From assembly GCA_947646655.1 (NCBI GenBank), contig CANSHI010000002.1:1-64000 (forward strand): 64,000 bases of DNA, written 5' to 3'. Of the stretch, positions 1 through 64,000 are shown piece by piece (the stretch's first letter is position 1; each line of letters begins with the position of its first letter). The DNA comes from an uncultured bacterium (GTDB lineage: Bacteria; Bacillota_I; Bacilli_A; RF39; UBA660). Below the pieces are notes generated by a model. It was not told the origin of the DNA. It made no database searches and worked only from the letters and a program-made list of their open reading frames with translations. The position numbers were made by a program, and so were the translations under genes.

Positions 1-52
1 CCTATTCTGTAGAATTTACTTCTTCAAACTAGATTTTACTTTTGCAATTGAC

Positions 53-3000
53 CTAATATTCTGTTTTGTTAACCTGACCTACTATTTTTGAGGTTCTTAT
101 TCCATCTTTATTGTATTCATACATAATATTTAAAGTATTGTCAGAATTTAATACCTGTTTTAATTGTCTTCCGCTTTGCCATGTTAATGTTTTGTCTCCT
201 ATAGTAAGTGGGTTACCTATTTCATCGTAAGTAATTTCTTCATTGTTAAACTTAGTTAATTGATCTTCCCAGTCAGTATTAGAATACTCGTATGTATCAA
301 TATTTAGAAGTTCATTAGTTTCAAGATTGTATTCTCTTTTATCCAGTATGTTTCCTTCTGTGTTATAAGTAAATGTATAGGACTTAGTTAAAGTATAGTT
401 CATATCCATTGTTAGTTGATTAAACATATCATATTCGTAATGGTTAGTTAATTCACCATTTAAGTAGATATCGGTTATATTATATAAATTATCATATTTA
501 TATTCGTATAGATCATCGTCTATTTTAACTGATTTAACTATTAGAGATGTTTTGTTACCTCTTCCATAATAGGTATATTCTATTTTAAGGGTATTGTCTA
601 TACTTTTCTTTTCTAATCTTCCTAAGTAGTCGTAAGTATTATTTAAAGAATGATTATCAAATGATACTTTGACTATTGAATCATCTTTATTATATTCATA
701 GTTTATCTTAGAAGATAAATCATGGTTACCTGCACTAAATAGATTATAATCTTTATTCGTGACGTTTCCATTCTTATCGTAGTTATAATCAATTTCGAAG
801 GTAGTAGTAAAATCCGTTAATAGGTATTTAGATAATCTGTTAGCAAAATCATAAAAGTAATAATGATTTTCTGATCCGCCATAAACATTTGATAATTCAC
901 CTATAGAGTTATATTCGTTTGTGTATATTTTTCCACTTGCGGTATATGTTTTAAGTCTGTTAAATTCATCGTATGAATAATTAATTTTATTTCCATTTCC
1001 ATATTCACAAGAAAGCAAGTTACCATTTTTCTCTTCAAAATTATTAGTAACTAAAGTTTGGCCATTGATATCTATTTTTTTAGTATTTAAAAATTCATCG
1101 TACTCAAAATTATAATGTTTTTTTCCAGAAGCTATTTTAGAAAGCATATTTTGTGTATTATAATCATAAGTAACTGTTTTTTCATTACTTGTGATAGTTT
1201 TTACTTGATCTTTAGTGTTATAAGTATATTTAGTTACTATTTCTTTAGGATTTGTTATACTCATAGTTAAACCGGTGGAAGGGTCTACATCATAAAAGGT
1301 TTCTTTACCTAAAGAGTCTATTACTTTTGTAATGAACTTACCGTCTTCTGTATATTCAGAGATTGATTCTATGAACTTATTAGTGTCTGTGTCTTCTAAA
1401 TAGAACTGTTGATAACTATTTTCTCTATCTCGAACTTCTACACTGACAGTCCCATCTTCTTTAATGGTGATACATCTTTCAGCAATGTTTATACCATTTT
1501 CTATTCTCGCTTGTTCTCTTTTAGGAATAATTACATAACTTGCATTGTTTAAAGCTTCTAATTTAAATAAAATAGTATCGTCTAGAGCTTTAGAAATGTA
1601 TAATGTTTCATTTGCAAAAGTTAAAAAGTTATCGAAGTAATTTAATCTATAATATTCTTCTTCGTCATTCATAACTTTTTCTAGCTTAAATGCTTTATGA
1701 TTACAGTTATCAGGTTTTAAAATAATTTTATTTAAATCAAAATTAATATCAATATATTTTTTTGTACCTTTGAGTCTGAGTTGGTAAAATTTATCTTCCT
1801 TGATAATACCATCAGAATTAACATTGTTTATAATAGTTTTAATAGGATTACCAAATGAATCGTATTCGATTTCATTAGATATACCTGTTGGACTAATTCC
1901 TTTTAGAATGCGTGTTTTTACCGTGTTGTCATACTCATATTTATAGTTATTCCCTTTTGGGTTAAATGCTCCAATAAGTTGATTATTTATATCATATTTT
2001 AAGGTGTTTTTACCCCCATCTAAATTAGAAGAAGAAATAAGATTACCTTCTTCGTCGTATTCAAAAGTATACTCACCTAATTCTTTTACTAGCATAACAT
2101 CAGTTATAAAAAGTGAATTAGCTTCTACTAATGATAAAATATTTAAATTAAAGCCATTATAATCTTCGTCTGCAATAAATGATTCTGAAAAGAATTGCCA
2201 TTCATCAGAGTGCTTATTAAACACAATGTTATGTGTTCCTATTCCTTTGTCAGGGTCTTTAAAGAAGAACTGAATATTAGCTTTATTTCCTTCCATCTCT
2301 GATACACATTCCTCGTTATAGAGGCCTTGATCTTTATACCAAAACGATAGATGATAGACATCACCTTTCTTACCTTCAATCTGAAAATATTGGCTGGCAG
2401 ATATTTCAGAGTCCACTCTGCTTTTTAATTGAAGAGCTTTTTCATGATCATTAACATTTACAATTGAGTAGCAATTAGGATAAGATTCTCCTGTTTCTAA
2501 ATTTTGTGAAGAAATATCCCAATTAGCAATTCCATTTTTAAAACAAGAGTTTTCTACTAAATTATATTTACTAGCGCATAGACCTTCTTCTAATTGAACA
2601 TCGTCTAAATAAATAGTTGATTTTTCATCAGGTATGATTTCTATATCAATATAACATTCTGTATCAGTGGGGTACTTAAATGGTGCTATTATTTGCTCAA
2701 AATTTTCATTTTTACTGTAGTTTATGGTTTGTAGTAATATTATTTTATTTATATTTCTTGTGCAAATGTTTACTTTAAATGATGAATTACATTTGACGTA
2801 AGCACTAAATGTATAATCCTTACCTCTCTCTAAATTAATGCTATAATCTCGAAAATAGCACTCTATAAAATCTCCCTTATAACTATATTTGCCAGTTTTT
2901 GCATATTCAGTGCTTCTAATGCCTGCATTAAATATTGGGTTTGTTTCGGACTTTTCAAAACTAGAGTTAGAAAGTAAGTTATTTACAAATTTTATTGGTG

Positions 3001-5287
3001 GTGTCTCACTGGTAGGTTTATTGTTTTTTTTATCTGATTTAATGTTTATAAATTTTTGATTAAACCCATATGATTTTGAGAGTTTTCCACTTGGATCCAT
3101 TAAAGTTGTTCCTATACACATTCCTGTATTATTAAAGAGGTAGGTATATGTTTGGTTTTTATCATTTGTTACTTTAGTAGTATTAAAACCATACTTATAT
3201 TTGATTGTTTGACCAGTTATTCCCTCAACGCCTAATTCAGTGACTTTATATATTAGTCCTTCCAGCATTTTTTTCATAAGATCTTGAGTGCTTGTTCCCT
3301 CTTCAGTGTAACTAAATTGTAAGCCTATTCCATTTTCATCAGTGATTTGAGAAATAGATGTTTTAATTAATGTCATATATTTAAGATTAGTGGTACCATG
3401 TTTTGTAAGTACTTTAATAATTTTATTATTTTCTAGATATATTGCAGAGCTTTTTTCTGTGGTACTGATAATAATCTTATCCGTGTTATAAGTAATGTTT
3501 ATTTCTTGGTTACTTCCATCAACTACTTTAATTATTTGGTTCTTATCATTAAAGAAGATATTAACCTCATTTTTTTCAGTATTAATTATTTTAGTTAAAT
3601 AATATTTTTCACCATTTTTAGTGAATGTTTTAATGTTACCATCTTTATCGGTTATGATAAATTTATTTTCTTCCTCAGTTAATGTAAGATTTAAACCTTC
3701 TTCATTTTGATAAAATTCTTCTTTTGTTTCTTCATCTTTAACTTTATAGAAATTCGTAGTTTTATTAGTTGAATCTATATAGTGTATGTATTCTCTTTCA
3801 ATTTGATTTATTCTTTCTGTTTCTTTTGTTATTGTTTCAAGTAAATTAAACTTCCACGCATTTTTGTCATTTGTACTTTCTATGAAAGAGTTATTGATAA
3901 TGGCATTTAACTCTATAGGAAATTTACCTCCTAAAGTATTATTTAAGTTAATTAAAACGGTTAGATTACCATTATAAACGTCTAAATAAGAAATTCCATT
4001 TTTAAAACTATAGTTGTCATATTGTCTATAATTGGATATACCACCAGTATTAATGTATTGTATTAGCAAGTATGGTCTAACTTCATCTCCAAAATCAGTA
4101 AAATTGTGATTGTTCGAAATCTCTTTATAGCAACTACAACTGGAATTATATTCCTCATTTGCAAATTTCAGCATTACACCATTGTTTTTTTTACCTTTAT
4201 ACCATCGCTTAACTAAATTAGTTATATCAACAGAATTTTGACGTAATTGTGCAGGAGCTGTACTACCTCGTTCAACGAGTGTTCTATAAAATATATTTTC
4301 ACTTTCAATAGAAGGATTAAACTTATCGCTCATATTATCCCAATTAGCCGACGACTCATCCCATTCTGAGATAATTTCATGAGCGACTATTGGCTCAAAT
4401 TCTGGTGTTTCAACTTCTGTATAAATAGTATCGTATTTATGTGACACAAAATTTGCAGCTGCTCTTATTATTTCAGTACCAATGCTTAGTATAGGTAAAT
4501 CAAATTTTATTAGAGTTCTATAAATATTGCTCTGACTATCTACACCTATTTTTAACCAGCTTTCGCTGTTTTTATCTTGTCCAGTATCCCCAGGATAAAT
4601 ATATGTATCATGAACTTGACTTTTAACAGTTGTGATATTTGGATCTATATACACTGGTAATTTTGCTTTTTTTAACCAGTCTTTATTTAAATCCAAGGTT
4701 AAAACATAATATCCATCTCTTTTATCTAAAATGTACTGAATATTTAAGTACCTTTTATCTTCACTATCGTACATGAATGGTTGTTCAAAACTATATATTA
4801 TATTTTTCCCTTGATACGCATTAATTGTGTTCGCTTCTAAAACTAAGTTTAAATTAGTTCTAATAAGAAATTTAATGTCTAGTTTATTTAAGCTATTTAA
4901 TATTATGGTTTCTTTGACTCTTTGGCCAATAACTTTGTATATATAATCTATTTTATCGTATATATTTTTATATTTTATTGTATTATTTTCAACAGTTATT
5001 TCACAATTATTAGATTTTAAGGTTGATAAACTAAACTCTACGTATTTGTTGTCTTTTTCTATTTTATAAAGTAAAGAGTTATCTTTGCAATTTGCAAAAA
5101 TTACTTTAAAATCATTAGCTTTATTTTTATAAAAGTTACCATCTAATATCAGTGTATTGTCTATATCTTTATATTTACCGTGGTCTAAATAATGAATACT
5201 TTCTTTGTAGTAATAGGCTTTCATAGTGCCATCTTCACATAAAAAATGTTTTTCATTTTCTTTCCTTAAATTAATTATTTCTTTCAT
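53..5287 (-). CDS. Large DNRLRE/RHS (YD-repeat) protein
   Basis: Giant 1744-aa protein, presumably displayed or released at the cell surface. The N-terminus resembles the lead-in of WapA-like proteins (HYLDHGKYKDIDNTL). It is followed by a DNRLRE-type domain (about residues 215-420), a long beta-rich region with early YD-like repeats, a carbohydrate-binding-like stretch (about 770-1070), a possible beta-trefoil/ricin-like block (about 1165-1300) and classic YD repeats such as YEYDMFNQL up to the end. No signal peptide is visible, so the export route is unknown. A Shine-Dalgarno (AAAGGAG) precedes ATG. It stops after GIRTSKIVGQ..., where RHS proteins usually continue into a core and a variable toxin tip, so it may be truncated. 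It lies downstream of a phage-like regulator and baseplate protein. The domain calls are by eye; the RHS and DNRLRE assignment is firm. Confidence 0.8.
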   Translation of the reverse strand: MKEIINLRKENEKHFLCEDGTMKAYYYKESIHYLDHGKYKDIDNTLILDGNFYKNKANDFKVIFANCKDNSLLYKIEKDNKYVEFSLSTLKSNNCEITVENNTIKYKNIYDKIDYIYKVIGQRVKETIILNSLNKLDIKFLIRTNLNLVLEANTINAYQGKNIIYSFEQPFMYDSEDKRYLNIQYILDKRDGYYVLTLDLNKDWLKKAKLPVYIDPNITTVKSQVHDTYIYPGDTGQDKNSESWLKIGVDSQSNIYRTLIKFDLPILSIGTEIIRAAANFVSHKYDTIYTEVETPEFEPIVAHEIISEWDESSANWDNMSDKFNPSIESENIFYRTLVERGSTAPAQLRQNSVDITNLVKRWYKGKKNNGVMLKFANEEYNSSCSCYKEISNNHNFTDFGDEVRPYLLIQYINTGGISNYRQYDNYSFKNGISYLDVYNGNLTVLINLNNTLGGKFPIELNAIINNSFIESTNDKNAWKFNLLETITKETERINQIEREYIHYIDSTNKTTNFYKVKDEETKEEFYQNEEGLNLTLTEEENKFIITDKDGNIKTFTKNGEKYYLTKIINTEKNEVNIFFNDKNQIIKVVDGSNQEINITYNTDKIIISTTEKSSAIYLENNKIIKVLTKHGTTNLKYMTLIKTSISQITDENGIGLQFSYTEEGTSTQDLMKKMLEGLIYKVTELGVEGITGQTIKYKYGFNTTKVTNDKNQTYTYLFNNTGMCIGTTLMDPSGKLSKSYGFNQKFINIKSDKKNNKPTSETPPIKFVNNLLSNSSFEKSETNPIFNAGIRSTEYAKTGKYSYKGDFIECYFRDYSINLERGKDYTFSAYVKCNSSFKVNICTRNINKIILLQTINYSKNENFEQIIAPFKYPTDTECYIDIEIIPDEKSTIYLDDVQLEEGLCASKYNLVENSCFKNGIANWDISSQNLETGESYPNCYSIVNVNDHEKALQLKSRVDSEISASQYFQIEGKKGDVYHLSFWYKDQGLYNEECVSEMEGNKANIQFFFKDPDKGIGTHNIVFNKHSDEWQFFSESFIADEDYNGFNLNILSLVEANSLFITDVMLVKELGEYTFEYDEEGNLISSSNLDGGKNTLKYDINNQLIGAFNPKGNNYKYEYDNTVKTRILKGISPTGISNEIEYDSFGNPIKTIINNVNSDGIIKEDKFYQLRLKGTKKYIDINFDLNKIILKPDNCNHKAFKLEKVMNDEEEYYRLNYFDNFLTFANETLYISKALDDTILFKLEALNNASYVIIPKREQARIENGINIAERCITIKEDGTVSVEVRDRENSYQQFYLEDTDTNKFIESISEYTEDGKFITKVIDSLGKETFYDVDPSTGLTMSITNPKEIVTKYTYNTKDQVKTITSNEKTVTYDYNTQNMLSKIASGKKHYNFEYDEFLNTKKIDINGQTLVTNNFEEKNGNLLSCEYGNGNKINYSYDEFNRLKTYTASGKIYTNEYNSIGELSNVYGGSENHYYFYDFANRLSKYLLTDFTTTFEIDYNYDKNGNVTNKDYNLFSAGNHDLSSKINYEYNKDDSIVKVSFDNHSLNNTYDYLGRLEKKSIDNTLKIEYTYYGRGNKTSLIVKSVKIDDDLYEYKYDNLYNITDIYLNGELTNHYEYDMFNQLTMDMNYTLTKSYTFTYNTEGNILDKREYNLETNELLNIDTYEYSNTDWEDQLTKFNNEEITYDEIGNPLTIGDKTLTWQSGRQLKQVLNSDNTLNIMYEYNKDGIRTSKIVGQVNKTEY

Positions 5288-5340
5288 TATTATTCTCCTT
5301 TAAATTTTAAGTGCAGCATTATGCTACTTTTAACATATAT

Positions 5341-5391
5341 GCAAAAAAAGAAGAGATGCAAATGTGAATTATTCTATCTCTTCTTTTTTGC
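5341..5391. terminator. Strong bidirectional terminator hairpin
   Basis: A perfect 14-bp inverted repeat (AAAAAAGAAGAGAT with ATCTCTTCTTTTTT) around an 18-nt loop, with A and T tracts on both sides. It should end transcription of the baseplate-like gene before the RHS gene, so the RHS gene probably needs its own promoter. Confidence 0.8.
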
Positions 5392-5444
5392 TAAAATGTA
5401 ACTAGAATATGTTACATTTATTATTCCAAGTATTAAAAATTTCT

Positions 5445-6038
5445 TTATCCTATTCTATGCCATCTTTTTACTACAATATATGGTTGTAGATTGTTATGGG
5501 GTTCATCGTTTCCGCTCGGATTTATCATGCCATTATTATTTTGATTTTCTTCATGCCATGTCCAATCATTAGCAATAAGCTTTTTAGTACCTGTGTTCGT
5601 AGAAGCGGAGAGATTAATTGCGTGGCGATGACTAGGCATTTCTTCTAAAGTCAATTGATGTTTCATTTCGCCACCGACTTTTCCTAGTGTACTAAATTCA
5701 TTTTGTGTTTCATCTTTTGATACTGTTACTCTTCCTTTTGAATCAAGTATCCATGTACCATTCCATGTCGTATTTGGATTAAAACTTTCGTCAGAAGTTT
5801 CATAATATGTACCGATTGGATAAATTAAATCGATAGAAATGGTAGATGATATATCATCATTAGGTTTTTGTTTAGTTATTATACTATTAACGCTTAGATT
5901 CCCATCACAATCTAAACTAAAATTATTATTAATTGAGTTTAAGCATTTAACTGTAATTTTGTTAAACTCGGCATTTATTTTGCCATCTTGCTCCGTAAAG
6001 CAATCTTTAAAAAATAGTTCGTTATTATTTTCATTCAT
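5445..6038 (-). CDS. Phage baseplate/tail-fibre tip-like protein
   Basis: 197 aa. The C-terminal half matches the phage baseplate (T4 gp10/gp12 C-terminal-like) tip pattern: YPIGTYYET, a W-x-G-T-W segment, GRVTVS, GGEMKHQLTLEEMPSHRH, and a final NNLQPYIVVKRWHRIG. In phages this domain forms trimeric receptor-contacting tips. The N-terminal 75 residues are not recognised. A good Shine-Dalgarno (AAAGGAATG) precedes the ATG. No other structural phage genes are present, so this is a stand-alone phage-derived gene, placed between an ArpU-like regulator and an RHS protein. It may be a surface adhesin or a prophage remnant. Confidence 0.7.
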   Translation of the reverse strand: MNENNNELFFKDCFTEQDGKINAEFNKITVKCLNSINNNFSLDCDGNLSVNSIITKQKPNDDISSTISIDLIYPIGTYYETSDESFNPNTTWNGTWILDSKGRVTVSKDETQNEFSTLGKVGGEMKHQLTLEEMPSHRHAINLSASTNTGTKKLIANDWTWHEENQNNNGMINPSGNDEPHNNLQPYIVVKRWHRIG

Positions 6039-6133
6039 TTTAAATCATTCCTTTCGTTTTTAAAGTATTAAGTTTTAAATTTTAAATATTACTTTTATTA
6101 CATAAATTATTCACCTCACAAAAAAGGACAAAT

Positions 6134-6649
6134 TTAATTGTCCTCTTTACAAAACTCTTTTAAGTCAGTCCACATTTTAACAATACAGCTTTTTTTAATT
6201 TTTTGAAGATAAGTTTTAGAAATACCAGCCAAATATGCAATTTCTTCTTCGGATTTATGATCCAAGAACGTATTAATTAAATATATCGTTTCTTTGCCAG
6301 TTAATTTATAACTTAAAGCAATAATACTATAATAAATTTTTGTAGTTATAAGCTGTTTATCTATCATTTTTTCTATAGTTTTTTCAACTTGGCTTGATTT
6401 ACGAGAAGAATTAACTTTTGTATTATTGTAGTTAAAGGTTATTTTATAAGAATTTGGGAAACTGTATAAATATTTTGCATTTTTAAATGTTTCAAATAGG
6501 GAAAGTAAATTCTTTTTATATTTGATTGTATTAAAATTGTCACACACACTGTCGTTTAATAATTGATTATTTTGTTCATTAGAGTGAGCATTTTCTTGAA
6601 TTTCTTCTTTAATGTTTAACAATTGTTCAAAAGTGACAATTTCAATCAT
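6134..6649 (-). CDS. ArpU-like phage transcriptional regulator
   Basis: 171 aa. The C-terminal part (about residues 115-165) has a sigma region-4-like helix-turn-helix with the phrasing of ArpU/RinA-type phage late regulators: LTGKETIYLINTFLDHKSEEEIAYLAGISKT followed by a basic helix. ArpU-family proteins control late gene or muramidase export in Gram-positive phages. The start is the ATG of MIEIVTF, because AGGAGG lies 7 nt upstream; an in-frame ATG 11 codons earlier has no Shine-Dalgarno. Its position upstream of the baseplate-like and RHS genes suggests it controls them (inference). The family match is moderate. Confidence 0.6.
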   Translation of the reverse strand: MIEIVTFEQLLNIKEEIQENAHSNEQNNQLLNDSVCDNFNTIKYKKNLLSLFETFKNAKYLYSFPNSYKITFNYNNTKVNSSRKSSQVEKTIEKMIDKQLITTKIYYSIIALSYKLTGKETIYLINTFLDHKSEEEIAYLAGISKTYLQKIKKSCIVKMWTDLKEFCKEDN

Positions 6650-6729
6650 AATAATTCCTCCTAAAATACCAATAATTGCCATTTATTTTAATTAAAAAAG
6701 CATTATTTTGTCAATAATATTTTTGACTT

Positions 6730-6767
6730 ATAAAATGGGTTATCTGTTACAAATAATCCATTTTACT
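6730..6767 (-). terminator. Hairpin in the leader of the ArpU-like gene
   Basis: Inverted repeat AAAATGG(G)TTAT ... ATAATCCATTTT just inside the transcript expected from the promoter at 6770-6797. It could be an attenuator, or a terminator for transcripts from the right. The T tract after it is short, so the strength is uncertain. Confidence 0.4.
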
Positions 6768-6769
6768 AC

Positions 6770-6797
6770 ATTATACCTTATTAAAATTTTTAGACAA
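6770..6797 (-). promoter_or_regulatory. Predicted promoter of the ArpU-like gene
   Basis: TTGTCT (-35, 6792-6797) and TATAAT (-10, 6770-6775) with a 16-bp spacer, reading leftward. It would produce an untranslated leader of about 110 nt that starts with the hairpin at 6730-6767. Confidence 0.5.
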
Positions 6798-7137
6798 TAA
6801 ACTAAACAGTGTTTTTTTAGTACGCATTTAGTGTTTCAATAGACAACTGTTACATTTTTTTTAGTCTCCGAAAAATTTTTTTGTGATTATTATTAATAAT
6901 TTTTTATTGTCTTTAAAAAAGCATCTAAGAATTTTAGCTAAGTTATATTCTTGAATGTCTTAAAATTCTTTCATTTTATTTTGATGAAAAATTTGCTTTA
7001 ATTAAATTGAATTTTAACTTCTTATTCTACAAAAAAAAATTGACATTTCTATCAATACTTTTTAATAAAATACACGATCAGTATAAGCACATCAGGCTAA
7101 TTTAAAAAGGTTTCAAATTCTTGACTTTGTTAAGCAT
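6798..7137. other. AT-rich gene-free stretch
   Basis: No convincing coding region or known RNA is seen. It holds A/T tracts and, on the plus strand, a promoter-like pair TTGACA (7040-7045) and TAATAA (7063-7068) with a 17-bp spacer. That pair would transcribe antisense to the 106-aa gene. Significance unknown. Confidence 0.35.
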
Positions 7138-7458
7138 CTATTTTTTCATTCCAGCATCATTAATTTGATTCTTAAGTTTCTCGAGTAACGCCTCAATACA
7201 ATTTTTGTGTGAATCCAATAAGTCATAAGGGCTAGCAGTCAAATAATCTCCAACTTGATCATCCAAATATTCTAAATCGCTACCCAATAACATTCTTAAC
7301 CTAATAATTTCATTTATAATATATTCTTTTAAAACAAGACCATCTTTTGCCGCTTTCAAGAGTATTCCTGAACCGGTTTCGAATTCTTCTTTTTTATTTA
7401 TTACATTTTCTTTTGATAATACTAAAAATTCGTCTTCACTTTTCTCTAAATTTTTCAT
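7138..7458 (-). CDS. Unknown 106-aa protein
   Basis: Not recognised. Start chosen at MKNLEKSED because AAGGAGG lies 6 nt upstream; an upstream in-frame ATG would put the Shine-Dalgarno inside the gene. The protein is acidic and helical, without membrane segments, with a Lys/Glu-rich N-terminus and a C-terminal amphipathic helix (IEALLEKLKNQI). Its ribosome site overlaps the stop codon of a 20-codon ORF just upstream, so the two are probably co-transcribed and translationally coupled. Confidence 0.6.
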   Translation of the reverse strand: MKNLEKSEDEFLVLSKENVINKKEEFETGSGILLKAAKDGLVLKEYIINEIIRLRMLLGSDLEYLDDQVGDYLTASPYDLLDSHKNCIEALLEKLKNQINDAGMKK

Positions 7459-7468
7459 ATAAACCTCC

Positions 7469-7531
7469 TTATATATAAGTTTCACAGTTTGGAGCGCATT
7501 GCACTTGGCACGTGATATATACTTTTTCCAT
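7469..7531 (-). CDS. 20-residue Cys-containing peptide ORF
   Basis: ATG preceded by AGGAGA with suitable spacing. It encodes 20 residues with three cysteines in a CX3CX3C arrangement (TCQVQCAPNC), and its TAA overlaps the AAGGAGG of the next gene. Either a real micro-protein, a modified-peptide precursor, or a leader peptide that gates translation of the 106-aa gene. No conservation data are available. Confidence 0.45.
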   Translation of the reverse strand: MEKVYITCQVQCAPNCETYI

Positions 7532-7587
7532 ATATGTTTTCTCCTAAAAATTTATCTAAATGAACTCATTGGTTCAATTCATTCTAC

Positions 7588-7661
7588 TGGCAGGGGATGA
7601 GAGAATCGAACTCCCAACTAAAGTTTTGGAGACTCCTATTATACCATTTAACTAATCCCCT
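7588..7661 (-). tRNA. tRNA-Trp (CCA)
   Basis: 74 nt with encoded CCA. It folds as acceptor AGGGGAT/ATCCCCT, D stem GTTA/TAAT, anticodon loop CTCCAAA (anticodon CCA), a 4-nt variable loop and T arm GGGAG-TTCGATT-CTCTC. It decodes UGG, in line with a standard code in which UGA is stop. It marks the border between housekeeping genes and the accessory region to the left. Confidence 0.95.
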
Positions 7662-7732
7662 TAAAATAATGTGTCAATTGCTTCAACACAAAATAATTGT
7701 ATCATACGATTATTAAATTGTCAAAAAATAAC

Positions 7733-8629
7733 TCAGCTTTGTGAGTTAATAATTTTGTCATATATTTCTGCAATTTTACGAAAATGGTGGTTAATATACG
7801 ATTTACTGACTTTTTTCTCAAGCTCGGATGATATAATATCTGCTAAAGCTTGAAATGATTCTTCCCTATATTTTAATCGATATTCAGCTACCTGCCTCGT
7901 TTTATCGTCTAAAAGTGAGAAATAGTCGTTATCTTTTAAAAACTGTATAATTTCCAGTTGTTTATCGCTGGTTTTTAAAGAGCGTTCATAATTGGCTTGT
8001 TCGCAGTTATTGAGACGATTAACCATATTAGCATGGTCGCGATAAATTCGAATGTCTTCGTAATAAAACAGTGAATTAATAGCTCCTAGTAATTTTAAAA
8101 AGTCACTTATCTCTTCACTCGATTTTAAATAAATCATATAAGTTTTTTCTCTTTTTAGCATTTTAAAGTTATAATTTAAATCTTTGAGTAAGAGTAAAAT
8201 CTTTTTAGCTTTTTCTGATTCACCGAAACTCATCTCCAAATGATAATAATTTTTTTGGGGATCATTTATACTACCAGTTGCTAAAAATATTCCTTTTATA
8301 AAAGATGCTAAACTTTCACTGTCGGCAAAGTTGAGATTTTTGAGTTCGTCTTGAAAAATTTCTTGCTGATCGTTTAATTCAAAAATGAAAAATCGTTTGA
8401 TGTGAAATTTTTTTTGTGTTCGAATAGTAGTTTTAACTTCTTTGTGGTAACAGTATTTTAAAGTTTTAAAAAGTTTTTCTGCAATATTAAGATTTTCTAG
8501 AGATATAGTTATTTTAGAACCATTTATTTCTCCGTTTACATATAAGTAACCTAAAAAAAGATATCTGTTTTCTATTTCATTTAAAGGTGATGCGGTAATT
8601 TCATCCTTTACTGTCTGAGTGAATGTCAT
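7733..8629 (-). CDS. whiA: WhiA, DNA-binding cell-division/sporulation regulator
   Basis: 298 aa. WhiA family: an N-terminal module related to LAGLIDADG homing endonucleases without nuclease activity, and a C-terminal helix-turn-helix (the ADIISSELEKKVSKSYINHHFRKI region). In Gram-positives it binds DNA and affects cell division and chromosome segregation, and sporulation in actinomycetes. The ATG inside GGTGAGTAAAATG is preferred, with GGAAGG as Shine-Dalgarno; a GTG three codons earlier is possible. It lies 1 bp beyond yvcK as part of the usual yvcK-whiA pair. Confidence 0.95.
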   Translation of the reverse strand: MTFTQTVKDEITASPLNEIENRYLFLGYLYVNGEINGSKITISLENLNIAEKLFKTLKYCYHKEVKTTIRTQKKFHIKRFFIFELNDQQEIFQDELKNLNFADSESLASFIKGIFLATGSINDPQKNYYHLEMSFGESEKAKKILLLLKDLNYNFKMLKREKTYMIYLKSSEEISDFLKLLGAINSLFYYEDIRIYRDHANMVNRLNNCEQANYERSLKTSDKQLEIIQFLKDNDYFSLLDDKTRQVAEYRLKYREESFQALADIISSELEKKVSKSYINHHFRKIAEIYDKIINSQS

Positions 8630-8630
8630 T

Positions 8631-9578
8631 TTACTCACCTTCCATAAGAAATGAAAATATTAGGTAGGCTGTTTTAAGGGCATTATGTCTAATTTTTCCA
8701 TCGCTGACCGAAAATATTTTGTCAGCAATTAAACGAGTATTTAGATTAGTTATGTTATCTTTATCCAGTTTTACTAATTCTTTGTTTTCTAATTCTGAAT
8801 ATTTTTTTACTATACTTTGATCTATTTCTGCATTGTTAGCAATAACGATTTCTACATTTCTATTTCCTAAATACTTATTTAAAATTTTAATATGATCAGA
8901 GACTGAATAGCCGTCAGTTTCTCCTGGTTGTGTTACAAGATTAGAAACATACATTATAGGTGCATCACTTTTATTTATGGCGTTTCTTATGTCGTCTACT
9001 ATTAAGTGTGGTAAGATGCTTGTGTATAAACTTCCTGAGCTTAAAAGAATAAGATCGGCATCTTTGATTTGATCGATAACTTCTTTATTAATGGAAAAAT
9101 CTTTGTCATATTTTAATTTTGAAATGTTTTTGACGTTCAAACTGACTTCTTCTTCTCCTAAATATTCTTTTCCTAGTGTACTTTCCCCGATTAACTCAAC
9201 TTTATCTTCTGTTAGAGGAAGCACAGTTCCTTTAATATTTAAAAGTTCACACATATATTTTGTTGCATCTGTTAAATTTCCTTTGATATCTATAAGTGCT
9301 GTTAGAAGTATGTTTCTTATAGGATGATTTTCAAGTGATGCTTTAGTAAAGCGATAACTTAAAAGGTCGAGGAAATCGTTATCAACATTTGCCATTGAAA
9401 GCAGTACTTTGCCGACATCTCCTACTGCGGGAATATCAAATTCTTTTTTTAGTTGGCCTGTTGAAGAACCGTTGTCACTTACTGCCACTATCGCGGTGAC
9501 ATCTATTGGAAATTGTTTGAGACCAGATAACAGACAAGATATGCCTGTTCCTCCACCTAATATAACTATTTTTTTCAT
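8631..9578 (-). CDS. yvcK: YvcK/MgfK-family (CofD-like) protein
   Basis: 315 aa. The N-terminal Rossmann-type motif GGGTGISCLLSGLK and the following VSDNGSSTGQLKKEF are diagnostic of the YvcK/CofD-like family. YvcK proteins bind UDP-sugars and link carbon metabolism to cell-wall synthesis and morphology. AAGGAAG precedes the ATG. The usual upstream partner rapZ is absent here; a transporter gene lies upstream instead. It is directly followed by whiA. Confidence 0.93.
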   Translation of the reverse strand: MKKIVILGGGTGISCLLSGLKQFPIDVTAIVAVSDNGSSTGQLKKEFDIPAVGDVGKVLLSMANVDNDFLDLLSYRFTKASLENHPIRNILLTALIDIKGNLTDATKYMCELLNIKGTVLPLTEDKVELIGESTLGKEYLGEEEVSLNVKNISKLKYDKDFSINKEVIDQIKDADLILLSSGSLYTSILPHLIVDDIRNAINKSDAPIMYVSNLVTQPGETDGYSVSDHIKILNKYLGNRNVEIVIANNAEIDQSIVKKYSELENKELVKLDKDNITNLNTRLIADKIFSVSDGKIRHNALKTAYLIFSFLMEGE

Positions 9579-9635
9579 ATGTATCTTCCTTTTCTAATTA
9601 TATATTATAACACTTTCAAATATTAATTAAAATTA

Positions 9636-9659
9636 AAAACTCACCTAATGGTAAGTTTT
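9636..9659 (-). terminator. Terminator after the YfcC-type gene
   Basis: AAAACTTACC-ATTA-GGTGAGTTTT on the minus strand followed by TAATTTT, immediately after the transporter stop codon. Confidence 0.75.
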
Positions 9660-9661
9660 GA

Positions 9662-11065
9662 TTATGCTATGATTATTATTATAACAATTATAACTACTAG
9701 CATAGCAATAAGGAATTTCCAAATGAACTTCATCCATTCTTTGTATGGAATATCTAAATAAGATAGACCAAGCATCAAAATTGCACTTGATGGTACAAAG
9801 AAGCTTACTAGTCCAAAAATTGATTGGAATATTATTGCTATAACATTATGGACTTCTCCATAAGTAGCCGCATAATATCCACCAGCTAAGCTCATTGCAT
9901 ATTGCATTTCAACACTAAATAGTGAAGTTATAAATGCTCCTATGCTTGTAAAGAACGCGTTAAATCCACTTGTAATATTTGCTAACCAATCGACGATTGT
10001 AGGTATGACTGGATTCATAACGGCTATTTCTAATATTAGATAAACCATTAGTAAAACTATTACTACGTGACCGATCTTCTTAAAGCCTTCACCATAAGAT
10101 TCAAAGATTTCATTAAGTGAAACTCTTCCAAACCAGTGAATTAGAAGTGTCGCGAATAGCATGACAAGTTGTACTGTGAAAATATCCCATTTACCAAATT
10201 CTACTATTGTTCCAAAAATGTATGAAATAATTGGTGCATTAAATATTTCGAATTCGTTAACCCAAGTAGTGATATCTGTGAATACAGTAACATTCCATGT
10301 ACTCCAAGGTAAGTATGCTAAAACTGTGACAATAACGAATAGTATAATACCGATCGCATATGGCCAAGCCTTAGGTGCTTTTTTGGGAGTATCGATAGCT
10401 GCAAGTTCGAATTTATCATATTCTTCATGTTTTTTATTTGTTTTATTTTTAATAAGTCTTGAAACTGTAAAAACTGATAAAAGAACGAATGATACGATAA
10501 ATAGAATTGATTGAGTAGTTAATAAACTTGTGCCTTCAATTTCAAGAACTTCAGTAAATTGTCCTGCTATTTTAGTACTATATGTACTACCAATAGTTCC
10601 GACTAATAGTCCACCAAAAGTGGAAGCAAAAGCTGTAATTTTATCAACTTTCATACGATTGTATACTGTTATTATAAACGGTATAAATGCAATTAGTGGA
10701 AAATACTCACTTGTAAGACTACTCGTAATTGCAAATAGTAATGTAACTACTAATACAACTGGAATTTCACGTCCCTTTAATTTTTCGCTAATACTTTTGA
10801 CTAATTTCTGATATCCTGGACGTTTTGAGAGGACTTGATAAAAACCACCCATGACGAACAAGAAAGTTATTAGAACAGTAAAATAGTACATACCTAGTAA
10901 TCCCCATTGTAAGAAATTATTTAGGCCTACTCTTTGTATGTCTTCTGTGATCATTTCAGTACCTTGAAGATATCCATAAGGAATCAACCAAGTTAGAAAT
11001 ACTGATAACAAAACTAAAATACCAGATATTTTAATCAAATCATATTTTTCAAAAAATTTCTTCAT
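9662..11065 (-). CDS. YfcC-family membrane transporter
   Basis: 467 aa, about 11-12 hydrophobic segments. It resembles the YfcC/ArcD-type (DcuC-like) carriers: an N-terminal LVLLSVFLTWLIPYG helix, then LLFVMGGFYQVL, and FIPFIITVYNRM with a GGLLVGTIGSTY loop. Members are annotated as C4-dicarboxylate or basic amino-acid carriers; the substrate cannot be read from the sequence. The start is the ATG of MKKFFEKYD, preceded by AGGAGGAG; 21 upstream in-frame codons lack a ribosome site. Transcribed away from glmS. Confidence 0.8.
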   Translation of the reverse strand: MKKFFEKYDLIKISGILVLLSVFLTWLIPYGYLQGTEMITEDIQRVGLNNFLQWGLLGMYYFTVLITFLFVMGGFYQVLSKRPGYQKLVKSISEKLKGREIPVVLVVTLLFAITSSLTSEYFPLIAFIPFIITVYNRMKVDKITAFASTFGGLLVGTIGSTYSTKIAGQFTEVLEIEGTSLLTTQSILFIVSFVLLSVFTVSRLIKNKTNKKHEEYDKFELAAIDTPKKAPKAWPYAIGIILFVIVTVLAYLPWSTWNVTVFTDITTWVNEFEIFNAPIISYIFGTIVEFGKWDIFTVQLVMLFATLLIHWFGRVSLNEIFESYGEGFKKIGHVVIVLLMVYLILEIAVMNPVIPTIVDWLANITSGFNAFFTSIGAFITSLFSVEMQYAMSLAGGYYAATYGEVHNVIAIIFQSIFGLVSFFVPSSAILMLGLSYLDIPYKEWMKFIWKFLIAMLVVIIVIIIIIA

Positions 11066-11150
11066 AACTCTCCTCCTAAATAAATTATAACACAGAATGC
11101 CTAAAAAACAATGTGAAATCGACATCACAAGCCAAATTTTTTATGTAAAT

Positions 11151-11179
11151 TTGATATTTATTTATAAATATAATATACT
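11151..11179 (+). promoter_or_regulatory. Predicted glmS promoter
   Basis: TTGATA (11151-11156), 17-bp spacer, TATACT (11174-11179). It would start transcription about 40 nt before the glmS ribozyme cleavage site. Confidence 0.65.
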
Positions 11180-11204
11180 TTTAGTAGTAAAACTTATAAA
11201 GGAT

Positions 11205-11345
11205 GAATAGGAGGAGTCCTAAAGTTAGCGCCAGGCCTTAAGGTGACGAGGAAGACAATTATCGAATTTTCGGCGGATGTTGTCTCGGCTTAATGAAGTC
11301 GTTAGGTATGTATTAAAAAATAAAATCAAAATTATAACAAAGTGC
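11205..11345 (+). ncRNA. glmS ribozyme-riboswitch
   Basis: The conserved catalytic core is present: AGCGCC at 11227-11232 (self-cleavage expected between A11227 and G11228), GACGAGGA, and TTATCGAATTTTCGGCGGATG, followed by the 3' helices. In this class glucosamine-6-phosphate acts as a cofactor for cleavage of the leader, and the processed mRNA is degraded. It sits directly upstream of glmS. The outer boundaries are approximate. Confidence 0.95.
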
Positions 11346-11387
11346 ATGCCATATAAAATAAATTTAAATAAGGAGTGGAAAAATTTT

Positions 11388-13163
11388 TTGTGTGGAATAA
11401 TTGGATATATAGGTAAAAAGAAAGCTTTGCCTATTTTGTTAGAAGGACTTAAAGCTTTAGAATATAGAGGGTATGATTCTTCTGGTGTTGCTTTTTTAAA
11501 GGGCAAGAATGTTAATATCATTAAGGCTGTGGGACCAATAGTTGCTTTAGAGAAAAAACTTAATTTGGATGAGGATACTTTTGTGGGTATTGGACATACG
11601 AGATGGGCTACACATGGAGTACCAAATGAAGTAAATTCACATCCACATACTTCTGGGGCTGTTACTTTAGTTCATAATGGTATAATAGAAAATTATAATG
11701 AGTTGAAAAGTTTTTTGGAAGTTGAGGGAGTAAAATTTAAATCTGAAACTGACTCAGAGGTCGCAGCTGCTTTAATAAACTATTTTTATGAAAAAAGTAA
11801 AAATATTTTAGAAGCGATTCAAAAATTTAAGGGGAAGGCAAAAGGATCTTATGCGATAGGATTAATTGTAAGTAATGATGTTAATAAAATTTATGTCATT
11901 AAGAATATGAGTCCATTGATAATAGGAATAAGTGAAGATGGACATTATTTAGCAAGCGATGTACCAGCTATATTAAATAGAACTGATAAATATATAACTT
12001 TATTAGATGGAGAGTATGCTGAAATTTCTTTTGAATCTTTAGTGCTTTATGATAATGAGGGAAAAGAAAAATGTATAGAGATTAAAACTTTTCAAGGGGA
12101 TGCGACGTGTATCGATAAGGGAAAGTTCGAACATTTTATGCTTAAGGAGATTAATGAAGAACCTGATGTTGTAAAAACTATTTTGACAAAATATTTAGTT
12201 AATGATGCTCTTAAAGAGTTACCAGATCTGTCAAAATATCGTGGTGTGACAATTGTTGCCTGTGGAAGTGCAATGCATGCTGGATTGATAGGAAAATACA
12301 TTATTGAGAGTCATTTAAATATACCTGTTACAGTAGAAATCGCGAGTGAATTTAAATATAAAAAGTTGCTTTTAAATAAAGAAGATGTTGTTATAGCTAT
12401 TTCTCAATCGGGTGAAACAGCTGATACACTTGCTGCTGTGAAAATCGCTAAAAGTGTGGGCTGCCATACGATCGGAATAGTCAATGTAAAAGAAAGTTCA
12501 ATTGCAAGAGAGGTAGATAATGTAGTATATACTCTAGCTGGTAGTGAAATTGCTGTGGCAACGACAAAAGCTTATTTAGCTCAAGTAATTATTTTATATT
12601 TAATGGGCTTTAGAAACGAAATGAATAAGACTATGTCGACAAGTTTTTTGAAAATACCTAATCAAATTAGTAAATTAATTACAAGTTATGATTATGAAAA
12701 AATAGCTAGCTATATTGAAAAAAATGAAAGTGTATTTTTTATAGGTAGATTGATCGACTATGCGTTGTGTATGGAGGGATCATTAAAGCTTAAAGAAGTA
12801 TCTTATATTCATAGTGAAGCTTATGCGGCTGGAGAATTAAAACACGGTACGATTTCTTTGATTACAGATGGTACGCCCGTCTTTGCAATTTTAACTGATC
12901 AGAATATTGCTGATAAGACTATTAGCAATATCAAGGAAGTAAAAGTACGAGGAGCTAAGGTTATATTAATAGTCAGTGAGTCACTCGATAATGTTAGTAA
13001 AGATGTTTATGATGAAAAAATAGTGATTCCAAGTATATATAAGGAAATAGATTCCTTGTTAAGTGTTATCCCACTTCAGTTAATAGCATATTATTGTGCT
13101 AAACTGAGGGGCTGTGCGATAGATAAACCTAGAAATTTGGCAAAATCAGTTACTGTAGAATAA
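11388..13163 (+). CDS. glmS: Glutamine-fructose-6-phosphate aminotransferase (TTG start)
   Basis: 591 aa. Makes glucosamine-6-phosphate from fructose-6-phosphate and glutamine, the first step of UDP-GlcNAc and peptidoglycan synthesis. The N-terminal glutaminase starts CGIIGYIG with the nucleophile Cys at residue 2, so the start must be the TTG at 11388 (TTG TGT GGA), with GGAGTGG upstream. An ATG frame open from 11277 lies in the ribozyme. It has HTRWATHG, two SIS domains (SQSGETADTL; CMEGSLKLKEVSYIHSEAY) and the usual end DKPRNLAKSVTVE. One of the few plus-strand genes here. Confidence 0.97.
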   Translation: MCGIIGYIGKKKALPILLEGLKALEYRGYDSSGVAFLKGKNVNIIKAVGPIVALEKKLNLDEDTFVGIGHTRWATHGVPNEVNSHPHTSGAVTLVHNGIIENYNELKSFLEVEGVKFKSETDSEVAAALINYFYEKSKNILEAIQKFKGKAKGSYAIGLIVSNDVNKIYVIKNMSPLIIGISEDGHYLASDVPAILNRTDKYITLLDGEYAEISFESLVLYDNEGKEKCIEIKTFQGDATCIDKGKFEHFMLKEINEEPDVVKTILTKYLVNDALKELPDLSKYRGVTIVACGSAMHAGLIGKYIIESHLNIPVTVEIASEFKYKKLLLNKEDVVIAISQSGETADTLAAVKIAKSVGCHTIGIVNVKESSIAREVDNVVYTLAGSEIAVATTKAYLAQVIILYLMGFRNEMNKTMSTSFLKIPNQISKLITSYDYEKIASYIEKNESVFFIGRLIDYALCMEGSLKLKEVSYIHSEAYAAGELKHGTISLITDGTPVFAILTDQNIADKTISNIKEVKVRGAKVILIVSESLDNVSKDVYDEKIVIPSIYKEIDSLLSVIPLQLIAYYCAKLRGCAIDKPRNLAKSVTVE

Positions 13164-13165
13164 AA

Positions 13166-13206
13166 AAATATGTTGATAACTCATAGGTTATCAAAATATT
13201 TTTAAT
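13166..13206. terminator. Bidirectional terminator between convergent genes
   Basis: TTGATAAC-tcatag-GTTATCAA hairpin flanked by A and T tracts between the 3' ends of glmS and the DUF1292-like gene. Confidence 0.85.
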
Positions 13207-13207
13207 T

Positions 13208-13468
13208 TTATTCGCCATTTTCAGCAAGATCTTCTTGTTGAAGTCTAAAATCATTTATAAGCTGATTTAATATAAAAGGATCTTTAATTTTCTTTGTAAA
13301 AATTTTACCATCTTTTATTATTTGTTCAAATACGGCGAACGTGTTAGTCGGTTCTTCTTTTTCATTAAGTAAAACTGCTAAAAAGTAGTCTTCCTCTGTA
13401 AGTTCACTTTCTAGTAATAATCCATATTTTTGATTATTCGCTAAAGTAATTATTTCATCTACTTTCAT
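13208..13468 (-). CDS. Small DUF1292-like protein
   Basis: 86 aa, soluble, acidic. Resembles the DUF1292/YrzB group of small Firmicutes proteins (function unknown), with a beta-strand pattern ITLANNQKYGLLLESELTEEDYFLAVLL. The start at MKVDEI is supported by AAAGGAT upstream; the longer frame overlaps the preceding gene. It follows the J-domain gene by 13 bp and is probably in the same operon. The family assignment is tentative. Confidence 0.5.
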   Translation of the reverse strand: MKVDEIITLANNQKYGLLLESELTEEDYFLAVLLNEKEEPTNTFAVFEQIIKDGKIFTKKIKDPFILNQLINDFRLQQEDLAENGE

Positions 13469-13481
13469 TATTCGATCCTTT

Positions 13482-15092
13482 CTACATTGCTCTTTGAGGA
13501 GCAAAGTCAGTCACTTCACTTTGTGTTTCATAAGTATTATTTTCTGTAATAACCTCATTAGGTTTAACTTTTTTAGATACTTTCTTTAATTTTTTCAATA
13601 ATATATCTTTTTCGACATATGAAATTTCGTCGTTTGTTTTTATTTCATGAGTAAATTCGTTTGTTCTTCTCATTATTTCATCATAAGGTAATATATCTAA
13701 AGCTCTTTTTAATTGATTAATTTCTTGTCTAACTTTTTTATAGGCTTTTGATTTGGTTTTAGGTACAGCTAATCCTGCTCCGAAAGTTCCGAGACCTGCT
13801 ACTCCGAGCGTAGTGCTGAATTTTGTAACAGCGGCAATATGCGATAATGAGGAAGCTAGGGTGGCTTCTGATGTTGCCAATAAGCTTGCAAGTGATTGTC
13901 CTCCTATTGTCCATACTCCCGATGATGCTGCAAATGTGTTAGAAGCACCTGTTATAGTTGTAATAGCATTAGCAAGTACAACGTTGCCGCCATGAAGTAT
14001 TTCTTGAACGGCAGTAGAAGCGCCCCACCAAGCTTCACTATTGGCTATCATTTGAGTAGTTAAACTTGCAACTTGAGAAGCTTGACTAGCAGCCGCAACA
14101 GCAGGTCCTATTTGAGCCATTATTATTGCAAATGCAATGACTATAGCTGTTACACCACAAGCTATGATTATTCCTTTTTTATGATCTTTAATCCAATTCC
14201 ATACTTTATGTTCTTTCACTTCAGTAATCTCTTCTTCAGGTTCTACCGGAGATATTGGAGTTGGGTCAGGCGCTGGTTCTTGTGGAGGTTGTTCTGATAC
14301 TGTTAGTTCATCGCTTTCATCTGTTAAATTCACCAATGTTGATGTTTTTTCAGGAGCAGGATCGACTATCTCTTGGCTGGCATCTTTTTTAGCTTCTTTA
14401 TTGGCATATATTTTCTTTAACTCGTTAGAATAAAAGTCGTAATCTTTTTTTCGTACTTCTTGTAAATCGTGTTCAATAATATATGTTAAAGTTTTTAGAG
14501 CTGTATATTCGGGACCATCTGATCTTAAAACGGGATCACCAGCAGCGATTACTACATCTGGATTATTAGTTCGATATCTATTTAATCTTATTTCATCCAT
14601 TCTCTTTTTAAACTTTTTAATTTGTTCTTCTGCTGTTTTTTCTTGTGCCACTTTTTTTATGACTTCATCAATTTTGTTGAGAGCTATTTGATATTGATTA
14701 TCGATTGTACTTTTGTCTGTTAATGATGCTACGGAAATTTTATATTGGCCTATAATCTTTAAGAGATCTTGGTCATGCCCTTTTATATTTAAAGTTTTTG
14801 CTTGTAGCTTCGATAATAACTCTTTTTTATAAAATTCTGGATGAAATGAATAAATTGGTTTTTCTGTATAAGTAAACTCTGGGCTTGTTACTTTATTTTT
14901 ATTATATAAAAGCCGATAAGCCTCACCTATAGCTTGAGTCTTTTGGTTTCGTTCAGCATATTCTTCTTCACTTATATTAGGTGCACTATCTGGGTGATTT
15001 TCTTTCATCAGAGTTTTATATGCTTTTTTAACCTCTTCTTCTGTATATCCTTCTTTTAAATTAAACATATTTAGTGCTTCATTTCTTGTCAT
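13482..15092 (-). CDS. J-domain protein with membrane segment
   Basis: 536 aa. The N-terminus is a J-domain with the HPD triad at residues 33-35 (KENHPDSAP), which in the family stimulates DnaK-type Hsp70 ATPase activity. There is no G/F region, zinc finger or DnaJ C-terminal domain, so it is not DnaJ itself. A helical middle is followed by a Pro/Glu-rich linker (about 270-295), one hydrophobic segment at about 304-330, a long Ala/Ser/Thr-rich stretch and a basic, helical C-terminus. It may recruit Hsp70 to the membrane (inference). Where rpoB is usually found after rplL, this gene lies instead. Confidence 0.75.
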   Translation of the reverse strand: MTRNEALNMFNLKEGYTEEEVKKAYKTLMKENHPDSAPNISEEEYAERNQKTQAIGEAYRLLYNKNKVTSPEFTYTEKPIYSFHPEFYKKELLSKLQAKTLNIKGHDQDLLKIIGQYKISVASLTDKSTIDNQYQIALNKIDEVIKKVAQEKTAEEQIKKFKKRMDEIRLNRYRTNNPDVVIAAGDPVLRSDGPEYTALKTLTYIIEHDLQEVRKKDYDFYSNELKKIYANKEAKKDASQEIVDPAPEKTSTLVNLTDESDELTVSEQPPQEPAPDPTPISPVEPEEEITEVKEHKVWNWIKDHKKGIIIACGVTAIVIAFAIIMAQIGPAVAAASQASQVASLTTQMIANSEAWWGASTAVQEILHGGNVVLANAITTITGASNTFAASSGVWTIGGQSLASLLATSEATLASSLSHIAAVTKFSTTLGVAGLGTFGAGLAVPKTKSKAYKKVRQEINQLKRALDILPYDEIMRRTNEFTHEIKTNDEISYVEKDILLKKLKKVSKKVKPNEVITENNTYETQSEVTDFAPQRAM

Positions 15093-15212
15093 AGTACATC
15101 TTCCATTCTTTTGGCTTAACTTATCTTTCTATTTTATTACATTTAAATTTTAACATGATTTATAAATGGATACCAACTATTTATGAACTACTTTACAGTA
15201 AATTAGGTTAAT

Positions 15213-15251
15213 AAAAAAACCAATATGAACTTTGTCATATTGGTTAGTTTT
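15213..15251 (-). terminator. Terminator after rplL
   Basis: AACCAATATGA / TCATATTGGTT hairpin with a 6-nt loop, followed on the minus strand by a T-rich tract. It separates rplL from the J-domain gene. Confidence 0.85.
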
Positions 15252-15253
15252 TA

Positions 15254-15625
15254 TTAAGCTAGTTCAATTGTAGCTCCAGCTTCTTCAAGCTTAGCTTTAA
15301 TGTCGTTAGCTTCATCAGCAGGAACATTTTCTTTAATGTTTCCTCCGTTGTCTGCAAGTGCTTTTGCTTCAACAAGTCCAAGACCAGTAATATCACGAAT
15401 AACTTTGATAACTGCAATCTTAGTAGCTCCAGCATCTTTTAATACAACAGTTTTTGCTGCGTTTTCAGCTTCACCTGCATCACCTGCAGCTGGAGCAGCT
15501 GCAACAGCTACTGCACTAGGATCGATTCCTAGTTCATCTTTCATTAAATCTGTAATTTCTTTAAGTTCAAGTATAGTCATGTCTTTAACTGCATCAACTA
15601 TATCTCTTGGAGTTATTTTTGCCAT
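15254..15625 (-). CDS. rplL: 50S ribosomal protein L7/L12
   Basis: 123 aa, the usual length. It has the N-terminal dimerisation region (IVDAVKDMTILELKEITDLM), an Ala-rich hinge at about 37-55 and the C-terminal factor-binding domain (KIAVIKVIRDITGLGLVEAKALAD). It forms the stalk that recruits translational GTPases. It lies 21 bp after rplJ and ends the operon. Confidence 0.98.
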   Translation of the reverse strand: MAKITPRDIVDAVKDMTILELKEITDLMKDELGIDPSAVAVAAAPAAGDAGEAENAAKTVVLKDAGATKIAVIKVIRDITGLGLVEAKALADNGGNIKENVPADEANDIKAKLEEAGATIELA

Positions 15626-15646
15626 TATTAATCATTCCTTTCTTTA

Positions 15647-16144
15647 TTAATTATTTTCTTCTTTTTGTTTGGCGTATAAATCAATTCCTATTGCGAACAT
15701 CTTAGCAGTTTGCATTAATCCACCAGCAAACTGAGTAAGAAGTCCTTCTCTTGATGGTATTGAAGCGTATGCTTTAATTTCATCGCTACTTAGTATTTTA
15801 CCGTCAGCGTATCCTGTGCGGATTTCGATGTTATCTCTTCCTTTAGCAAACTTGCTTAAAACTTTAATAGGTTCAAGTAGATCGCCACCGAAGAGTATAG
15901 CGTTTGGTCCTTCCCAAAATTCTTCATTATCAATTTTGCAGTCTTGGAAAGCACGTTTAGCTAATGTGTTTTTGTAAACTTTAACTTCACTATTAGAATT
16001 TTTAAGTTCACGGCGAAGTTCTGCTAATTCAGAAACAGTCAATCCTTGATAAGTAAAAACTAATACTGATGTGCTGTTTTTGATTTTATCAGAAATTTCG
16101 TTTACAACATTCTTTTTTTGGCTTAATATTTTTTCACTTGCCAC
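15647..16144 (-). CDS. rplJ: 50S ribosomal protein L10 (GTG start)
   Basis: 165 aa. Stalk base protein that binds 23S rRNA and carries L7/L12 dimers. The typical N-terminus is KKNVVNEISDKIKNSTSVLVFTYQGLTVSELAELR, and a C-terminal helix is available for L7/L12. The start codon is GTG, preceded by AAGGAG. The upstream leader matches the L10 autoregulatory type. Confidence 0.97.
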   Translation of the reverse strand: MASEKILSQKKNVVNEISDKIKNSTSVLVFTYQGLTVSELAELRRELKNSNSEVKVYKNTLAKRAFQDCKIDNEEFWEGPNAILFGGDLLEPIKVLSKFAKGRDNIEIRTGYADGKILSSDEIKAYASIPSREGLLTQFAGGLMQTAKMFAIGIDLYAKQKEENN

Positions 16145-16170
16145 GTGTAAAACTCCTTTCTCTAATTTAG

Positions 16171-16275
16171 AAAAAACTCTCCCTTAGGGAAAGCTTAAAG
16201 ATTTTTATTTAAGTTCCCCTCGGTAGGATAATTAAGACGAATGTCCCCTACTGTCTTTGGATAAACGTTTTTTCA
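16171..16275 (-). promoter_or_regulatory. L10 leader with attenuator
   Basis: Between rplA and rplJ the minus strand carries the L10-leader signature AAAGACAGTAGGGG ... CTTAATTATCCTACCGAGG. Next comes a terminator hairpin CTTTCCC-TAA-GGGAGAG-TTTTTT (16171-16194) just before the rplJ ribosome site. In known cases excess L10(L12)4 binds the leader and favours termination. Confidence 0.85.
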
Positions 16276-16303
16276 TTACTTCGTTATTATATAATAATAA
16301 TTT

Positions 16304-17002
16304 TTATTTGTCAAAAGAATTTTTATCAAGTCTAATTCCAGGTCCCATAGTACTTGAAATTACTATTGAATTAATATAGTTTCCTTTAACAGTTAAAGGT
16401 TTTGCTTTAATGATTGTATTAACTATGAACTCGATGTTCTCAGCTAATTTGTTAGCATCAAATGAAGTTTTACCTACTGATGTATGAACTATACCATAGC
16501 TATCTGCTCTGTATTCTATCATACCTTTTTTGATATCTTCAACAGCTGCTGCTGTATTTGTTGTAACTGTACCAGTTTTAGGGTTTGGCATTAATCCTTT
16601 TGGTCCTAAAACTTTACCGATTTTACCTAGAAGTGGCATCATTTCAGGTGTTGCTACGATGATATCAAAGTCAAACCAGTTTTCTTTTGCCATTTTTTCG
16701 ATTAAATCTGCTTCACCAACGAACTCTGCGCCTGCTTTTTTAGCAGCTTCAGCAGCTTCACCTTTTGCAAGAACACAAATTCTTTTTGTTTTACCAGTGC
16801 CATGAGGTAGGACGATAGATCCTCTCATTTGTTGGTCAGCTTTTTTTGTATCGATATTTAGGTTAATAGCGATTTCTACAGATGCATCAAATTTAGTAAT
16901 GCTAGTCTTTTTAACTAGATCTACGGCTTCAGTTACAGTGTATTCTTTAGATTTATCAATCATTTTAGAAGCTTCCACATATTTTTTTCCAAATTTTTTC
17001 AC
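16304..17002 (-). CDS. rplA: 50S ribosomal protein L1
   Basis: 232 aa, full length. Contains LPHGTGKTKRICVLAKGE, the domain II segment KIGKVLGPKGLMPNPKTGTV, and a C-terminal YINSIVISSTMGPGIRLD. Binds 23S rRNA at the L1 stalk and in other bacteria represses its own operon by binding the mRNA. Co-transcribed with rplK, 54 bp upstream. Confidence 0.98.
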   Translation of the reverse strand: MKKFGKKYVEASKMIDKSKEYTVTEAVDLVKKTSITKFDASVEIAINLNIDTKKADQQMRGSIVLPHGTGKTKRICVLAKGEAAEAAKKAGAEFVGEADLIEKMAKENWFDFDIIVATPEMMPLLGKIGKVLGPKGLMPNPKTGTVTTNTAAAVEDIKKGMIEYRADSYGIVHTSVGKTSFDANKLAENIEFIVNTIIKAKPLTVKGNYINSIVISSTMGPGIRLDKNSFDK

Positions 17003-17056
17003 TTTTTTCCCTCCAATCGTGGTTATTTTATAGAGCGGATTAAATTTTTTTAGATA

Positions 17057-17647
17057 CTATTCTGTATCAGATTCTTCGTCTGACTTTTCGTTAATTACTT
17101 CAACATCGACGTTTGTATCTTGAGCACTAGCTTCCATAGCCTCAAGTTCAGCTTCACGTTTAGCGGCTTCAGCTTCATGTTGTTTAGCTTCAGCTGCTTG
17201 TTCCATAAGTTCTGCATCGTTAAGTCCTTTAACGGCAACACCCATGTTACGTGCTGTTCCTTCGATAATTTTCATTGCTTCTTCTACAGTATATGCATTT
17301 AAGTCTGGTAACTTAGTTTCTGCAATAGCACGAAGTTCATCTTTTGTGATAGTTGCAACGACTTCGTTAGCACCTTTAGCACTACCCTTTTGAATTTTAG
17401 CATATTTCTTAATAAGGAATGGTGCAGGAGCTGTTTTTAGAACGAAATCGTATGATTTATCAGCATATAGAGTTATTTCTACTGGTACAATGTCGCCCAT
17501 TTTATCTTTAGAGGCATCATTGAATTTAGTACAGAACTCTTGTAAGTTAATTCCTGCAGGTCCTAAAACTGTTCCAACTGGTGGAGCAGGTGTAGCTTTT
17601 CCAGCAGGGATTTGTAATTTAATTTTCTTTTCGATTTCTTTTGCCAC
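17057..17647 (-). CDS. rplK: 50S ribosomal protein L11 with acidic C-terminal extension
   Basis: 196 aa, about 55 longer than the usual 141. The first 140 residues are standard L11 (KIKLQIPAGKATPAPPVGTVLGPAGIN; GTARNMGVAV). The tail is a charged helix rich in Ala/Glu ending in an acidic stretch (NEKSDEESDTE). The start is taken as GTG (VAKEIEKK), 9 nt after AAAGGATG; the ATG three codons earlier overlaps that ribosome site. First gene of the rplK-rplA-rplJ-rplL cluster. Confidence 0.95.
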   Translation of the reverse strand: MAKEIEKKIKLQIPAGKATPAPPVGTVLGPAGINLQEFCTKFNDASKDKMGDIVPVEITLYADKSYDFVLKTAPAPFLIKKYAKIQKGSAKGANEVVATITKDELRAIAETKLPDLNAYTVEEAMKIIEGTARNMGVAVKGLNDAELMEQAAEAKQHEAEAAKREAELEAMEASAQDTNVDVEVINEKSDEESDTE

Positions 17648-17673
17648 GAAAAACACATCCTTTCATAGTTTTG

Positions 17674-17715
17674 TCGTAGATGTGGTATGGGCTAATCCGC
17701 GTTTCCCTCCCACAT
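17674..17715 (-). promoter_or_regulatory. rplK leader hairpin
   Basis: In the rplK 5' untranslated region, ATGTGG ... CCACAT closes a stem around the sequence GGAGGGAAACGCGG. This is a candidate autoregulatory (L1-type) leader; the identity is inferred from its position and from the known control of rplKA operons. Confidence 0.45.
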
Positions 17716-17744
17716 TTAGGGTAGAAAAAGATCTACCGAGATAG

Positions 17745-17773
17745 AATATACCATAAATAAGTAAATAATTCAA
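17745..17773 (-). promoter_or_regulatory. Predicted rplK promoter
   Basis: TTGAAT (17768-17773), 17-bp spacer, TATATT (17745-17750), reading leftward into the rplK leader. Confidence 0.7.
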
Positions 17774-17978
17774 GCATATTCGAAGTAAAAAGTTTTGAAA
17801 TTGTTAGAAAAACTGGTAAAAAGATAACTCCAATTACGTATGGAGTTTATTAGAAGTATCTTCGTTCATCTAATTCATAGAAAAATGATTTCAAGTATGA
17901 AAACTTGTTTATAAATTTAATTTGATAGAGTTAAAAAACTTAGAAAAATGCATATACTAGTTATATATACTTACAGGT

Positions 17979-18007
17979 TTGACTTTTTGACTAATTTGTG
18001 GTATATT
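17979..18007 (+). promoter_or_regulatory. Promoter of the type III toxin-antitoxin locus
   Basis: TTGACT (17979-17984), 17-bp spacer, TATATT (18002-18007) on the plus strand. The transcript would begin near 18014 and run into the tandem RNA repeats. A second TTGACT lies at 17987. Confidence 0.75.
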
Positions 18008-18034
18008 ACGATTGCATTAAAGAGATGCAATGTA

Positions 18035-18136
18035 AATGTTTCTCGCTTACGGGTGGCCTGCGAGTAATAAGTGATCCCGATCGACAATGTTTCTCGCTTA
18101 CGGGTGGATTGCGAGTAATAAGTGATCCCGATTGAA
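18035..18136 (+). repeat. Two tandem 51-nt antitoxin repeats
   Basis: Units 18035-18085 and 18086-18136, both beginning AATGTTTCTCGCTTACGGG. They differ only in a dinucleotide in the loop (CC versus AT) and a few bases at the 3' end (GATCGAC versus GATTGAA). Both predicted pseudoknot stems are identical in the two copies. Confidence 0.95.
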
Positions 18137-18146
18137 AATGTTAGAG

Positions 18147-18179
18147 ACTTCATCTTTTATGGATGAGGTTTTAATTTTG
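18147..18179 (+). terminator. Terminator between antitoxin RNA and toxin
   Basis: ACTTCATC-ttttatg-GATGAGGT hairpin followed by TTTAATTTT. In type III systems a leaky terminator here keeps antitoxin RNA in excess over toxin mRNA. Confidence 0.9.
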
Positions 18180-18217
18180 CTATAGAAGTGGTATTATAAG
18201 GAAACAGGAGGTTTCAA

Positions 18218-18699
18218 ATGAAAGTACAGACAGGCTATTTATACCATATTAAAAATGAATTTTTTGATTTGGTTAATGATGAAAGTTTAATGTGCAAGCA
18301 TGAAATGGGTAAAAAACGTCCCACTTATTTACTATAAGGGATGAAGATATACTTTGGTTTATCCCACTTAGTTCAAAAGTAGAAAAATATAGAAAAATTG
18401 TAAATTTGAAAATAAAAAGATTTGGTTTTTGTAATACTATTATTATTGATAAGGTATTAGATGGAGAAGCGGCAATATTGATTCAAAATGCTTTCCCCAC
18501 TTTAGAAAAATATATTGATCATGTTCATTTAAAAAATGGAAAACCTGCTAAAGTGCCAAGCAATTTATGTAATAAAATATTAGCGAATTTTAAAAAGATG
18601 CAGAAATTGAAAGATAAGGGAATAAATTTATTTTTTACTGATATTGATAAAATAAAGAAACAGATGATTGAAGAACTAGAAAAGACTCAAAATAATTGA
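18218..18699 (+). pseudogene. TenpN-like type III toxin, frameshifted
   Basis: An AGGAGG lies 6 nt before the ATG. The first frame reads MKVQTGYLYHIKNEFFDLVN ... KKRPTYLL and stops at 18335-18337. The family continues in another frame as FTIRDEDILWFIPLSSKVEK, later AILIQNAFPTLEKYIDHVH and DKGINLFFTDIDKI, ending at 18699. Restoring one T in the run at 18328-18330 gives an intact 160-aa protein. The family is an endoribonuclease toxin neutralised by repeat RNA (TenpN/ToxN/CptN superfamily); TenpN is the best match by eye. Broken by a real deletion or a sequencing error; the rest looks undecayed. Confidence 0.85.
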
Positions 18700-18706
18700 G
18701 CCTTTT
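18680..18706. terminator. Bidirectional terminator between toxin and nusG
   Basis: AAAAGACTCA ... TGAGCCTTTT hairpin, one mismatch, between the convergent 3' ends. Confidence 0.7.
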
Positions 18707-19244
18707 AGTTTTCGATTGATACTTGAAATAGTTCTACTTCAACAGGTGTTTCTTGACCAAAAAGGTCGATAAGCACATTTAGTCTTGCATTTTCTTTATC
18801 GATAGTGTCGACTACGCCTATCATACCATTGAATGGTCCATCGATAATTTTAACTTTAGCACCTGTTTCTAATTCTTTTTCAGAATCTAATCTTGTCATT
18901 CCCATAGTTGCTAAAACTTTGTCGATTTCTTGTGGTAGAAGAGGTGTTGGTTTAGCACCTTTACCGCTTGATCCGATAAATCCTGTAACGCCTGGTGTAT
19001 TACGCACGATATACCATGCTTCATCAGTCATGATCATTTCGACTAGAATATAACCTGGAAACATTTTTTTCTTTTTTTCTACAGATTTACCATCTTTATC
19101 AGTAGAAGTTTCGGTAGTCTCAGGAACAATTACTCTAAAAATGTAATCTTGGAATCCCATCGATTCTGTTCTTGCTTCAAGCTTTTCTTTTACTTTAAGT
19201 TCATGACCACTGTAGGTGTTTACTACATACCAAAGTTTATCCAT
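18705..19244 (-). CDS. nusG: Transcription termination/antitermination factor NusG
   Basis: 179 aa. N-terminal NGN domain (KLWYVVNTYSGHELKVKEKL; MFPGYILVEMIMTDEAWYIVRNTPGVTGFIG) and C-terminal KOW domain (GAKVKIIDGPFNGMIGVVD). Binds RNA polymerase and couples transcription to Rho or ribosomes. The ATG of MDKLWYVV is chosen over a TTG three codons upstream. It follows secE by 1 bp, the normal order; the type III locus lies between it and rplK. Confidence 0.97.
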   Translation of the reverse strand: MDKLWYVVNTYSGHELKVKEKLEARTESMGFQDYIFRVIVPETTETSTDKDGKSVEKKKKMFPGYILVEMIMTDEAWYIVRNTPGVTGFIGSSGKGAKPTPLLPQEIDKVLATMGMTRLDSEKELETGAKVKIIDGPFNGMIGVVDTIDKENARLNVLIDLFGQETPVEVELFQVSIEN

Positions 19245-19245
19245 A

Positions 19246-19563
19246 TTAACCAATCCATCCTTGTACTAAAGCGTATAATAAATCAAATAATGCTGACATT
19301 CCTATGAAAAAACCTGCTAATAATGCGATCATAAGAATAGCTGCAAAAGAGTATTTGAATACTTGTTTTTTTGTTGGCCATGTTACTTGTCTCATCTCAG
19401 CTTTTACTTTTGATAAGTAACTTTGCTTGTTACCATTCTCTTTTTTATTAGTTGTTTTTTTATTTCCATTTTTATTATTTTTTGATTTATTTTTCATCTT
19501 ATCGCTTTTTTCGAGCTTTATTTCTTCTAAGCGATTATCAACTTTTACTGTTTCTTTTGCCAT
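19246..19563 (-). CDS. secE: Preprotein translocase subunit SecE
   Basis: 105 aa. The C-terminal 60 residues are typical SecE with one membrane helix (EMRQVTWPTKKQVFKYSFAAILMIALLAGFFIG). The N-terminal 45 residues are an unusually long, very Lys/Asn-rich cytoplasmic extension. GGAGG precedes the ATG. Operon with nusG; rpmG, often upstream, is not here. Confidence 0.95.
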   Translation of the reverse strand: MAKETVKVDNRLEEIKLEKSDKMKNKSKNNKNGNKKTTNKKENGNKQSYLSKVKAEMRQVTWPTKKQVFKYSFAAILMIALLAGFFIGMSALFDLLYALVQGWIG

Positions 19564-19606
19564 TTTTATAATTCCTCCAAAATAAAAACACCTGTGTGCT
19601 ATGTAT

Positions 19607-19635
19607 AATATAACATAGAATTAGGCGTTTTGCAA
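19607..19635 (-). promoter_or_regulatory. Predicted secE-nusG promoter
   Basis: TTGCAA (19630-19635), 17-bp spacer, TATATT (19607-19612), reading leftward. Confidence 0.7.
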
Positions 19636-19642
19636 CGATTTT

Positions 19643-21388
19643 TTACATTCTTTCTGGAATGTCGATTCCTAATATATTTAGGATAAATTCGTTTGTTTTT
19701 AAAACTATATCGCTCATTAGAAGCCATGAGCTTTGTTTATCTTTATCGGTTTCTTTTAAAATGTAATTGTCACTGTAGAAAGTATTGTATAGATTAGTCA
19801 ATTTGAAAATGTATTCACATAATTCTCCTAATGATTTTGTCTCTATCGTTCTTTCTAAAACTTCACTAAGTTTTAGAAGATGTATTATAATGTTTCTTTC
19901 TGTTTCAGTTGATATTTTTGTATATTTATTAAAGGAAAGTTTTAATTCTCTACTTTTATTAAAAATGGATTTTATACGCACTGTATTATATAAAAGATAA
20001 GGTCCTGTTTTTCCATTTAAATCGGCAAACTTCTCAGGGTCAAAAATGTAATCAGAAGCGTTGTTTGGTAATAAGTCAGCAAACTTAATGGCTGAGATTG
20101 AAACTATTTTAGCAAGATTTTGCTTGTCTTCTTCGTTTAATTCAGTTTCAATTTTCTTGTAACACTCATTGTAAACGAGTTGATAAAGTTCGTTTAAACT
20201 CATGACTCCCCCATCACGTGTTTTAAAAGGCCGACCATCTTTGCCATTCATCGTACCAAAACCGATAAATTTTAGTTTTATATTTTCATCGATGATTTTA
20301 GTTTTGTAAGCAGCGCGGAAAGTTTGAATAAAGTGTAGTTCTTGTCTGCTGTCGGTTAAGTACCATATTTCATCAAAATCAAATCTTTTTTTTCGGCCAT
20401 AGATGGTTGCTAATTCTGTCGTCGCGTATAATACGCCTCCATCAGATTTTTTTAGCATGAAAGGTGGAATTTCTTTTTTGTCTGTATCTTCGTTTACAAA
20501 AATTACTTCTGCACCATTACTAATACTTGTGTAATTGTTCGATTCTAAATATTGTAGTAATTCTTCAATGTACTGATCGGCATCGCTTTCGCCTTCCCAA
20601 AGGTCAAAAGTAGTATTTAGTAATGTATAAATTTCTTTAATGTATGTACTAGATGTATTGACAATATGTTTCCAAAGCGCTGTAATTCCCGGATTTCCGT
20701 TTTGAAGTTCATTTGTAATCTTTCTTGCTTCGTTTAAATAGTCTTCGTCTTCTTTAGATTTAGCACTGGCAGTTGGGTATATTTCTCGAAGTTGATCGTT
20801 AGTGACTGGACTATTTTTAGGATATTCTCCTTTAAAATCGGGGTCGAAGTAAGGTAGTTCGGGATGACGTTTTTTAATTTCTAACATAACTAGTCCCATC
20901 GGTCTACCCCAGTCGCCTAAATGAACATCACTTATCGTTTTATACCCACATGCATTAAGCAATCGTTTTAAAGCTTCTCCGTGAGTTGCACTTCTTAAAT
21001 GGCCTACATGAAGTTCTTTTGCAATATTGGCTCCTCCATAATCTAGAAAGATAGTTTGACCTTCTTGCCAATATAAATTTTTGGAAAAGTCTTTATTTAG
21101 TTCATTCATATAATTGATAAGAGTTTCATCACTAAAAGAAATATTTATAAATCCAGGTCCAGCAACATTGACATTTTTATAAGCTTCCATTTCGCTCAGT
21201 TTTTCTTTTATTTGTTCTGCTAAGTCACGTGGATTTTGTTTATTAAGTCCAGCAATTTTCATACATCCATTGTATTGATAGTCACCTAAATCAGCACGGT
21301 TAGATGTTACTATTTGAACTTCTTCCTGATATCCTAGACTGTTTAGTATTTCTTCTAAATCTTTTTTTAATTTTTTGATTAAATACAT
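19643..21388 (-). CDS. argS: Arginyl-tRNA synthetase
   Basis: 581 aa. Class I synthetase with an N-terminal Add-1 domain, HIGH-type motif ELHVGHLRSA after GGANIAK, and the C-terminal DALR anticodon-binding domain. Instead of KMSKS it has the loop FGTMNGKDGRPFKTRDGG, typical of ArgS proteins that lack KMSKS. Charges tRNA-Arg. A single gene between secE and ung, with no T-box seen upstream. Confidence 0.96.
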   Translation of the reverse strand: MYLIKKLKKDLEEILNSLGYQEEVQIVTSNRADLGDYQYNGCMKIAGLNKQNPRDLAEQIKEKLSEMEAYKNVNVAGPGFINISFSDETLINYMNELNKDFSKNLYWQEGQTIFLDYGGANIAKELHVGHLRSATHGEALKRLLNACGYKTISDVHLGDWGRPMGLVMLEIKKRHPELPYFDPDFKGEYPKNSPVTNDQLREIYPTASAKSKEDEDYLNEARKITNELQNGNPGITALWKHIVNTSSTYIKEIYTLLNTTFDLWEGESDADQYIEELLQYLESNNYTSISNGAEVIFVNEDTDKKEIPPFMLKKSDGGVLYATTELATIYGRKKRFDFDEIWYLTDSRQELHFIQTFRAAYKTKIIDENIKLKFIGFGTMNGKDGRPFKTRDGGVMSLNELYQLVYNECYKKIETELNEEDKQNLAKIVSISAIKFADLLPNNASDYIFDPEKFADLNGKTGPYLLYNTVRIKSIFNKSRELKLSFNKYTKISTETERNIIIHLLKLSEVLERTIETKSLGELCEYIFKLTNLYNTFYSDNYILKETDKDKQSSWLLMSDIVLKTNEFILNILGIDIPERM

Positions 21389-21485
21389 AAGTATCTTTTC
21401 CTCTCTTTTTATAACTTTGTAAGATCGTTTTTATTGTAACATATAATTTAAGAAAAAAAAACTTTTAGTGAAGTTCTAAAAATTT

Positions 21486-22154
21486 TTAAAGTTGCCAATC
21501 GATCGGTTTGATATTGTTCTTGATTAAAAAGTCATTAGTTTTAGAAAATGGTTTAGAACCAAAAAATCCGTTGTTGGCACTGAAGGGAGATGGATGGGTA
21601 GATTCTACTATAAAATGGTTAGGATTAGTTATATAAAATTTTTTGCTTCTCGCAAAAGAACCCCATAAGATGAATACGACGGGAGTTTCTTTTTCGTTTA
21701 GTTTTTTTATAATACTGTCAGTAAAATATTCCCAACCGAGACTGCTGTGACTTCCTGCTTTATCTTTTTCTACTGTCAGAATAGAGTTTAATAGTAAAAC
21801 TCCTTCTTTAGCCCATTTTGTTAAATCCCCACAGTCGCGCGGTTCTACGATTCCTAAGTCGCTATATATTTCTTTATAAATATTTTGAAGTGATGGAGGT
21901 ACTCTGACTCCAGGTCTTACTGAGAATGATAGTCCATGAGCCTCTCCTACTCCATGATATGGGTCTTGTCCAACTATAACAACTTTGACATTGTCAAAGG
22001 GTGTGAGTTTAAGCGCTTCAAAGATGTGGTCTCTAGGTGGAAATACTGTTTTAGTTTCATATTCTTTTTTTGCTAAAACCATCGTATTGTAAAATTCTTT
22101 GGTGCTTGTGACGTCTTTTAAGACTTCGTCCCAGTCGTTTTTAAATATTTCCAT
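21486..22154 (-). CDS. ung: Uracil-DNA glycosylase
   Basis: 222 aa, family 1 UDG. The water-activating motif is GQDPYHGVGEAHGLSFSV, the DNA-intercalating motif HPSPFSANNGFFG. Removes uracil from DNA at the start of base excision repair. It follows rlmH by 14 bp in the same operon. Confidence 0.97.
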   Translation of the reverse strand: MEIFKNDWDEVLKDVTSTKEFYNTMVLAKKEYETKTVFPPRDHIFEALKLTPFDNVKVVIVGQDPYHGVGEAHGLSFSVRPGVRVPPSLQNIYKEIYSDLGIVEPRDCGDLTKWAKEGVLLLNSILTVEKDKAGSHSSLGWEYFTDSIIKKLNEKETPVVFILWGSFARSKKFYITNPNHFIVESTHPSPFSANNGFFGSKPFSKTNDFLIKNNIKPIDWQL

Positions 22155-22168
22155 TTTTTACTTCCTTA

Positions 22169-22606
22169 CTACTTATGATATGTTTCATGATTATTGATTT
22201 TAAATGAACGATAAATCTGTTCTAATAATACTCCTCTAAATAATCCGTGTGGCATCGTGAAGTCCGAAAAAGATAATTTTAGGTCGGCACGATTTTTAAC
22301 TGCATCTAATAATCCTTCAGAACTTCCTATTATAAAAGTTATAGTACCAGCTTGTTGAAATGCTTTATCGATAGTTTGGGCTAGTTCGATACTGTTTAAT
22401 TTTTTCCCTTCTATACAACAGGCAATTACAAATTCACGAATATTTATATTTTTTAATATTTTTTCCGATTCTTTTACTAAGTCGTTTTCGTCATCTAATT
22501 CGATCACTTGTATTTTATGATACTTAGATATTCTTTTTTGGTAATCATCTATTAAACTATTTAGATAAGATTCTTTGATTTTGCCTAAGCAAATAATTTT
22601 TATCAT
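22169..22606 (-). CDS. rlmH: 23S rRNA pseudouridine-1915 N3-methyltransferase RlmH
   Basis: 145 aa, SPOUT family. IGSSEGLLDAV and the C-terminal MPHGLFRGVLLEQIYRSFKI knot are diagnostic; the protein ends NHETYHK, close to the usual YHK end. Its ATG overlaps the walJ stop codon (ATGA). Confidence 0.96.
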   Translation of the reverse strand: MIKIICLGKIKESYLNSLIDDYQKRISKYHKIQVIELDDENDLVKESEKILKNINIREFVIACCIEGKKLNSIELAQTIDKAFQQAGTITFIIGSSEGLLDAVKNRADLKLSFSDFTMPHGLFRGVLLEQIYRSFKINNHETYHK

Positions 22607-23367
22607 ACTTTAATACCTTCTGTTTTTTCTCTTTGTTTGGCAACTATTATTTCTTTAAAATCTATTTCATATTCTTTCAGCGTTTTTTTCACAGTATGTA
22701 ATGCTTCTTCTTCTGTATTGTTTTCTTTGCTGAGATGCGCTAAAATTACTTTTTTAGTGTTTGGACCGATCAATTTTGATAAGTAAAATCCTGAGGAATT
22801 ATTAGATAGATGTCCATGATCGCTAAGTATTCTCGACTTTAACCATTTGGGATAAGGACCATTCATCAGTAATTCTACGTCGTGATTGGCCTCGATAACA
22901 TAAAGGTTTTTATTGTACAATAAGTCAAAATATTTTTGATTAAGATATCCTGTGTCCGTAACGTATACAACTGAGGAAGTGGCATCTTCGATTAAGTACC
23001 CTCTCGAATCTATCGCATCGTGAGAAGTTTTAAAAGGTGTCACTTTGGTTTTTCCTATCTCAATGGGATTACTGCTAATTATAACATTATTGTAATCATG
23101 AAGAGGTTCTAATACTTCGTACATTCCTTCTGTTACTACTATTTTGGCATGATTTTTTTTGATAAATGTTTTAAGAGCTCCTGTATGATCGGTATGAGTG
23201 TGTGTCATAAAGATATAGTCGATGTCGGTGGCTAAAATGCCTAGATCTTTTAAGTTGTTAGTTATATACTTAGTGTTCATTCCTATATCTATTAAAATTT
23301 TTGCATCTTCTGTTTCAACAAATGTGCAGTTGCCTTCTGAACCAGAAGCTAGTACACTTACTAACAT
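22603..23367 (-). CDS. walJ: WalJ/YycJ metallo-beta-lactamase-fold hydrolase
   Basis: 254 aa. Metal-binding motif THTHTDHTGA and downstream His/Asp residues (DTGYLNQ, SDHGHLSN). YycJ/WalJ is a 5'-3' exonuclease-type MBL protein, linked in Firmicutes to the WalRK regulon and DNA repair. WalRK genes are not next to it here. It overlaps rlmH by 4 bp and the upstream peptidase gene by 7 bp, so translation is coupled. It ends in TGA. Confidence 0.9.
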   Translation of the reverse strand: MLVSVLASGSEGNCTFVETEDAKILIDIGMNTKYITNNLKDLGILATDIDYIFMTHTHTDHTGALKTFIKKNHAKIVVTEGMYEVLEPLHDYNNVIISSNPIEIGKTKVTPFKTSHDAIDSRGYLIEDATSSVVYVTDTGYLNQKYFDLLYNKNLYVIEANHDVELLMNGPYPKWLKSRILSDHGHLSNNSSGFYLSKLIGPNTKKVILAHLSKENNTEEEALHTVKKTLKEYEIDFKEIIVAKQREKTEGIKV

Positions 23368-24857
23368 TGGAATGCCACCTTACAAGGGTTTACTTTTCCG
23401 CCACTTGGATCATTTATTTCAAAGTGAAGGTGAGGTCCTGTTGATGAACCACTAGATCCCATGCTTCCAATAACTTGTCCTTTAGTTATATTTTGACCAG
23501 GAGATACTTTGATATTTTTTAACATATGAGCATAAATGATCGTGTATGATCCAGTTTTGACTTTAACAAAGTTACCATAGCTACCACCACACATACTTCC
23601 CAAATATCCTCGTTCTGGACAAGTATTATTAATTTCAACTACTACAGCATCAGTTGCCGAGAATATTGGGGCTCCTTTTCCTCCTGCTCCTGAGATATCG
23701 AGTGCGCCATGCAATCTTCCCCAACGGTATTCAAATTTCGTAGTTAAGATATAAGGTGTGAGTGTAGGCCAAACCCAGTCTCCTGTTGCATCAGGTGGAA
23801 CATAGTTAAAGCTGTTAGTCGGTTTAGTTCCTACAACAACTATTTTGTCTATAGGAGCTTTTAGTTCGGTATTTTCATTAATAATTACTGAAAGACGTTC
23901 ACCGTTTCTAGCTTTAACAGTTTCTCGTACTCTACTTAATCCTTGTACTCCTTCTTGTTTGGTTGTTTTATAGTTTGCATATAATGTTTTGTCTTTTTCG
24001 GTTACAGTTTTGAAAGGCACTTGTACGTCTTCAACTATTTCTGATTCTTCAACAACATTAAATAGCGGGTTGATAAGTCCAATGTTTAGTTTTTGACCTG
24101 GACTTAAGAGTGCTTTTTCGCTGACAAGGTTTTGATTTGCGATTAAAAGCTCGGCAGTATTAAGTTTGTTAGCTTCTGCAACAGTTGCGATAGTATCGCC
24201 TTCTTTTACTGTGTATTCTTCTTGATCTTCGAGTGTTCCGAAAAGAAGATATTTTGTTAAATCGCTGGCATTGTCTATTATCATATCTTCAACATTAAGA
24301 AAAGCTTCTTTGACAGTTATTTTTTCTTCGAAATAAACATTTTTGATTATTTTTCCTGTGTCAGTTATTTCTATTTGATTATCTTTGATGTAAGCTTCTA
24401 AGTTTTCTGTTTTTATGAAAGCACTTACGGCTTCTTTTAATGCAGGTTCAATGTCTTCACGATTTAAAATGTTTATCGTTTTGGCTTCTCCTTCCGATGG
24501 CTTAATTGTTATCGTGTAACCAGCAATAGTAAAGTTACTTTTTTCGGCGATCATTTTGTATATTTCTTCAGCGGTCTTAAGTTTTTTACTATATGTCGTG
24601 TACTCAATTGCTTCTAATCCTTCAGGAGGATAAACTTTATCTACTTTGAACTCTTTTTTTATCGTTTCTTGTTCAGCATCTATTAAATCATATAAGGCTT
24701 CTCTGTTTTCGATGAGGCCAATTTTTTTTCCGTCTAAATAAACTTGGTAGACATTTTTTGCCTCGTCGGGATTTATGCGAGATAAGCCGATTATTAGAAG
24801 TAACCCTATAGTTAAAATTACTAGTAAGAATCCTCCTATACTAATCTTTCTTTTCAT
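23361..24857 (-). CDS. Membrane-anchored M23 peptidase with LysM and G5 domains
   Basis: 498 aa. N-terminal membrane anchor (about residues 5-27), a region of about 180 residues, LysM (EYTVKEGDTIATVAEANKL at about 214), a G5 domain, and a C-terminal LytM/M23 domain with zinc ligands in HGALD and HLHFE. Likely a peptidoglycan endopeptidase acting outside the membrane in growth, division or sporulation. It overlaps dnaB by 17 bp and walJ by 7 bp, an unusual tight coupling with a replication gene. Confidence 0.92.
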   Translation of the reverse strand: MKRKISIGGFLLVILTIGLLLIIGLSRINPDEAKNVYQVYLDGKKIGLIENREALYDLIDAEQETIKKEFKVDKVYPPEGLEAIEYTTYSKKLKTAEEIYKMIAEKSNFTIAGYTITIKPSEGEAKTINILNREDIEPALKEAVSAFIKTENLEAYIKDNQIEITDTGKIIKNVYFEEKITVKEAFLNVEDMIIDNASDLTKYLLFGTLEDQEEYTVKEGDTIATVAEANKLNTAELLIANQNLVSEKALLSPGQKLNIGLINPLFNVVEESEIVEDVQVPFKTVTEKDKTLYANYKTTKQEGVQGLSRVRETVKARNGERLSVIINENTELKAPIDKIVVVGTKPTNSFNYVPPDATGDWVWPTLTPYILTTKFEYRWGRLHGALDISGAGGKGAPIFSATDAVVVEINNTCPERGYLGSMCGGSYGNFVKVKTGSYTIIYAHMLKNIKVSPGQNITKGQVIGSMGSSGSSTGPHLHFEINDPSGGKVNPCKVAFQC

Positions 24858-26208
24858 CTTTTATATCATCCTCTTTCTTAATATAATCCATGAAGTTACT
24901 AAAGTTTTTCTCGAACAATAGTTCTACAGTACCTGTATTACCACCACGATGTTTTCCGACTATGAACTCTGTAACGGATGTGCTTTTAGATAAATCGTGT
25001 TTATCAGGATTGTAATAATCGTCACGGTATAGGAAAGCTACTATATCGGCATCTTGCTCGATTGAACCTGATTCACGAAGGTCAGACATTATCGGTCTTT
25101 TATCTTCACGCAATTCAACTGCACGTGACAATTGGGCAGCAGCAATAACGGGAACTTTTAGTTCTATAGCCATTGTTTTTAAGGAACGAGAAATTTCTGA
25201 TACCTCTTGCTGACGGTTTCCAGCGTATCTAGCTCCACCTTGAATAAGCTGAAGGTAATCGATAATTACTAATCCAAGTCCACTTGCAGAGCTTGAAAGC
25301 CTTCGACATTTAGCACGTATATCTCCGACTGTAATTCCCGATGTATCTTCGATATATATATTTGTTTCGCCTAATTCACTCATGGCTTCGTTGATTTTTT
25401 GCCAATCTTTATCATCTAATTGACCAGTTTTAAGTCTTTTCATGTCGATTCCGCCGACTGATCCGATCATACGCTCAGCTAACTGTTCAGCTCCCATCTC
25501 TAAGTTGAAGATTGCTACAGCTTTCGGAGTAGAAAGAGCGGCATTTATTGCAAGGTTTAAAACAAAAGCAGTTTTTCCCATGGCAGGACGTGCTGCGATG
25601 ATGATCAGTTCGTTTTCGTGCAGTCCACTAGTCATCATATCTAGTTCTGTAAAACCAGTCGGCAAGCCTGTAATTGCAGAGCCATTTTTGGCAAGGTACT
25701 CTATTCTTGCCTGTGTAGTTCGCAAAACTTCACTGATACTTTTAAATTCTCCTGATTTTCTTTCTTTTGTTACTGTGAATATTTGCTTTTCTGCATTATC
25801 GACCACTTCGTTAGTGTCGCTAGACTCTTCGTACGCTGATGTTGTGATATCGGTAGATACTTCTATGAGTCTTCTACGAAGATATTTTTCTTGAACGATA
25901 TTTATGTAATATTCTAAATTGGCAGCACTTACAATGGAGTCGACAACATCACTTAGGTATTCTAATCCTCCTATGAGAGCTAATGTGTTATTTTTTTCAA
26001 GTTCGTTCGTCATTGTAGTGTAATCGATAGGTTTTTTATTTTCGTGAAGGTTAAAGATTGCTTCAAAAATTTTTCTATTAGCTTCACTGAAAAACATTTC
26101 GGGAGTCAAGTTTTCACAAACTTTGTCGGCTGCAGTTGGCATGAGAAAACATGCACTTAAAACAGACATTTCAGCTTCTAAATTCTGTGGCATTTTTCTT
26201 GCAGCCAT
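24841..26208 (-). CDS. dnaB: Replicative DNA helicase DnaB (DnaC in Bacillus)
   Basis: 455 aa. N-terminal primase-interacting domain, RecA-like C-terminal domain with Walker A AARPAMGKTAF and Walker B LVIIDYLQLI, and an Arg-rich QLSRAVELREDKRP segment. Hexameric helicase of the replication fork. The start at MAARKMPQ is set by AAAGGAG upstream; a GTG three codons earlier overlaps that site. Placed after rplI as in B. subtilis. Confidence 0.97.
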   Translation of the reverse strand: MAARKMPQNLEAEMSVLSACFLMPTAADKVCENLTPEMFFSEANRKIFEAIFNLHENKKPIDYTTMTNELEKNNTLALIGGLEYLSDVVDSIVSAANLEYYINIVQEKYLRRRLIEVSTDITTSAYEESSDTNEVVDNAEKQIFTVTKERKSGEFKSISEVLRTTQARIEYLAKNGSAITGLPTGFTELDMMTSGLHENELIIIAARPAMGKTAFVLNLAINAALSTPKAVAIFNLEMGAEQLAERMIGSVGGIDMKRLKTGQLDDKDWQKINEAMSELGETNIYIEDTSGITVGDIRAKCRRLSSSASGLGLVIIDYLQLIQGGARYAGNRQQEVSEISRSLKTMAIELKVPVIAAAQLSRAVELREDKRPIMSDLRESGSIEQDADIVAFLYRDDYYNPDKHDLSKSTSVTEFIVGKHRGGNTGTVELLFEKNFSNFMDYIKKEDDIKDEKKD

Positions 26209-26221
26209 ATGTTTCACTCCT

Positions 26222-26659
26222 TTAAATGATTTGGATTCTCAATGTTGCACAAACTTTTTTGTGTAATTGTATTTTTACTTCATGTACTCCAAGAGTATCA
26301 ATTTTGTTTTTTAATTCGATAGTTTTCTTGTCGATATTATAACCTTGTTTTTTTAGTTCGTCCGCTAAAAATTTGGTAGATACCGTTCCAAATAGTTTTC
26401 CATCTTTTCCTGATTTTAAGTTAATTTTAAATTCTTTTTTTTCTAATTTTGCTTTTATTGCTTTGCACTCCTCGACGAGTCGAGCTTCATCTTCAGCGCG
26501 TTTATCTAATTCCTCATTTAATATATTTTTACTAGTTTTTGTATATTGAACAGCAAGTTTGTTTTTGATAAGAAAATTTGTAGCATACCCATCACTTACG
26601 TCGATAATGTCATCTTTTTTTCCTTGTTTTTTAACATCTTGTAATAATATTACTTTCAT
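26222..26659 (-). CDS. rplI: 50S ribosomal protein L9
   Basis: 145 aa. [26 protein letters not shown] is the canonical L9 N-terminal domain, joined by a long helix to the C-terminal domain ([12 protein letters not shown]). Binds 23S rRNA near the L1 stalk. Preceded by GGAG. Confidence 0.97.
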
Positions 26660-26703
26660 GAGTAATCATCTCCTTTTTGGCTAGAAATATTATATCAGAA
26701 TAT

Positions 26704-26732
26704 GAAAAAAAAATAAACCCTTTAAGGTTTAT
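26704..26732 (-). terminator. Terminator after rpsR
   Basis: ATAAACC-TTAAAG-GGTTTAT followed by eight T on the minus strand, overlapping the end of rpsR. Confidence 0.85.
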
Positions 26733-26944
26733 CTTACGAATGGTATTAAAGCCATGAAACGTGCTCTTTTTACTTGTTCAGCGATATGTCTTTGGTGTTC
26801 AGCACAAGCACCAGTCATTCTTCTAGGTAGTATTCTACCTTTTTCATTTATATATTTAAGTATGATTGGTACATCTTTGTAATCGACTGTTTTTTTATTG
26901 CACATTTGACAAATTTTCTTTTTCTTACGATAAAATTCTGCCAT
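26729..26944 (-). CDS. rpsR: 30S ribosomal protein S18
   Basis: 71 aa. KKICQMCNKKTVDYKDV and RGRILPRRMTGACAEHQRHIAEQVKRAR type sequence, ending ALIPFV. Its Cys pattern (CQMC ... CAEH) suggests the zinc-binding form. Last gene of rpsF-ssb-rpsR. Confidence 0.97.
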   Translation of the reverse strand: MAEFYRKKKKICQMCNKKTVDYKDVPIILKYINEKGRILPRRMTGACAEHQRHIAEQVKRARFMALIPFVR

Positions 26945-26966
26945 AATTTATATTCTCCCTTCTTTT

Positions 26967-27497
26967 TTAGAATGGTAGGTCATCATCACTTAGTACAACT
27001 TCGTCGCCAAAATCTTTAAATGGATCTTCAGCACTGACATCAGTAGTTGTTGGTGCAGACATTTCTTCTCCTGATGGGAATGGTACATCATCTGCAGGCA
27101 TGTTTGATCCAAAGTCATTAGAACTTGGTGTATCATTATAGCTTGCTGATGGGCTGTAACCTGAAGGATTAGGTCCTGTTTGACCACGACTGCCTAAGAA
27201 TGTAATGTTTTCTGCTACAACTTCTGTAACATATCTTCTTGTGCCATCTTGTGCATCATAGCTGCGAGACTGAAGACGTCCTTCAACTCCTACTAAAGAT
27301 CCTTTGGCACAAAACTTAGCAACATTTTCTGCTTGTCTTCTCCATACTACAACATTGATGAAATCTGCTACTCTTTCTCCATTTGCGTTTGGCATTCTGT
27401 TAACTGCCACCGTAATGCGAGTTGTTGCTATTCCATTTGGTGTTGTCCTTAACTCAGGATCTGCAGTTAATCTTCCTACTAAAATTGTTCTATTCAT
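26967..27497 (-). CDS. ssb: Single-stranded DNA-binding protein
   Basis: 176 aa. OB fold (MNRTILVGRLTADPELRTTPNG ... FINVVVWRRQAENVAKF), a disordered Gly/Pro/Ser linker and the acidic tip DDDLPF that binds partner proteins. Protects single-stranded DNA at forks. Lies between rpsF and rpsR, the standard Firmicutes arrangement. Confidence 0.98.
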   Translation of the reverse strand: MNRTILVGRLTADPELRTTPNGIATTRITVAVNRMPNANGERVADFINVVVWRRQAENVAKFCAKGSLVGVEGRLQSRSYDAQDGTRRYVTEVVAENITFLGSRGQTGPNPSGYSPSASYNDTPSSNDFGSNMPADDVPFPSGEEMSAPTTTDVSAEDPFKDFGDEVVLSDDDLPF

Positions 27498-27507
27498 GAT
27501 AATACTC

Positions 27508-27798
27508 CTACTCTTCGTCTAATTTAATAATCATATGTCTAATAATGTTTTCATCAAGTTTTAACTTACGATCCAACTCTTTAATTGTATCAGTTGTCGC
27601 ATTAAAGTTGATTAAATAGTAAAAACCGTTTAACTGTTTTTTAATCGGATAGGCAAGTTTTCTTTGACCCATCTCTTTAAAGTTTGTAACTTCTCCTGAA
27701 TCATCTGTTATTAGCTTTTTGTAAGTGTTAGCTAATCCTAATGCTTCTGAAGCTTCCATTGTAGTTTTAACTATGAACATAATCTCATATTTTCTCAT
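27508..27798 (-). CDS. rpsF: 30S ribosomal protein S6
   Basis: 96 aa. MRKYEIMFIVKTTM start and the GQRKLAYPIKKQLNGFYYLINF core. Binds S18 in the platform of the small subunit. AAAGGAGG precedes the ATG. The leader contains CTTTAG-ttaaaat-CTAAAG followed by CCG, which could be an S6:S18 control element (weak). Confidence 0.97.
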   Translation of the reverse strand: MRKYEIMFIVKTTMEASEALGLANTYKKLITDDSGEVTNFKEMGQRKLAYPIKKQLNGFYYLINFNATTDTIKELDRKLKLDENIIRHMIIKLDEE

Positions 27799-27924
27799 AA
27801 CTACACCTCCTTTTGGTCTAATCGGCTTTAGATTTTAACTAAAGCAAAGAGATTCACATCTCAAAGTTATTATAGCAAAATATTTAGGGAATTGTCAAAC
27901 GTAAATTGTCTTTTTGAACATATA

Positions 27925-27953
27925 AAAAAAGTCGAATTTTTTTCTCGACTTTA
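27925..27953 (-). terminator. Terminator after the AbgT-type gene
   Basis: AAAGTCGA / TCGACTTT hairpin with T tract, just beyond the transporter stop codon. Confidence 0.85.
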
Positions 27954-29486
27954 TTATAAAATCGCACTTGATCCTATGCCTAGTGGTATTCCTAAAATAT
28001 ATAATATTATTAAGAATGTGATCCATACTAAAGCAGTTGCTCCAGCATATGGTAGGATGTGTTTGAACGATCCAAAAAAGCTGACTGGTTTATCTTCTTC
28101 ACTGTATTTATCTAAGAATGCAAGATAAATTACGAAGTATGCCATGATAGGAGTTAAGCCATAACTAATACATTCACTTGCTCTAAAGACTAGTTGGGCA
28201 AATTCGGCTGAAAGTCCTGCATTCATGAAGATAGGCACTAAAACTCCACTTAGCATAGACCAGGCTGTAACAGGGGATGGCAGTAAAAGTGTGATGACGA
28301 TTGATAAAGTGAAAGTTATCAAAATTAGTGGTACGCCTGTCATGTTTGCATTGGAAATGAAGTTTCCAATTAGGGCAGCACAAACTGTACCTATTTCTGT
28401 TGCTTTAAAAATTGAGATAAAAGTTGAGGCAAAGAAAATGAGGACAAGTGTTTTACCAATGCCATCTAGAGAATGACCTAAGAAGTCACAAACATCTCTG
28501 TTATTTTTAATAGTTTTAGCTCCAATTCCATAGAAGAAGCCACATAGGAAGAAGAAAAGTGTAATTACAAATACAAAGCCTTGGTTAAAAAATGAATTAT
28601 AACCAAATAATTTATCGATATACATAACTTGGCTATTGTCTAGCAAGCTTCCCGATGCTGGAAGACCAGGTATAATACAATATGTAAATATTAAGATGTA
28701 AATTATTGCAACTGTTAGGCTAAATAGTAATCCTCTTTTTTTCTTTTTATCGAGATAAAATTCTTCTTCTTCACTATCAAATTCGTATTTTCCTAATCTA
28801 GGTATTAAAAACTTTTCAGTTATACTAGCAATTAAAAAGCTCATTACGATTGTTAAAACGATCATTACGAATAAGTAGGCAAGAGAACTTATCGAATATG
28901 TTGCATCGAGATATAAAGATGCTAAACGAGTGTATTCTAGTAACGAAGCATCGATAGAACTTAAAAATATATTTATTCCTGTTCCACATGTCAGGCCGGC
29001 GAAGGCCATGATTATACCTGCTTTAGGATTTCTTTTACTATATTTAAAGAATAGTGCACTTATTGGGATAAAGATAATAAAGCTTATGTCCCCTATTATA
29101 CTAGCTATTATAGTTAAAAATGACAGTACAAGGGTTACTTTAAACTTGCTCGCTTTTTTAGTGAGAAGCGTAAAAAATGATTGCAAAAATCCACTTTTGT
29201 CCATGATTCCTATTCCTATTAAGGCGATGATCAAAGTACTAAATGGAGCAAAACTCGCAAAGTTTGCCACTGTTGTTCTGAAAATTAATTTTAGTCCTGA
29301 AAGACTTAGTAAAGAGTTAACCATGACATTTGTGCTATCGAGATCTCCTCTTAAAGTGTTTACCGAGTTATAATTTGCGGATACTCCGAAGAATCCTAGT
29401 ATTCCACTTAAAATTATTGTAGCAATTATGAGAATGACAAATATCATTATGGGGTGCAATATAGTTTTCTTTTTTCTTCTAAGCAT
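27954..29486 (-). CDS. AbgT-family transporter
   Basis: 510 aa, about 12 hydrophobic segments. Matches the AbgT (p-aminobenzoyl-glutamate transporter/antimetabolite exporter) family: LHPIMIFVILIIATIILSG, PFSTLIIALIGIGIMDKSG and a TCGTGINIFLSSIDASL loop. Family members import p-aminobenzoyl-glutamate or export antifolates such as sulfonamides; the role here is open. It begins 1 bp after the DUF951 gene and sits between parAB-mscS and rpsF, where Bacillus has ychF. Confidence 0.88.
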   Translation of the reverse strand: MLRRKKKTILHPIMIFVILIIATIILSGILGFFGVSANYNSVNTLRGDLDSTNVMVNSLLSLSGLKLIFRTTVANFASFAPFSTLIIALIGIGIMDKSGFLQSFFTLLTKKASKFKVTLVLSFLTIIASIIGDISFIIFIPISALFFKYSKRNPKAGIIMAFAGLTCGTGINIFLSSIDASLLEYTRLASLYLDATYSISSLAYLFVMIVLTIVMSFLIASITEKFLIPRLGKYEFDSEEEEFYLDKKKKRGLLFSLTVAIIYILIFTYCIIPGLPASGSLLDNSQVMYIDKLFGYNSFFNQGFVFVITLFFFLCGFFYGIGAKTIKNNRDVCDFLGHSLDGIGKTLVLIFFASTFISIFKATEIGTVCAALIGNFISNANMTGVPLILITFTLSIVITLLLPSPVTAWSMLSGVLVPIFMNAGLSAEFAQLVFRASECISYGLTPIMAYFVIYLAFLDKYSEEDKPVSFFGSFKHILPYAGATALVWITFLIILYILGIPLGIGSSAIL

Positions 29487-29487
29487 A

Positions 29488-29679
29488 CTAATTCACCACT
29501 TTCTTTTTCATTTTTTTATATACGTCTAATCTGTCCATCATGATTTCATGTCCACAGCCTGTGCATTTTAGCTTGATATCTACTCCTAGTCTTATAATTT
29601 CCCAGGTTTTCGTACCACACGCGTGGGCTTTTTTCATTTCGATGATATCATGAATATTTAGTTTATTTTTTTCTAGCAT
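29488..29679 (-). CDS. DUF951 (YyzM-like) small zinc-binding protein
   Basis: 63 aa. HIIDEMKKAHACGTKTWEI-type sequence with CG at residue 17 and CTGCGHEIMMDR, a four-ligand zinc pattern. DUF951 proteins of unknown function lie near parB/mscS in many Bacilli. The start overlaps the mscS 3' end by 17 bp. Confidence 0.9.
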   Translation of the reverse strand: MLEKNKLNIHDIIEMKKAHACGTKTWEIIRLGVDIKLKCTGCGHEIMMDRLDVYKKMKKKVVN

Positions 29680-30472
29680 TGTGTACCTCTATTTGATTAT
29701 AAGGAATTTTTATTTTGTTTTTTTCATATTGTTCTTTAATTAATCTAAGAGCCGCCCATTTGTATGCCCATATTTTGCCTGGACTGCAGTAAATACGAAT
29801 TGCATAGGTTACGGATGAATCTTGAAATTCAGTTATTCCTAAATAGGATGTTTTTGTCTGATTAACAGTTTCCCAAGTTTTAATTTCTTCGACTACTTTT
29901 TCTAAGACTTTATCTACTTTAGCCGATTTCTCTTCGTAGGCAGTTGGTATTTTTATCATTGCTGAAGCAGCTTTTTGTGAAAGGTTTACAACTTCAGTGA
30001 TGTTTCTGTTAGCGATGATTTTAACTTCTCCGTCTACGTTCATGATTTTTGTCGACTTTAAACCAAATTCAATAATCTGTCCAGTAAAATCACCGAAACG
30101 TACGAAGTCTCCTACAACAAAATAATTGTCCATGATAATTGCAGCACCTGAAATGACATCTTTGAGTGTATCTTGAAAAGATAATGCTCCTACTGCGGAT
30201 GCGATTCCAAGAGATGCTACTATGGATGAAACGTTAATGCCAAACATGTCTAGTATAACGATTATGGCCAGTAACATTACAAGCCATTTAAAGACTGCTT
30301 TTAAAAGTTCGATCACTGTTCTTTTTCTTTTTTTCTCAAATTCTGTTTTACTCTTAATAATAAATTTATCGGCCACGAAGGTTAATAAATGATAAGAGAT
30401 ATAGGCTACAAAAAGAGTAATGACTGTCCCTATGACTTCTTTTTTAGTAATAAACTCTATAAATGTTTCCAT
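29663..30472 (-). CDS. Small-conductance mechanosensitive channel (MscS family)
   Basis: 269 aa. Three N-terminal membrane helices, the pore-lining GIASAVGALSFQDTLKDVISG and the beta domain FVVGDFVRFGDFTGQIIEFGLKST. Relieves turgor under hypo-osmotic shock. Overlaps parB by 1 bp, matching the parA-parB-yyaC/mscS neighbourhood seen near Firmicutes origins. Confidence 0.94.
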   Translation of the reverse strand: METFIEFITKKEVIGTVITLFVAYISYHLLTFVADKFIIKSKTEFEKKRKRTVIELLKAVFKWLVMLLAIIVILDMFGINVSSIVASLGIASAVGALSFQDTLKDVISGAAIIMDNYFVVGDFVRFGDFTGQIIEFGLKSTKIMNVDGEVKIIANRNITEVVNLSQKAASAMIKIPTAYEEKSAKVDKVLEKVVEEIKTWETVNQTKTSYLGITEFQDSSVTYAIRIYCSPGKIWAYKWAALRLIKEQYEKNKIKIPYNQIEVHNARKK

Positions 30473-31362
30473 TAGTATTCACCATCCACGTCGATGTTTA
30501 TAACTTCTAATATTCTAGATAGATCTTCGTCATCTTCGAAAGGTATTGTTACTTTTTTAGCAGAAATAGTTACTTTTGTGCCGATTTTCTCCCGCATGGC
30601 ATTTTCGTATACTGAGTATATTCTATTTAAAGGGACTACTCTCGTAACTTTATGTTTTTTTAATATATCTTCACCTTTTGAAATGACTTCCAATTCTCTT
30701 ACACTCATACCACTATTTATAATTTTGTATGCAAGTGAAATGACGTAATCTTGATCTTCCATTTTGCTCAATATTTTAGCGTGAGCCATACTGATTTTAC
30801 CTTCGGCAACGAGAGTCTTAACAGCTTCGGGCAATGAGCATAGTCCTAAAACATTTGTTATGTAACTTCTGCTTTTTGAAACTTTTTTTGCTAGTTCTTC
30901 TTGGGTGATAGAAGTTTTTTTAAGCATGTTGGCGTAGGCTTCAGCTTCTTCTATAGGATTTAAATCTTCTCTTTGAATATTTTCTAGAAGGGCAACTTCC
31001 ATCATCTCTTCATCTGTAAAGTCGCGGATAATTGCAGGAATTTCAGTGTAACCCGCTAGTTTGGCAGCTTTTGTACGTCTTTCACCTGCTACTAGTTCGT
31101 AACCTTTAATACTTTTCTTGACAATAATCGGTTGAAAAAGGCCATGTTCTTTGATCGAGTCTGAAAGTTCTTGTAATTTTTCTTCATCGAAAACTCTTCT
31201 CGGTTGAAAAGGGTTACTTCTAATTTCGCTGAGCGGAATATTTTTAATATCTTTTTCTGTTGCCGATTCAACTATTTCTTTTTCGACTTCTTCAAAGTTG
31301 ATATTTTCACTATTAAAAAGTTGCTCTAATCCTTTACCTAATGCTTTTCTTTTAGTTTCCAT
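30472..31362 (-). CDS. parB: Chromosome partitioning protein ParB (Spo0J)
   Basis: 296 aa. An N-terminal ParA-stimulating motif (KALGKGLEQLF), CTPase/ParB-N domain with ELVAGERRTKAAKLAG and ENIQREDLNPIEEA, then a helix-turn-helix (EELAKKVSKSRSYITN; SMAHAKIL) and a dimerisation domain. The Arg in KSRSY is the residue type of parS-reading ParB, not the Gln of Noc. It loads at parS and spreads as a CTP clamp. Overlaps parA by 11 bp; no noc gene lies beside it. Four matching parS sites are at 59.2-59.7 kb. Confidence 0.96.
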   Translation of the reverse strand: METKRKALGKGLEQLFNSENINFEEVEKEIVESATEKDIKNIPLSEIRSNPFQPRRVFDEEKLQELSDSIKEHGLFQPIIVKKSIKGYELVAGERRTKAAKLAGYTEIPAIIRDFTDEEMMEVALLENIQREDLNPIEEAEAYANMLKKTSITQEELAKKVSKSRSYITNVLGLCSLPEAVKTLVAEGKISMAHAKILSKMEDQDYVISLAYKIINSGMSVRELEVISKGEDILKKHKVTRVVPLNRIYSVYENAMREKIGTKVTISAKKVTIPFEDDEDLSRILEVINIDVDGEY

Positions 31363-32137
31363 CTCTCTCGATAACCTCCTTAGCTAGGTTTAAATATGCT
31401 TCTGTTGCACGGCATGTTGGATCATATTCGCAGATGGGTTCTCCGTGACTAGGAGCTTCAACAAGTCTTATAAGTCGTGGGATTATTGTGTTAAAAACTT
31501 TGTCGCCAAAAAATTTACGCACTTGTTCTACTACTTCGAGTCCTAAATTAGTTCTTGAGTCTAAAAGGGTTAATAAAACTCCTTCGATAGTAAGTTCAGG
31601 ATTTAGTTTTGTCTGAGTCATAATTATTGTATTTAATAACTGTGCTACTCCTTCTAATGCAAAGAACTCACATTGAACCGGGATTAGAACGGAGTTACTT
31701 GAGACTAAAGCATTCATGGTATTTAGCCCTAAAGATGGTGGACAGTCTATTATTATATAATCGAAATTACTGCTTACTTGTTCAAGACTTTTTTTTAGTT
31801 GCTCGTTTTTTTTGAACTCAGGATCATTATATTCCATGCCTACAAGTTCCATGTCAAGACCAGCTAAATTGATCGTCGCAGGTAAAATGAAAAGCTTCTT
31901 AAATTTAGTTTTAATTATCGCATCATTAATCGGGCAGCGATTAGTTAAGACATCATAAACAGATACTTTTATAGCACCTTTATCGATACCTAATCCAGTC
32001 GTTGCATTACCTTGGGGATCTAAATCGATGAGTAAAGTTTTTTTACCCATTTGTCCTAAAGATGCGGCTAGATTGATACTTGTCGTTGTCTTTCCTACTC
32101 CACCTTTTTGATTAACTAATGAAATGATTTTTGTCAT
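31352..32137 (-). CDS. parA: Chromosome partitioning ATPase ParA (Soj)
   Basis: 261 aa. Deviant Walker A KGGVGKTTTS, switch DLDPQGNATTGLG and Walker B YIIIDCPPSLG. DNA-binding ATPase that forms the gradient segregating ParB-parS complexes and, in Bacillus, regulates DnaA. Start with GGTGTGG upstream. Confidence 0.97.
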   Translation of the reverse strand: MTKIISLVNQKGGVGKTTTSINLAASLGQMGKKTLLIDLDPQGNATTGLGIDKGAIKVSVYDVLTNRCPINDAIIKTKFKKLFILPATINLAGLDMELVGMEYNDPEFKKNEQLKKSLEQVSSNFDYIIIDCPPSLGLNTMNALVSSNSVLIPVQCEFFALEGVAQLLNTIIMTQTKLNPELTIEGVLLTLLDSRTNLGLEVVEQVRKFFGDKVFNTIIPRLIRLVEAPSHGEPICEYDPTCRATEAYLNLAKEVIERDGN

Positions 32138-32268
32138 CTTACCACACCTTTACTCGAATATATTTCTTAACTATTTTAACATATTTCGATATATAAGTAC
32201 AAGATTAAAGAACTAAAAAAGAAAAATATTTTGGGAATGTGATGTTTTAATTAGAAGTAAAAAGCAAT

Positions 32269-32299
32269 AAAAAAGAAGCTTATTCGTTTTCAGCTTCTT
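32269..32299 (-). terminator. Terminator overlapping the ftsH stop codon
   Basis: AAGAAGCT / AGCTTCTT hairpin followed by TTTTTTA; its left arm is the last codons of ftsH. Confidence 0.8.
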
Positions 32300-34187
32300 C
32301 ATCATTTTCTTTCTCTTTTTTGGAACTTTCATATTTTGATAGTTTTCCTGTTGTTACTAATTCGTCGATTTCTTCTTTTGTGATTGTTTCATGTTCTATT
32401 AAAGTGTTACTTATTAAAATTACTAGTTTTTTATTTTCTTTAATAATGCGTGTTGCTTCTTTATAACATGATTCAACAATTTTTCTTACTTCTGTATCTA
32501 TTTCAAGGGCAACTTGATCTGAGAAGTTTTTAGCTTTATCATAATCTCTTCCTAAGAAAACGTTACCTTGTCTCGTTTCTAATTGAACTGGGCCTAGATC
32601 GCTCATACCATATTCTGTTACCATAGAACGCGCAATTTTTGTTGCCTTTGAGAAATCGTCGGATGCTCCTGTCGATATTTCTCCGAAAAGTAATTCTTCA
32701 GAAACACGTCCTCCTAATAGACCTGTTATTTGTGCAAGCAATTCGTTTTTAGTTGCCAATGACATATGCTCTTCTTTTGGCATCATCATAGTATAACCAC
32801 CAGCCATTCCACGAGGAATAATAGTGATTTTATGAACATCTTGAGCATCTTCTAGTTTTAGACCGATGACAGCATGTCCTGCTTCATGAAGCGAAACTAG
32901 CTTTTTCTCTTTGTCTGTAATTTTTCTACTTACTTTGGCTGGTCCCATGAGTACTCTGTCAGTTGCTTCATCGATTTCATCCATGCCAATAGCTGTTTTA
33001 TTACGTCTAACTGCTAAAAGGGCTGCTTCGTTTAGAAGATTTTCTAAATCTGCTCCACTAAAGCCTGGCGTACGTTTAGATAAGTTTTTGATGTTGACAT
33101 CATCTGTGAATTTTTTGTTTTTGGCGTGAACTTTTAGTATTTCAGCACGTTCACTTGAATCTGGATAATTAACTGTTACTTGTCTATCAAAACGACCTGG
33201 ACGAAGAAGAGCTGGATCTAAAACGTCTGGTCTGTTTGTTGCCGCGATGATGATGATTCCTTCGTTAGCTCCAAAACCATCCATTTCAGTAAGTAATTGG
33301 TTCAATGTTTGTTCACGTTCATCGTGTCCTCCACCAATTCCCGTTCCACGTTGACGACCGACAGCATCTATTTCATCTATAAATATTAAGCAAGGTGCGT
33401 TGTGTTTAGCTTCTTTAAACATATCTCTTACACGGCTTGCTCCGACACCGACAAATAGTTCTACAAAGTCTGATCCACTTATATAGTAAAATGGTACGTT
33501 TGCTTCTCCAGCAACTGCTTTTGCTAGTAATGTTTTACCTGTTCCTGGAGGACCAACTAGTAATACTCCTTTTGGTATTCTAGCACCTAAACTTTGGAAT
33601 TTTTTAGGATTTTTTAGGAAGTCGATAAGTTCTCGAACTTCTTCTTTTTCTTCTTTAAGTCCTGCTACGTCAGTAAACTTTACTTGTCCACCGTCAGGAT
33701 TTAGTTTAGCTGTACTTCTTCCAAAGTCCATAGATTTGTTATTTCCACTTGCTATTTTAGAAAAGAAATAAAGGACAGCTGCTACTAAAACTACTGTAGG
33801 CACTATATTAAGTAGGATTGCAAAAATGCTTGTGCTTCCTGGATCTTTGTTTACTTTTACTTTAAATTCCATCGAATCTGCATAGGATAAAATTTTGTCG
33901 ACAGAAACTTCCGAATAGAGGATATCTGCTTTAAAGTTTTCTGTTTTTTTATAGTCTTTAAGTTTTCCTTCTACAGTATATACACTAGAGTTGATCTTCG
34001 GTGTAATAACTATTTCAGTAATCTCACCAGAACTCGCTTTTTCTAAAAATTCTGTTTGGGTAAAATTGTATGTTTTAAATCTTGAAAAATTGTATAGGCA
34101 AACTGCTCCAATCATGATTAAAATTAGAACTCCATACATTAAAACGGATTTTATTACATTGTTGGTATTTGTTTTTTTAATTTTCAT
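32280..34187 (-). CDS. ftsH: ATP-dependent zinc metalloprotease FtsH
   Basis: 635 aa. Two N-terminal membrane helices around an extracytoplasmic domain, AAA+ module ([32 protein letters not shown]; second region of homology [20 protein letters not shown]) and zinc protease motif HEAGH. Degrades membrane and regulatory proteins. The ATG of MKIKKTN is chosen with AAAGGTG upstream; a GTG four codons earlier is possible. It overlaps tilS by 11 bp; hpt, normally between them, is missing. Confidence 0.97.
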
Positions 34188-35505
34188 TTGTTTTATCACC
34201 TTTCTTTATATACTTAAGTATTATATCACACTTTTCTTTGTTTTCATTATCAAATTTACTCTTGCGTAAACCTGGTACCCAAAGTATGGTATTTTCACTG
34301 TCTACTAAAAGTGGATAGGTTGCTCTTTCTGATTTAGGAATTTTTTCATCGATGAAAAGACTCTTAATAGATTTGTGGCCTTGTGAGTTTTTAATATTTA
34401 TTTTGTCTTTTTCTTTTCTATTCCTTATGTATAGAGGAAGATGTAGTTCGTGACTGTTTAGGAAAATAGTATTATTAGAAGTATCAGCAGAAGAATCAAC
34501 CTTCAGTATTTTATCACCATTAGGAAGAAGGACTTCTTTTTGTAGTTCTAAATAGTAATCTTTATTTTCTGTTTCACGGACAAATATTAACTTGTCGTAT
34601 TCTCTAATGGCTTTTAAGCCAAGCGGTAAATCTATCGACTTGTTTTTTTCTGTTTCGAGCAAATATAGTATACTATCAATGTGGAAAACTTGCAACTTAT
34701 CCACATCATTTTTGTAAAGTTTTTTTAAAATTTTTTCGATTTCTCTTTTTTGAAGATATTTATCTAGAGTTAAAAAGCGATCGAGCAAAATATAATTTTC
34801 TTTAAAGTTATCTTCTATTTGCTTTTCTAAAAGTGAGTCAATAAAGTTTTCCGTTTCTATAATAGATTCACTAAATTGCAAATATTTTTGATGAATCTCA
34901 GGAGAAAGTGATTTTAGAAATGGCAACATTTGATGTCTATACTTATTTCTTGTATATGTTTCATCGTTATTAGAAGGATCAGTTACGTACGGTATTTTAT
35001 TTTCAGTATTGTAGTTGATAATGTCTTTTTTCGTGTAATATATTAAAGGTTTAATGTAAGAGAAGTCGTTTTCTTTGTAAAATGCTTCGAAGCCTCCATA
35101 GCCCCTTAAATAAGAGCCTCTAGTTAGTCGCATCAGTATAGTTTCTATTAGATCGTCACCGTGGTGGGCGGTTAAAATGTAACTAGTGTTGTACTCCATT
35201 GCTAATTGTTTATAAAATTCGTGGCGTTTTTGTCGATAATAAGACTCATTTTTATCAGGTGTTTTTTCAAGTTCTAATCCTTCAAAGGAAATGTTATTTC
35301 TTTCACAATAGTCTTTTACAAAAGAATATTCTTTCGTACTTTCTAGTCTAATATTATGATTAACGTGAGCACATATAACACGATAGTTATTCGATTTTAA
35401 AAGATGAAGTAGACACATCGAATCTGGTCCACCTGAGCAACCGAGAATGAGAGGTGAATTTTTTTCAATATTAAGTTTTTTTAAAAGATTCAAACTTTGG
35501 TTCAT
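34177..35505 (-). CDS. tilS: tRNA(Ile)-lysidine synthase
   Basis: 442 aa. PP-loop ATPase motif LGCSGGPDSMCLLHLL, then HVNHNIR and TAHHGDDLIET, and the C-terminal TilS domains. Converts C34 of tRNA-Ile(CAU) to lysidine so that it reads AUA, essential in AUA-rich low-GC genomes. Upstream lies the reverse-transcriptase cassette. Confidence 0.95.
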   Translation of the reverse strand: MNQSLNLLKKLNIEKNSPLILGCSGGPDSMCLLHLLKSNNYRVICAHVNHNIRLESTKEYSFVKDYCERNNISFEGLELEKTPDKNESYYRQKRHEFYKQLAMEYNTSYILTAHHGDDLIETILMRLTRGSYLRGYGGFEAFYKENDFSYIKPLIYYTKKDIINYNTENKIPYVTDPSNNDETYTRNKYRHQMLPFLKSLSPEIHQKYLQFSESIIETENFIDSLLEKQIEDNFKENYILLDRFLTLDKYLQKREIEKILKKLYKNDVDKLQVFHIDSILYLLETEKNKSIDLPLGLKAIREYDKLIFVRETENKDYYLELQKEVLLPNGDKILKVDSSADTSNNTIFLNSHELHLPLYIRNRKEKDKINIKNSQGHKSIKSLFIDEKIPKSERATYPLLVDSENTILWVPGLRKSKFDNENKEKCDIILKYIKKGDKTNEN

Positions 35506-35608
35506 AAGTAATCTCTTTCTTTCGTAATTATTCTACTAAATAACTTTTAAATTTGCAAGAAGTTGTTTTATAAAATTGCGTAAACTCATAAAATGAAAAA
35601 AATTGCCT

Positions 35609-36721
35609 TTAAAAGTTTTTCTTTTGCAAACTTTTAACAGTGCAATATTTTAAAAATCCATTATAGCTAGCTTTTACTCTGATAAGTTTTTCTTCATCAT
35701 GTTTGCTCAATATTTTGAATTTTCGTTTCATTCTTTTTTTAGTTTGATTTTTTATACGTATTATTAAGCGATTGTTTCTTTTGAAAAAACGATAGCCTAC
35801 AAACTCGAAACCAGAAATGGAATTGTAAATTTCTGTTTTATTATTTAATTCCAATTTTATACTTTTAATAAATTTGTCTATTAATATTTTGGCTTCTTTT
35901 AATCTTTCTTTATTTTCACAAAAAATTATTCCATCATCCATGAAACGAATATACTCTTTAAAATGTAGTTGTTCTTTAATATAGTGATCCAATGAGCTTA
36001 AGTAATAGACAGCGAATATTTGACTGGATAGAGAACCTATTCCAAGACCTTTATTGTCAGTATAACGGGGTATACGATCGAGTTCTTTTAATCTGAGTAA
36101 AGCTTCTTTAGTTCCTATAGAAAGTAATCTTTTTTTCTCTGATTCGATACATCTATCTATTTCTCTATTGATGTAAGTAGCGTTTGTTGCATCGATGATA
36201 GTACATAAGATATTATATATGTCATCATCTATAAATATTTTCCTCATGTTCTCTTTTAGAATATTGTGATCAATGTTATAAAAGTATTTGCTAATATCGA
36301 ATTTTAACACATAAAATTTTTCGTATTTGTTCATAAGTCTAATGAAGTATTTTTTGCAAAGCTTGATTGCTTCATTTGTTCCCTTTCCCACTCGAGTAGC
36401 TACATTTTCTTCGATTAATTTAGGGTATAAAGCTGGCTTTAGGAAGGTGTTGCTCACTAGATGATTGACTATTTTGTCTTTAATCCCTTCACTCATGACG
36501 ATTCGATATTTAGGTTCTCTTATTAGAAAAATGTTATATTTAGAATGTTTATAAATTTTTTTAGAAAGTTCATTATAGAGACTTATAGTGTTTGCTGAAT
36601 GGAATAGATCATATTTTATAATTTTATTTTTATGCTTAGTATTTTTGCATATTTCTTTGTAGTTTTCAACGATAGTCTCATATGACAGCATATCCTCATA
36701 CTTGAGCAGACTTTTTTTCAC
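35609..36721 (-). CDS. Reverse transcriptase of diversity-generating-retroelement type
   Basis: 370 aa, only the RT domain, without maturase or endonuclease modules. The motifs fit DGR RTs: EPKYRIVMSEGIKDKIVNHL, RVGKGTNEAI, LKFDISKYFYNID (about 137-150), GLGIGSLSSQIFAVYYL (about 223-240, with the DGR-type SQ), catalytic YIRFMDD (about 257-263), FEFVGYRFF, and a C-terminal ASYNGFLKYCT end like the DGR SYLGHLKH. It overlaps the Avd-like gene by 26 bp. In DGRs the RT with Avd copies a template repeat with adenine mutagenesis into a variable protein. No template or variable repeat was found here. Confidence 0.85.
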   Translation of the reverse strand: MKKSLLKYEDMLSYETIVENYKEICKNTKHKNKIIKYDLFHSANTISLYNELSKKIYKHSKYNIFLIREPKYRIVMSEGIKDKIVNHLVSNTFLKPALYPKLIEENVATRVGKGTNEAIKLCKKYFIRLMNKYEKFYVLKFDISKYFYNIDHNILKENMRKIFIDDDIYNILCTIIDATNATYINREIDRCIESEKKRLLSIGTKEALLRLKELDRIPRYTDNKGLGIGSLSSQIFAVYYLSSLDHYIKEQLHFKEYIRFMDDGIIFCENKERLKEAKILIDKFIKSIKLELNNKTEIYNSISGFEFVGYRFFKRNNRLIIRIKNQTKKRMKRKFKILSKHDEEKLIRVKASYNGFLKYCTVKSLQKKNF

Positions 36722-37058
36722 TGTTTATTACTCCAAATGCCAGTTTGCGAATATTTTCGATTTCACTTGAATATACTTGAAATTTATTTTTGCCTAGTAC
36801 TCTAGCATGATATAAACATTCTAAATAGTAATCTAACATAGATACTTCGACTACTAAATCTTTTAAGTATTTTAATTTAACTCTGTTCGTCTCGTTAGAA
36901 TTTACAATGTAATATTTTATCAATCGAATTGAACTGTCAAAAGAATTTTGCATGTTCTTTTTTATGTACATCAAACTTTTAGGTATGTTGTTTGAGTACT
37001 TCATCATTTCGAAGGAAAATTCTTTTACGTGTTTGTATAAGAGAAAGTTATCATTCAT
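36696..37058 (-). CDS. Avd-like four-helix-bundle protein, partner of the RT
   Basis: 120 aa, fully helical, basic, with the size and heptad-like pattern of DGR accessory variability determinant (Avd) / S23-like four-helix bundles (e.g. KYLKDLVVEVSMLDYYLECLYHARVLGKNKF). Avd forms a pentamer that binds RT and nucleic acid. Identification rests mostly on the fold pattern and on the 26-bp overlap with a DGR-type RT, so it is moderately firm. Confidence 0.7.
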   Translation of the reverse strand: MNDNFLLYKHVKEFSFEMMKYSNNIPKSLMYIKKNMQNSFDSSIRLIKYYIVNSNETNRVKLKYLKDLVVEVSMLDYYLECLYHARVLGKNKFQVYSSEIENIRKLAFGVINSEKKSAQV

Positions 37059-37103
37059 ACTTCAATCACCAAAAACATAGTATCAAACTTGCTGTAAAAA
37101 GCA

Positions 37104-37120
37104 TGCTACGATGTGTAGCA
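37104..37120. repeat. Perfect 6-bp hairpin upstream of the Avd-like gene
   Basis: TGCTAC-GATGT-GTAGCA in the 128-bp spacer between rpsI and the Avd-like gene. No T tract on either side, so it is not an ordinary terminator. It may be a structural element of the retroelement (speculative). Confidence 0.4.
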
Positions 37121-37146
37121 CTCCCAAATTTGCTAATTAATTAAAT

Positions 37147-37173
37147 AAAAAAGTCCATATGATGAACTTTTTT
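37147..37173. terminator. Terminator after rpsI
   Basis: AAAAAAGTTCAT-CAT-ATGGACTTTTTT on the minus strand, a 12-bp stem with one G-T pair and built-in A/T tracts; it could act in both directions. Confidence 0.9.
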
Positions 37174-37186
37174 GAAATATCGAATA

Positions 37187-37600
37187 TTAACGTTTACTAA
37201 ATTGTGGCGCTCTACGTGCTTTTTTAAGACCTGGTTTTTTACGTTCTTTAATTCTTGAATCACGAGTAGTAAAGCCTTCAGTTTTAAGTATTTTTCTGTA
37301 AGAATCTTCTCTTGTTTGATCAGTATTTTCGTCATATTTAAGAAGACATCTAGATATACCTAATCTTATAGCTCCTGTTTGTCCACTGAATCCGCCACCT
37401 TTTACTGTAACATCGATGTCGAATGTATTTTCGTTGTTAGTTAGTTTTAATGGTTGGCATAAATCCATTACAAGTGTTGCGAATGGAAAGTATTCATTAA
37501 CGTCTACTCCATTTACAGTTATTTTTCCTGATCCTGATGTCATTCTAACTTGTGCGATAGAACGTTTTCTACGGCCAGTTGCAGTTATCATTTTATTCAT
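37187..37600 (-). CDS. rpsI: 30S ribosomal protein S9
   Basis: 137 aa. ATGRRKRSIAQVRM start, GGGFSGQTGAIRLGISRCLL core, and the conserved basic end KKPGLKKARRAPQFSKR that reaches the P site. Follows rplM by 11 bp. Confidence 0.98.
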   Translation of the reverse strand: MNKMITATGRRKRSIAQVRMTSGSGKITVNGVDVNEYFPFATLVMDLCQPLKLTNNENTFDIDVTVKGGGFSGQTGAIRLGISRCLLKYDENTDQTREDSYRKILKTEGFTTRDSRIKERKKPGLKKARRAPQFSKR

Positions 37601-37611
37601 ATTTTATTCTC

Positions 37612-38043
37612 CTAACTAAGCTCTATCTTTTCAGGTTTTTGAGCGATTTGTTCATGTTCACTTCCAGCGTATACAAATAGCTTTTTACCCATAGCGCGAC
37701 CAAGTCTTCCATGTGGTAACATACCTTTGACGGCTCTTTCTATCATTTCTTCTGGATATTTTTCAATCATTTCTTTGGCATTTCTTTCACGAAGGCCACC
37801 TGGATATCCACTATGATTATAATACATCTTGTCTTCAAGCTTATTTCCACTTAATTTTATTTTTGATGCATTAATAATAATTACATAATCTCCTGTATCT
37901 ACATGAGGTGTATAAGTAACTTTATGTTTTCCTCTAAGTATTGTAGCCGCTTTAGTTGCAAGACGTCCTAAAGTTTGACCTTCAGCATCGATTAAGTACC
38001 ATTTACGTTCGATATTTTCTTTTTTTTGCATAAATGTTTGCAT
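37612..38043 (-). CDS. rplM: 50S ribosomal protein L13
   Basis: 143 aa. [21 protein letters not shown] and [20 protein letters not shown] are family signatures. Early-assembly 23S rRNA-binding protein. First gene of the rplM-rpsI operon, downstream of truA as in Bacillus. Confidence 0.98.
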
Positions 38044-38126
38044 AATTTTTATTTTCCTTTCAGCGATTTACTAAAAATTGACTTCCCACATCAAAATCTA
38101 GTTCATCAATAAAATGTACCGTTTAG
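38044..38126 (-). promoter_or_regulatory. rplM leader, probable L13 autoregulatory leader
   Basis: Untranslated leader of about 80 nt containing GGTACATTTTATTGATGAAC and GATGTGGGAAGTCA, resembling the Firmicutes L13 leader placed at the same position. Identified by position and short motifs only. Confidence 0.45.
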
Positions 38127-38155
38127 ATTATATGAAAATACTTGTCAAATGTCAA
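38127..38155 (-). promoter_or_regulatory. Consensus promoter of rplM-rpsI
   Basis: TTGACA (38150-38155), 17-bp spacer, TATAAT (38127-38132): a perfect sigma-A type promoter reading leftward. Confidence 0.85.
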
Positions 38156-38191
38156 TAGTAGACTGGTGTTTTTTTTAAATATGTCACTTTT

Positions 38192-38917
38192 TTAGTATTC
38201 GACATCTTCTAAGTATAGTCCTCCAGGTGGTGTGGGTGGGTATTCGAATGTTTTGGATGCCTGTTTCAACATGGTATCTAGTTCAAAGTCTTTTATCTTT
38301 TCGGCACCGATTAAAATGAGAACTTGAACAATATTTCTAACCATGTATGTGTAAAATGCAGTCCCGTTGATGTGAAGGATTACTTTTCCTTCTAATTTTT
38401 CAATATCGATAGAGTGGATGGTGCTTTTGCAAGTTTTGTGTGGGCCAATTACGAATGCTTTAAAGTTGTGTGTACCGAGAAGTTTTTTTGAAGCTTTTTG
38501 CATTAGTTGAACGTTCAGTTGTTTGTTGTAATTATACTGATAATTTTCTACGATAGGGTCATAGCCATTTGTATTAATAATATATTTATATGTTTTTGAT
38601 TTTACTGAGAACCTGGCATGAAAAGATTCGTCTTCTAAAGTTATGCAGGAATTTACATAAAGAAAACGAGAAGTGCTTCGGTTGATGTAACCTTTTAACT
38701 TATAGGGATCGATGTTTTTGTCGAGAGTAAATGAACATTTTTGATTTAGAGCATGTACCCCTTTGTCGGTGCGACCTGATGAAATTACTTTAACGGGTGA
38801 TGTGTTGCATTTAGATAGGACTTTTTCAAGTTCTCCTTGCACTGTTAGTCCGTTTTTTAATTTTTGAAGTCCATTATATTTTGATCCATCATACGAGATC
38901 GAAATTAAATATTTCAT
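38192..38917 (-). CDS. truA: tRNA pseudouridine synthase A
   Basis: 241 aa. Catalytic Asp in SSGRTDKGVHAL and the YISYDG-like N-terminus (ISYDGSKYNGLQ). Makes pseudouridine 38-40 in tRNA. Overlaps the upstream degenerate ATPase gene by 4 bp, where Bacilli have ecfA1-ecfA2-ecfT-truA. Confidence 0.97.
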   Translation of the reverse strand: MKYLISISYDGSKYNGLQKLKNGLTVQGELEKVLSKCNTSPVKVISSGRTDKGVHALNQKCSFTLDKNIDPYKLKGYINRSTSRFLYVNSCITLEDESFHARFSVKSKTYKYIINTNGYDPIVENYQYNYNKQLNVQLMQKASKKLLGTHNFKAFVIGPHKTCKSTIHSIDIEKLEGKVILHINGTAFYTYMVRNIVQVLILIGAEKIKDFELDTMLKQASKTFEYPPTPPGGLYLEDVEY

Positions 38918-39555
38918 TGACGATTCACACTTCGATATATCGCTTTTAAAAGGTCGCTTTCATCTTTATATTTGTTTAGTTTGGCTCCCTTAGCATTAGC
39001 GAGATCGACGAAGTCTTGAATAGTCGAATTGAACGGTATGAGCTTATAGTCGTGACCATTGTATAATACATTGTTGTTTTTAGTGATGATGAATCTGTCA
39101 GCTGCCGTGATAAGATTGTCGATCGATGTAGATTCTACTATAACAGTTTTTTTAAGATTAAACATATGACTTTTTAATGCTTTTGTCAAATGAACTAAGT
39201 CTCTATAGTTTAATAATTTGTCGATTCCTTTTAAGATTATGACGTTGGCATTCGATAAAAAGGCCATGATTGTTTGTACTTTAATGAGCTCACTAGTCGA
39301 GAGAGTATTCATGTTTCTCTTTTCAATCGTCTCAGGTATTTCGAGATCTTTTAACATTTCTTTTAAAATACTTTTATTTTTATAATTTATCTTTAATTTA
39401 AAAGCTAGACCTACAGGAATTTTTAAAGTTTTTATGCTTTTGACGTTAGGGACAATATCTTTTAAAAATTCTCCTTTTTCATCATATAATCCTACAATCA
39501 AGTTTTTACCGAACATTTTACTATCTAGTTCGACATTTGAATATTTTATTTCCAT
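38914..39555 (-). CDS. Degenerate EcfA2-like ATPase homologue
   Basis: 213 aa. Its position just before truA and weak similarity (MNTLSTSELIKVQTIMAFLSNANVIILKGIDKLLN in place of LSGGQ-Walker B) mark it as a descendant of the second ECF transporter ATPase. It has no Walker A P-loop, no LSGGQ and no catalytic Glu after Walker B, so it should not hydrolyse ATP. It overlaps the EcfA1-like gene by 10 bp and truA by 4 bp. The ECF origin is inferred largely from gene order. Confidence 0.6.
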   Translation of the reverse strand: MEIKYSNVELDSKMFGKNLIVGLYDEKGEFLKDIVPNVKSIKTLKIPVGLAFKLKINYKNKSILKEMLKDLEIPETIEKRNMNTLSTSELIKVQTIMAFLSNANVIILKGIDKLLNYRDLVHLTKALKSHMFNLKKTVIVESTSIDNLITAADRFIITKNNNVLYNGHDYKLIPFNSTIQDFVDLANAKGAKLNKYKDESDLLKAIYRSVNRQ

Positions 39556-40331
39556 AAGGCGTTCACCAATTTATCACTTTCTTTGTAATATTTTTGTAAG
39601 ATATCATAATTATTCAAGCCGATACTCAAGTTAACTGGCAGTGGAAGTTTAAAACCATGGCGTTTTAGTACTGTGTCAGTTTTTAGGACAGAAAAGGTAC
39701 TTCCTTCTAAAAATAATGTAAAATTATCTAGGCAATAAATTTTGTTTCCGAATAAAGAATCATTTAAATCCGTTGTGACATTTAAAACAGTCATGTCGTG
39801 TTTTTTTATGTATTCGAAGAATAGCCTTTTATCAAGAGTACTAAGTTTAGTTAGCAGAGTATCTATTGCGAGGAAACGCGGATTAATTATAAGATATCTC
39901 AGTATTTTTATTAGATCTTGTTGTTCTTCATAAAGTTCAGATATTTTTTCGTCGTACATAGATTTAACTGGGAAATATTTATTTAAATCTGTTAGACGTT
40001 TTTCTATTTCATCTTCTGTAAGTTGTAATTTATGAACATATTTAGTAATTTCATCTTTAACTTTATCTTCAGTCGTTGGTTCATCGAATATTACGACTAT
40101 TTCAAATCTTAAGTCTTTTGGGTCATACGATGATATTTTCATTCCTTTATAATATAGTCCTTCATTAGGCAGACGATTGCATAACAATTTTAGTAATGTA
40201 GTTTTGCCAGAGGCAGGTGTGCCGATCAATGTTACGATGTCTTTTGAATTTATGTCCATGCTAAAGTCTTCAAAGGCATGATCTTTATCATAAGCAAAAT
40301 ATAGTTTTTTAAATTCTATCAATTTTTCCAT
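39546..40331 (-). CDS. Degenerate EcfA1-like ABC ATPase
   Basis: 261 aa. A recognisable ABC ATPase with intact Walker A (GTPASGKTTLLKLL), but the signature LSGGQ is replaced by ISELYEEQQD and Walker B reads RFLAIDTLL without the catalytic Glu. The order EcfA1-EcfA2-(EcfT missing)-truA-rplM-rpsI shows its ECF ancestry. Nucleotide binding may persist; transport coupling is doubtful. Adapted role unknown. Confidence 0.7.
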   Translation of the reverse strand: MEKLIEFKKLYFAYDKDHAFEDFSMDINSKDIVTLIGTPASGKTTLLKLLCNRLPNEGLYYKGMKISSYDPKDLRFEIVVIFDEPTTEDKVKDEITKYVHKLQLTEDEIEKRLTDLNKYFPVKSMYDEKISELYEEQQDLIKILRYLIINPRFLAIDTLLTKLSTLDKRLFFEYIKKHDMTVLNVTTDLNDSLFGNKIYCLDNFTLFLEGSTFSVLKTDTVLKRHGFKLPLPVNLSIGLNNYDILQKYYKESDKLVNALWK

Positions 40332-40379
40332 ATTAAAACCTCTTTTTCTACGGTATTATAACATATTAAGTATGTTTTT

Positions 40380-41018
40380 TCATCTCAATATAAGTGTTAC
40401 TTTTCTGTTATTTGTCATTATTATATTTTCATCTTTTAAGTTTTTTAATTCCCTCATCATAGCACTTCGATCAATTGACAAGTATTCAGCAAGCGTTGTA
40501 TAAGAGAAAGGTATATATATAGTATTAGATTTTTGTTCCATTTTCAATATATGAAAGTATTCCAACAATTTATCACGAATACTCCTTTTGTTTAATATTT
40601 CAATTCTTCTATTATAGGAGTTGATTTTTTTTACTAATATATCGATGATATTTTGAATAAGTTGTTCTTGAGAGGGTACTTTTCTTCTTCCTTGACCTAA
40701 AAGCAAATTGTACTCGACGAATAATATTTCGCAGTCGGAGTTGGAAATAACGCTCATCTCGTCGGTCATATAGTCTGAAAAACATCCTCCAAATAATTCA
40801 TTAGTGGTCAATTCTGATACTATCGATCTTACCCCGTTATAATCTATTCTTATTAAAGATGCTTTACCTGATAAAATAATGCCTATTTCGTATGTGTTGC
40901 TCAAATTAGAAAGAATGGTCATATCTTTTTTGAAGGATACTTTTCTTGCGTTTAGACTTTTTAAAATTTTTTCAATTTCTACGGAGTCGATATTTTTAAA
41001 TAAACCATCATTCATCAT
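40380..41018 (-). CDS. Crp/Fnr-family transcriptional regulator
   Basis: 212 aa. N-terminal cyclic-nucleotide-binding fold (ILSNLSNTYEIGIILSGKASLIRIDYNGVRSIVSEL) and C-terminal winged helix (IPFSYTTLAEYLSIDRSAMMRELKNLKDENII). There are no Cys clusters for an Fe-S centre and no canonical cAMP motif, so the ligand is unknown. The start is the ATG in GGTGATATGATG; an upstream ATG lies before the predicted promoter -10. Divergent from the NrdD-like gene, which it may control. Confidence 0.85.
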   Translation of the reverse strand: MMNDGLFKNIDSVEIEKILKSLNARKVSFKKDMTILSNLSNTYEIGIILSGKASLIRIDYNGVRSIVSELTTNELFGGCFSDYMTDEMSVISNSDCEILFVEYNLLLGQGRRKVPSQEQLIQNIIDILVKKINSYNRRIEILNKRSIRDKLLEYFHILKMEQKSNTIYIPFSYTTLAEYLSIDRSAMMRELKNLKDENIIMTNNRKVTLILR

Positions 41019-41023
41019 ATCAC

Positions 41024-41062
41024 CTGTAATTTTAGTATAGTTAAATTTTGTTGCATTTGCAA
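41024..41062 (-). promoter_or_regulatory. Divergent promoter region with inverted repeat
   Basis: For the Crp/Fnr gene TTGCAA and TATACT are 17 bp apart, reading leftward. The -35 lies inside the palindrome TTGCATTTGCAA (41051-41062), a plausible operator for self-control or for control of the plus-strand NrdD-like gene. Confidence 0.45.
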
Positions 41063-41128
41063 TACTTTTTTTCATTAAAGTGTGATAGACTATTATTATA
41101 AGTTGAAGACTTGAAAGGAGTGATTGTA

Positions 41129-42826
41129 ATGAAAATAGTGAAACGAGATGGAAGAACTGTAGATTATAATCCTGATAAAATTAAGCTTGCTATAGGGAAA
41201 GCGAATAATGAAGTACAAAACTCAGATAAGATAGACGATCAGGATATTGATAAAATTATAATGTATATAGAAAGCTTAAACAAAAAAAGAATGTTAGTAG
41301 AAGACATTCAGGATATTATTGAAGAAAAATTAATGGAAATGCAAAAGTTTAATTTGGCTAAAAAGTATATTATTTATCGCTATACTAGATCTATAATTAG
41401 AAAGTCGAATACAACTGATGCCTCTATATTGTCATTACTTAAAAATGAAGATGTTAATTCAGGAAATTATTTAGTATCTTATAGACAAAGAGATATGATG
41501 GCAGGTGAAGCGAGTAAAGATTTGGCATTTAGATTATTATTGCCTAATAATGTAGTTCAAGCACATAAAAGTGGATTTATCAATTTTTGTAATGTGGAAT
41601 ATTTTACAGAACCAATAATTGAAAGTTTGAAAATAAGTTTAAAGGAAATTTTAAAAGATGGAACCGTTTTAAATGGAGTAAAAATTGATAAGCCAAAAGG
41701 GTTTCAGTCTGCTTGCAACATTTTAATAGAAGTTATAGCTTCGTTGGCGAGTGCTCAGACAGGGGCAATATATTTAGATTTTAGCGAACTGTTTGAATAT
41801 TACTATTTGTCTTACGATAAACAATATAAATTGTATAGTACTATATTAGGAAAAAGCATAAGTGATGAAGAAATTAGTGCTTTAACAAGGACACAAACTT
41901 TTTTAGAAGTAATTTCAGGTATTCAAACTTTAATTTATCAGATAAATACTATTACTTTGGCGAGTGGATTAGTTCCAAAAGTATATTTTTTAGTTGATCC
42001 TAAAGCTTGTAAAGACTCATTTGAAGAGCAAATTATGTTAGAGTTATTAAAGCAACGCAGAAGGGGAATCCTTTTAGATGACAATACGATTAGAGATTAT
42101 CCTTTAATAGTATATTGCTATAATTTTGAGGAAAGATATCAGTATTTAAACGAAGAAGCGTTGAAAATAGGCACTAAGTCTATCATCATGAATGCTGAAA
42201 CTTATGATAGTTTTGTCAATGAGGCATCTAGGTTTAATCAAGGATCAATTATTTTAAATTTGCCATCTATTGCTAAAGATGCTGCCTCGAATAATAAAGA
42301 CTTTTTAGAAGAATTAGAAAAAGTGTTAGGCTATTGTTATGAAGGAATGCTTTGTAGGAATCATAATCTTCAAGGAATTTTTAGTGACAAGAGTCCTATT
42401 CATTGGCAGTATGGTGGTATTGCCAAATTAAAAAAAGGCGAGAAAATAGACAATTTTTTAAAAAAAGAGTATTCTTTTATGAATTTAGCTGTAATAGGCT
42501 TAGAAAATGCTACTCATATTTTAGGTTCACAATTTAAAACGGATATAATTAAAAGAATTGAAAATAGTGTTAAAGTTTGGAATCAAAGTAGTTCATTTGA
42601 TGTCAGGCTATCAAACTTTTATGATGAAAATACAATTAATGAGTTATTTAAAAAAGATGAAGAATATTTAAGTAAATATGAAATAAATAAAACTTACGAT
42701 TCTTTAGACTTTATAAAAAGTGGATATTTTAAAAGTAACTTTATATATTTACCTTTATTGGAAAATTATGAGAATGTAGAAAGTATTATTCGTGAAAATA
42801 ACTATTTTGTAATTTATAAAAAATAG
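41129..42826 (+). CDS. NrdD-like protein with ATP-cone, lacking the glycyl-radical site
   Basis: 565 aa. An N-terminal ATP-cone (KIVKRDGRTVDYNPDKIKLAIGKA) is followed by segments that align with class III ribonucleotide reductase: GEASKDLAFRLLLPNNVVQAHKSG, GIQTLIYQINTI, SPIHWQYGGIAKLKKGE. It ends early. The C-terminal zinc Cys cluster and the glycyl-radical RVxGY motif are absent, and the usual catalytic context HFHDxDYF reads NFCNVEYF. So it is probably not an active reductase. AAAGGAG supports the ATG of MKIVKRD. No nrdG follows. A nucleotide-sensing role is speculation. Confidence 0.75.
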   Translation: MKIVKRDGRTVDYNPDKIKLAIGKANNEVQNSDKIDDQDIDKIIMYIESLNKKRMLVEDIQDIIEEKLMEMQKFNLAKKYIIYRYTRSIIRKSNTTDASILSLLKNEDVNSGNYLVSYRQRDMMAGEASKDLAFRLLLPNNVVQAHKSGFINFCNVEYFTEPIIESLKISLKEILKDGTVLNGVKIDKPKGFQSACNILIEVIASLASAQTGAIYLDFSELFEYYYLSYDKQYKLYSTILGKSISDEEISALTRTQTFLEVISGIQTLIYQINTITLASGLVPKVYFLVDPKACKDSFEEQIMLELLKQRRRGILLDDNTIRDYPLIVYCYNFEERYQYLNEEALKIGTKSIIMNAETYDSFVNEASRFNQGSIILNLPSIAKDAASNNKDFLEELEKVLGYCYEGMLCRNHNLQGIFSDKSPIHWQYGGIAKLKKGEKIDNFLKKEYSFMNLAVIGLENATHILGSQFKTDIIKRIENSVKVWNQSSSFDVRLSNFYDENTINELFKKDEEYLSKYEINKTYDSLDFIKSGYFKSNFIYLPLLENYENVESIIRENNYFVIYKK

Positions 42827-42851
42827 TAGAGCTTTTTTACTCTACTATTTT
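42820..42851. terminator. Bidirectional terminator between NrdD-like gene and divIC
   Basis: AAAATAGTAGAG / CTCTACTATTTT, a perfect 12-bp stem overlapping both stop codons. Confidence 0.9.
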
Positions 42852-43124
42852 AATTATGATTTCACCCTCTTTAGAGTAAAGATATTTTTCTCTTGCAAAT
42901 CTAGCAATATATTCAGGATCTTTTAGTCTTACTATATCGCTTGATAAGGTTTCTTCGTCTTCTAAAAGTGTTTGATAATTATTTTCTAATTCTTGTTTTT
43001 CTTTATAATTTGAAAATATTTTAGGCCAATAGTAATACATCTTATAGCCAAAAAGACCTAATAGGCCTATTATGGTAAAAATGTATATTCTTAAACGTCT
43101 TTTTTCCTTTTTAGTTCTTTTCAT
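42837..43124 (-). CDS. divIC: DivIC/FtsB-like septum protein
   Basis: 95 aa. Basic cytoplasmic tip, one membrane helix (YIFTIIGLLGLFGYKMYYYW), a short coiled coil (KEKQELENNYQTLLEDEETL) and the family end RLKDPEYIARFAREKYLYSKEGEIIIKI. A divisome component working with FtsL and DivIB. The start at MKRTKKE is preceded by GAGG. Downstream of yabP-yabQ as in Bacillus. Confidence 0.92.
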   Translation of the reverse strand: MKRTKKEKRRLRIYIFTIIGLLGLFGYKMYYYWPKIFSNYKEKQELENNYQTLLEDEETLSSDIVRLKDPEYIARFAREKYLYSKEGEIIIKIVE

Positions 43125-43198
43125 ATTTTTTGCCTCGTGTTTATTATAGCATTTTATTAAAAGCGGTTGCAATGTAAGAAGAGTTATTTTAAAAAAGT

Positions 43199-43498
43199 TT
43201 ACATAAATTTGACTTTTTTCTTAAATATTTTATTTTTTAAATTCCGGATTTTTTGAAAAAATATTTTATAAGTTAAATTCCCTAAAATAATGCCTATAAA
43301 AAATACGATTATAAAGTAAGGATGAATTTTGCCTCCATTAATATGAAAGAGTATATAAGTAAAAATAGTTGTTAGTATAGGAAAAATGATGTAACAAAGT
43401 ATTTTTCTTCGTATTAAAACAAGCTTATATATAAATATAATTGCTAAGCCAAAGATAAAAAATGATGTGAAGGACATCAATTGAGTGTGAATGCTCAT
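43199..43498 (-). CDS. yabQ: YabQ-like spore cortex protein
   Basis: 99 aa, three or four hydrophobic segments and a basic C-terminal end. The sequence is poorly conserved, but the size, topology (QLMSFTSFFIFGLAIIFIY) and place between yabP and divIC fit YabQ, a membrane protein needed for spore cortex formation in B. subtilis. Overlaps yabP by 4 bp. Confidence 0.75.
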   Translation of the reverse strand: MSIHTQLMSFTSFFIFGLAIIFIYKLVLIRRKILCYIIFPILTTIFTYILFHINGGKIHPYFIIVFFIGIILGNLTYKIFFQKIRNLKNKIFKKKVKFM

Positions 43499-43782
43499 TT
43501 AAATAGTTTATTGAAGATACCGCTATCTTTTCCTTTTTCATTATTATCTAAATACCCTACACTATTGATTCGACCTTTTATGGACACATTTCCTTCAAGT
43601 GTATCTAATTTAATCATTTCGAGGCCTGCCCCTTTAATAAGCATAATTCCTAAATTGGTATTTAAAAGAAATTCTTCATTATCAAAACTTTCTATTTTTT
43701 TTACTCCTGTAATTACGATACTTTTTCGCTCATTAATACTTACTATATGATTGACTGATGTACTATCTACTATTCTATCCAT
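43495..43782 (-). CDS. yabP: Sporulation protein YabP
   Basis: 95 aa. Family pattern HIVSINERKSIVITGVKKIESFDNEEFLLNT followed by LGIMLIKGAGLEMIKLDTLEGNVSIKGRI. In B. subtilis expressed in the mother cell and required with YabQ for cortex formation. Clear evidence for an endospore programme. Confidence 0.92.
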   Translation of the reverse strand: MDRIVDSTSVNHIVSINERKSIVITGVKKIESFDNEEFLLNTNLGIMLIKGAGLEMIKLDTLEGNVSIKGRINSVGYLDNNEKGKDSGIFNKLFK

Positions 43783-43820
43783 ATTATCACCAGTATAAAT
43801 ATATGAAAAAAAAAGACAAA

Positions 43821-44108
43821 TTAGTCTTCTTTTTCCTCGTCTTGTAAATCTTTAATTTTATTGTACTCTTCTATAACAGCATCGTTGAACATTTTTCTAG
43901 TTTCTTCATTAACTGGATGGCAAGAGTCATGGTATTGACCATCTCCACCTTTTTTACTAGGCATTGCTGCAAATAAAGTTCCATCAGATCTTTCAATTAT
44001 TCTGATGTGCTCTATTGCAAAACAGTCATCTAATTCAATATATGCAGTACCTTTCATTTTTGGATTTCCATTTTCGACTTTTCTTACAGATACTTTTGTT
44101 ATCTTCAT
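43821..44108 (-). CDS. spoVG: SpoVG, RNA/DNA-binding regulator
   Basis: 95 aa. MKITKVSVRKVENGNPKMKG, the LDDCFAIEHIRIIE core and PSKKGGDGQYHDSCHPVN are near-invariant in the family. Site-specific nucleic-acid binding regulator affecting sporulation, septation and virulence genes in Firmicutes. The ATG of MKITK is chosen, the preceding GTG codons being part of the leader. A T-rich hairpin (43806-43834) follows. Confidence 0.97.
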   Translation of the reverse strand: MKITKVSVRKVENGNPKMKGTAYIELDDCFAIEHIRIIERSDGTLFAAMPSKKGGDGQYHDSCHPVNEETRKMFNDAVIEEYNKIKDLQDEEKED

Positions 44109-44175
44109 ATTTTTCACTCTTCTTTCTAAGTCTAAACTATCTTAATTTTATACCAATTATAGGAAAAATGCAACA

Positions 44176-44388
44176 TTAAATGAATGAAAGTACTACTTCT
44201 TTGTTAATTAATTCACTATAACTAAAGCTTTTTATGGTATCTTGAGTTTGGATTGTAAAAATTTGCGGATATATATCCTTTAATATACCAATAAAACTAT
44301 CTGTTTTATTTCGCATGCCAAAGATTTTTACTTTAACTCTTTCGCCTTTGTGAGTCATTAAGTTCTCTCTTATTACAATTGGATTCAT
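44176..44388 (-). CDS. veg: Veg protein
   Basis: 70 aa, somewhat short for the family. IRENLMTHKGERVKVKI and the QTIKSFSYSELINKEVVL-like end fit Veg, a small protein that in B. subtilis promotes biofilm gene expression and lies between yabG and spoVG. Its start overlaps the yabG stop by 4 bp. Confidence 0.88.
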   Translation of the reverse strand: MNPIVIRENLMTHKGERVKVKIFGMRNKTDSFIGILKDIYPQIFTIQTQDTIKSFSYSELINKEVVLSFI

Positions 44389-45164
44389 TGTCTCGGGTAG
44401 CCGACATACATGACACCGTTACCCATTATTCCCCCCATTCCTTCACGACCATATTTAGTTCTTTCTAAAAGTTCGATAAGGTCGATTTCTTCATTTCTTT
44501 TTGTTAATGCGACTGCAACTGCGATGATGGCTGGATCTAGTGCATGAATATTTACTCGTTTAGGACTAGATGCATAGTTAGCTCCTGATTTTATCAATTC
44601 TTCATAATTACTTTGGCAAGCTCCTGCTATAATGATTAACTTTTCATGACTACTTTCATAGTTGCGAGCAGCTTGAACACTTTTTATAAAATTTAGTGAG
44701 TTTTGGTAGTTTTTAGGATCGTGCTCGTCCCCTTTTTTCTTATAATAAGCATCATGTCCTGTTATAATTACTATGTCAGGTTTAATTTCTTTTAAATATT
44801 GATTTATACATTTGGGCAATTCTTCTTCTTTGATATTTTTTCCTACTGCTTTAACACCTGTTTGATTGTAAAATTCTAAGCATCTGTTTAAATAATCAGA
44901 ATCTCCATCAAAATGGAGTATTTTACCTGGTAAATAAAAGAACTCATCCCGATCGAGCAAAAGAATGTCTTTAACTCTTTCTGTAAAATCTTCTCGATCT
45001 TGTTCTGTTATCACTTTTATTAAATCATCGGACTTACTATCTGCATATAGTCTAACGTCGACCCCTTTTAAATAATATATATTGTCTTTGATATTAAGAA
45101 CTTTAAAAACTGTATCATTATTGTAACTTTTTCTTGTTACATAATCACCTTTTTGAATTTCCAT
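44385..45164 (-). CDS. yabG: Sporulation-specific protease YabG
   Basis: 259 aa. Family features include MEIQKGDYVTRKSYNNDTVFKV, PGKILHFDGDSDYLNRCLEFY, PDIVIITGHDAY and ALDPAIIAVAVALT, GREGMGGIMGNGVMYVGYP. In B. subtilis YabG is a coat-processing cysteine protease acting on SpoIVA, SafA and others; the conserved GAC in IIAGACQSNYEEL probably holds the catalytic Cys (inference). Confidence 0.94.
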   Translation of the reverse strand: MEIQKGDYVTRKSYNNDTVFKVLNIKDNIYYLKGVDVRLYADSKSDDLIKVITEQDREDFTERVKDILLLDRDEFFYLPGKILHFDGDSDYLNRCLEFYNQTGVKAVGKNIKEEELPKCINQYLKEIKPDIVIITGHDAYYKKKGDEHDPKNYQNSLNFIKSVQAARNYESSHEKLIIIAGACQSNYEELIKSGANYASSPKRVNIHALDPAIIAVAVALTKRNEEIDLIELLERTKYGREGMGGIMGNGVMYVGYPRQ

Positions 45165-45226
45165 TTTGTTTCACCTAAATAATTATATGTGTTAGACATA
45201 AAAATATTAAGATTAAAAAACGGCAA

Positions 45227-46003
45227 CTATAAATTGTTTGCCATATCGATAAAAGTTTCGAGGTCGATAGCTTCTGATCTAGTGGAAAGATCGTAGCCAT
45301 GCTTTTTAAGAATAAGTTCTAAAGTTTCTTTATTATAAGATTTTAAGTTGTTATTTATTGTCTTTCTTTTAAATTGAAAAGCATTTTTTAGTAAATTTTT
45401 AAAATGGTCATAATTTTTAATTTCCTTATTATCTTTTTTGAGAATTAGTACAGTGCTATCGACATTTGGTATCGGATAGAATAATTTTCTAGGAACATCA
45501 CATACTTTTTCAATCGCGAAGTATAGATTTAGTAAAACAGTCATATAACCGTATTCTTTTACTCCTGGCTTCGCTAAAAAGCGATCAGCAACTTCTTTTT
45601 GTACCATGATAGTTATGCTTTCGGGATATAACTTCAGATCGATTATTTTCTCAATTATAGGAGTCGTTATGTAATATGGCAAATTGCCTAAAATATAGAG
45701 TTTATTGTGAGGAATAATATCTATTTGATGTTTTACATCGGAGGTTAAAAAATCTTCATATATAATTTTCGTTTTATTATCTTCCAAAGGAAGTAAAAAT
45801 TGTTTTGTATCTTCATCTATTTCGAAAGCGATGAGGTTACAATTATATTTTTTTAACTTTTTCGTTAAAGCACCAGCGCCTGGACCTATTTCTACTATTA
45901 AGTCATTTTCGTCAGGATTAATAGAATTTACTATTTTATCTATAACATTTTGATCATTTAAAAAGTTTTGTCCATATTTTTTTTTGAATTTAAAATTTGT
46001 CAT
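45227..46003 (-). CDS. rsmA: 16S rRNA dimethyladenosine transferase (KsgA)
   Basis: 258 aa. Start region KKKYGQNFLND, SAM motif VEIGPGAGALTKKL, and catalytic NLPYYITTPII. Dimethylates A1518/A1519 of 16S rRNA. The ATG of MTNFKFK is supported by TTGGTG upstream. rnmV, usually directly upstream in Bacillus, is absent. Confidence 0.97.
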   Translation of the reverse strand: MTNFKFKKKYGQNFLNDQNVIDKIVNSINPDENDLIVEIGPGAGALTKKLKKYNCNLIAFEIDEDTKQFLLPLEDNKTKIIYEDFLTSDVKHQIDIIPHNKLYILGNLPYYITTPIIEKIIDLKLYPESITIMVQKEVADRFLAKPGVKEYGYMTVLLNLYFAIEKVCDVPRKLFYPIPNVDSTVLILKKDNKEIKNYDHFKNLLKNAFQFKRKTINNNLKSYNKETLELILKKHGYDLSTRSEAIDLETFIDMANNL

Positions 46004-46052
46004 TTTTTTCACCAATTAAATATTAGCATATTTTTAGTAAAAGAAAAAGGGC

Positions 46053-46604
46053 TCAGATTTTTTCACGAGTCCATCCAAATCTTAAAATATCATAGTTAAT
46101 AAATCTACTTCCTACTTTAGAAAATGCTGTTTCTGTAGAGTCTACCAGTATATCTAAAGTCGTTCCTGTGACACCACGGTCTAAAACGATTGCAGTTATT
46201 TCTCCAGTAGTGGATAAAGTATTATTTTTAAATCTTACTATTGAGCCACATGGTAGGTTTGGGCTAGAAGCTACTATATTAACTAGTCCATATTGACTAT
46301 CATTGTAAGTAGTTGTGCCATCTAAAACATTTTGACCAGTACAGCCGAGTTTTCCACTACAAAGGGGACAATTAGCAACGTATGCTGTTAAAGTACCATT
46401 GTATGTGTCCAACACTTGATGAATATCTTCAGCTCTAAAATTATCGATAACTTTTGCCATGGCATTTAAATCGACACTTTTGTTTAGGTTTATGTTAGAT
46501 GCTTTGGTTTCTACAGAAATGCTGTTATTTTTAAACATTAAAATGATTATTATCAATGTACACATGCATATTACTTTGTAGATTGCCATAAGTTGTTTTT
46601 TCAT
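46053..46604 (-). CDS. Membrane-anchored 3D-domain protein (YabE-related)
   Basis: 183 aa. One N-terminal anchor or signal helix (VICMCTLIIIILMF) and a C-terminal 3D domain with its Asp residues in VLDRGVTGTTLDILVDS. A YNGTLTAYVANCPLCSGKLGCTG segment precedes it, the usual MltA/3D entry including a Cys pattern. It occupies the yabE place but lacks the DUF348 and G5 domains. Probably a peptidoglycan lytic enzyme of the Rpf/Sps type. Confidence 0.88.
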   Translation of the reverse strand: MKKQLMAIYKVICMCTLIIIILMFKNNSISVETKASNINLNKSVDLNAMAKVIDNFRAEDIHQVLDTYNGTLTAYVANCPLCSGKLGCTGQNVLDGTTTYNDSQYGLVNIVASSPNLPCGSIVRFKNNTLSTTGEITAIVLDRGVTGTTLDILVDSTETAFSKVGSRFINYDILRFGWTREKI

Positions 46605-46643
46605 TTTCTACCACCTTGTATTTTAAGTTTAACATATAGTTGG

Positions 46644-47393
46644 TTAAATGTCAAAAATACTTGAAATGTTTTTTTCGGTAATCTTTGACAATTCTTCTAA
46701 AGATATTCCTTTTTCTTTTGCTATAAATTCGGCAATTATACGAACATTGGCAGGCTCATTTACTGTACCTCTCAATGGTTCAGGCGATAGATAAGGAGCA
46801 TCAGTCTCTAAAATTATGGCATTTTCAGGTATTTTTTTTATGACTTCTTTAATTTTAGCATTTTTAAAAGTTGTAACTCCACCAAAGCCAAGCTTGTAAC
46901 CTAGTTTTATAAATATGTTTGCTGTTTCAAGACTCCCAGTAAAACAGTGTACTACTCCATGTACTTTAGGATATTTTTTTAATATTGCAATTGTGTCTTC
47001 CAAGCTGTCTCGAGTATGTACAATTACTGGCTTTTCAAATTTTTCTGCTAGTTTAAGCTGTGCTTCAAATAAATCTATTTGCTTTTCTTTGTTATATCCA
47101 TCGTAGTGATAGTCTAAACCGATCTCTCCAATTGCAATAATGCTATCTATGTTTTTTTCTATAACATCAAGTTGCTCTTTTTTAAAGCTATCAAGACATT
47201 CAGGATGAAATCCTACAGCGGGATAAATGATTCCTGGATAAGTTTTTGTTAATTTTATTACTTCTAAGTTACTTTCTAGATCTGTACCATTGTTAATTAT
47301 TTTAGTTATGCCATTCTTTTTGGCGTTTTCAAGAATAGAGTTAATGTCTTCAAAGTATTTTTTGAAAATATGTGAATGTGAATCAGTAAACAT
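46644..47393 (-). CDS. tatD: TatD-family metal-dependent deoxyribonuclease
   Basis: 249 aa. TIM-barrel hydrolase motifs: DSHSH, AIGEIGLDYHYD, VIVHTRDSLEDT, VVHCFTGS and ETDAPYLSP. Family members are 3'-5' exonucleases in DNA repair or D-tyrosyl-tRNA-like quality control. Lies after metG as in Bacillus, with a Noc-type palindrome between them. Confidence 0.95.
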   Translation of the reverse strand: MFTDSHSHIFKKYFEDINSILENAKKNGITKIINNGTDLESNLEVIKLTKTYPGIIYPAVGFHPECLDSFKKEQLDVIEKNIDSIIAIGEIGLDYHYDGYNKEKQIDLFEAQLKLAEKFEKPVIVHTRDSLEDTIAILKKYPKVHGVVHCFTGSLETANIFIKLGYKLGFGGVTTFKNAKIKEVIKKIPENAIILETDAPYLSPEPLRGTVNEPANVRIIAEFIAKEKGISLEELSKITEKNISSIFDI

Positions 47394-47410
47394 CGTAGTA
47401 TCCTCCTTAT

Positions 47411-47432
47411 AATTATTTCCCGGGAAATAATT
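47411..47432. promoter_or_regulatory. Noc-binding-site-like palindrome (metG-tatD)
   Basis: ATTTCCCGGGAAAT at 47415-47428, extended to a 22-bp perfect palindrome by flanking AATT on both sides. Identical to the B. subtilis Noc recognition sequence. Confidence 0.8.
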
Positions 47433-47441
47433 TTCTATTAG

Positions 47442-48968
47442 TTAGTCTTTTTGAATACGTTCAAATAAAGGCTCAGGATTATTTGTTACCTTATATTGTA
47501 AATTTTCTAAATAGAAGAGATCTTTAAATTCATTTTTGGTAGTACAAATATTTTTTAAAACTTTTTCAGCACTAGTAGGCATGAATGGTTTTAAAAGTAT
47601 TGCTGTTATTCTAATAGACTCTAAAAGATTATATAATACTGTTTCAAGTCTATCTCTTTTTTGATCGTCTTTTGCAAGAGTCCAAGGGGTTGTATCATCA
47701 ATATATTTATTACTGGCTCTCAATGTATCAAATATTGTTTCTAGCAGTTTTGATATTTGAAGTTCGTCTATTTTGGCATCGGCATCTTTTTTAAGTTTTT
47801 TAAGATTTTCTATGAAAGGTATATCTATTTTTTCGAAACATTTTTTATTTTGGATTTCTCCGTCAAAATATTTATTTATCATTCCTATAGTTCTGCTAAC
47901 TAAATTACCCCATATATTTGCTAAATCCGAGTTTATACGCCCTATCAATGCTTCTTCTGAAAAATTGCCATCACTTCCAAATGGTATTTCTCTCAAACAA
48001 AAGTATCTAACTGCATCTTGACCATAATCTTTTATGTATTCTCGAGGATCTTTATAGTTTCCTAAGCTTTTAGAAATTTTTTCACCATTAATAACTAACC
48101 ATCCGTGACCGAAAACTTTTTTTGGAAGTGGAAGGTTGAGAGCCATTAAAATTATAGGCCAAATAATAGTATGGAATCTAATAATCTCTTTACCTACTAG
48201 TTGAACATCGGCAGGCCAAAATTTTTGGAAATTTTCATCATTAGATGTTTCATAACCTAAGGCTGTAATGTAGTTTGAAAGAGCATCAAGCCAAACATAC
48301 ACGACATGGTTATTATCAAAGTCGACTGGAATTCCCCAAGAAAAACTAGTTCGTGAAACACATAAGTCTTCAAGTCCTGGCTTTAAAAAGTTGTTTATCA
48401 TCTCATTCTTTCTTGAAACAGGTTCAATGAAATCGGGATGATTTTCAATGTATTCTTCTAATCTACTCTGATATTTGGATAGTTTAAAAAAGTATGCTTC
48501 TTCACTTACTTCATTTATCGGTCTTCCACAGTCTGGACATAAACCATCGGGGCTTTGTGTAGCTGTCCAAAAAGATTCGCATGGTGTACAATAAAGACCT
48601 TTGTATTCTCCTTTGTAAATATCACCATTGTCATAAAGTTTTTTGAATATTTTTTGAACAGTTTTAACATGATCTTGGTCAGTAGTTCTTATAAATCTAT
48701 CATATGTAATATTTAGACTACTCCATAAGTCTTTAGCATCTTCTATAATCTTGTCGACATATTCTTTTGGTGATACACCAGCTTCATTAGCTTTATTTTC
48801 TATTTTTTGTCCGTGTTCATCGCTTCCTGTAAGAAAGTATGTTTCAAAACCATCTAATCTTTTGTAGCGGGCAATGGCATCAGCTGCTATAGTACAGTAA
48901 CAATGTCCGATATGAAAATTTGCCGATGGATAATAAATTGGCGTTGTAATATAAAATGTTTTATTCAT
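47442..48968 (-). CDS. metG: Methionyl-tRNA synthetase
   Basis: 508 aa. HIGH motif (ANFHIGHCY), KISKSLGN, and a zinc site in CTPCESFW ... CPDCGRP. The C-terminal EMAP-like tRNA-binding domain is absent, as in short bacterial forms. Charges tRNA-Met. Controlled by the T-box leader upstream. Confidence 0.97.
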   Translation of the reverse strand: MNKTFYITTPIYYPSANFHIGHCYCTIAADAIARYKRLDGFETYFLTGSDEHGQKIENKANEAGVSPKEYVDKIIEDAKDLWSSLNITYDRFIRTTDQDHVKTVQKIFKKLYDNGDIYKGEYKGLYCTPCESFWTATQSPDGLCPDCGRPINEVSEEAYFFKLSKYQSRLEEYIENHPDFIEPVSRKNEMINNFLKPGLEDLCVSRTSFSWGIPVDFDNNHVVYVWLDALSNYITALGYETSNDENFQKFWPADVQLVGKEIIRFHTIIWPIILMALNLPLPKKVFGHGWLVINGEKISKSLGNYKDPREYIKDYGQDAVRYFCLREIPFGSDGNFSEEALIGRINSDLANIWGNLVSRTIGMINKYFDGEIQNKKCFEKIDIPFIENLKKLKKDADAKIDELQISKLLETIFDTLRASNKYIDDTTPWTLAKDDQKRDRLETVLYNLLESIRITAILLKPFMPTSAEKVLKNICTTKNEFKDLFYLENLQYKVTNNPEPLFERIQKD

Positions 48969-48987
48969 TTTTATTCCTTCTTTCTAA

Positions 48988-49190
48988 TAAAAAAAATACG
49001 AATTATAAAGGACGAGCTTGAGCCCGCGGTACCACCTTAATTCGTATTTATACACGCACTTTACCTTTTAACGCAAGGATTACGGTTGAACTCCAAAACC
49101 ATGTTCAGTAAATTAATTTACTATTTTCCACCAGCCAATAGTTCTCTATAAAACGCTTTCACTTACTCTTTTCTTCTCTGTTCAATATGG
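48988..49190 (-). promoter_or_regulatory. T-box riboswitch of metG
   Basis: The minus strand holds the T-box core AAGGTGGTACCGCGG (49024-49038), a terminator stem AAATACGAATT / AATTCGTATTT followed by T residues, and an upstream stem I with GGCTGGTGGAAAATAGT. A Met specifier ATG lies at 49100-49102 (context GAACATGG). Uncharged tRNA-Met should promote antitermination and metG expression. Confidence 0.93.
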
Positions 49191-49194
49191 GACG

Positions 49195-49224
49195 AGTATA
49201 GCACAACTTTTTATGCTATGTCAA
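49195..49224 (-). promoter_or_regulatory. Predicted metG promoter
   Basis: TTGACA (49219-49224) and TATACT (49195-49200), 18-bp spacer, overlapping the stop codon of the spoVT-like gene. Confidence 0.75.
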
Positions 49225-49733
49225 TAGTTGTTTAGATTTTTTTCGATGAGATTTTTAAAAATTTTAATCGTGCTAAGATTATCTAAACTTTTTGTTTTAT
49301 TGTATTCTATTATGATTCCTGAACGATCGTTGTCGATTATAATGGGAACAATGTTTACATTATTTTTAAGTTTATTATTTTCTATCTCTGTATCGAGAGG
49401 AAAATTATTTTCTTCTTTAGCTGTTAAAACTAAGTTTTCTAAATAAGTGTTTAGCTGTTTGTTTTCTAAAGATTCTTCTGTTGCTGCAATTATTTTTTCT
49501 CTATCAGTTATTATATAAAGATTATTAGTTGTGCGATTTCCTATATCAATTAAATATTTAATAAATTCGATAATATCAGGCATAGCAGAATATTTTTTAA
49601 TTTTAATTTCATTGTTATCTATATAAATTTCTAATGGTTCATTATCTTTTATATGCAATTTTTTTCTTATATCTTTAGGTATTACGATTCGTCCCAGTTC
49701 ATCGATTCTTCTTATGTTACTATTTTGTGTCAA
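49221..49733 (-). CDS. spoVT: SpoVT/AbrB-type regulator
   Basis: 170 aa. The N-terminal SpoVT-AbrB swapped-hairpin domain (NIRRIDELGRIVIPKDIRKKLHIKDNEPLEIY) is followed by a GAF-like sensor domain. In B. subtilis SpoVT controls forespore genes. The likely start is the TTG of LTQNSNIRR, with TTGGTG upstream; TTG and GTG codons further upstream are alternatives. Neighbour mfd is the same as in Bacillus. Confidence 0.85.
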   Translation of the reverse strand: MTQNSNIRRIDELGRIVIPKDIRKKLHIKDNEPLEIYIDNNEIKIKKYSAMPDIIEFIKYLIDIGNRTTNNLYIITDREKIIAATEESLENKQLNTYLENLVLTAKEENNFPLDTEIENNKLKNNVNIVPIIIDNDRSGIIIEYNKTKSLDNLSTIKIFKNLIEKNLNNY

Positions 49734-49775
49734 AATTATCACCAACCAATATTAGTTTAATAATTTTATAAAATT

Positions 49776-52700
49776 TTATACTTTATTTTTAATTGAATCT
49801 AATATTAAATTGAGCAAATCATATATGTAATAAATATAATTTTTTTCTAAAATATCGGTTTTAAGGGAAATAATTATTCTTTTACTTTTATAACTGATTT
49901 CTAGTTTAGGCGTAATATTGTAACATTGTAGAAAAAGTTTTTCTCCATCGACTTGGTCTGATATTTCTTCTGGAACTGTGATGGTGATTTTGTTTTGAAG
50001 TTGGATTATATTTTTAATGTTCAATTCTTTTAATAATGACTCAGTACATTTTTCTAACATATAAACTTCTATGTCTTCACTAACTTCACCAAATCGGTCT
50101 TCTAGTTCCTGTTTAACGTTTGCAAAATCTATTTTATTTTTTATGCTATTAATCATTTTATGTATTTCTATTTTAATGCTTTCATCTTCGACATATTCAT
50201 CTTTAATGTGAGTACTGACGTTTAGTGCTATTTGATTTTCTTCATCATTTTCTACGTATTTTCCTTCTAAACGTTTAATTTCTTCGTCAACCATTTTGGT
50301 ATACAAATCTAAACCGACTGCATCAATAAATCCAGCTTGTTCACTGCCTAGTAAATCTCCAGCACCTCGAATAGATAAATCTCGCATTGCAATCTTGTAT
50401 CCGCTTCCGAGTTCTGTAAATTCCTTAATGGAGTCTAGACGTTTTGTTGCCGTTTCTGTAAGAATTTTAGCTGGATTATACATCAAGTAGGCATAGGCTA
50501 TTTTATCACTTCTACCAACTCTTCCTCTTATTTGGTATAGCTGGCTTAAGCCAAATCTATCAGAATTTATGACTATTATAGTGTTTACGTTGGGAATATC
50601 TATTCCTGTTTCTATAATAGTGGTACACAAAAGTATATCATAGACACCCTGTATAAAATCTTCCATTATATTATTTAGTTCATCACTAGACATTTGACCA
50701 TGACCTATGGTGAGCCTAGCCTCTGGAATAAGAGATTTTATCTTTGTTTTATAATTATCAAGTTCTTCAACGTTATTTATTAATATAAATATTTGACCAT
50801 TTCTTGTAAGCTCTTTATAAATGGCATCTCTCATTATTAACTCGTTTTCTTCAATGACATAAGTTTGAATTGGGTAACGATTTATTGGAGGTGTGTCTAG
50901 AACAGAAAGACTACGCAATCCGCTCATGGCCATTTTAAGTGTTCTAGGTATTGGTGTTGCTGAAAGTGTTAAAACATTTATGTCGTTTTTAATTTTCTTT
51001 ATTTTTTCTTTATGTGTAACGCCGAATCTTTGTTCCTCGTCTATTATAAGTAAACCTAGCTTTTTATAAATAATCTTGTCGTTGAGTAATTTATGGGTTC
51101 CTATTATTATATCAATTTTTCCTTCTTGTAATTCCTTTAAAATTCTTGTAATGTTTTTTTGTGTAACATGTCTATTAATTAGTTCAATTTTGATAGGAAA
51201 GTCTTTAAATCTTTCTATCGCACTTGTGTATTGCTGTTTAGAAAGTATAGTTGTTGGACATAAGTATGCTACTTGATATCCATTTATGACGGTTTTGAAC
51301 ATTGCTCTAAATGCTACTTCTGTTTTTCCATAACCGACATCCCCACATAAAAGTCTATCCATTGGGGCAGGACTTCTTAGATCTAAATCTACTTCTTTTA
51401 TAGCTTTATCTTGATCACTTGTCAGATTATAAGGGAAAGAGAGAGAAAATTTTAATTCTTCGTCTTCAAAAGTCTTATAAGGAATACCAACTATTTTTTT
51501 TCTTGCAGAATAAAGCTCGATAAGTTCACCAGATATATCGTGGATTCTTTTTCTTGTTTCGCTTTTCTTTTTTGCCCATGCACCACTGTTCAATTTATTA
51601 AGTTTGGGTTCTTGTCCGCCTTGTTGAGAGTACTTAAAAAGGTGATCTATGTTATCGATCGGTACGTATACTTTATCGTTTCCACTATATTCGAGTTCAA
51701 TATAATCATTGACAAATTCTCCACGTTTAATTGTCTTTAATCCTTTATATATTCCTATTCCGTGGGCTTCATGAACTATATAGTCTCCTGGTGCAAGGTC
51801 GGTAAATGATTTAATTTTTCTTCCTATTCTTATACTGTTTTTATATTTAACTTCTTTTTTATAAGATTTATCGATATCTCCTGGTGCTATAACTATATAG
51901 TTTTCAAAAATAAATCCATGAGTAATATCTTTTTTTATTATATTTATTCGGTTTGGAAGAATATTATTTTCATCAGTAATTAAAGAGTTGATGAATAAAT
52001 CGGATATTAAATTTCGTTGCTTTTCAGAATGAATGGCAAAAATAATAGTATTTTTATTCAGTTCTTTTTCGCAGTATTCTTTTAGCATTTCTAAGTTGGA
52101 ATTAAAGTTTTCGATTTCTTTTGATGTAAATACTAGAGAGTTTTTGTCATCATATGAATTTATAGTATCAACATAGTAAGTTTTGTCATTGTGGATTTCT
52201 TCCCAATTGAACATATACTTATCTTGTTTTTCCATGGAAGTATTATATTCAAAAATATCGTGTTGCAATATTTTATAAGCATTTTTTATTTGCAGTTCGT
52301 CAATTAAAAATAGTGTTTGATTTTTTAAGTAATCCATTAATGAGCTTGGAGTTGTATAAACATTTTCTGAGTAACGTTTAAGATTAATCGAAGATATTTC
52401 TTTAGTAGTCCTTTGTGTGTCTTCATCAAACTCTTTAATACTTTCGATATCTTCTCCAAAAAATTCTATCCTTATAGGTTTGTCATATTGGACGGGAAAT
52501 ATATCGATAATGAATCCTCTTATAGCATATTCACCAGTTACAGTTACAAGTGAGTCTTTTTTATAACCAAACTCTTCTAATTTTTGTAAAATTATTTCCC
52601 GGGAAATATTTTGGGGGGAGGGGTCAATGTAAAAAGTTTGTTCTTCTTTTATATTCGGTAAATATTTTAAATAGCCTGTCAAACATGTAACGACTATATA

Positions 52701-53000
52701 TTTTGACTTTCCTTCTTTGATTTTTTCTATGGTTTCCAATCTTTTGATTTTTAAATCAGGTGAAACAGCTATGGCTACTGATGTTAAAAAATCATCCATA
52801 GGAAAAAACAGCGCAGAGTTAGTGTGTGCTGATAATGATTTATATAAATTATTTGCTTCATATAAAGTATTCGTAAGAACAACTATATTTTCATCATGCG
52901 TTTCGAAATAATGAGAAATATATAAAGCATTAAGTTCTTTTGTTAGTCCGTAGACTTTATACCCTTCTTTGTATTTAAATTTATCAGTTATAAAGTTCAT
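49776..53000 (-). CDS. mfd: Transcription-repair coupling factor Mfd
   Basis: 1074 aa. N-terminal UvrB-like module, RNA-polymerase-interacting Tudor domain (FTDLAPGDYIVHEAHGIGIYKGL), RecG-like translocase with Walker A LLCGDVGYGKTEVAFRA and IIDEEQRFGVTHKEK, and a C-terminal regulatory domain. Removes stalled RNA polymerase and recruits UvrA. The coding region contains a perfect Noc-type palindrome followed by a G-rich tract on the plus strand (52594-52624), read as SPQNISREI. It overlaps pth by 4 bp. Confidence 0.97.
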   Translation of the reverse strand: MNFITDKFKYKEGYKVYGLTKELNALYISHYFETHDENIVVLTNTLYEANNLYKSLSAHTNSALFFPMDDFLTSVAIAVSPDLKIKRLETIEKIKEGKSKYIVVTCLTGYLKYLPNIKEEQTFYIDPSPQNISREIILQKLEEFGYKKDSLVTVTGEYAIRGFIIDIFPVQYDKPIRIEFFGEDIESIKEFDEDTQRTTKEISSINLKRYSENVYTTPSSLMDYLKNQTLFLIDELQIKNAYKILQHDIFEYNTSMEKQDKYMFNWEEIHNDKTYYVDTINSYDDKNSLVFTSKEIENFNSNLEMLKEYCEKELNKNTIIFAIHSEKQRNLISDLFINSLITDENNILPNRINIIKKDITHGFIFENYIVIAPGDIDKSYKKEVKYKNSIRIGRKIKSFTDLAPGDYIVHEAHGIGIYKGLKTIKRGEFVNDYIELEYSGNDKVYVPIDNIDHLFKYSQQGGQEPKLNKLNSGAWAKKKSETRKRIHDISGELIELYSARKKIVGIPYKTFEDEELKFSLSFPYNLTSDQDKAIKEVDLDLRSPAPMDRLLCGDVGYGKTEVAFRAMFKTVINGYQVAYLCPTTILSKQQYTSAIERFKDFPIKIELINRHVTQKNITRILKELQEGKIDIIIGTHKLLNDKIIYKKLGLLIIDEEQRFGVTHKEKIKKIKNDINVLTLSATPIPRTLKMAMSGLRSLSVLDTPPINRYPIQTYVIEENELIMRDAIYKELTRNGQIFILINNVEELDNYKTKIKSLIPEARLTIGHGQMSSDELNNIMEDFIQGVYDILLCTTIIETGIDIPNVNTIIVINSDRFGLSQLYQIRGRVGRSDKIAYAYLMYNPAKILTETATKRLDSIKEFTELGSGYKIAMRDLSIRGAGDLLGSEQAGFIDAVGLDLYTKMVDEEIKRLEGKYVENDEENQIALNVSTHIKDEYVEDESIKIEIHKMINSIKNKIDFANVKQELEDRFGEVSEDIEVYMLEKCTESLLKELNIKNIIQLQNKITITVPEEISDQVDGEKLFLQCYNITPKLEISYKSKRIIISLKTDILEKNYIYYIYDLLNLILDSIKNKV
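52594..52624. promoter_or_regulatory. Noc-type palindrome plus G tract inside mfd
   Basis: ATTTCCCGGGAAAT (52594-52607), then 5 nt, then GGGGGGAGGGGT (52613-52624), all within the mfd coding sequence. The same composite occurs at 59121-59150. Confidence 0.75.
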
Positions 53001-53554
53001 GATTGGTCTCCATATCGATAACTCTCGTTATTTTTTATATTGCCTTCTATAAAATTATTTATAATATTTGTAGAATCTTTAATAACATTATTTATTAATA
53101 ACATTTCTTCTCTTCTAAATTTTCCTAAAACATAATCTTTAGTTTCTGTTGATTTGTCGTGAGATATGCCAACTTTATACTGATAAAACTTTTGAGTATT
53201 TAAACTCGAAATTATAGACTTAACTCCATTATCGCCACCTGATGACGAGTCAAATTTAATCCTTGTAAGTCCAAGTGGAAGGTCAAGATCGTCTCTTATT
53301 ATTAAAATATCTTTCATTTCGATTTTAAAATAGTCACAAAATGGTTTTACAACTGTCCCTGATAAGTTCATAAAACTTTGAGGCTTTAAAAAAATAACTT
53401 TTTCACCATTTACTCTTTTTTCAATGTATAATCCATTAAATTTTTGGTTAAATTTTTCACCTTGACAGTAGTTATCGATAATCATAAATCCAACATTATG
53501 TCTCGTGTTTTCATATTGACTTCCAGGATTGCCTAGTCCACATATCAATTTCAT
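52997..53554 (-). CDS. pth: Peptidyl-tRNA hydrolase
   Basis: 185 aa. CGLGNPGSQYENTRHNVGFM with the catalytic His, FLKPQSFMNLSG, and IIRDDLDLPLGLTRIKFDSSSGG. Recycles peptidyl-tRNA released from ribosomes (SpoVC in Bacillus). Coupled to mfd and yabB by 4-bp overlaps. Confidence 0.97.
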   Translation of the reverse strand: MKLICGLGNPGSQYENTRHNVGFMIIDNYCQGEKFNQKFNGLYIEKRVNGEKVIFLKPQSFMNLSGTVVKPFCDYFKIEMKDILIIRDDLDLPLGLTRIKFDSSSGGDNGVKSIISSLNTQKFYQYKVGISHDKSTETKDYVLGKFRREEMLLINNVIKDSTNIINNFIEGNIKNNESYRYGDQS

Positions 53555-54261
53555 CGTGTTCCCTCCTTATTAAAAATGTTTTTATAGCTTTTTAGATTAA
53601 AAGTATTGAGTGTATAAAATTTTGGATCGCTTTTTTTTGAAAGTGAAGCCTCAATTAAAAAGATCTGAGATGGTACATCGACTTTAGTATTTACAAAGGT
53701 AATTTTTCTTATTCCAAATTTATTTTTTTCGAGATGTTTGATAGTCTCTAAAAATCTATCTGATCTTTGAACAAGATATAGTGTGCCATTTTCCTTTAAT
53801 AAAGTGTTAGATATTTCAATGAGATCTTGGAGAGTTAATAATATTTCATGTCTCGCAATGCGCTTAATCTCATTTTGATTTTTTTGAGATGTTTCGGTAG
53901 CCTTAAAATAAGGCGGATTACATGTTATTATATCGTACTTTTTTTCACTTTGAAAATCTTTAATATCTTTATGGAACACTCTTATGGTATTTGTTAACTT
54001 GTTCTTTTCAATACTTTTTTTTGCTAAATCATAAATATCTTTTTGAACTTCTACACAATCTATTTTAATATTGCTCTTTTTAGTAGATAAAATGAGCGGG
54101 ATCGGTGCATTTCCAGTACAAATATCTAAAATATATTGATTATTTTTTAGATTTACAAATTCAGCAAGTAAAATTGAGTCGATACTGAATTTAAAGAATT
54201 TAGTATTTTGATATATTTTAAGTCCATAATCATATAAATCATTTATTTCTTCCAATGTCAT
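53551..54261 (-). CDS. yabB: YabB/TrmN6-type adenine-N6 methyltransferase
   Basis: 236 aa. Rossmann methyltransferase with ILDICTGNAPIPLILS and the amino-methylase motif CNPPYF. Family enzymes methylate A37 of tRNA-Val. The start at MTLEEIND is preceded by AGAGG at short spacing; an ATG eight codons upstream is possible. It overlaps the ricT end, a typical Bacillus order (ricT-yabB). Confidence 0.88.
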   Translation of the reverse strand: MTLEEINDLYDYGLKIYQNTKFFKFSIDSILLAEFVNLKNNQYILDICTGNAPIPLILSTKKSNIKIDCVEVQKDIYDLAKKSIEKNKLTNTIRVFHKDIKDFQSEKKYDIITCNPPYFKATETSQKNQNEIKRIARHEILLTLQDLIEISNTLLKENGTLYLVQRSDRFLETIKHLEKNKFGIRKITFVNTKVDVPSQIFLIEASLSKKSDPKFYTLNTFNLKSYKNIFNKEGTR

Positions 54262-55015
54262 CGACCTCTTCAATAGTGTTATCATTATATTTAATTTTAT
54301 ATCTTTTATTAATTATATCAATTTCAATTACTTTACCATCTTTGTTATTTCTGTTAATCTTATCTCCCAACTTAGGTAGAAACTTACGATTTTCCTCATA
54401 AATGCAATTTTCATACGTAAAGCAGCATAAAAGTCTCCCACATGCTCCATTAATTTTAGTCGGATTTAATGCTATATTTTGGTTTTTGACCATATTTATA
54501 TTAACTGATCCCATGTTGACTAGATGATTGTTGCAGCATAAAAGTCGTCCACACATACCTATGCCACCGATTTCCTTTGCTTTGTCTCTTACACCCATTT
54601 GGTGAAGTTCAATTCTTGTATGATAACGTGTAGCCAATTCTTTCACTAATTTTCTAAAATCAACTCGTTCATCAGAAATGAAATTAAACTGAAGTATTTT
54701 TCTGTCCAGGGAATAACTGGCATCGATAAAGCTCATATTCAAATTAAATTTTTTGGCAAGTTCTTTAGTTTCATTAAGCGCTTTTTTTGAATCTTTTAAA
54801 TTTTTTAAGTAACGATTATAGTCTTCTTCTGTTGCTATTCTAATGATCTTTTTTAACTCAGATTGATCTTCACTAGTATTATTTTCACAAACAATGCCTA
54901 ATTGAAGTCCCTTATCTGTTTCGACTACTACCTTTTCACTTTGTTTATATTCTTCTTCGCCAGTAAAATAGTAAACAGGGCCATTAGTTTTAAATTTTAT
55001 GCCTAATGTTTTCAT
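54239..55015 (-). CDS. ricT: RicT (PSP1-domain) protein
   Basis: 258 aa. PSP1 domain (RKILQFNFISDERVDFRKLVKELA) and the RicT Cys motif GGIGMCGRLLCCNNHL ... GACGRLLCCFTYE, which binds Fe-S clusters in the Ric (Y) complex. In B. subtilis RicA-RicF-RicT supports RNase Y mRNA processing, sporulation and competence. It follows holB by 5 bp. Confidence 0.95.
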   Translation of the reverse strand: MKTLGIKFKTNGPVYYFTGEEEYKQSEKVVVETDKGLQLGIVCENNTSEDQSELKKIIRIATEEDYNRYLKNLKDSKKALNETKELAKKFNLNMSFIDASYSLDRKILQFNFISDERVDFRKLVKELATRYHTRIELHQMGVRDKAKEIGGIGMCGRLLCCNNHLVNMGSVNINMVKNQNIALNPTKINGACGRLLCCFTYENCIYEENRKFLPKLGDKINRNNKDGKVIEIDIINKRYKIKYNDNTIEEVDDIGRNK

Positions 55016-55020
55016 TTAGC

Positions 55021-55839
55021 TCACTCCCCTTTTAATTGAAAAAATATATTTTCTAAAGTAAGTCTACCATTCATGTTAGTATATAATTTATTTTGTAATT
55101 TATTTAATATTTTTGCTTTTTTTATTAATTGTTGGTAGGAATTATTTTTGATAATATAATCTAAAACTGTTTTATCTAGATTTGTGTTTTCTGTTAATTT
55201 GCAAGCTGTATTATAATACTTTTTAATCAAATTTTCAACAGATTTATAATTATCTTTAAGTATTTTTTCTTGCATCATAGACTTTGTAAAATTTATATGA
55301 TTTTTTTGTTCAATAGCTAAAATAATCTCTTTCGTAATATTCGTGATATTATCATCTATTTCATATTTTACAGCATCGTTATCTTCATACATAAAGTGTA
55401 TATGCTCACATCTACTTTTGATAGTACTTATTATTAAATCTGAATTAGATGTTATTAAGAATCCTATATTATTTTCATTAGGCTCTTCAATAGTTTTTAG
55501 AAGTTTATTAGCGGATATTTCACTTAAAGTTTCGGCAGGTATTATAATATAAAAAAGATATTTTGATAGAATCGGTTTTGTTTTTAGACGTTTTTGTAAA
55601 AAAAGTATTTGATCTTTAATAATTTCTTTACCATCAGGTCTAATTATAATATTTTCAAGATATGTTTCTTCTTCGATTTGATTACTTATGGTATCATCGG
55701 CACTTATTTGATATTTAATCAAACTTTTGATATCTGCTAAGCATTTTTCAAAACTGTTTGTTTCCACTAAAAAAACGTGGGAATTAACATTCTCACTGAA
55801 TTGCTTTTTCATTAATTCTAAGTTATTTGTTGACTTCAT
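55021..55839 (-). CDS. holB: DNA polymerase III delta' subunit
   Basis: 272 aa. Clamp-loader ATPase fold without a functional P-loop, as in delta': LFYIIIPAETLSEISANKLLKTIEEPNENNIGFLITSNS and the SRC motif TIKSRCEHIHF. Works with the dnaX product at the clamp loader. The tmk and darA genes that precede it in Bacillus are not present. Confidence 0.9.
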   Translation of the reverse strand: MKSTNNLELMKKQFSENVNSHVFLVETNSFEKCLADIKSLIKYQISADDTISNQIEEETYLENIIIRPDGKEIIKDQILFLQKRLKTKPILSKYLFYIIIPAETLSEISANKLLKTIEEPNENNIGFLITSNSDLIISTIKSRCEHIHFMYEDNDAVKYEIDDNITNITKEIILAIEQKNHINFTKSMMQEKILKDNYKSVENLIKKYYNTACKLTENTNLDKTVLDYIIKNNSYQQLIKKAKILNKLQNKLYTNMNGRLTLENIFFQLKGE

Positions 55840-55851
55840 AATACCTCTTTT

Positions 55852-56031
55852 TTATATCATAATTAAACCTACAAGCACAAATAAACCAGGAAAACCGAGT
55901 AAAGATACTGCCCCGATCGTATATAGATTAAGTGGTATAAATAGTTTTAAGCTTTCCATTATAATATTAAAACTATATATACACGTAAAAGCAAAAAATA
56001 ATCTTTTCAAAATTTTAATAAATGGTTTCAT
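55852..56031 (-). CDS. bofA: BofA-family inhibitor of pro-sigma-K processing
   Basis: 59 aa. Two hydrophobic helices with the BofA C-terminal signature (IPLNLYTIGAVSLLGFPGLFVLVGL). In B. subtilis BofA sits in the outer forespore membrane with SpoIVFA and holds the SpoIVFB protease inactive until the forespore signals. The place between recR and holB agrees with Bacillus order (recR-yaaL-bofA). No clear Shine-Dalgarno precedes the ATG at 56029-56031. Confidence 0.85.
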   Translation of the reverse strand: MKPFIKILKRLFFAFTCIYSFNIIMESLKLFIPLNLYTIGAVSLLGFPGLFVLVGLIMI

Positions 56032-56058
56032 ATTAAAATATATGTTTTTATAATTATT

Positions 56059-56661
56059 TTATTCTACTTCTTTTCTATCGTATAACGCTCTTTCCAATGT
56101 AACAATATCTAAATAGTCTATTTCTGCACCCATTGGAATTCCATATGATAGTCTAGTTATTTTTATATTTTGATTAGAAAGGATTTTTTTCAAATATAAT
56201 GTTGTTGTATCACCTTCAATAGTTGGTTTTAGAGCGAATACAACCTCAGCATTTTCTAATTCTTTACATCTTGCTATAAGCTTTGAAATATTTAGATCGT
56301 CAGGATTAATACCGTCTATTGGAGAAATAAGTCCTCCTAATACATGATAAACACCATTGAATTTACCCGTTTTTTCAAATATAAAAATATTTTTGTAATC
56401 TTCTACAACGCATATGAGATTTTTATTTCGAGCGGGATCTTCACATATCGAACAAATCTTTTGATCGGTTAAATGTCCACATCTTTCACATACACGTAAA
56501 GTTGAATCTATATTTTTTATTGCAGTAGAAAAGTCACTTAAATCTTCTTTGTCCATTTTTATTAAGGATAGTGCATATCTTTCTGCTGTTCTTTCGCCTA
56601 TGCCTGGCAATTTTTTAAAATATTCGATTAATGTTTCTAGTAATTCTGGGTAAATATTCAT
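56059..56661 (-). CDS. recR: Recombination mediator RecR
   Basis: 200 aa. Helix-hairpin-helix (YFKKLPGIGERTAERYALSLI), C4 zinc finger (CERCGHLTDQKICSIC) and Toprim domain (LICVVEDYKNIFIFEKTG). Loads RecA with RecO/RecF. Overlaps ebfC by 1 bp. Confidence 0.97.
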   Translation of the reverse strand: MNIYPELLETLIEYFKKLPGIGERTAERYALSLIKMDKEDLSDFSTAIKNIDSTLRVCERCGHLTDQKICSICEDPARNKNLICVVEDYKNIFIFEKTGKFNGVYHVLGGLISPIDGINPDDLNISKLIARCKELENAEVVFALKPTIEGDTTTLYLKKILSNQNIKITRLSYGIPMGAEIDYLDIVTLERALYDRKEVE

Positions 56662-56960
56662 TATATTAAACCGCCGAGTTGACTACCATATGCACCCAGT
56701 TTTTTTTCATATTCTTTGTCTACTTGTTTTAATGCATTACTTAATGCAATAGAAATCATATCTGCGAGCATATCTCTATCCTCATTTAAATCGCCTTCAT
56801 AATTGATTTCTATTTTTAAAACTTCTTTTTTTCCATTTACAGTTGCAGTAATCCATTCTGATTTACCTACAAAAGTCATTTTTTGAACTTCTTCCTGTTT
56901 TTTTTGTATTTCTATTTGCATTCTTTGGGCTTGCGCCATTATATTTTTCATATTATTCAT
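56661..56960 (-). CDS. ebfC: YbaB/EbfC nucleoid-associated protein
   Basis: 99 aa. NNMKNIMAQAQRMQIEIQKKQEEVQKM and the beta-core VNGKKEVLKIEIN. Dimeric DNA-binding protein, found between dnaX and recR across bacteria. Confidence 0.96.
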   Translation of the reverse strand: MNNMKNIMAQAQRMQIEIQKKQEEVQKMTFVGKSEWITATVNGKKEVLKIEINYEGDLNEDRDMLADMISIALSNALKQVDKEYEKKLGAYGSQLGGLI

Positions 56961-56972
56961 TATTAATTCCTC

Positions 56973-58523
56973 CTAAGATATTTCTATTAATTTTTCGGTG
57001 AATAAATCTTCTACCTGATTTTTAATTTTTTCACCATCATTTTGAACTTTTGGTTCATCGATGTACTGATAAGGCTCTTTATTTTTTAGACGAATCTTAA
57101 ATTTATTTTTTTCTGCGTTCCATTCTTCATGTGTTAATGCTATAACTTTAACATTAATTTTATTTTTTTTGAGTATTTTTTCAATGTCTAAATGTTTTAT
57201 GTTAAATAAGTCTGCGAGTGAACCTTCTTCTGCAGTAAATATAGCATTGGTAGATGATGATGCGACTGGGGTATAGTCTTTAATGTCTATAGATTTAATG
57301 CTTCCGTTTTCAAGAGTAGACCAAAAGTCAATTAATTTTTTTAGTTCTTCTTTACATGCTTCTACAAAACAATTATTTGTCCTTATTTCCTTGATAGATA
57401 ATGCTTTTTTATTTTGTAGCACAATTTTTTCTTTTATATCTGATTGTATAGGCTTTTCTTTATTTTCCTTTTTTGGTATATCTTTTTTAATTTGAGCTGG
57501 TTCGCCTTTAATCTGTTCTAAAAAACTCAATTTAATTAGCGAATAAACATTTTGATTTATTCTCGCATCTATATAGCATTGATTAAGTTCATGTATTAAA
57601 TGACTTACAGTCTCAAAAGGGAATTTTTGCTCTTTGCCACCTTTGATATTTAAGGCAATATTATCTAAACAGTTGATCATCTTTTTAATAACTTTTTGAG
57701 CATTCATTCCTGAATTTTCAAAATTATTAATTTTATCAATGATAAATTCTGCATTGCAGTTGAGTATCCCTGTTAATAACTCTTCAACAACATTATTCGA
57801 TATTATATTATATTCATTTAGTATGCTTTCTAAAGATAGTTTCTTTTTTAGCTTTGACATTTGGTCTAATACGCTTAAAGCATCTCTTGCACAGCCATCA
57901 CTCAGTTCATATATTTCAAAAAGAGCTTCTTCTTCATAATCTATTTTTTCTTGTTCACAAATGTATTTTAAATGTCCTACAAGATCTTTTTGACTAAGCT
58001 TTTTGAAATCGTACCTTTGACAGCGAGATAGTATAGTTATTGGAACTTTATATACTTCTGTCGTTGCTAATATAAATATAGCATGGCTAGGCGGTTCTTC
58101 AAGAGTTTTTAAAAGGGCATTAAATGCTCCTGTTGTAAGCATGTGTACTTCATCTATAATATAAATCTTGTATTTTGATGCAGATGGAGCCAAAGTGACA
58201 TTTGTTCTTAGTTCTCTTATTTCGTCGACTCCATTATTTGATGCTGCATCTATTTCGATTATATCAGGTGATGTTTGAAAATTTAAACACGATTGACACT
58301 CACCGCATGCTTCCCCATCTTTTATATTAGTACAGTTAATGGTTTTAGCTAAAACTTTTGCAGTAGAAGTTTTGCCTGTTCCACGCGGTCCCGTAAAAAT
58401 AAAGGCATGCGAAATAGAGTTCTCTTTTATACTTTGTTTTAGACTATTTGTAATTGTCTCTTCACCAATTATCTCTACAAAGTTTTTAGGTCTGTATTTT
58501 CTATAAAGAACTTTATATGACAT
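56973..58523 (-). CDS. dnaX: DNA polymerase III gamma/tau subunit
   Basis: 516 aa. AAA+ clamp loader: SYKVLYRKYRPKNFVEIIGE, Walker A GPRGTGKTSTAK, zinc finger CGECQSC, Walker B YIIDEVHML, and LLKTLEEPPSHAIFILATTE. The C-terminal tau part is about 150 residues and Lys-rich in the linker. The start at MSYKVLY is supported by GGTGG upstream. Confidence 0.97.
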   Translation of the reverse strand: MSYKVLYRKYRPKNFVEIIGEETITNSLKQSIKENSISHAFIFTGPRGTGKTSTAKVLAKTINCTNIKDGEACGECQSCLNFQTSPDIIEIDAASNNGVDEIRELRTNVTLAPSASKYKIYIIDEVHMLTTGAFNALLKTLEEPPSHAIFILATTEVYKVPITILSRCQRYDFKKLSQKDLVGHLKYICEQEKIDYEEEALFEIYELSDGCARDALSVLDQMSKLKKKLSLESILNEYNIISNNVVEELLTGILNCNAEFIIDKINNFENSGMNAQKVIKKMINCLDNIALNIKGGKEQKFPFETVSHLIHELNQCYIDARINQNVYSLIKLSFLEQIKGEPAQIKKDIPKKENKEKPIQSDIKEKIVLQNKKALSIKEIRTNNCFVEACKEELKKLIDFWSTLENGSIKSIDIKDYTPVASSSTNAIFTAEEGSLADLFNIKHLDIEKILKKNKINVKVIALTHEEWNAEKNKFKIRLKNKEPYQYIDEPKVQNDGEKIKNQVEDLFTEKLIEIS

Positions 58524-58572
58524 TGTATCACCACCCATATAATTTAATTATACACGAATTAGATGATTAAAT

Positions 58573-58992
58573 CTACCTTTTACTATCAAAAAAATGTTTT
58601 ATGTTGTGTAAATATATGTCTTTCTCTTCACCGTTAAATTGCAATAATTCAAACCGCGTACATTTGTACTGTTTTTTGCAGTTATATCTCGGTACTATGT
58701 AAGTTAGTTTTTTAATTCTAGCTTCTTTAATAACAGATGTGCACATTGCACAAGGTTCTAAGGTGACTATCATATACATTTCTTGTAGTTTCCATGAGGA
58801 ACATTTTTTATTTGCTTTTTCTATTGCTATTATTTCTGCATGATCAGTAGTTTTATTGGTTTTGTTTCTTCTGTTATATGCTTTACTAATTATTTTAAAG
58901 TTTTTATCATAAATTATTGCTGCGACTGGGAAATCATTTATAAGAATCGATTTTTTGTATAGTTTAAAGAGTTCTTTAATAATATGTTCCAT
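58573..58992 (-). CDS. tadA: tRNA adenosine(34) deaminase
   Basis: 139 aa. Zinc-dependent deaminase motifs DHAEIIAIEKA (catalytic Glu) and EPCAMCTSVIKEARI. Converts A34 to inosine in tRNA-Arg(ACG). The start at MEHIIKEL is set by GGAGG 4 nt upstream, which lies directly after the SRP RNA terminator. Confidence 0.95.
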   Translation of the reverse strand: MEHIIKELFKLYKKSILINDFPVAAIIYDKNFKIISKAYNRRNKTNKTTDHAEIIAIEKANKKCSSWKLQEMYMIVTLEPCAMCTSVIKEARIKKLTYIVPRYNCKKQYKCTRFELLQFNGEEKDIYLHNIKHFFDSKR

Positions 58993-59009
58993 TTTTCCTC
59001 CAAAAAAAA

Positions 59010-59080
59010 GCACACACGAATATACATCTTATGGCTGCTATTTTCCAATCCTGACCAGGTTCGATAATTGTTCGTTGTGC
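59010..59080 (-). ncRNA. ffs: Signal recognition particle RNA (small, 4.5S type)
   Basis: About 71-nt hairpin RNA. The ends GCACAACGAA / TTCGTGTGTGC pair, the Ffh-binding core is CTGGTCAGGATTGG ... AGCAGCC, and a run of T follows as a terminator. Its place upstream of tadA-dnaX corresponds to scr in Bacillus; it lacks the Alu domain seen in B. subtilis. Confidence 0.95.
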
Positions 59081-59086
59081 AATATT

Positions 59087-59115
59087 AGTATATCATCAAT
59101 TATTTTTTTGTGCAA
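59087..59115 (-). promoter_or_regulatory. Predicted ffs promoter
   Basis: TTGCAC (59110-59115), 17-bp spacer, TATACT (59087-59092), 6 nt before the mature RNA. A Noc-type palindrome lies just upstream. Confidence 0.8.
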
Positions 59116-59120
59116 CAATT

Positions 59121-59150
59121 ATTTCCCGGGAAATAAATAGGGGGAGGGGT
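59121..59150. promoter_or_regulatory. Noc-type palindrome plus G tract near ffs
   Basis: ATTTCCCGGGAAAT (59121-59134), 5 nt, GGGGGAGGGGT (59140-59150). The same arrangement as inside mfd. Confidence 0.8.
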
Positions 59151-59203
59151 ATATAGTACAAATGTACTATATTATTAATCATCGATTAATTTTATATTTC
59201 TAA

Positions 59204-59219
59204 TGTTCCACGTGGAACA
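59204..59219. promoter_or_regulatory. parS site 1
   Basis: TGTTCCACGTGGAACA, a perfect palindrome, one base from the B. subtilis consensus TGTTNCACGTGAAACA. Flanked by AA and TT. Confidence 0.9.
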
Positions 59220-59343
59220 TTAGAAGAGACTTTTTCATTTACACTAATTAAATACTTATCGTTTCTATCGTTAATCATTTTGATTAATATTCGTAGTGGT
59301 ATAAATGAAGTAGCCTAAAAAATTATTTAAAGTTTATATTCAA

Positions 59344-59359
59344 TGTTCCACGTGGAACA
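59344..59359. promoter_or_regulatory. parS site 2
   Basis: TGTTCCACGTGGAACA, 140 bp from site 1, followed at 59366 by the DnaA-box-like TGTGGAAAA. Confidence 0.9.
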
Positions 59360-59509
59360 TTGAATTGTGGAAAACTAAAAATATTACTGTTTTTCTCACG
59401 AACACTATAAGCCTTATTTTTTTAATTAAAAAACTTTCAATGCAATATTGCCGATCATTCATTTTTTATTAGAAATATCTTTATACTTTTATTTAATAAC
59501 TTTTTTTAA

Positions 59510-59525
59510 TGTTCCACGTGGAACA
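59510..59525. promoter_or_regulatory. parS site 3
   Basis: TGTTCCACGTGGAACA, 166 bp from site 2, followed at 59531 by TGTGGAAAA. Confidence 0.9.
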
Positions 59526-59654
59526 TTAAATGTGGAAAACTATTTTAAATAACAACATTTAGTGATTTTTTAAGTTTTATTAATAAAAATATTTTTTGTT
59601 TTTTTGACTCTTAAAAATTTTTAAATATAATAAAGTAGTTATCTGCTTTTTCAA

Positions 59655-59670
59655 TGTTCCACGTGGAACA
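59655..59670. promoter_or_regulatory. parS site 4
   Basis: TGTTCCACGTGGAACA, 145 bp from site 3, followed 20 nt later by an exact DnaA box. Confidence 0.9.
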
Positions 59671-59689
59671 TTGTTGAAAATTAAATTTA

Positions 59690-59698
59690 TTATCCACA
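59690..59698 (+). promoter_or_regulatory. DnaA box
   Basis: Exact TTATCCACA. One-mismatch boxes lie at 59366-59374, 59531-59539 and 59765-59773. No clear DNA-unwinding element is seen, so this need not be the origin itself. Confidence 0.65.
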
Positions 59699-59708
59699 AC
59701 TAAAATGC

Positions 59709-59739
59709 AAAAAAACGAATTTGGCAAATTCGCTTTTTT
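59709..59739. terminator. Hairpin with A and T tracts in the parS spacer
   Basis: CGAATTTG-G-CAAATTCG with flanking A7 and T6: a symmetrical terminator-like stem between the parS cluster and gyrA. Confidence 0.6.
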
Positions 59740-59748
59740 GATAATAAT

Positions 59749-59762
59749 ATTTCCTGGGAAAT
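59749..59762. promoter_or_regulatory. Imperfect Noc-type site
   Basis: ATTTCCTGGGAAAT, one base different from the palindrome. Confidence 0.6.
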
Positions 59763-59794
59763 ATTTTTCCACAGTTTACTTCTTATTATGAATT

Positions 59795-59808
59795 ATTTCC
59801 CGGGAAAT
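59795..59808. promoter_or_regulatory. Noc-type site downstream of gyrA
   Basis: ATTTCCCGGGAAAT, immediately beyond the gyrA terminator hairpin. Confidence 0.8.
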
Positions 59809-59809
59809 A

Positions 59810-59838
59810 AAAAAAGAGAATATTTTCAACTCTCTTAT
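59810..59838 (-). terminator. Terminator after gyrA
   Basis: AAGAGA / TCTCTT hairpin followed by T tract on the minus strand, overlapping the gyrA stop codon. Confidence 0.75.
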
Positions 59839-62378
59839 TCATTTGTATTCTCAGTTTCATTATTGTTTTCTACTATTTGGGAATTATTAACTGATTCTGA
59901 GTTTTCCACAGTTTTTTCTTCACTTTTATCAACAACGCTGATAGAGGTAACAACTTGGTTTTCTTTTAAGTTAATTAATCTTACACCTTGTGCGCTTCTA
60001 CTTAATTGAGAAATAGTTGAGGTATCTAGTCTTATAACCATACCTGAGTCTGTAATGATAATGATATCTTTTGTATCATCTACTATTTTAAATGATGATA
60101 TCTTTCCATTTTTTTCAGTTATATTAAGAGCTTTAACACCTTTGCTACCGCGTTTAGTCTCTCTAAATTCACGTACAAATGTACGTTTTCCGTATCCTTT
60201 TTCTGTTACTATCAAAATGTTGGTATCTATGTCGCATGCTTCTGCACATATACATTCTCCATCAGGCATATTAATACCTCTTACTCCAGCAGCTGTTCTA
60301 CCCATAATACGTATTTCTGACTCGTCAAACATAACCATACGACCATTTGAAGACCCTAGAAGAACTTTATTGTTACCATTTGTCTTTTTAACTTCTATAA
60401 GTTCATCATTTTCTTTTAAAGTTATACTTATTTTACCAGTTTGGCGTATATTCTCAAAATCTTCTATTTGAGTACGTTTAACTATACCTTGTTTAGTTGC
60501 AAATAATAAGTATTTTAGTTCTTCATCATTACTTATTTTAATTATTGAACTTACATATTCATCTTTTTCTATATGTAAAAGATTAATAACTGGCAGTCCC
60601 TTAGATTGTCTACTAAATTCAGGTATTGAGTATCCTTTAATTTTATATACTTTTCCTTTATTAGTAAAGAATAATATATAGTCATGTGTTGATACATTAA
60701 GCATTAGTTTAACGTTATCTTCCTCATTTGTCGCCATACCTTTAATACCGACTCCTCCGCGATTTTGTGACTTGTAGGTATCTGCTGCAAGACGTTTAAT
60801 GTATCCTTTTTCTGTAAGTGTAATTATACTATTTTCTTCAGGAATTAAAGACTCATCTTCGATAAAATCTATTGCTGTCATATCAATCTTTGTGCGACGT
60901 TCATCTCCGTATTTTTCTTTAATTTCAGTTAATTCACTTTTAATTATATCTAATACCTTTTGTTCACTAGCGAGTATAGATCTTAATTCTTCTATTAATG
61001 CTCTTAAATTATTTAATTCTTCTTCAATTTTTGCTCTTTCTAAGCCTGTTAATCTACGAAGTTTTAACTCTAAAATACTATCCGCTTGAATTTCTGTGAA
61101 TGCAAAACGTTTTATTAATTTTTCTTTTGCTACTGAGTCGCTTTCTGCTTCTTTAATGATTTTGATTACTTCATCGATGTTATCTAAAGCTATTTTGTAA
61201 CCCTCTAAAATGTGAACGCGTCGTTCGGCTTTATCTAATTCAAACTGTGTACGTCTAATGATTACTTCTTTTTGGTGTTCAATGTATTTGCTGATAATAT
61301 CTTTTAATCCTAATGTTTTTGGTACTCCCATGTCGAGCATAATGAATAAAATACCATATGATGTTTGAAAATCTGTATGTTTATATAGATTGTTTAGTAC
61401 TACTTGAGGATTAGCATCTCTTTTAAGCGTTATAGTAATTTTTAAACCATTTTTTAAATCTGTATGATAATCTGAAATACCATCAATTACTTTATTATGA
61501 ACTAAATCAGCTACTTTTTCTTTGAGATGTGATGTATTTGTTCCATAAGGCACTTCATCAATAACAATGTAATTACGACCATGTTTTTCTTCGATGACAG
61601 CATTACTTCTAATAGTTATTGATCCACGACCTGTTTCATAAGCTTTTTTAATTCCACTGTTACCTAATATAATACCACCAGTTGGGAAATCAGGTCCTTT
61701 AATGTATTGCATTAATCCAGCAGTATCAATTTCTGGATTGTCGATATAGGCAATACAACCATCGATTACTTCTTTTAAATTGTGTGGTGGAATATTAGTA
61801 GCCATACCTACGGCTATTCCTGAAGTTCCATTTACTAAAATGTTTGGAAATCTAGAAGGCAGAACAACTGGCTCTTTTTCTAATCCATCGAAGTTAGGAG
61901 CAAAATCGACTGTATTTTTATTGATGTCTCTAAGTAATTCGAGAGAAACTTTTGCTAATCGCGATTCTGTATAACGATAAGCAGCGGCACTGTCTCCATT
62001 TATATTACCAAAGTTTCCATGTCCATCGACAAGCATATATCTAAGACTAAAATCTTGAGCCATCCTTACCATGGCATCATATATTGAAGTATCTCCATGC
62101 GGATGATATTTACCAATAACATCACCGACTATACGAGCACATTTCTTATGTAATTTATCTGGCGTATAACCTGATTCATACATTGAATATAAAATTCTTC
62201 TATGAACAGGTTTAAGACCATCTCGTAAGTCAGGTAGAGCTCTGGCAGTTATTACACTTAATGAATAATCAATAAAGGCTTCTTCAATTTCTTTAACTAT
62301 ATCGTTATTAATAATCCTATCCTTTTCAGGAGTAACTATTTCCTTTTCAATTTCTTTTGAATTTTCTTTTTCTTCCAT
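59835..62378 (-). CDS. gyrA: DNA gyrase subunit A
   Basis: 847 aa. Breakage-reunion domain with catalytic Tyr in [13 protein letters not shown] and quinolone-region [19 protein letters not shown] (Thr and Asp at the two key positions, as in susceptible enzymes). The C-terminal beta-pinwheel contains the GyrA box [11 protein letters not shown] and ends with an acidic, Asn-rich tail. Introduces negative supercoils with GyrB. AGGAGG precedes the ATG; 10 bp after gyrB. Confidence 0.98.
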
Positions 62379-62388
62379 AATCTACCTC

Positions 62389-64000
<1,612 letters not shown>

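Follow-up and report, generated by a model that had tools for sequence, protein, structure and literature searches.

The window, by which we mean the whole 64-kb stretch of DNA analysed here, lies on contig C2 of the assembly of an uncultured bacterium (G000; 1.43 Mb, 23 contigs, 92.8% complete) and carries two intact, overlapping genes on its minus strand—a 370-aa reverse transcriptase (RT) with a GTG start (35609–36721) and a 120-aa helical partner resembling Avd (36696–37058), which overlaps the RT start by 26 bp. The RT matched Pfam RVT_1 (PF00078) at E 1.3e-14 and displays the motifs FDISKYFYNID (A), GLGIGSLSSQ (B), and YIRFMDDG (C) as well as a C-terminal YNGFLKY, all of them kept in congeners G007 and G008. 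Its best match among PDB sequences was 8ub7 (E 4.7e-24), labelled there only ‘Reverse transcriptase’, which we take to be the Bordetella phage RT of a diversity-generating retroelement (DGR); Cas6-RT-Cas1 proteins and group II intron RTs/maturases followed well behind. Phage RTs, including those of Bordetella and Faecalibacterium phages, aligned over nearly the full length at 28–32% identity, and these matches, together with the tree placement given below, put the RT in the DGR class. Assignment of the partner as an Avd-type accessory gene draws on a match to PHROG 3206 (‘Avd protein of DGR’, E 1.5e-6) and on a position and overlap that are those of most relatives’ pairs, although profile matches were sub-threshold in both NCBIfam (DivGenRetAVD, 20.1 bits, cut-off 80) and Pfam (bAvd, 1.2e-5, below cut-off, for the 75% identical ortholog of G007). 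The pN/pS of the RT was 0.23–0.32, with synonymous sites saturated, and sequence comparison indicates that both RT and Avd are under purifying selection.

Other identities for the RT were considered and set aside: no retron profile was among the best 25 PADLOC matches listed, the group II intron RT/maturase model TIGR04416 scored 87 bits against an equivalog cut-off of 300, and matches to DRT/UG defence RTs (UG4 best at 4.9e-21; Drt3a at 35 bits, cut-off 200) reflect cross-class similarity only. Elsewhere in G000 we found one Ec107-like retron RT and one RT of group II intron type; the window RT is the only one of DGR type found in this 92.8%-complete assembly.

The pair is flanked by tilS (34177–35505) and rpsI (37187–37600), both also on the minus strand, with spacers of 103 bp on the tilS side (35506–35608) and 128 bp upstream of avd (37059–37186). 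Neither spacer contains a template repeat (TR), and the one upstream of avd, which lacks an msl gene as well, holds a terminator-like hairpin (37121–37103, minus strand). The original prediction had described a DGR-type RT and overlapping Avd-like gene without template or variable repeats in the window, inserted between tilS and rpsI, and each of these points was borne out: an adenine-tolerant search of 33.5–39.5 kb against the whole 64-kb window, on both strands, found no pair of TR and variable repeat (VR), and because rpsI and tilS adjoin with no room for RT-Avd in two congeners (G007, locus L145; G004, locus L147), we interpret the pair as an insertion. The RT locus of G007 instead lies downstream of the str ribosomal-protein operon and that of G008 adjoins rplK-rplA-rplJ-rplL, different sites from that in the window, suggesting that the enzyme cassette moves; the DGR of G126, from another genus, adjoins tilS-ftsH, like the window’s pair. 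Upstream of avd, G007 and G008 both carry an msl gene (MutS domain I), a known type of DGR accessory (PMC10053308), for which there was no match anywhere in G000.

Matches to the window RT were found in 95 of 193 sampled genomes of the same family. Ordinary DGRs are common among these relatives—at 26 of the 39 loci examined, a TR/VR pair whose mismatches were nearly all at adenines lay within a few kb of the RT, usually in the order target, TR, Avd, RT. In a maximum-likelihood tree, the window RT grouped with DGR RTs and not with retrons or group II introns, joining those of G007 and G008 (support 100/100) and then that of G062 (97/95), nested among RTs most of which have a local TR/VR. No close relatives were found in IMG/VR, and a scan of genome_contigs returned a single one, apparently the G007 genome again.

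DGR surveys look for a repeat at the RT locus, for example within 1 kb (PMC8144416), a search criterion rather than a mechanistic requirement; in G000, the TR and RT are on the same contig but 182 kb apart. Searching the assembly with the variable domain of a congener’s target (E <= 1e-5) recovered 46 domain matches on 14 contigs, among them a stand-alone, non-coding template repeat with a structured flank (C2:219156–219268). The domain match here, in an intergenic gap, spans C2:219151–219270, and its translation is rich in Asn, as is typical of TRs. The youngest VR forms the C-terminus of a 643-aa ORF on another contig (C1:246491–246603, locus L103), and thus stands near a 3′ gene end, with 15 mismatches to the TR in 113 bp that all fall on template adenines (15 of 31 adenines changed, 0 of 82 other bases; P ~1.7e-10). 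A second VR (C23:1340–1452) has 16 of 31 adenines and 4 of 82 other bases changed. The absence of a template proposed for the window therefore does not extend to the genome; of the alternatives offered with it, a target lying far away proved right, VRs being scattered over the genome and the template remote too, and neither a cryptic template nor a new use such as defence or RNA repair is needed.

Clear origin from the one assembled TR is seen in only 2 of the 45 VRs, and adenine excess relative to it reached p<0.01 in 11 of 45. Because most VRs differ from it at 16–50 non-adenine sites, much of the repertoire appears to be old or to come from lost or unassembled templates; the remaining VRs, more diverged or of other length, look as expected if they derive from templates that are different, older, or missing from the 92.8%-complete assembly. 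A search of G000 with an RNA model for a second TR gave one convincing copy only, with a further match at C18:1665 (E 0.43). By codon position, variation at the first and second positions is higher in the VR than in the flanking codons, but third positions vary as much, so that this test, which requires no TR, lends weak support to DGR mutation of older VRs. All 15 changes in the youngest VR are A-to-G, which is odd against the 43% of A changes seen in 30 cis TR/VR pairs of the family; data for the BPP-1 RT in E. coli also show C misincorporation opposite A to be favoured, to a lesser degree than 15/15 (PMC12875486).

The DNA on the 3′ side of the TR is conserved, and a pattern search found one copy in G000, two in G006, three in G007, and four in G008, with a covariance model of the TR RNA recovering five in G007 and weaker matches in six other genera. 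A conserved GGGAATAGG lies ~80 bp before the TR, and the 5′ end of the RNA, GGGAAUAGGUU, pairs with AAUCUAUUUCC in the 3′ flank, closing a helix around the TR in which 5 of 11 pairs covary. We tested the fold on ten TR RNAs, with shuffles (n = 500) and a one-column slide as controls. In this test, 98.5% of cells were paired and the fold collapsed on the slide, a control that flatters it since these sequences also served to derive the structure; changes on both sides of a pair are the stronger evidence, and these numbered 15, compared with a shuffle mean of 7.3 and with 0 of 500 shuffles as high. A promoter-like TTGAAA-17-TAATAT, whose count was no better than in shuffles, lies 7 bp upstream of the conserved 5′ end of the TR gene. 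Judging from these alignments, the template RNA is encoded as a gene complete in itself, whose structured product has a covarying fold common to the congeners.

The same search (E <= 1e-5) returned 34 domain matches in G008, 31 in G007, and 17 in G006, TRs included. G007 and G008 each encode one DGR RT, with five and four TR genes, respectively. The four of G008 follow the RT immediately downstream, arranged in tandem; here TR a corresponds to VR L201 (1 non-adenine mismatch), TR b to L195 and L208 (2 each) and to L203 and L197 (4 each), TR c to the cis target (1) and L194 (6), and TR d to L193 (1). Of the TR genes of G007, two are situated upstream of the RT, 3–5 kb away, and the other three are on different contigs; TRs a and b, identical in template, correspond to L173 (1 non-adenine mismatch) and L179 (3), TR e to L216 (5), and TR d to L177 (9), and no young VR was found for TR c. 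Five remote VRs in these two genomes carry 1–2 non-adenine versus 12–18 adenine mismatches. From these pairings, most congener templates appear to have separate remote targets with differences that are mostly adenine-only.

Two template genes on one G007 contig (L123 and L125, on C35) have the same sequence throughout the TR and in most of the 3′ flank but not in the 5′ leader, which suggests that a template was recently duplicated or underwent gene conversion. In congener G006 (L039, on C96), the RT is broken by stops and a frameshift, and two TR genes and ~17 VR-type domains remain, possibly a natural loss of the enzyme.

In G000, 45 homologous C-terminal domains are distributed over 42 ORFs and one gene truncated inside the domain, and the target genes total 70.5 kb, ~5% of the assembly. 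They form a paralog family of 46–77% identity; most have a hydrophobic N-terminus and an N-terminal domain that weakly resembles camelysin/TasA and through which a full-length target model matched the TasA fibre. The C-terminal domain was modelled by AF2 with pLDDT 83 and gave no strong match: no hit to a C-type lectin (CLec) fold was significant, and structural matches to DUF6273 phage proteins and to an IgA peptidase were weak, as were Pfam DUF6273 matches in 2 of 23 cases. Binding of ligands at the cell surface would be a plausible function of these proteins.

We consider it very probable that the window’s RT-Avd pair supplies the enzymes of a trans-acting DGR whose structured TR RNA is remote and whose VR targets are scattered. 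At sequence level, this reading is supported by the TR found far from the RT, by TR-to-VR differences confined to adenines, by the dispersal of the domain family, by the covarying fold, and by the finding of a single DGR RT. In known DGRs, RT-Avd binds structured RNA 3′ of the TR and primes from it, the TR is copied with errors at adenines, and the cDNA replaces the VR (PMC12875486). Here, the separately encoded TR RNA would be supplied in trans to the RT-Avd complex from 182 kb away and reverse-transcribed with errors at adenines, and the mutated cDNA would replace matching VRs close to the 3′ termini of target genes, scattered across the chromosome, whose products are secreted or surface-anchored. 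We take the window RT to be the enzyme because it is the sole DGR-type RT found, its nearest relatives stand beside TRs of the same RNA family, and both it and Avd are under purifying selection; the RT and Avd would thus use the TR RNA of contig C2. Homing is probably current, and the perfect agreement of the youngest VR with the TR at 82/82 non-adenine sites implies that it was recent on a mutational clock.

The best-surviving alternative is a dying DGR, in which loss of the TR and target from the locus left RT-Avd stranded and the remote VRs are relics of earlier diversification. The many non-adenine differences in most VRs, the missing msl, and the frameshifted RT of G006 beside surviving TRs and VRs would all fit this account; we nevertheless judge it improbable, given an RT and Avd that are intact and under purifying selection, a TR RNA that keeps its covarying fold, and the recent homing indicated by the youngest VR. 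Less credible still is that RT-Avd was co-opted for defence or RNA repair and that the remote TR and VRs belong to another, unassembled RT, as the 182 kb of physical separation and the 7% of the genome that may be missing would allow: the nearest relatives, G008, G007, and G062, have RTs of this lineage next to TRs that belong to the same RNA family, cross-matches to DRT/UG profiles are weak, and no other DGR RT was found in G000. The idea that the TR and the scattered domains are no more than paralogs that have drifted apart or recombined deserves almost no credence, even though the targets do form a paralog family and the excess of adenine over non-adenine changes is weak for many members, since 15/15 mismatches on adenines in 113 bp (p ~2e-10), the five adenine-biased remote VRs of G007 and G008, and the greater variability of codon positions 1 and 2 in the VR than in its flank all speak against it; by these sequence comparisons it is refuted for the young VRs and may hold for the oldest.

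Remote targets and trans activity are already known (PMC10907252, PMC7517822, PMC8867640, PMC4891356), and the trans-working DGR proposed here shares much with described systems. Like the BPP-1-type DGR (bRT, Avd, and a TR with structured spacer; PMC12875486), it combines an RT of the same class with an overlapping Avd, a non-coding TR that is rich in adenine and precedes a structured RNA, and VRs that differ from the TR specifically at adenines and lie at the 3′ end of the target gene. It differs in that RT and Avd stand alone in G000, the TR being a separate RNA gene 182 kb off with a conserved 5′/3′ closing helix, in its dozens of dispersed targets, and in the msl gene of its congeners. Thiohalocapsa PB-PSB1, with 9 DGR loci, 15 targets, and 21 VRs, some in trans, likewise has incomplete loci and targets for which an RT/TR working in trans is the best explanation (PMC10907252), but several DGR loci are present there, whereas G000 has one candidate RT for ~45 domains and RT and TR together at no locus. 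Cyanobacterial DGRs have remote variable proteins (PMC7517822), and Trichodesmium has 18 TR/VR loci with two DGR RTs (PMC8867640); these share dispersed paralogous targets with TR homology, but are described as cassettes with proximal and remote targets, whereas the TR itself is detached in G000 and the TR genes of its relatives occur in arrays or sets. The Treponema denticola DGR also has a core RT/TR locus with remote targets, one of which fits another strain’s TR better, and differs in that the TR stays in the core locus and far fewer targets are reported in the text covered here (PMC4891356). Very high VR counts in some genomes were noted in one survey, in which the highest were called atypical, with non-adenine changes (PMC6642488). 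Within the literature partially covered here, we found no account of a DGR in which the template forms an RNA gene of its own away from the RT locus, or in which arrayed templates serve distinct remote targets.

DGR surveys seek an RT next to its repeat and state that remote targets are missed (PMC8144416). The present pair is an example of what is overlooked—an orphan RT-Avd in a small-genome bacterium that, by the sequence record, would maintain ~45 diversifiable domains amounting to ~5% of the assembly—and suggests a genome-wide re-reading of RT-Avd pairs called ‘without TR/VR’. Trans templating can readily be tested in this system, since the TR-RNA gene is compact and self-contained, its fold is conserved, RT and Avd stand alone, and the congeners have several templates paired to separate targets; a modular template gene of this kind could also serve targeted mutagenesis. 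More tentatively, one RT-Avd pair in a 1.4-Mb genome might drive library-style diversification, with independent template-RNA genes each feeding a subset of dozens of surface proteins, an extension that we hold to be plausible without favouring it. If this were true, templates would be duplicated, arrayed, and replaced over time, lineages would gain and lose template sets, and traces of earlier templates would be preserved in the targets like fossils. Such a system would be a bacterial counterpart of antigenic variation by cassettes, with error-prone RNA templates in the role of the cassettes.

Several minor features of these genomes also deserve mention. In G000, 6 of 47 domain matches lie within ~2.5 kb of contig ends (C14, C16, C18, C23), compared with ~8% expected, a tendency that is stronger in G008, and many contig ends of G007 and G008 also carry VR domains; this is no more than suggestive of hypervariability, where repeats or population variation would break assemblies. 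The RT of group II intron type (L220; C1, ~90.5–91.9 kb) has its maturase part in a separate frame and is apparently frameshifted. The retron RT (L221:1363–2304; C16, ~7.9–8.8 kb; PADLOC E 3e-128) is encoded directly downstream of a VR-bearing target gene. Finally, one 1324-aa target (C4:79272–83246, locus L105) has, besides Listeria-Bacteroides/InlB repeats and the VR domain, a pretoxin HINT domain at its C-terminus, which is an unusual combination for a DGR target.

Follow-up and report, generated by a model that had tools for sequence, protein, structure and literature searches.

What would a class III ribonucleotide reductase (RNR), an oxygen-sensitive enzyme that supplies the precursors of DNA, be for once the residues of its active site have gone? 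The question is raised by a locus in the window analysed here (the whole 64-kb stretch of DNA), which comes from a member of a small-genome bacterial family related to Clostridia (genome G000, 1.43 Mb, 92.8% complete). There, a gene for an NrdD-like protein, hereafter pseudo-NrdD, lies divergent from a gene for a Crp/Fnr-type regulator. The NrdD-like gene and its parts are as follows:

41129–42826, + strand: NrdD-like pseudoenzyme, 565 aa (domain profiles, alignment, tree)
41129–41392, + strand: ATP-cone, residues 1–88, with the checked nucleotide-contact positions retained (Pfam, alignment)
41483–42814, + strand: degenerate NRDD barrel without catalytic Cys, finger loop, zinc cluster or radical Gly

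An NrdD-like protein and its lost catalytic features

The first-pass annotation of the window had described a 565-aa protein with an ATP-cone and an NrdD core that ends before the zinc cluster and the radical Gly, and both Pfam and alignment agree with this description. Two Pfam profiles match above their cut-offs: the ATP-cone (69.5 bits, residues 1–88) and NRDD (140.9 bits, residues 119–562). The latter match stops at position 466 of the profile (11–466 of 562), and the end that bears the radical Gly is therefore absent from the window protein. The NCBIfam equivalog for NrdD, TIGR02487, gives 105 bits against a cut-off of 326, and identity to nine full-length NrdDs is 36–38%. The best Foldseek matches of the predicted structure are NrdDs; the model, of no more than fair quality (mean pLDDT 65, pTM 0.45; local pLDDT 79–93 over residues 1–80, i.e. 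the cone, and below 50 over residues 496–565), supports the NrdD fold but not its details.

Using the exon translations of phage T4 NrdD and the NrdDs of the family as alignment landmarks, we found that the Cys pair of the strand motif NCC is replaced by ESL in the window protein, that the finger loop, and with it the catalytic Cys, has been deleted, and that the zinc Cys and the RxxGY motif are gone (we take the catalytic finger-loop Cys and the strand Cys to be the counterparts of C290 and C79 of T4 NrdD). Also gone is the NxN flap motif, an active-site feature of NrdD according to PMC12662201: the window protein has NSGN there, and its relative in G083 has none. NCC, MGCR, the zinc Cys and the radical Gly are all present in 14 active NrdDs of the 708-aa class. 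The 11 aligned dead copies, i.e. the window gene and its counterparts in other genomes, have all lost the zinc set and the radical Gly along with the finger-loop Cys and the first strand Cys; the second strand Cys survives in one of them (G114). Two further dead copies, in G371 (of the window's genus) and G404, came from a gene-order search and bring the total to 13; both are without the finger Cys and the first strand Cys, the second being kept in G404. Thirteen of 13 are without the glycyl domain, the finger Cys and the first, otherwise invariant, strand Cys. To judge from these residues, the window protein cannot be a reductase of the known kind; the earlier claim that it is catalytically dead is borne out by the absence of the catalytic Cys, zinc Cys and radical Gly on alignment with NrdD.

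A frameshift or a missing second half was considered and rejected after a search for RxxGY-type motifs in the six frames of 15 loci. Ten loci gave no match with this pattern, which is blind to the NGYL form of the 724-aa NrdDs; the matches in the other five belong to neighbouring complete NrdDs (L050, L056) or to a glycyl ORF on contig C4 of the window's genome (L001), or are noise across stops (L049, L059).

The intact NrdD that the first-pass annotation had suggested seeking elsewhere in the genome does exist: one further NrdD (G000:C4:54026-55849, 754 aa), with GCR and the zinc Cys, is encoded on C4, where active nrdD is followed by a 58-aa ORF with the motif RITGYLVG and then by nrdG. The earlier statement that nrdG is lacking thus holds for the pseudo-nrdD locus but not for the genome.

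The C4 locus shows a further feature, a class III reductase that is split: beyond its zinc cysteines, the active NrdD ends in a Cys-rich tail and has no radical Gly of its own, and the radical-Gly motif (RITGYLVG) lies in a separate ORF of 56–69 aa that precedes nrdG. Loci of this type are:

L001 (G000:C4), 1235–1411 and 1438–3702: split reductase
L118, 6392–6562: split reductase
L119, 5500–5709: split reductase

In a sample of the class, 18 of the 23 glycyl-motif matches within the family lie in frames of 54–68 aa; in other families, the frames are of 92–123 aa or 170–177 aa, and fused forms occur as well. Our literature search for such a split reductase gave no paper clearly describing it.

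Spread of the dead copies and selection on the ATP-cone

The 13 dead copies, open frames of 543–654 aa in 13 genomes, occur in one family and in several of its genera. A strain-specific truncation, which the first-pass annotation had named as a finding that would undo its proposal, is ruled out by this common loss. In a 36-row tree, 11 dead copies form one clade (100/99) within the 708-aa NrdDs; when G371 and G404 are added, 12 form a single clade (99/95) with G404 nearby, and all 13 are grouped only with 37/98. Every dead branch is long, so that the grouping could partly reflect long-branch attraction. Three further Crp/Fnr-linked NrdDs (G103, G137, G082) have MGCR but no glycyl domain, a complete NrdD being encoded elsewhere in each genome; we read these as separate, younger losses, though faults of single assemblies are possible.

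No dead copy was found in G298, a genome of the window's genus that is 87% complete. When the dead-copy alignment was searched against 395 genomes of the class, contig-end fragments being left unclassed, there was no full-length short frame of the dead type outside the family among the matches listed. Six genomes were excluded from the counts: G043, whose frames are split over contigs C63 and C37, and G074, G158, G169, G073 and G138, where the gene is at a contig end or broken. The Crp/Fnr-linked NrdD-like gene of G043 (L057 7829–8758 on C63, L058 7313–8284 on C37) keeps zinc-type Cys in its C-terminal part and is without RxxGY, and is perhaps a further dead copy. A phage origin was rejected: phage NrdDs are less than 60% identical to the window protein, the ten listed all being below 38%. 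Viral contigs scanned by pattern yielded no relatives with the single protein as query and six with the alignment, of which the two that were translated are full-length NrdDs.

The dead copies are found in several settings. In five genomes (G154, G114, G010, G027, G404), the dead copy lies upstream of an active nrdD–nrdG pair and overlaps or nearly joins it; the arrangement is probably the same in G098, where the contig ends, and in G063 the dead copy lies downstream of nrdD–nrdG in the same operon. In the other six (G000, G083, G371, G170, G035, G092), it stands beside the Crp/Fnr gene with no adjoining nrdD, and four of these (G000, G083, G170, G092) have a separate active nrdD with the operator of the dead copy. 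Wherever the contig reaches, the dead copy adjoins the Crp/Fnr gene, save in G063. The synteny of G371 (ABC ATPase, DivIC) matches the window, which speaks against a chimera. The active NrdDs of the dead-copy genomes fall into at least three subclasses in the tree; G035 (93% complete) yielded none.

Two observations on neighbouring genes may be recorded here. The 1.4-Mb genome has sporulation functions, with YabQ-like (below cut-off), DivIC and SpoIVB-type genes, and a gene which we name dUTPase-like by its motifs follows nrdD or dead nrdD at three loci:

43199–43498 and 42837–43172 of the window: sporulation-type genes
L120 (G000:C4), 9420–10469: sporulation-type gene
L117, 2577–3035; L051, 2751–3191; L052, 7021–7473: dUTPase-like gene

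The dead and active proteins diverge in opposite ways. Dead copies average 0.65 pairwise identity in the cone against 0.59 for active NrdDs, and 0.36–0.38 against 0.77–0.79 in the barrel, i.e. the cone is the best-conserved part of the former and the most variable part of the latter. The ratio of divergence in cone plus linker to that in the barrel averages 0.57 for dead copies (range 0.19–0.75; 55 pairs of 11) and 1.67 for active NrdDs (1.01–2.31; 91 pairs of 14), the two ranges being disjoint. In the congeneric genomes G154 and G010, each with a dead and an active gene, cone dN is 0.044 for the dead against 0.110 for the active gene, and barrel dN 0.18–0.25 against 0.05–0.07, with dS near or beyond saturation. 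In most pairs dS is saturated. It is usable (0.95) for the dead copies of G170 and G035, whose w of 0.22 over the whole gene drops to 0.03 in the cone and is 0.25–0.30 elsewhere.

The same pattern is seen column by column. Of the cone columns invariant in active NrdDs, 20 of 26 are equally fixed across the 13 dead copies, and 25 are kept by the window protein; the corresponding figures for the barrel are 21 and 109 of 224. The ATP/dATP-contact residues given in the reports on P. copri NrdD (PMC11226230) and S. thermophilus NrdD (PMC12662201) map by alignment to K5, R6, K17, I18, K24, Q61, Y80, Y83, R87 and R91, and the window protein has ten of ten. Only K24 varies among the 11 dead copies at these mapped positions (H in G154; the N-terminus of G027 is unaligned), and 9 of the 12 reported contact positions are identical in every dead copy that aligns there. 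The substitution patterns indicate that the dead copies are held as open frames by purifying selection, chiefly protecting the ATP-cone, and dNTP/ATP sensing by the cone of the window protein is plausible.

The window's genome has only two ATP-cones, both in NrdD-type proteins. NrdR, a universal bacterial repressor according to PMC12051234, is absent from it as far as TIGR00244 gives no match, and this profile scores above its cut-off in one of 193 family genomes, the weak matches being mostly in frames of NrdD length. The contact residues of the 724-aa-class NrdDs in G154, G114 and G010 suggested cone complementation, i.e. an active partner with a worn cone; we did not adopt it because those cones pass the Pfam cut-off (44–58 bits) and the active cone of the window's genome is normal.

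The Crp/Fnr gene, its operator and the candidate regulon

The divergent gene and the intergenic region have the following features:

40380–41018, − strand: Crp/Fnr-type regulator P0002, 212 aa, start M20 (M21 at 41015 possible)
41050–41063, no strand: palindromic operator GTTGCATTTGCAAT
41086–41091, + strand: predicted −10 TAGACT with TG upstream, pseudo-nrdD promoter, 29 bp from the palindrome centre (class II)
41034–41039, − strand: predicted −10 TATACT, crp promoter, 17 bp from the palindrome centre

The divergent Crp/Fnr gene and the palindrome over its −35 noted in the first-pass annotation are both confirmed, but the annotated start (41075) should be moved: we place it at about 41018 because the relatives are 204–232 aa long (many 208–212) and the palindrome would otherwise lie inside the ORF. 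In P0002, HTH_Crp_2 scores 28.5 bits (Pfam cut-off 27), which identifies a Crp-type HTH, and cNMP_binding 27.3 bits against a cut-off of 27.5. The class II hexamer of pseudo-nrdD, TAGACT, is weak (4/6 of consensus), with better hexamers a few bases beyond. On the other side, the 17-bp offset means that the operator overlaps the crp −35/spacer.

Within the window alone (64 kb, one mismatch allowed), the palindrome is found 3 times against 2.97 expected, i.e. not above chance; its significance comes from its conservation across genomes. P0002-like genes occur in 77 of 193 family genomes (E up to 0.001), or 76 without the weak match in G008. We surveyed 50 loci, keeping those in which the Crp/Fnr gene is divergent from and within 500 bp of an nrdD-like gene; 37 sites remained after removal of 7 duplicate loci, and all 37 have the palindrome, relaxed forms allowed. 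Of the 76 Crp/Fnr genomes, 74 have the exact form GTTGCAnnTGCAAC, against 16 of 117 others; its reversed control pattern occurs in 3 of 193. In most sites, the best −10 on the nrdD side starts at a distance of 29–30 bp from the centre of the palindrome (weights 17.3 + 5.1 of 37, with ties divided), which places the centre near −41, the position of a class II activator; on the crp side, it mostly starts at 17 or 23 bp, so that the site covers the crp promoter. Most of the family genomes with a Crp/Fnr gene have it next to active nrdD. The "dedicated pair" proposed earlier therefore survives in part: pair and palindrome are conserved in relatives, but the dead copy is not the only partner of the Crp/Fnr gene.

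The operator has four zero-mismatch matches in the window's genome, two in long ORFs (C2:226863, C16:18191) and two intergenic, namely that of the crp/pseudo-nrdD pair (C2:41050) and one about 60 bp before active nrdD (C4:56286), with TGT-TATACT at 29 bp. A one-mismatch site (C4:58494) precedes a gene for a P-loop protein whose guanylate-kinase match is weak and below the cut-off (L120 10475–11071, G000:C4); the −10 is at 29 bp, and the gene is a possible third member of the regulon. Among 20 operator stretches from other genomes, 9 are intra-ORF and uninformative (L147–L149, L153, L154, L156–L158, L160). The 11 informative sites precede active nrdD (G170, G103), an ORF immediately before active nrdD (G082), an nrdG2-type activase whose contig also carries an active nrdD (G137), pyruvate formate-lyase (G089, G106, G170, G034), thymidylate synthase (G141, G068) and a lactate/formate-type transporter (G039). 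The active nrdD of G083 also has the operator. The −10 offset of 29–30 bp recurs in most regulon sites, pfl of G034 being an exception. From these sites, the Crp/Fnr protein is predicted to govern glycyl-radical and dNTP enzymes, which speaks against a dNTP-only signal.

E. coli FNR is a class II activator of the CRP/FNR type at nrdDG and pfl, and FNR proteins of the iron–sulfur type have four Cys ligands. The sites described here are like class II CRP/FNR sites in that the palindrome is centred near −41 of nrdD and of most examined pfl promoters. They differ from those of E. coli FNR in the operator itself (TTGCAnnTGCAA), and P0002, with just two Cys, has no FNR-type ligand set.

Possible roles of the dead NrdD

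Because the catalytic parts are lost and the sensor domain is under strong selection, pseudo-NrdD is probably a regulator of the enzyme and not an enzyme. Our preferred reading, to which we give an even chance, is that pseudo-nrdD encodes a conserved regulatory pseudoenzyme of class III RNR that tunes the system, most likely via mixed oligomers with active NrdD. With a second NrdD available, the nrdD of the Crp/Fnr locus would have been released from catalysis and kept for nucleotide sensing. Its cone would bind ATP or dATP; when dATP is high, pseudo-NrdD would join active NrdD through cone–cone contacts, and the mixed oligomer would lower or tune NrdD activity in trans. By analogy, a model for such an oligomer may be found in P. 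copri NrdD, whose dATP-loaded cones self-interact and drive the formation of tetramers, as stated in PMC11226230. Pseudo-nrdD sits at a Crp/Fnr-controlled nrdD locus and its operator is common with active nrdD; we predict that, from the class II site, the Crp/Fnr protein switches on both pseudo-nrdD and active nrdD as well as a few further genes, and that it represses its own gene.

The Crp/Fnr protein is the constant partner of the dead copies (G063 excepted, as far as the contigs reach) while the subclass of the active NrdD varies, and NrdR is missing at the cut-off in 192 of 193 genomes; these facts would suit a dead NrdD that acts as co-regulator of Crp/Fnr, its cone reporting ATP/dATP to the activator and so replacing NrdR in transcription. 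However, most Crp/Fnr genomes pair the gene with active nrdD and have no dead copy, about half of the dead copies share an operon with active nrdD, and the operator-like sites before pfl and thyA suggest another main signal, all of which leaves a co-regulator rather doubtful. The variety of active NrdD subclasses is in turn awkward for one conserved heteromer, unless cone contacts are used; together with the breadth of the regulon, it limits our confidence in the mixed-oligomer and co-regulator readings alike. A broader scenario, which we put forward tentatively, is that in this NrdR-less family RNR itself took over dNTP sensing, via the cone of the Crp/Fnr-linked NrdD and then via a dead NrdD sensor whenever a second NrdD took over catalysis, with repeated conversion (the old clade and G103, G137, G082).

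Could the dead NrdD instead be a displaced, functionless relic that is drifting to loss? The barrel, flap and C-terminus are degraded to differing degrees, and G103, G137 and G082 look like intermediates (finger Cys kept, glycyl domain lost, complete NrdD elsewhere), but we regard a relic as unlikely given the open frames of 543–654 aa in 13 genomes, the retained promoter and operator, and a purifying selection that peaks in the cone and is tighter there than on the active enzyme in the same genomes. Finally, the 58-aa RITGYLVG ORF of the window's genome might be thought to complete a working reductase in trans. As this ORF lies between nrdG and an intact NrdD that has no radical Gly of its own, it is not the missing C-terminal domain that the first-pass annotation had envisaged as a separate gene; it would be no help to the dead copy, from which the needed finger-loop and strand cysteines are absent, and glycyl domains are fused in other dead-copy genomes. 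Such a reductase is extremely improbable, and we reject it unless its chemistry were wholly different.

Pseudo-NrdD has relatives and analogues among known systems. With NrdD of class III (PF13597 and PF03477; S. thermophilus 9d3x, P. copri 8p23, phage T4 1h78), it has the fold and the N-terminal ATP-cone in common; it differs in being without the catalytic Cys, finger loop, NxN flap, zinc cluster and radical Gly. NrdR (TIGR00244), an ATP-cone repressor of RNR genes, is similar in its way of working only, as an ATP-cone protein tied to RNR regulation; pseudo-NrdD has no zinc ribbon match and no repressor architecture. Yeast Rnr4 and the herpesvirus R1-like proteins are RNR-derived pseudoenzymes with structural or regulatory roles, but they are of class I and eukaryotic or viral, whereas pseudo-NrdD is of class III and bacterial. 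NrdB of Leeuwenhoekiella blandensis (5olk), according to PMC5794259, likewise has an ATP-cone on a non-catalytic protein, but is the radical-generating subunit of a class I enzyme, whereas pseudo-NrdD is a dead class III catalytic subunit. Neither NCBIfam nor the literature searched, from which most subscription journals fall out of scope, yielded a bacterial class III RNR pseudoenzyme, and a literature search with motif strings of pseudo-NrdD returned only papers unrelated by title.

If our preferred reading is true, pseudo-NrdD would be the first bacterial class III RNR pseudoenzyme found in the literature searched and in NCBIfam, and would represent a natural case in which an enzyme that DNA synthesis depends on has had its allosteric sensing split off from its catalysis, as well as a candidate for the control of dNTP supply in bacteria without NrdR. 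The locus also yields a defined operator, and with it a candidate regulon, for a so far unstudied Crp/Fnr protein of this large family that is predicted to control glycyl-radical and dNTP enzymes.
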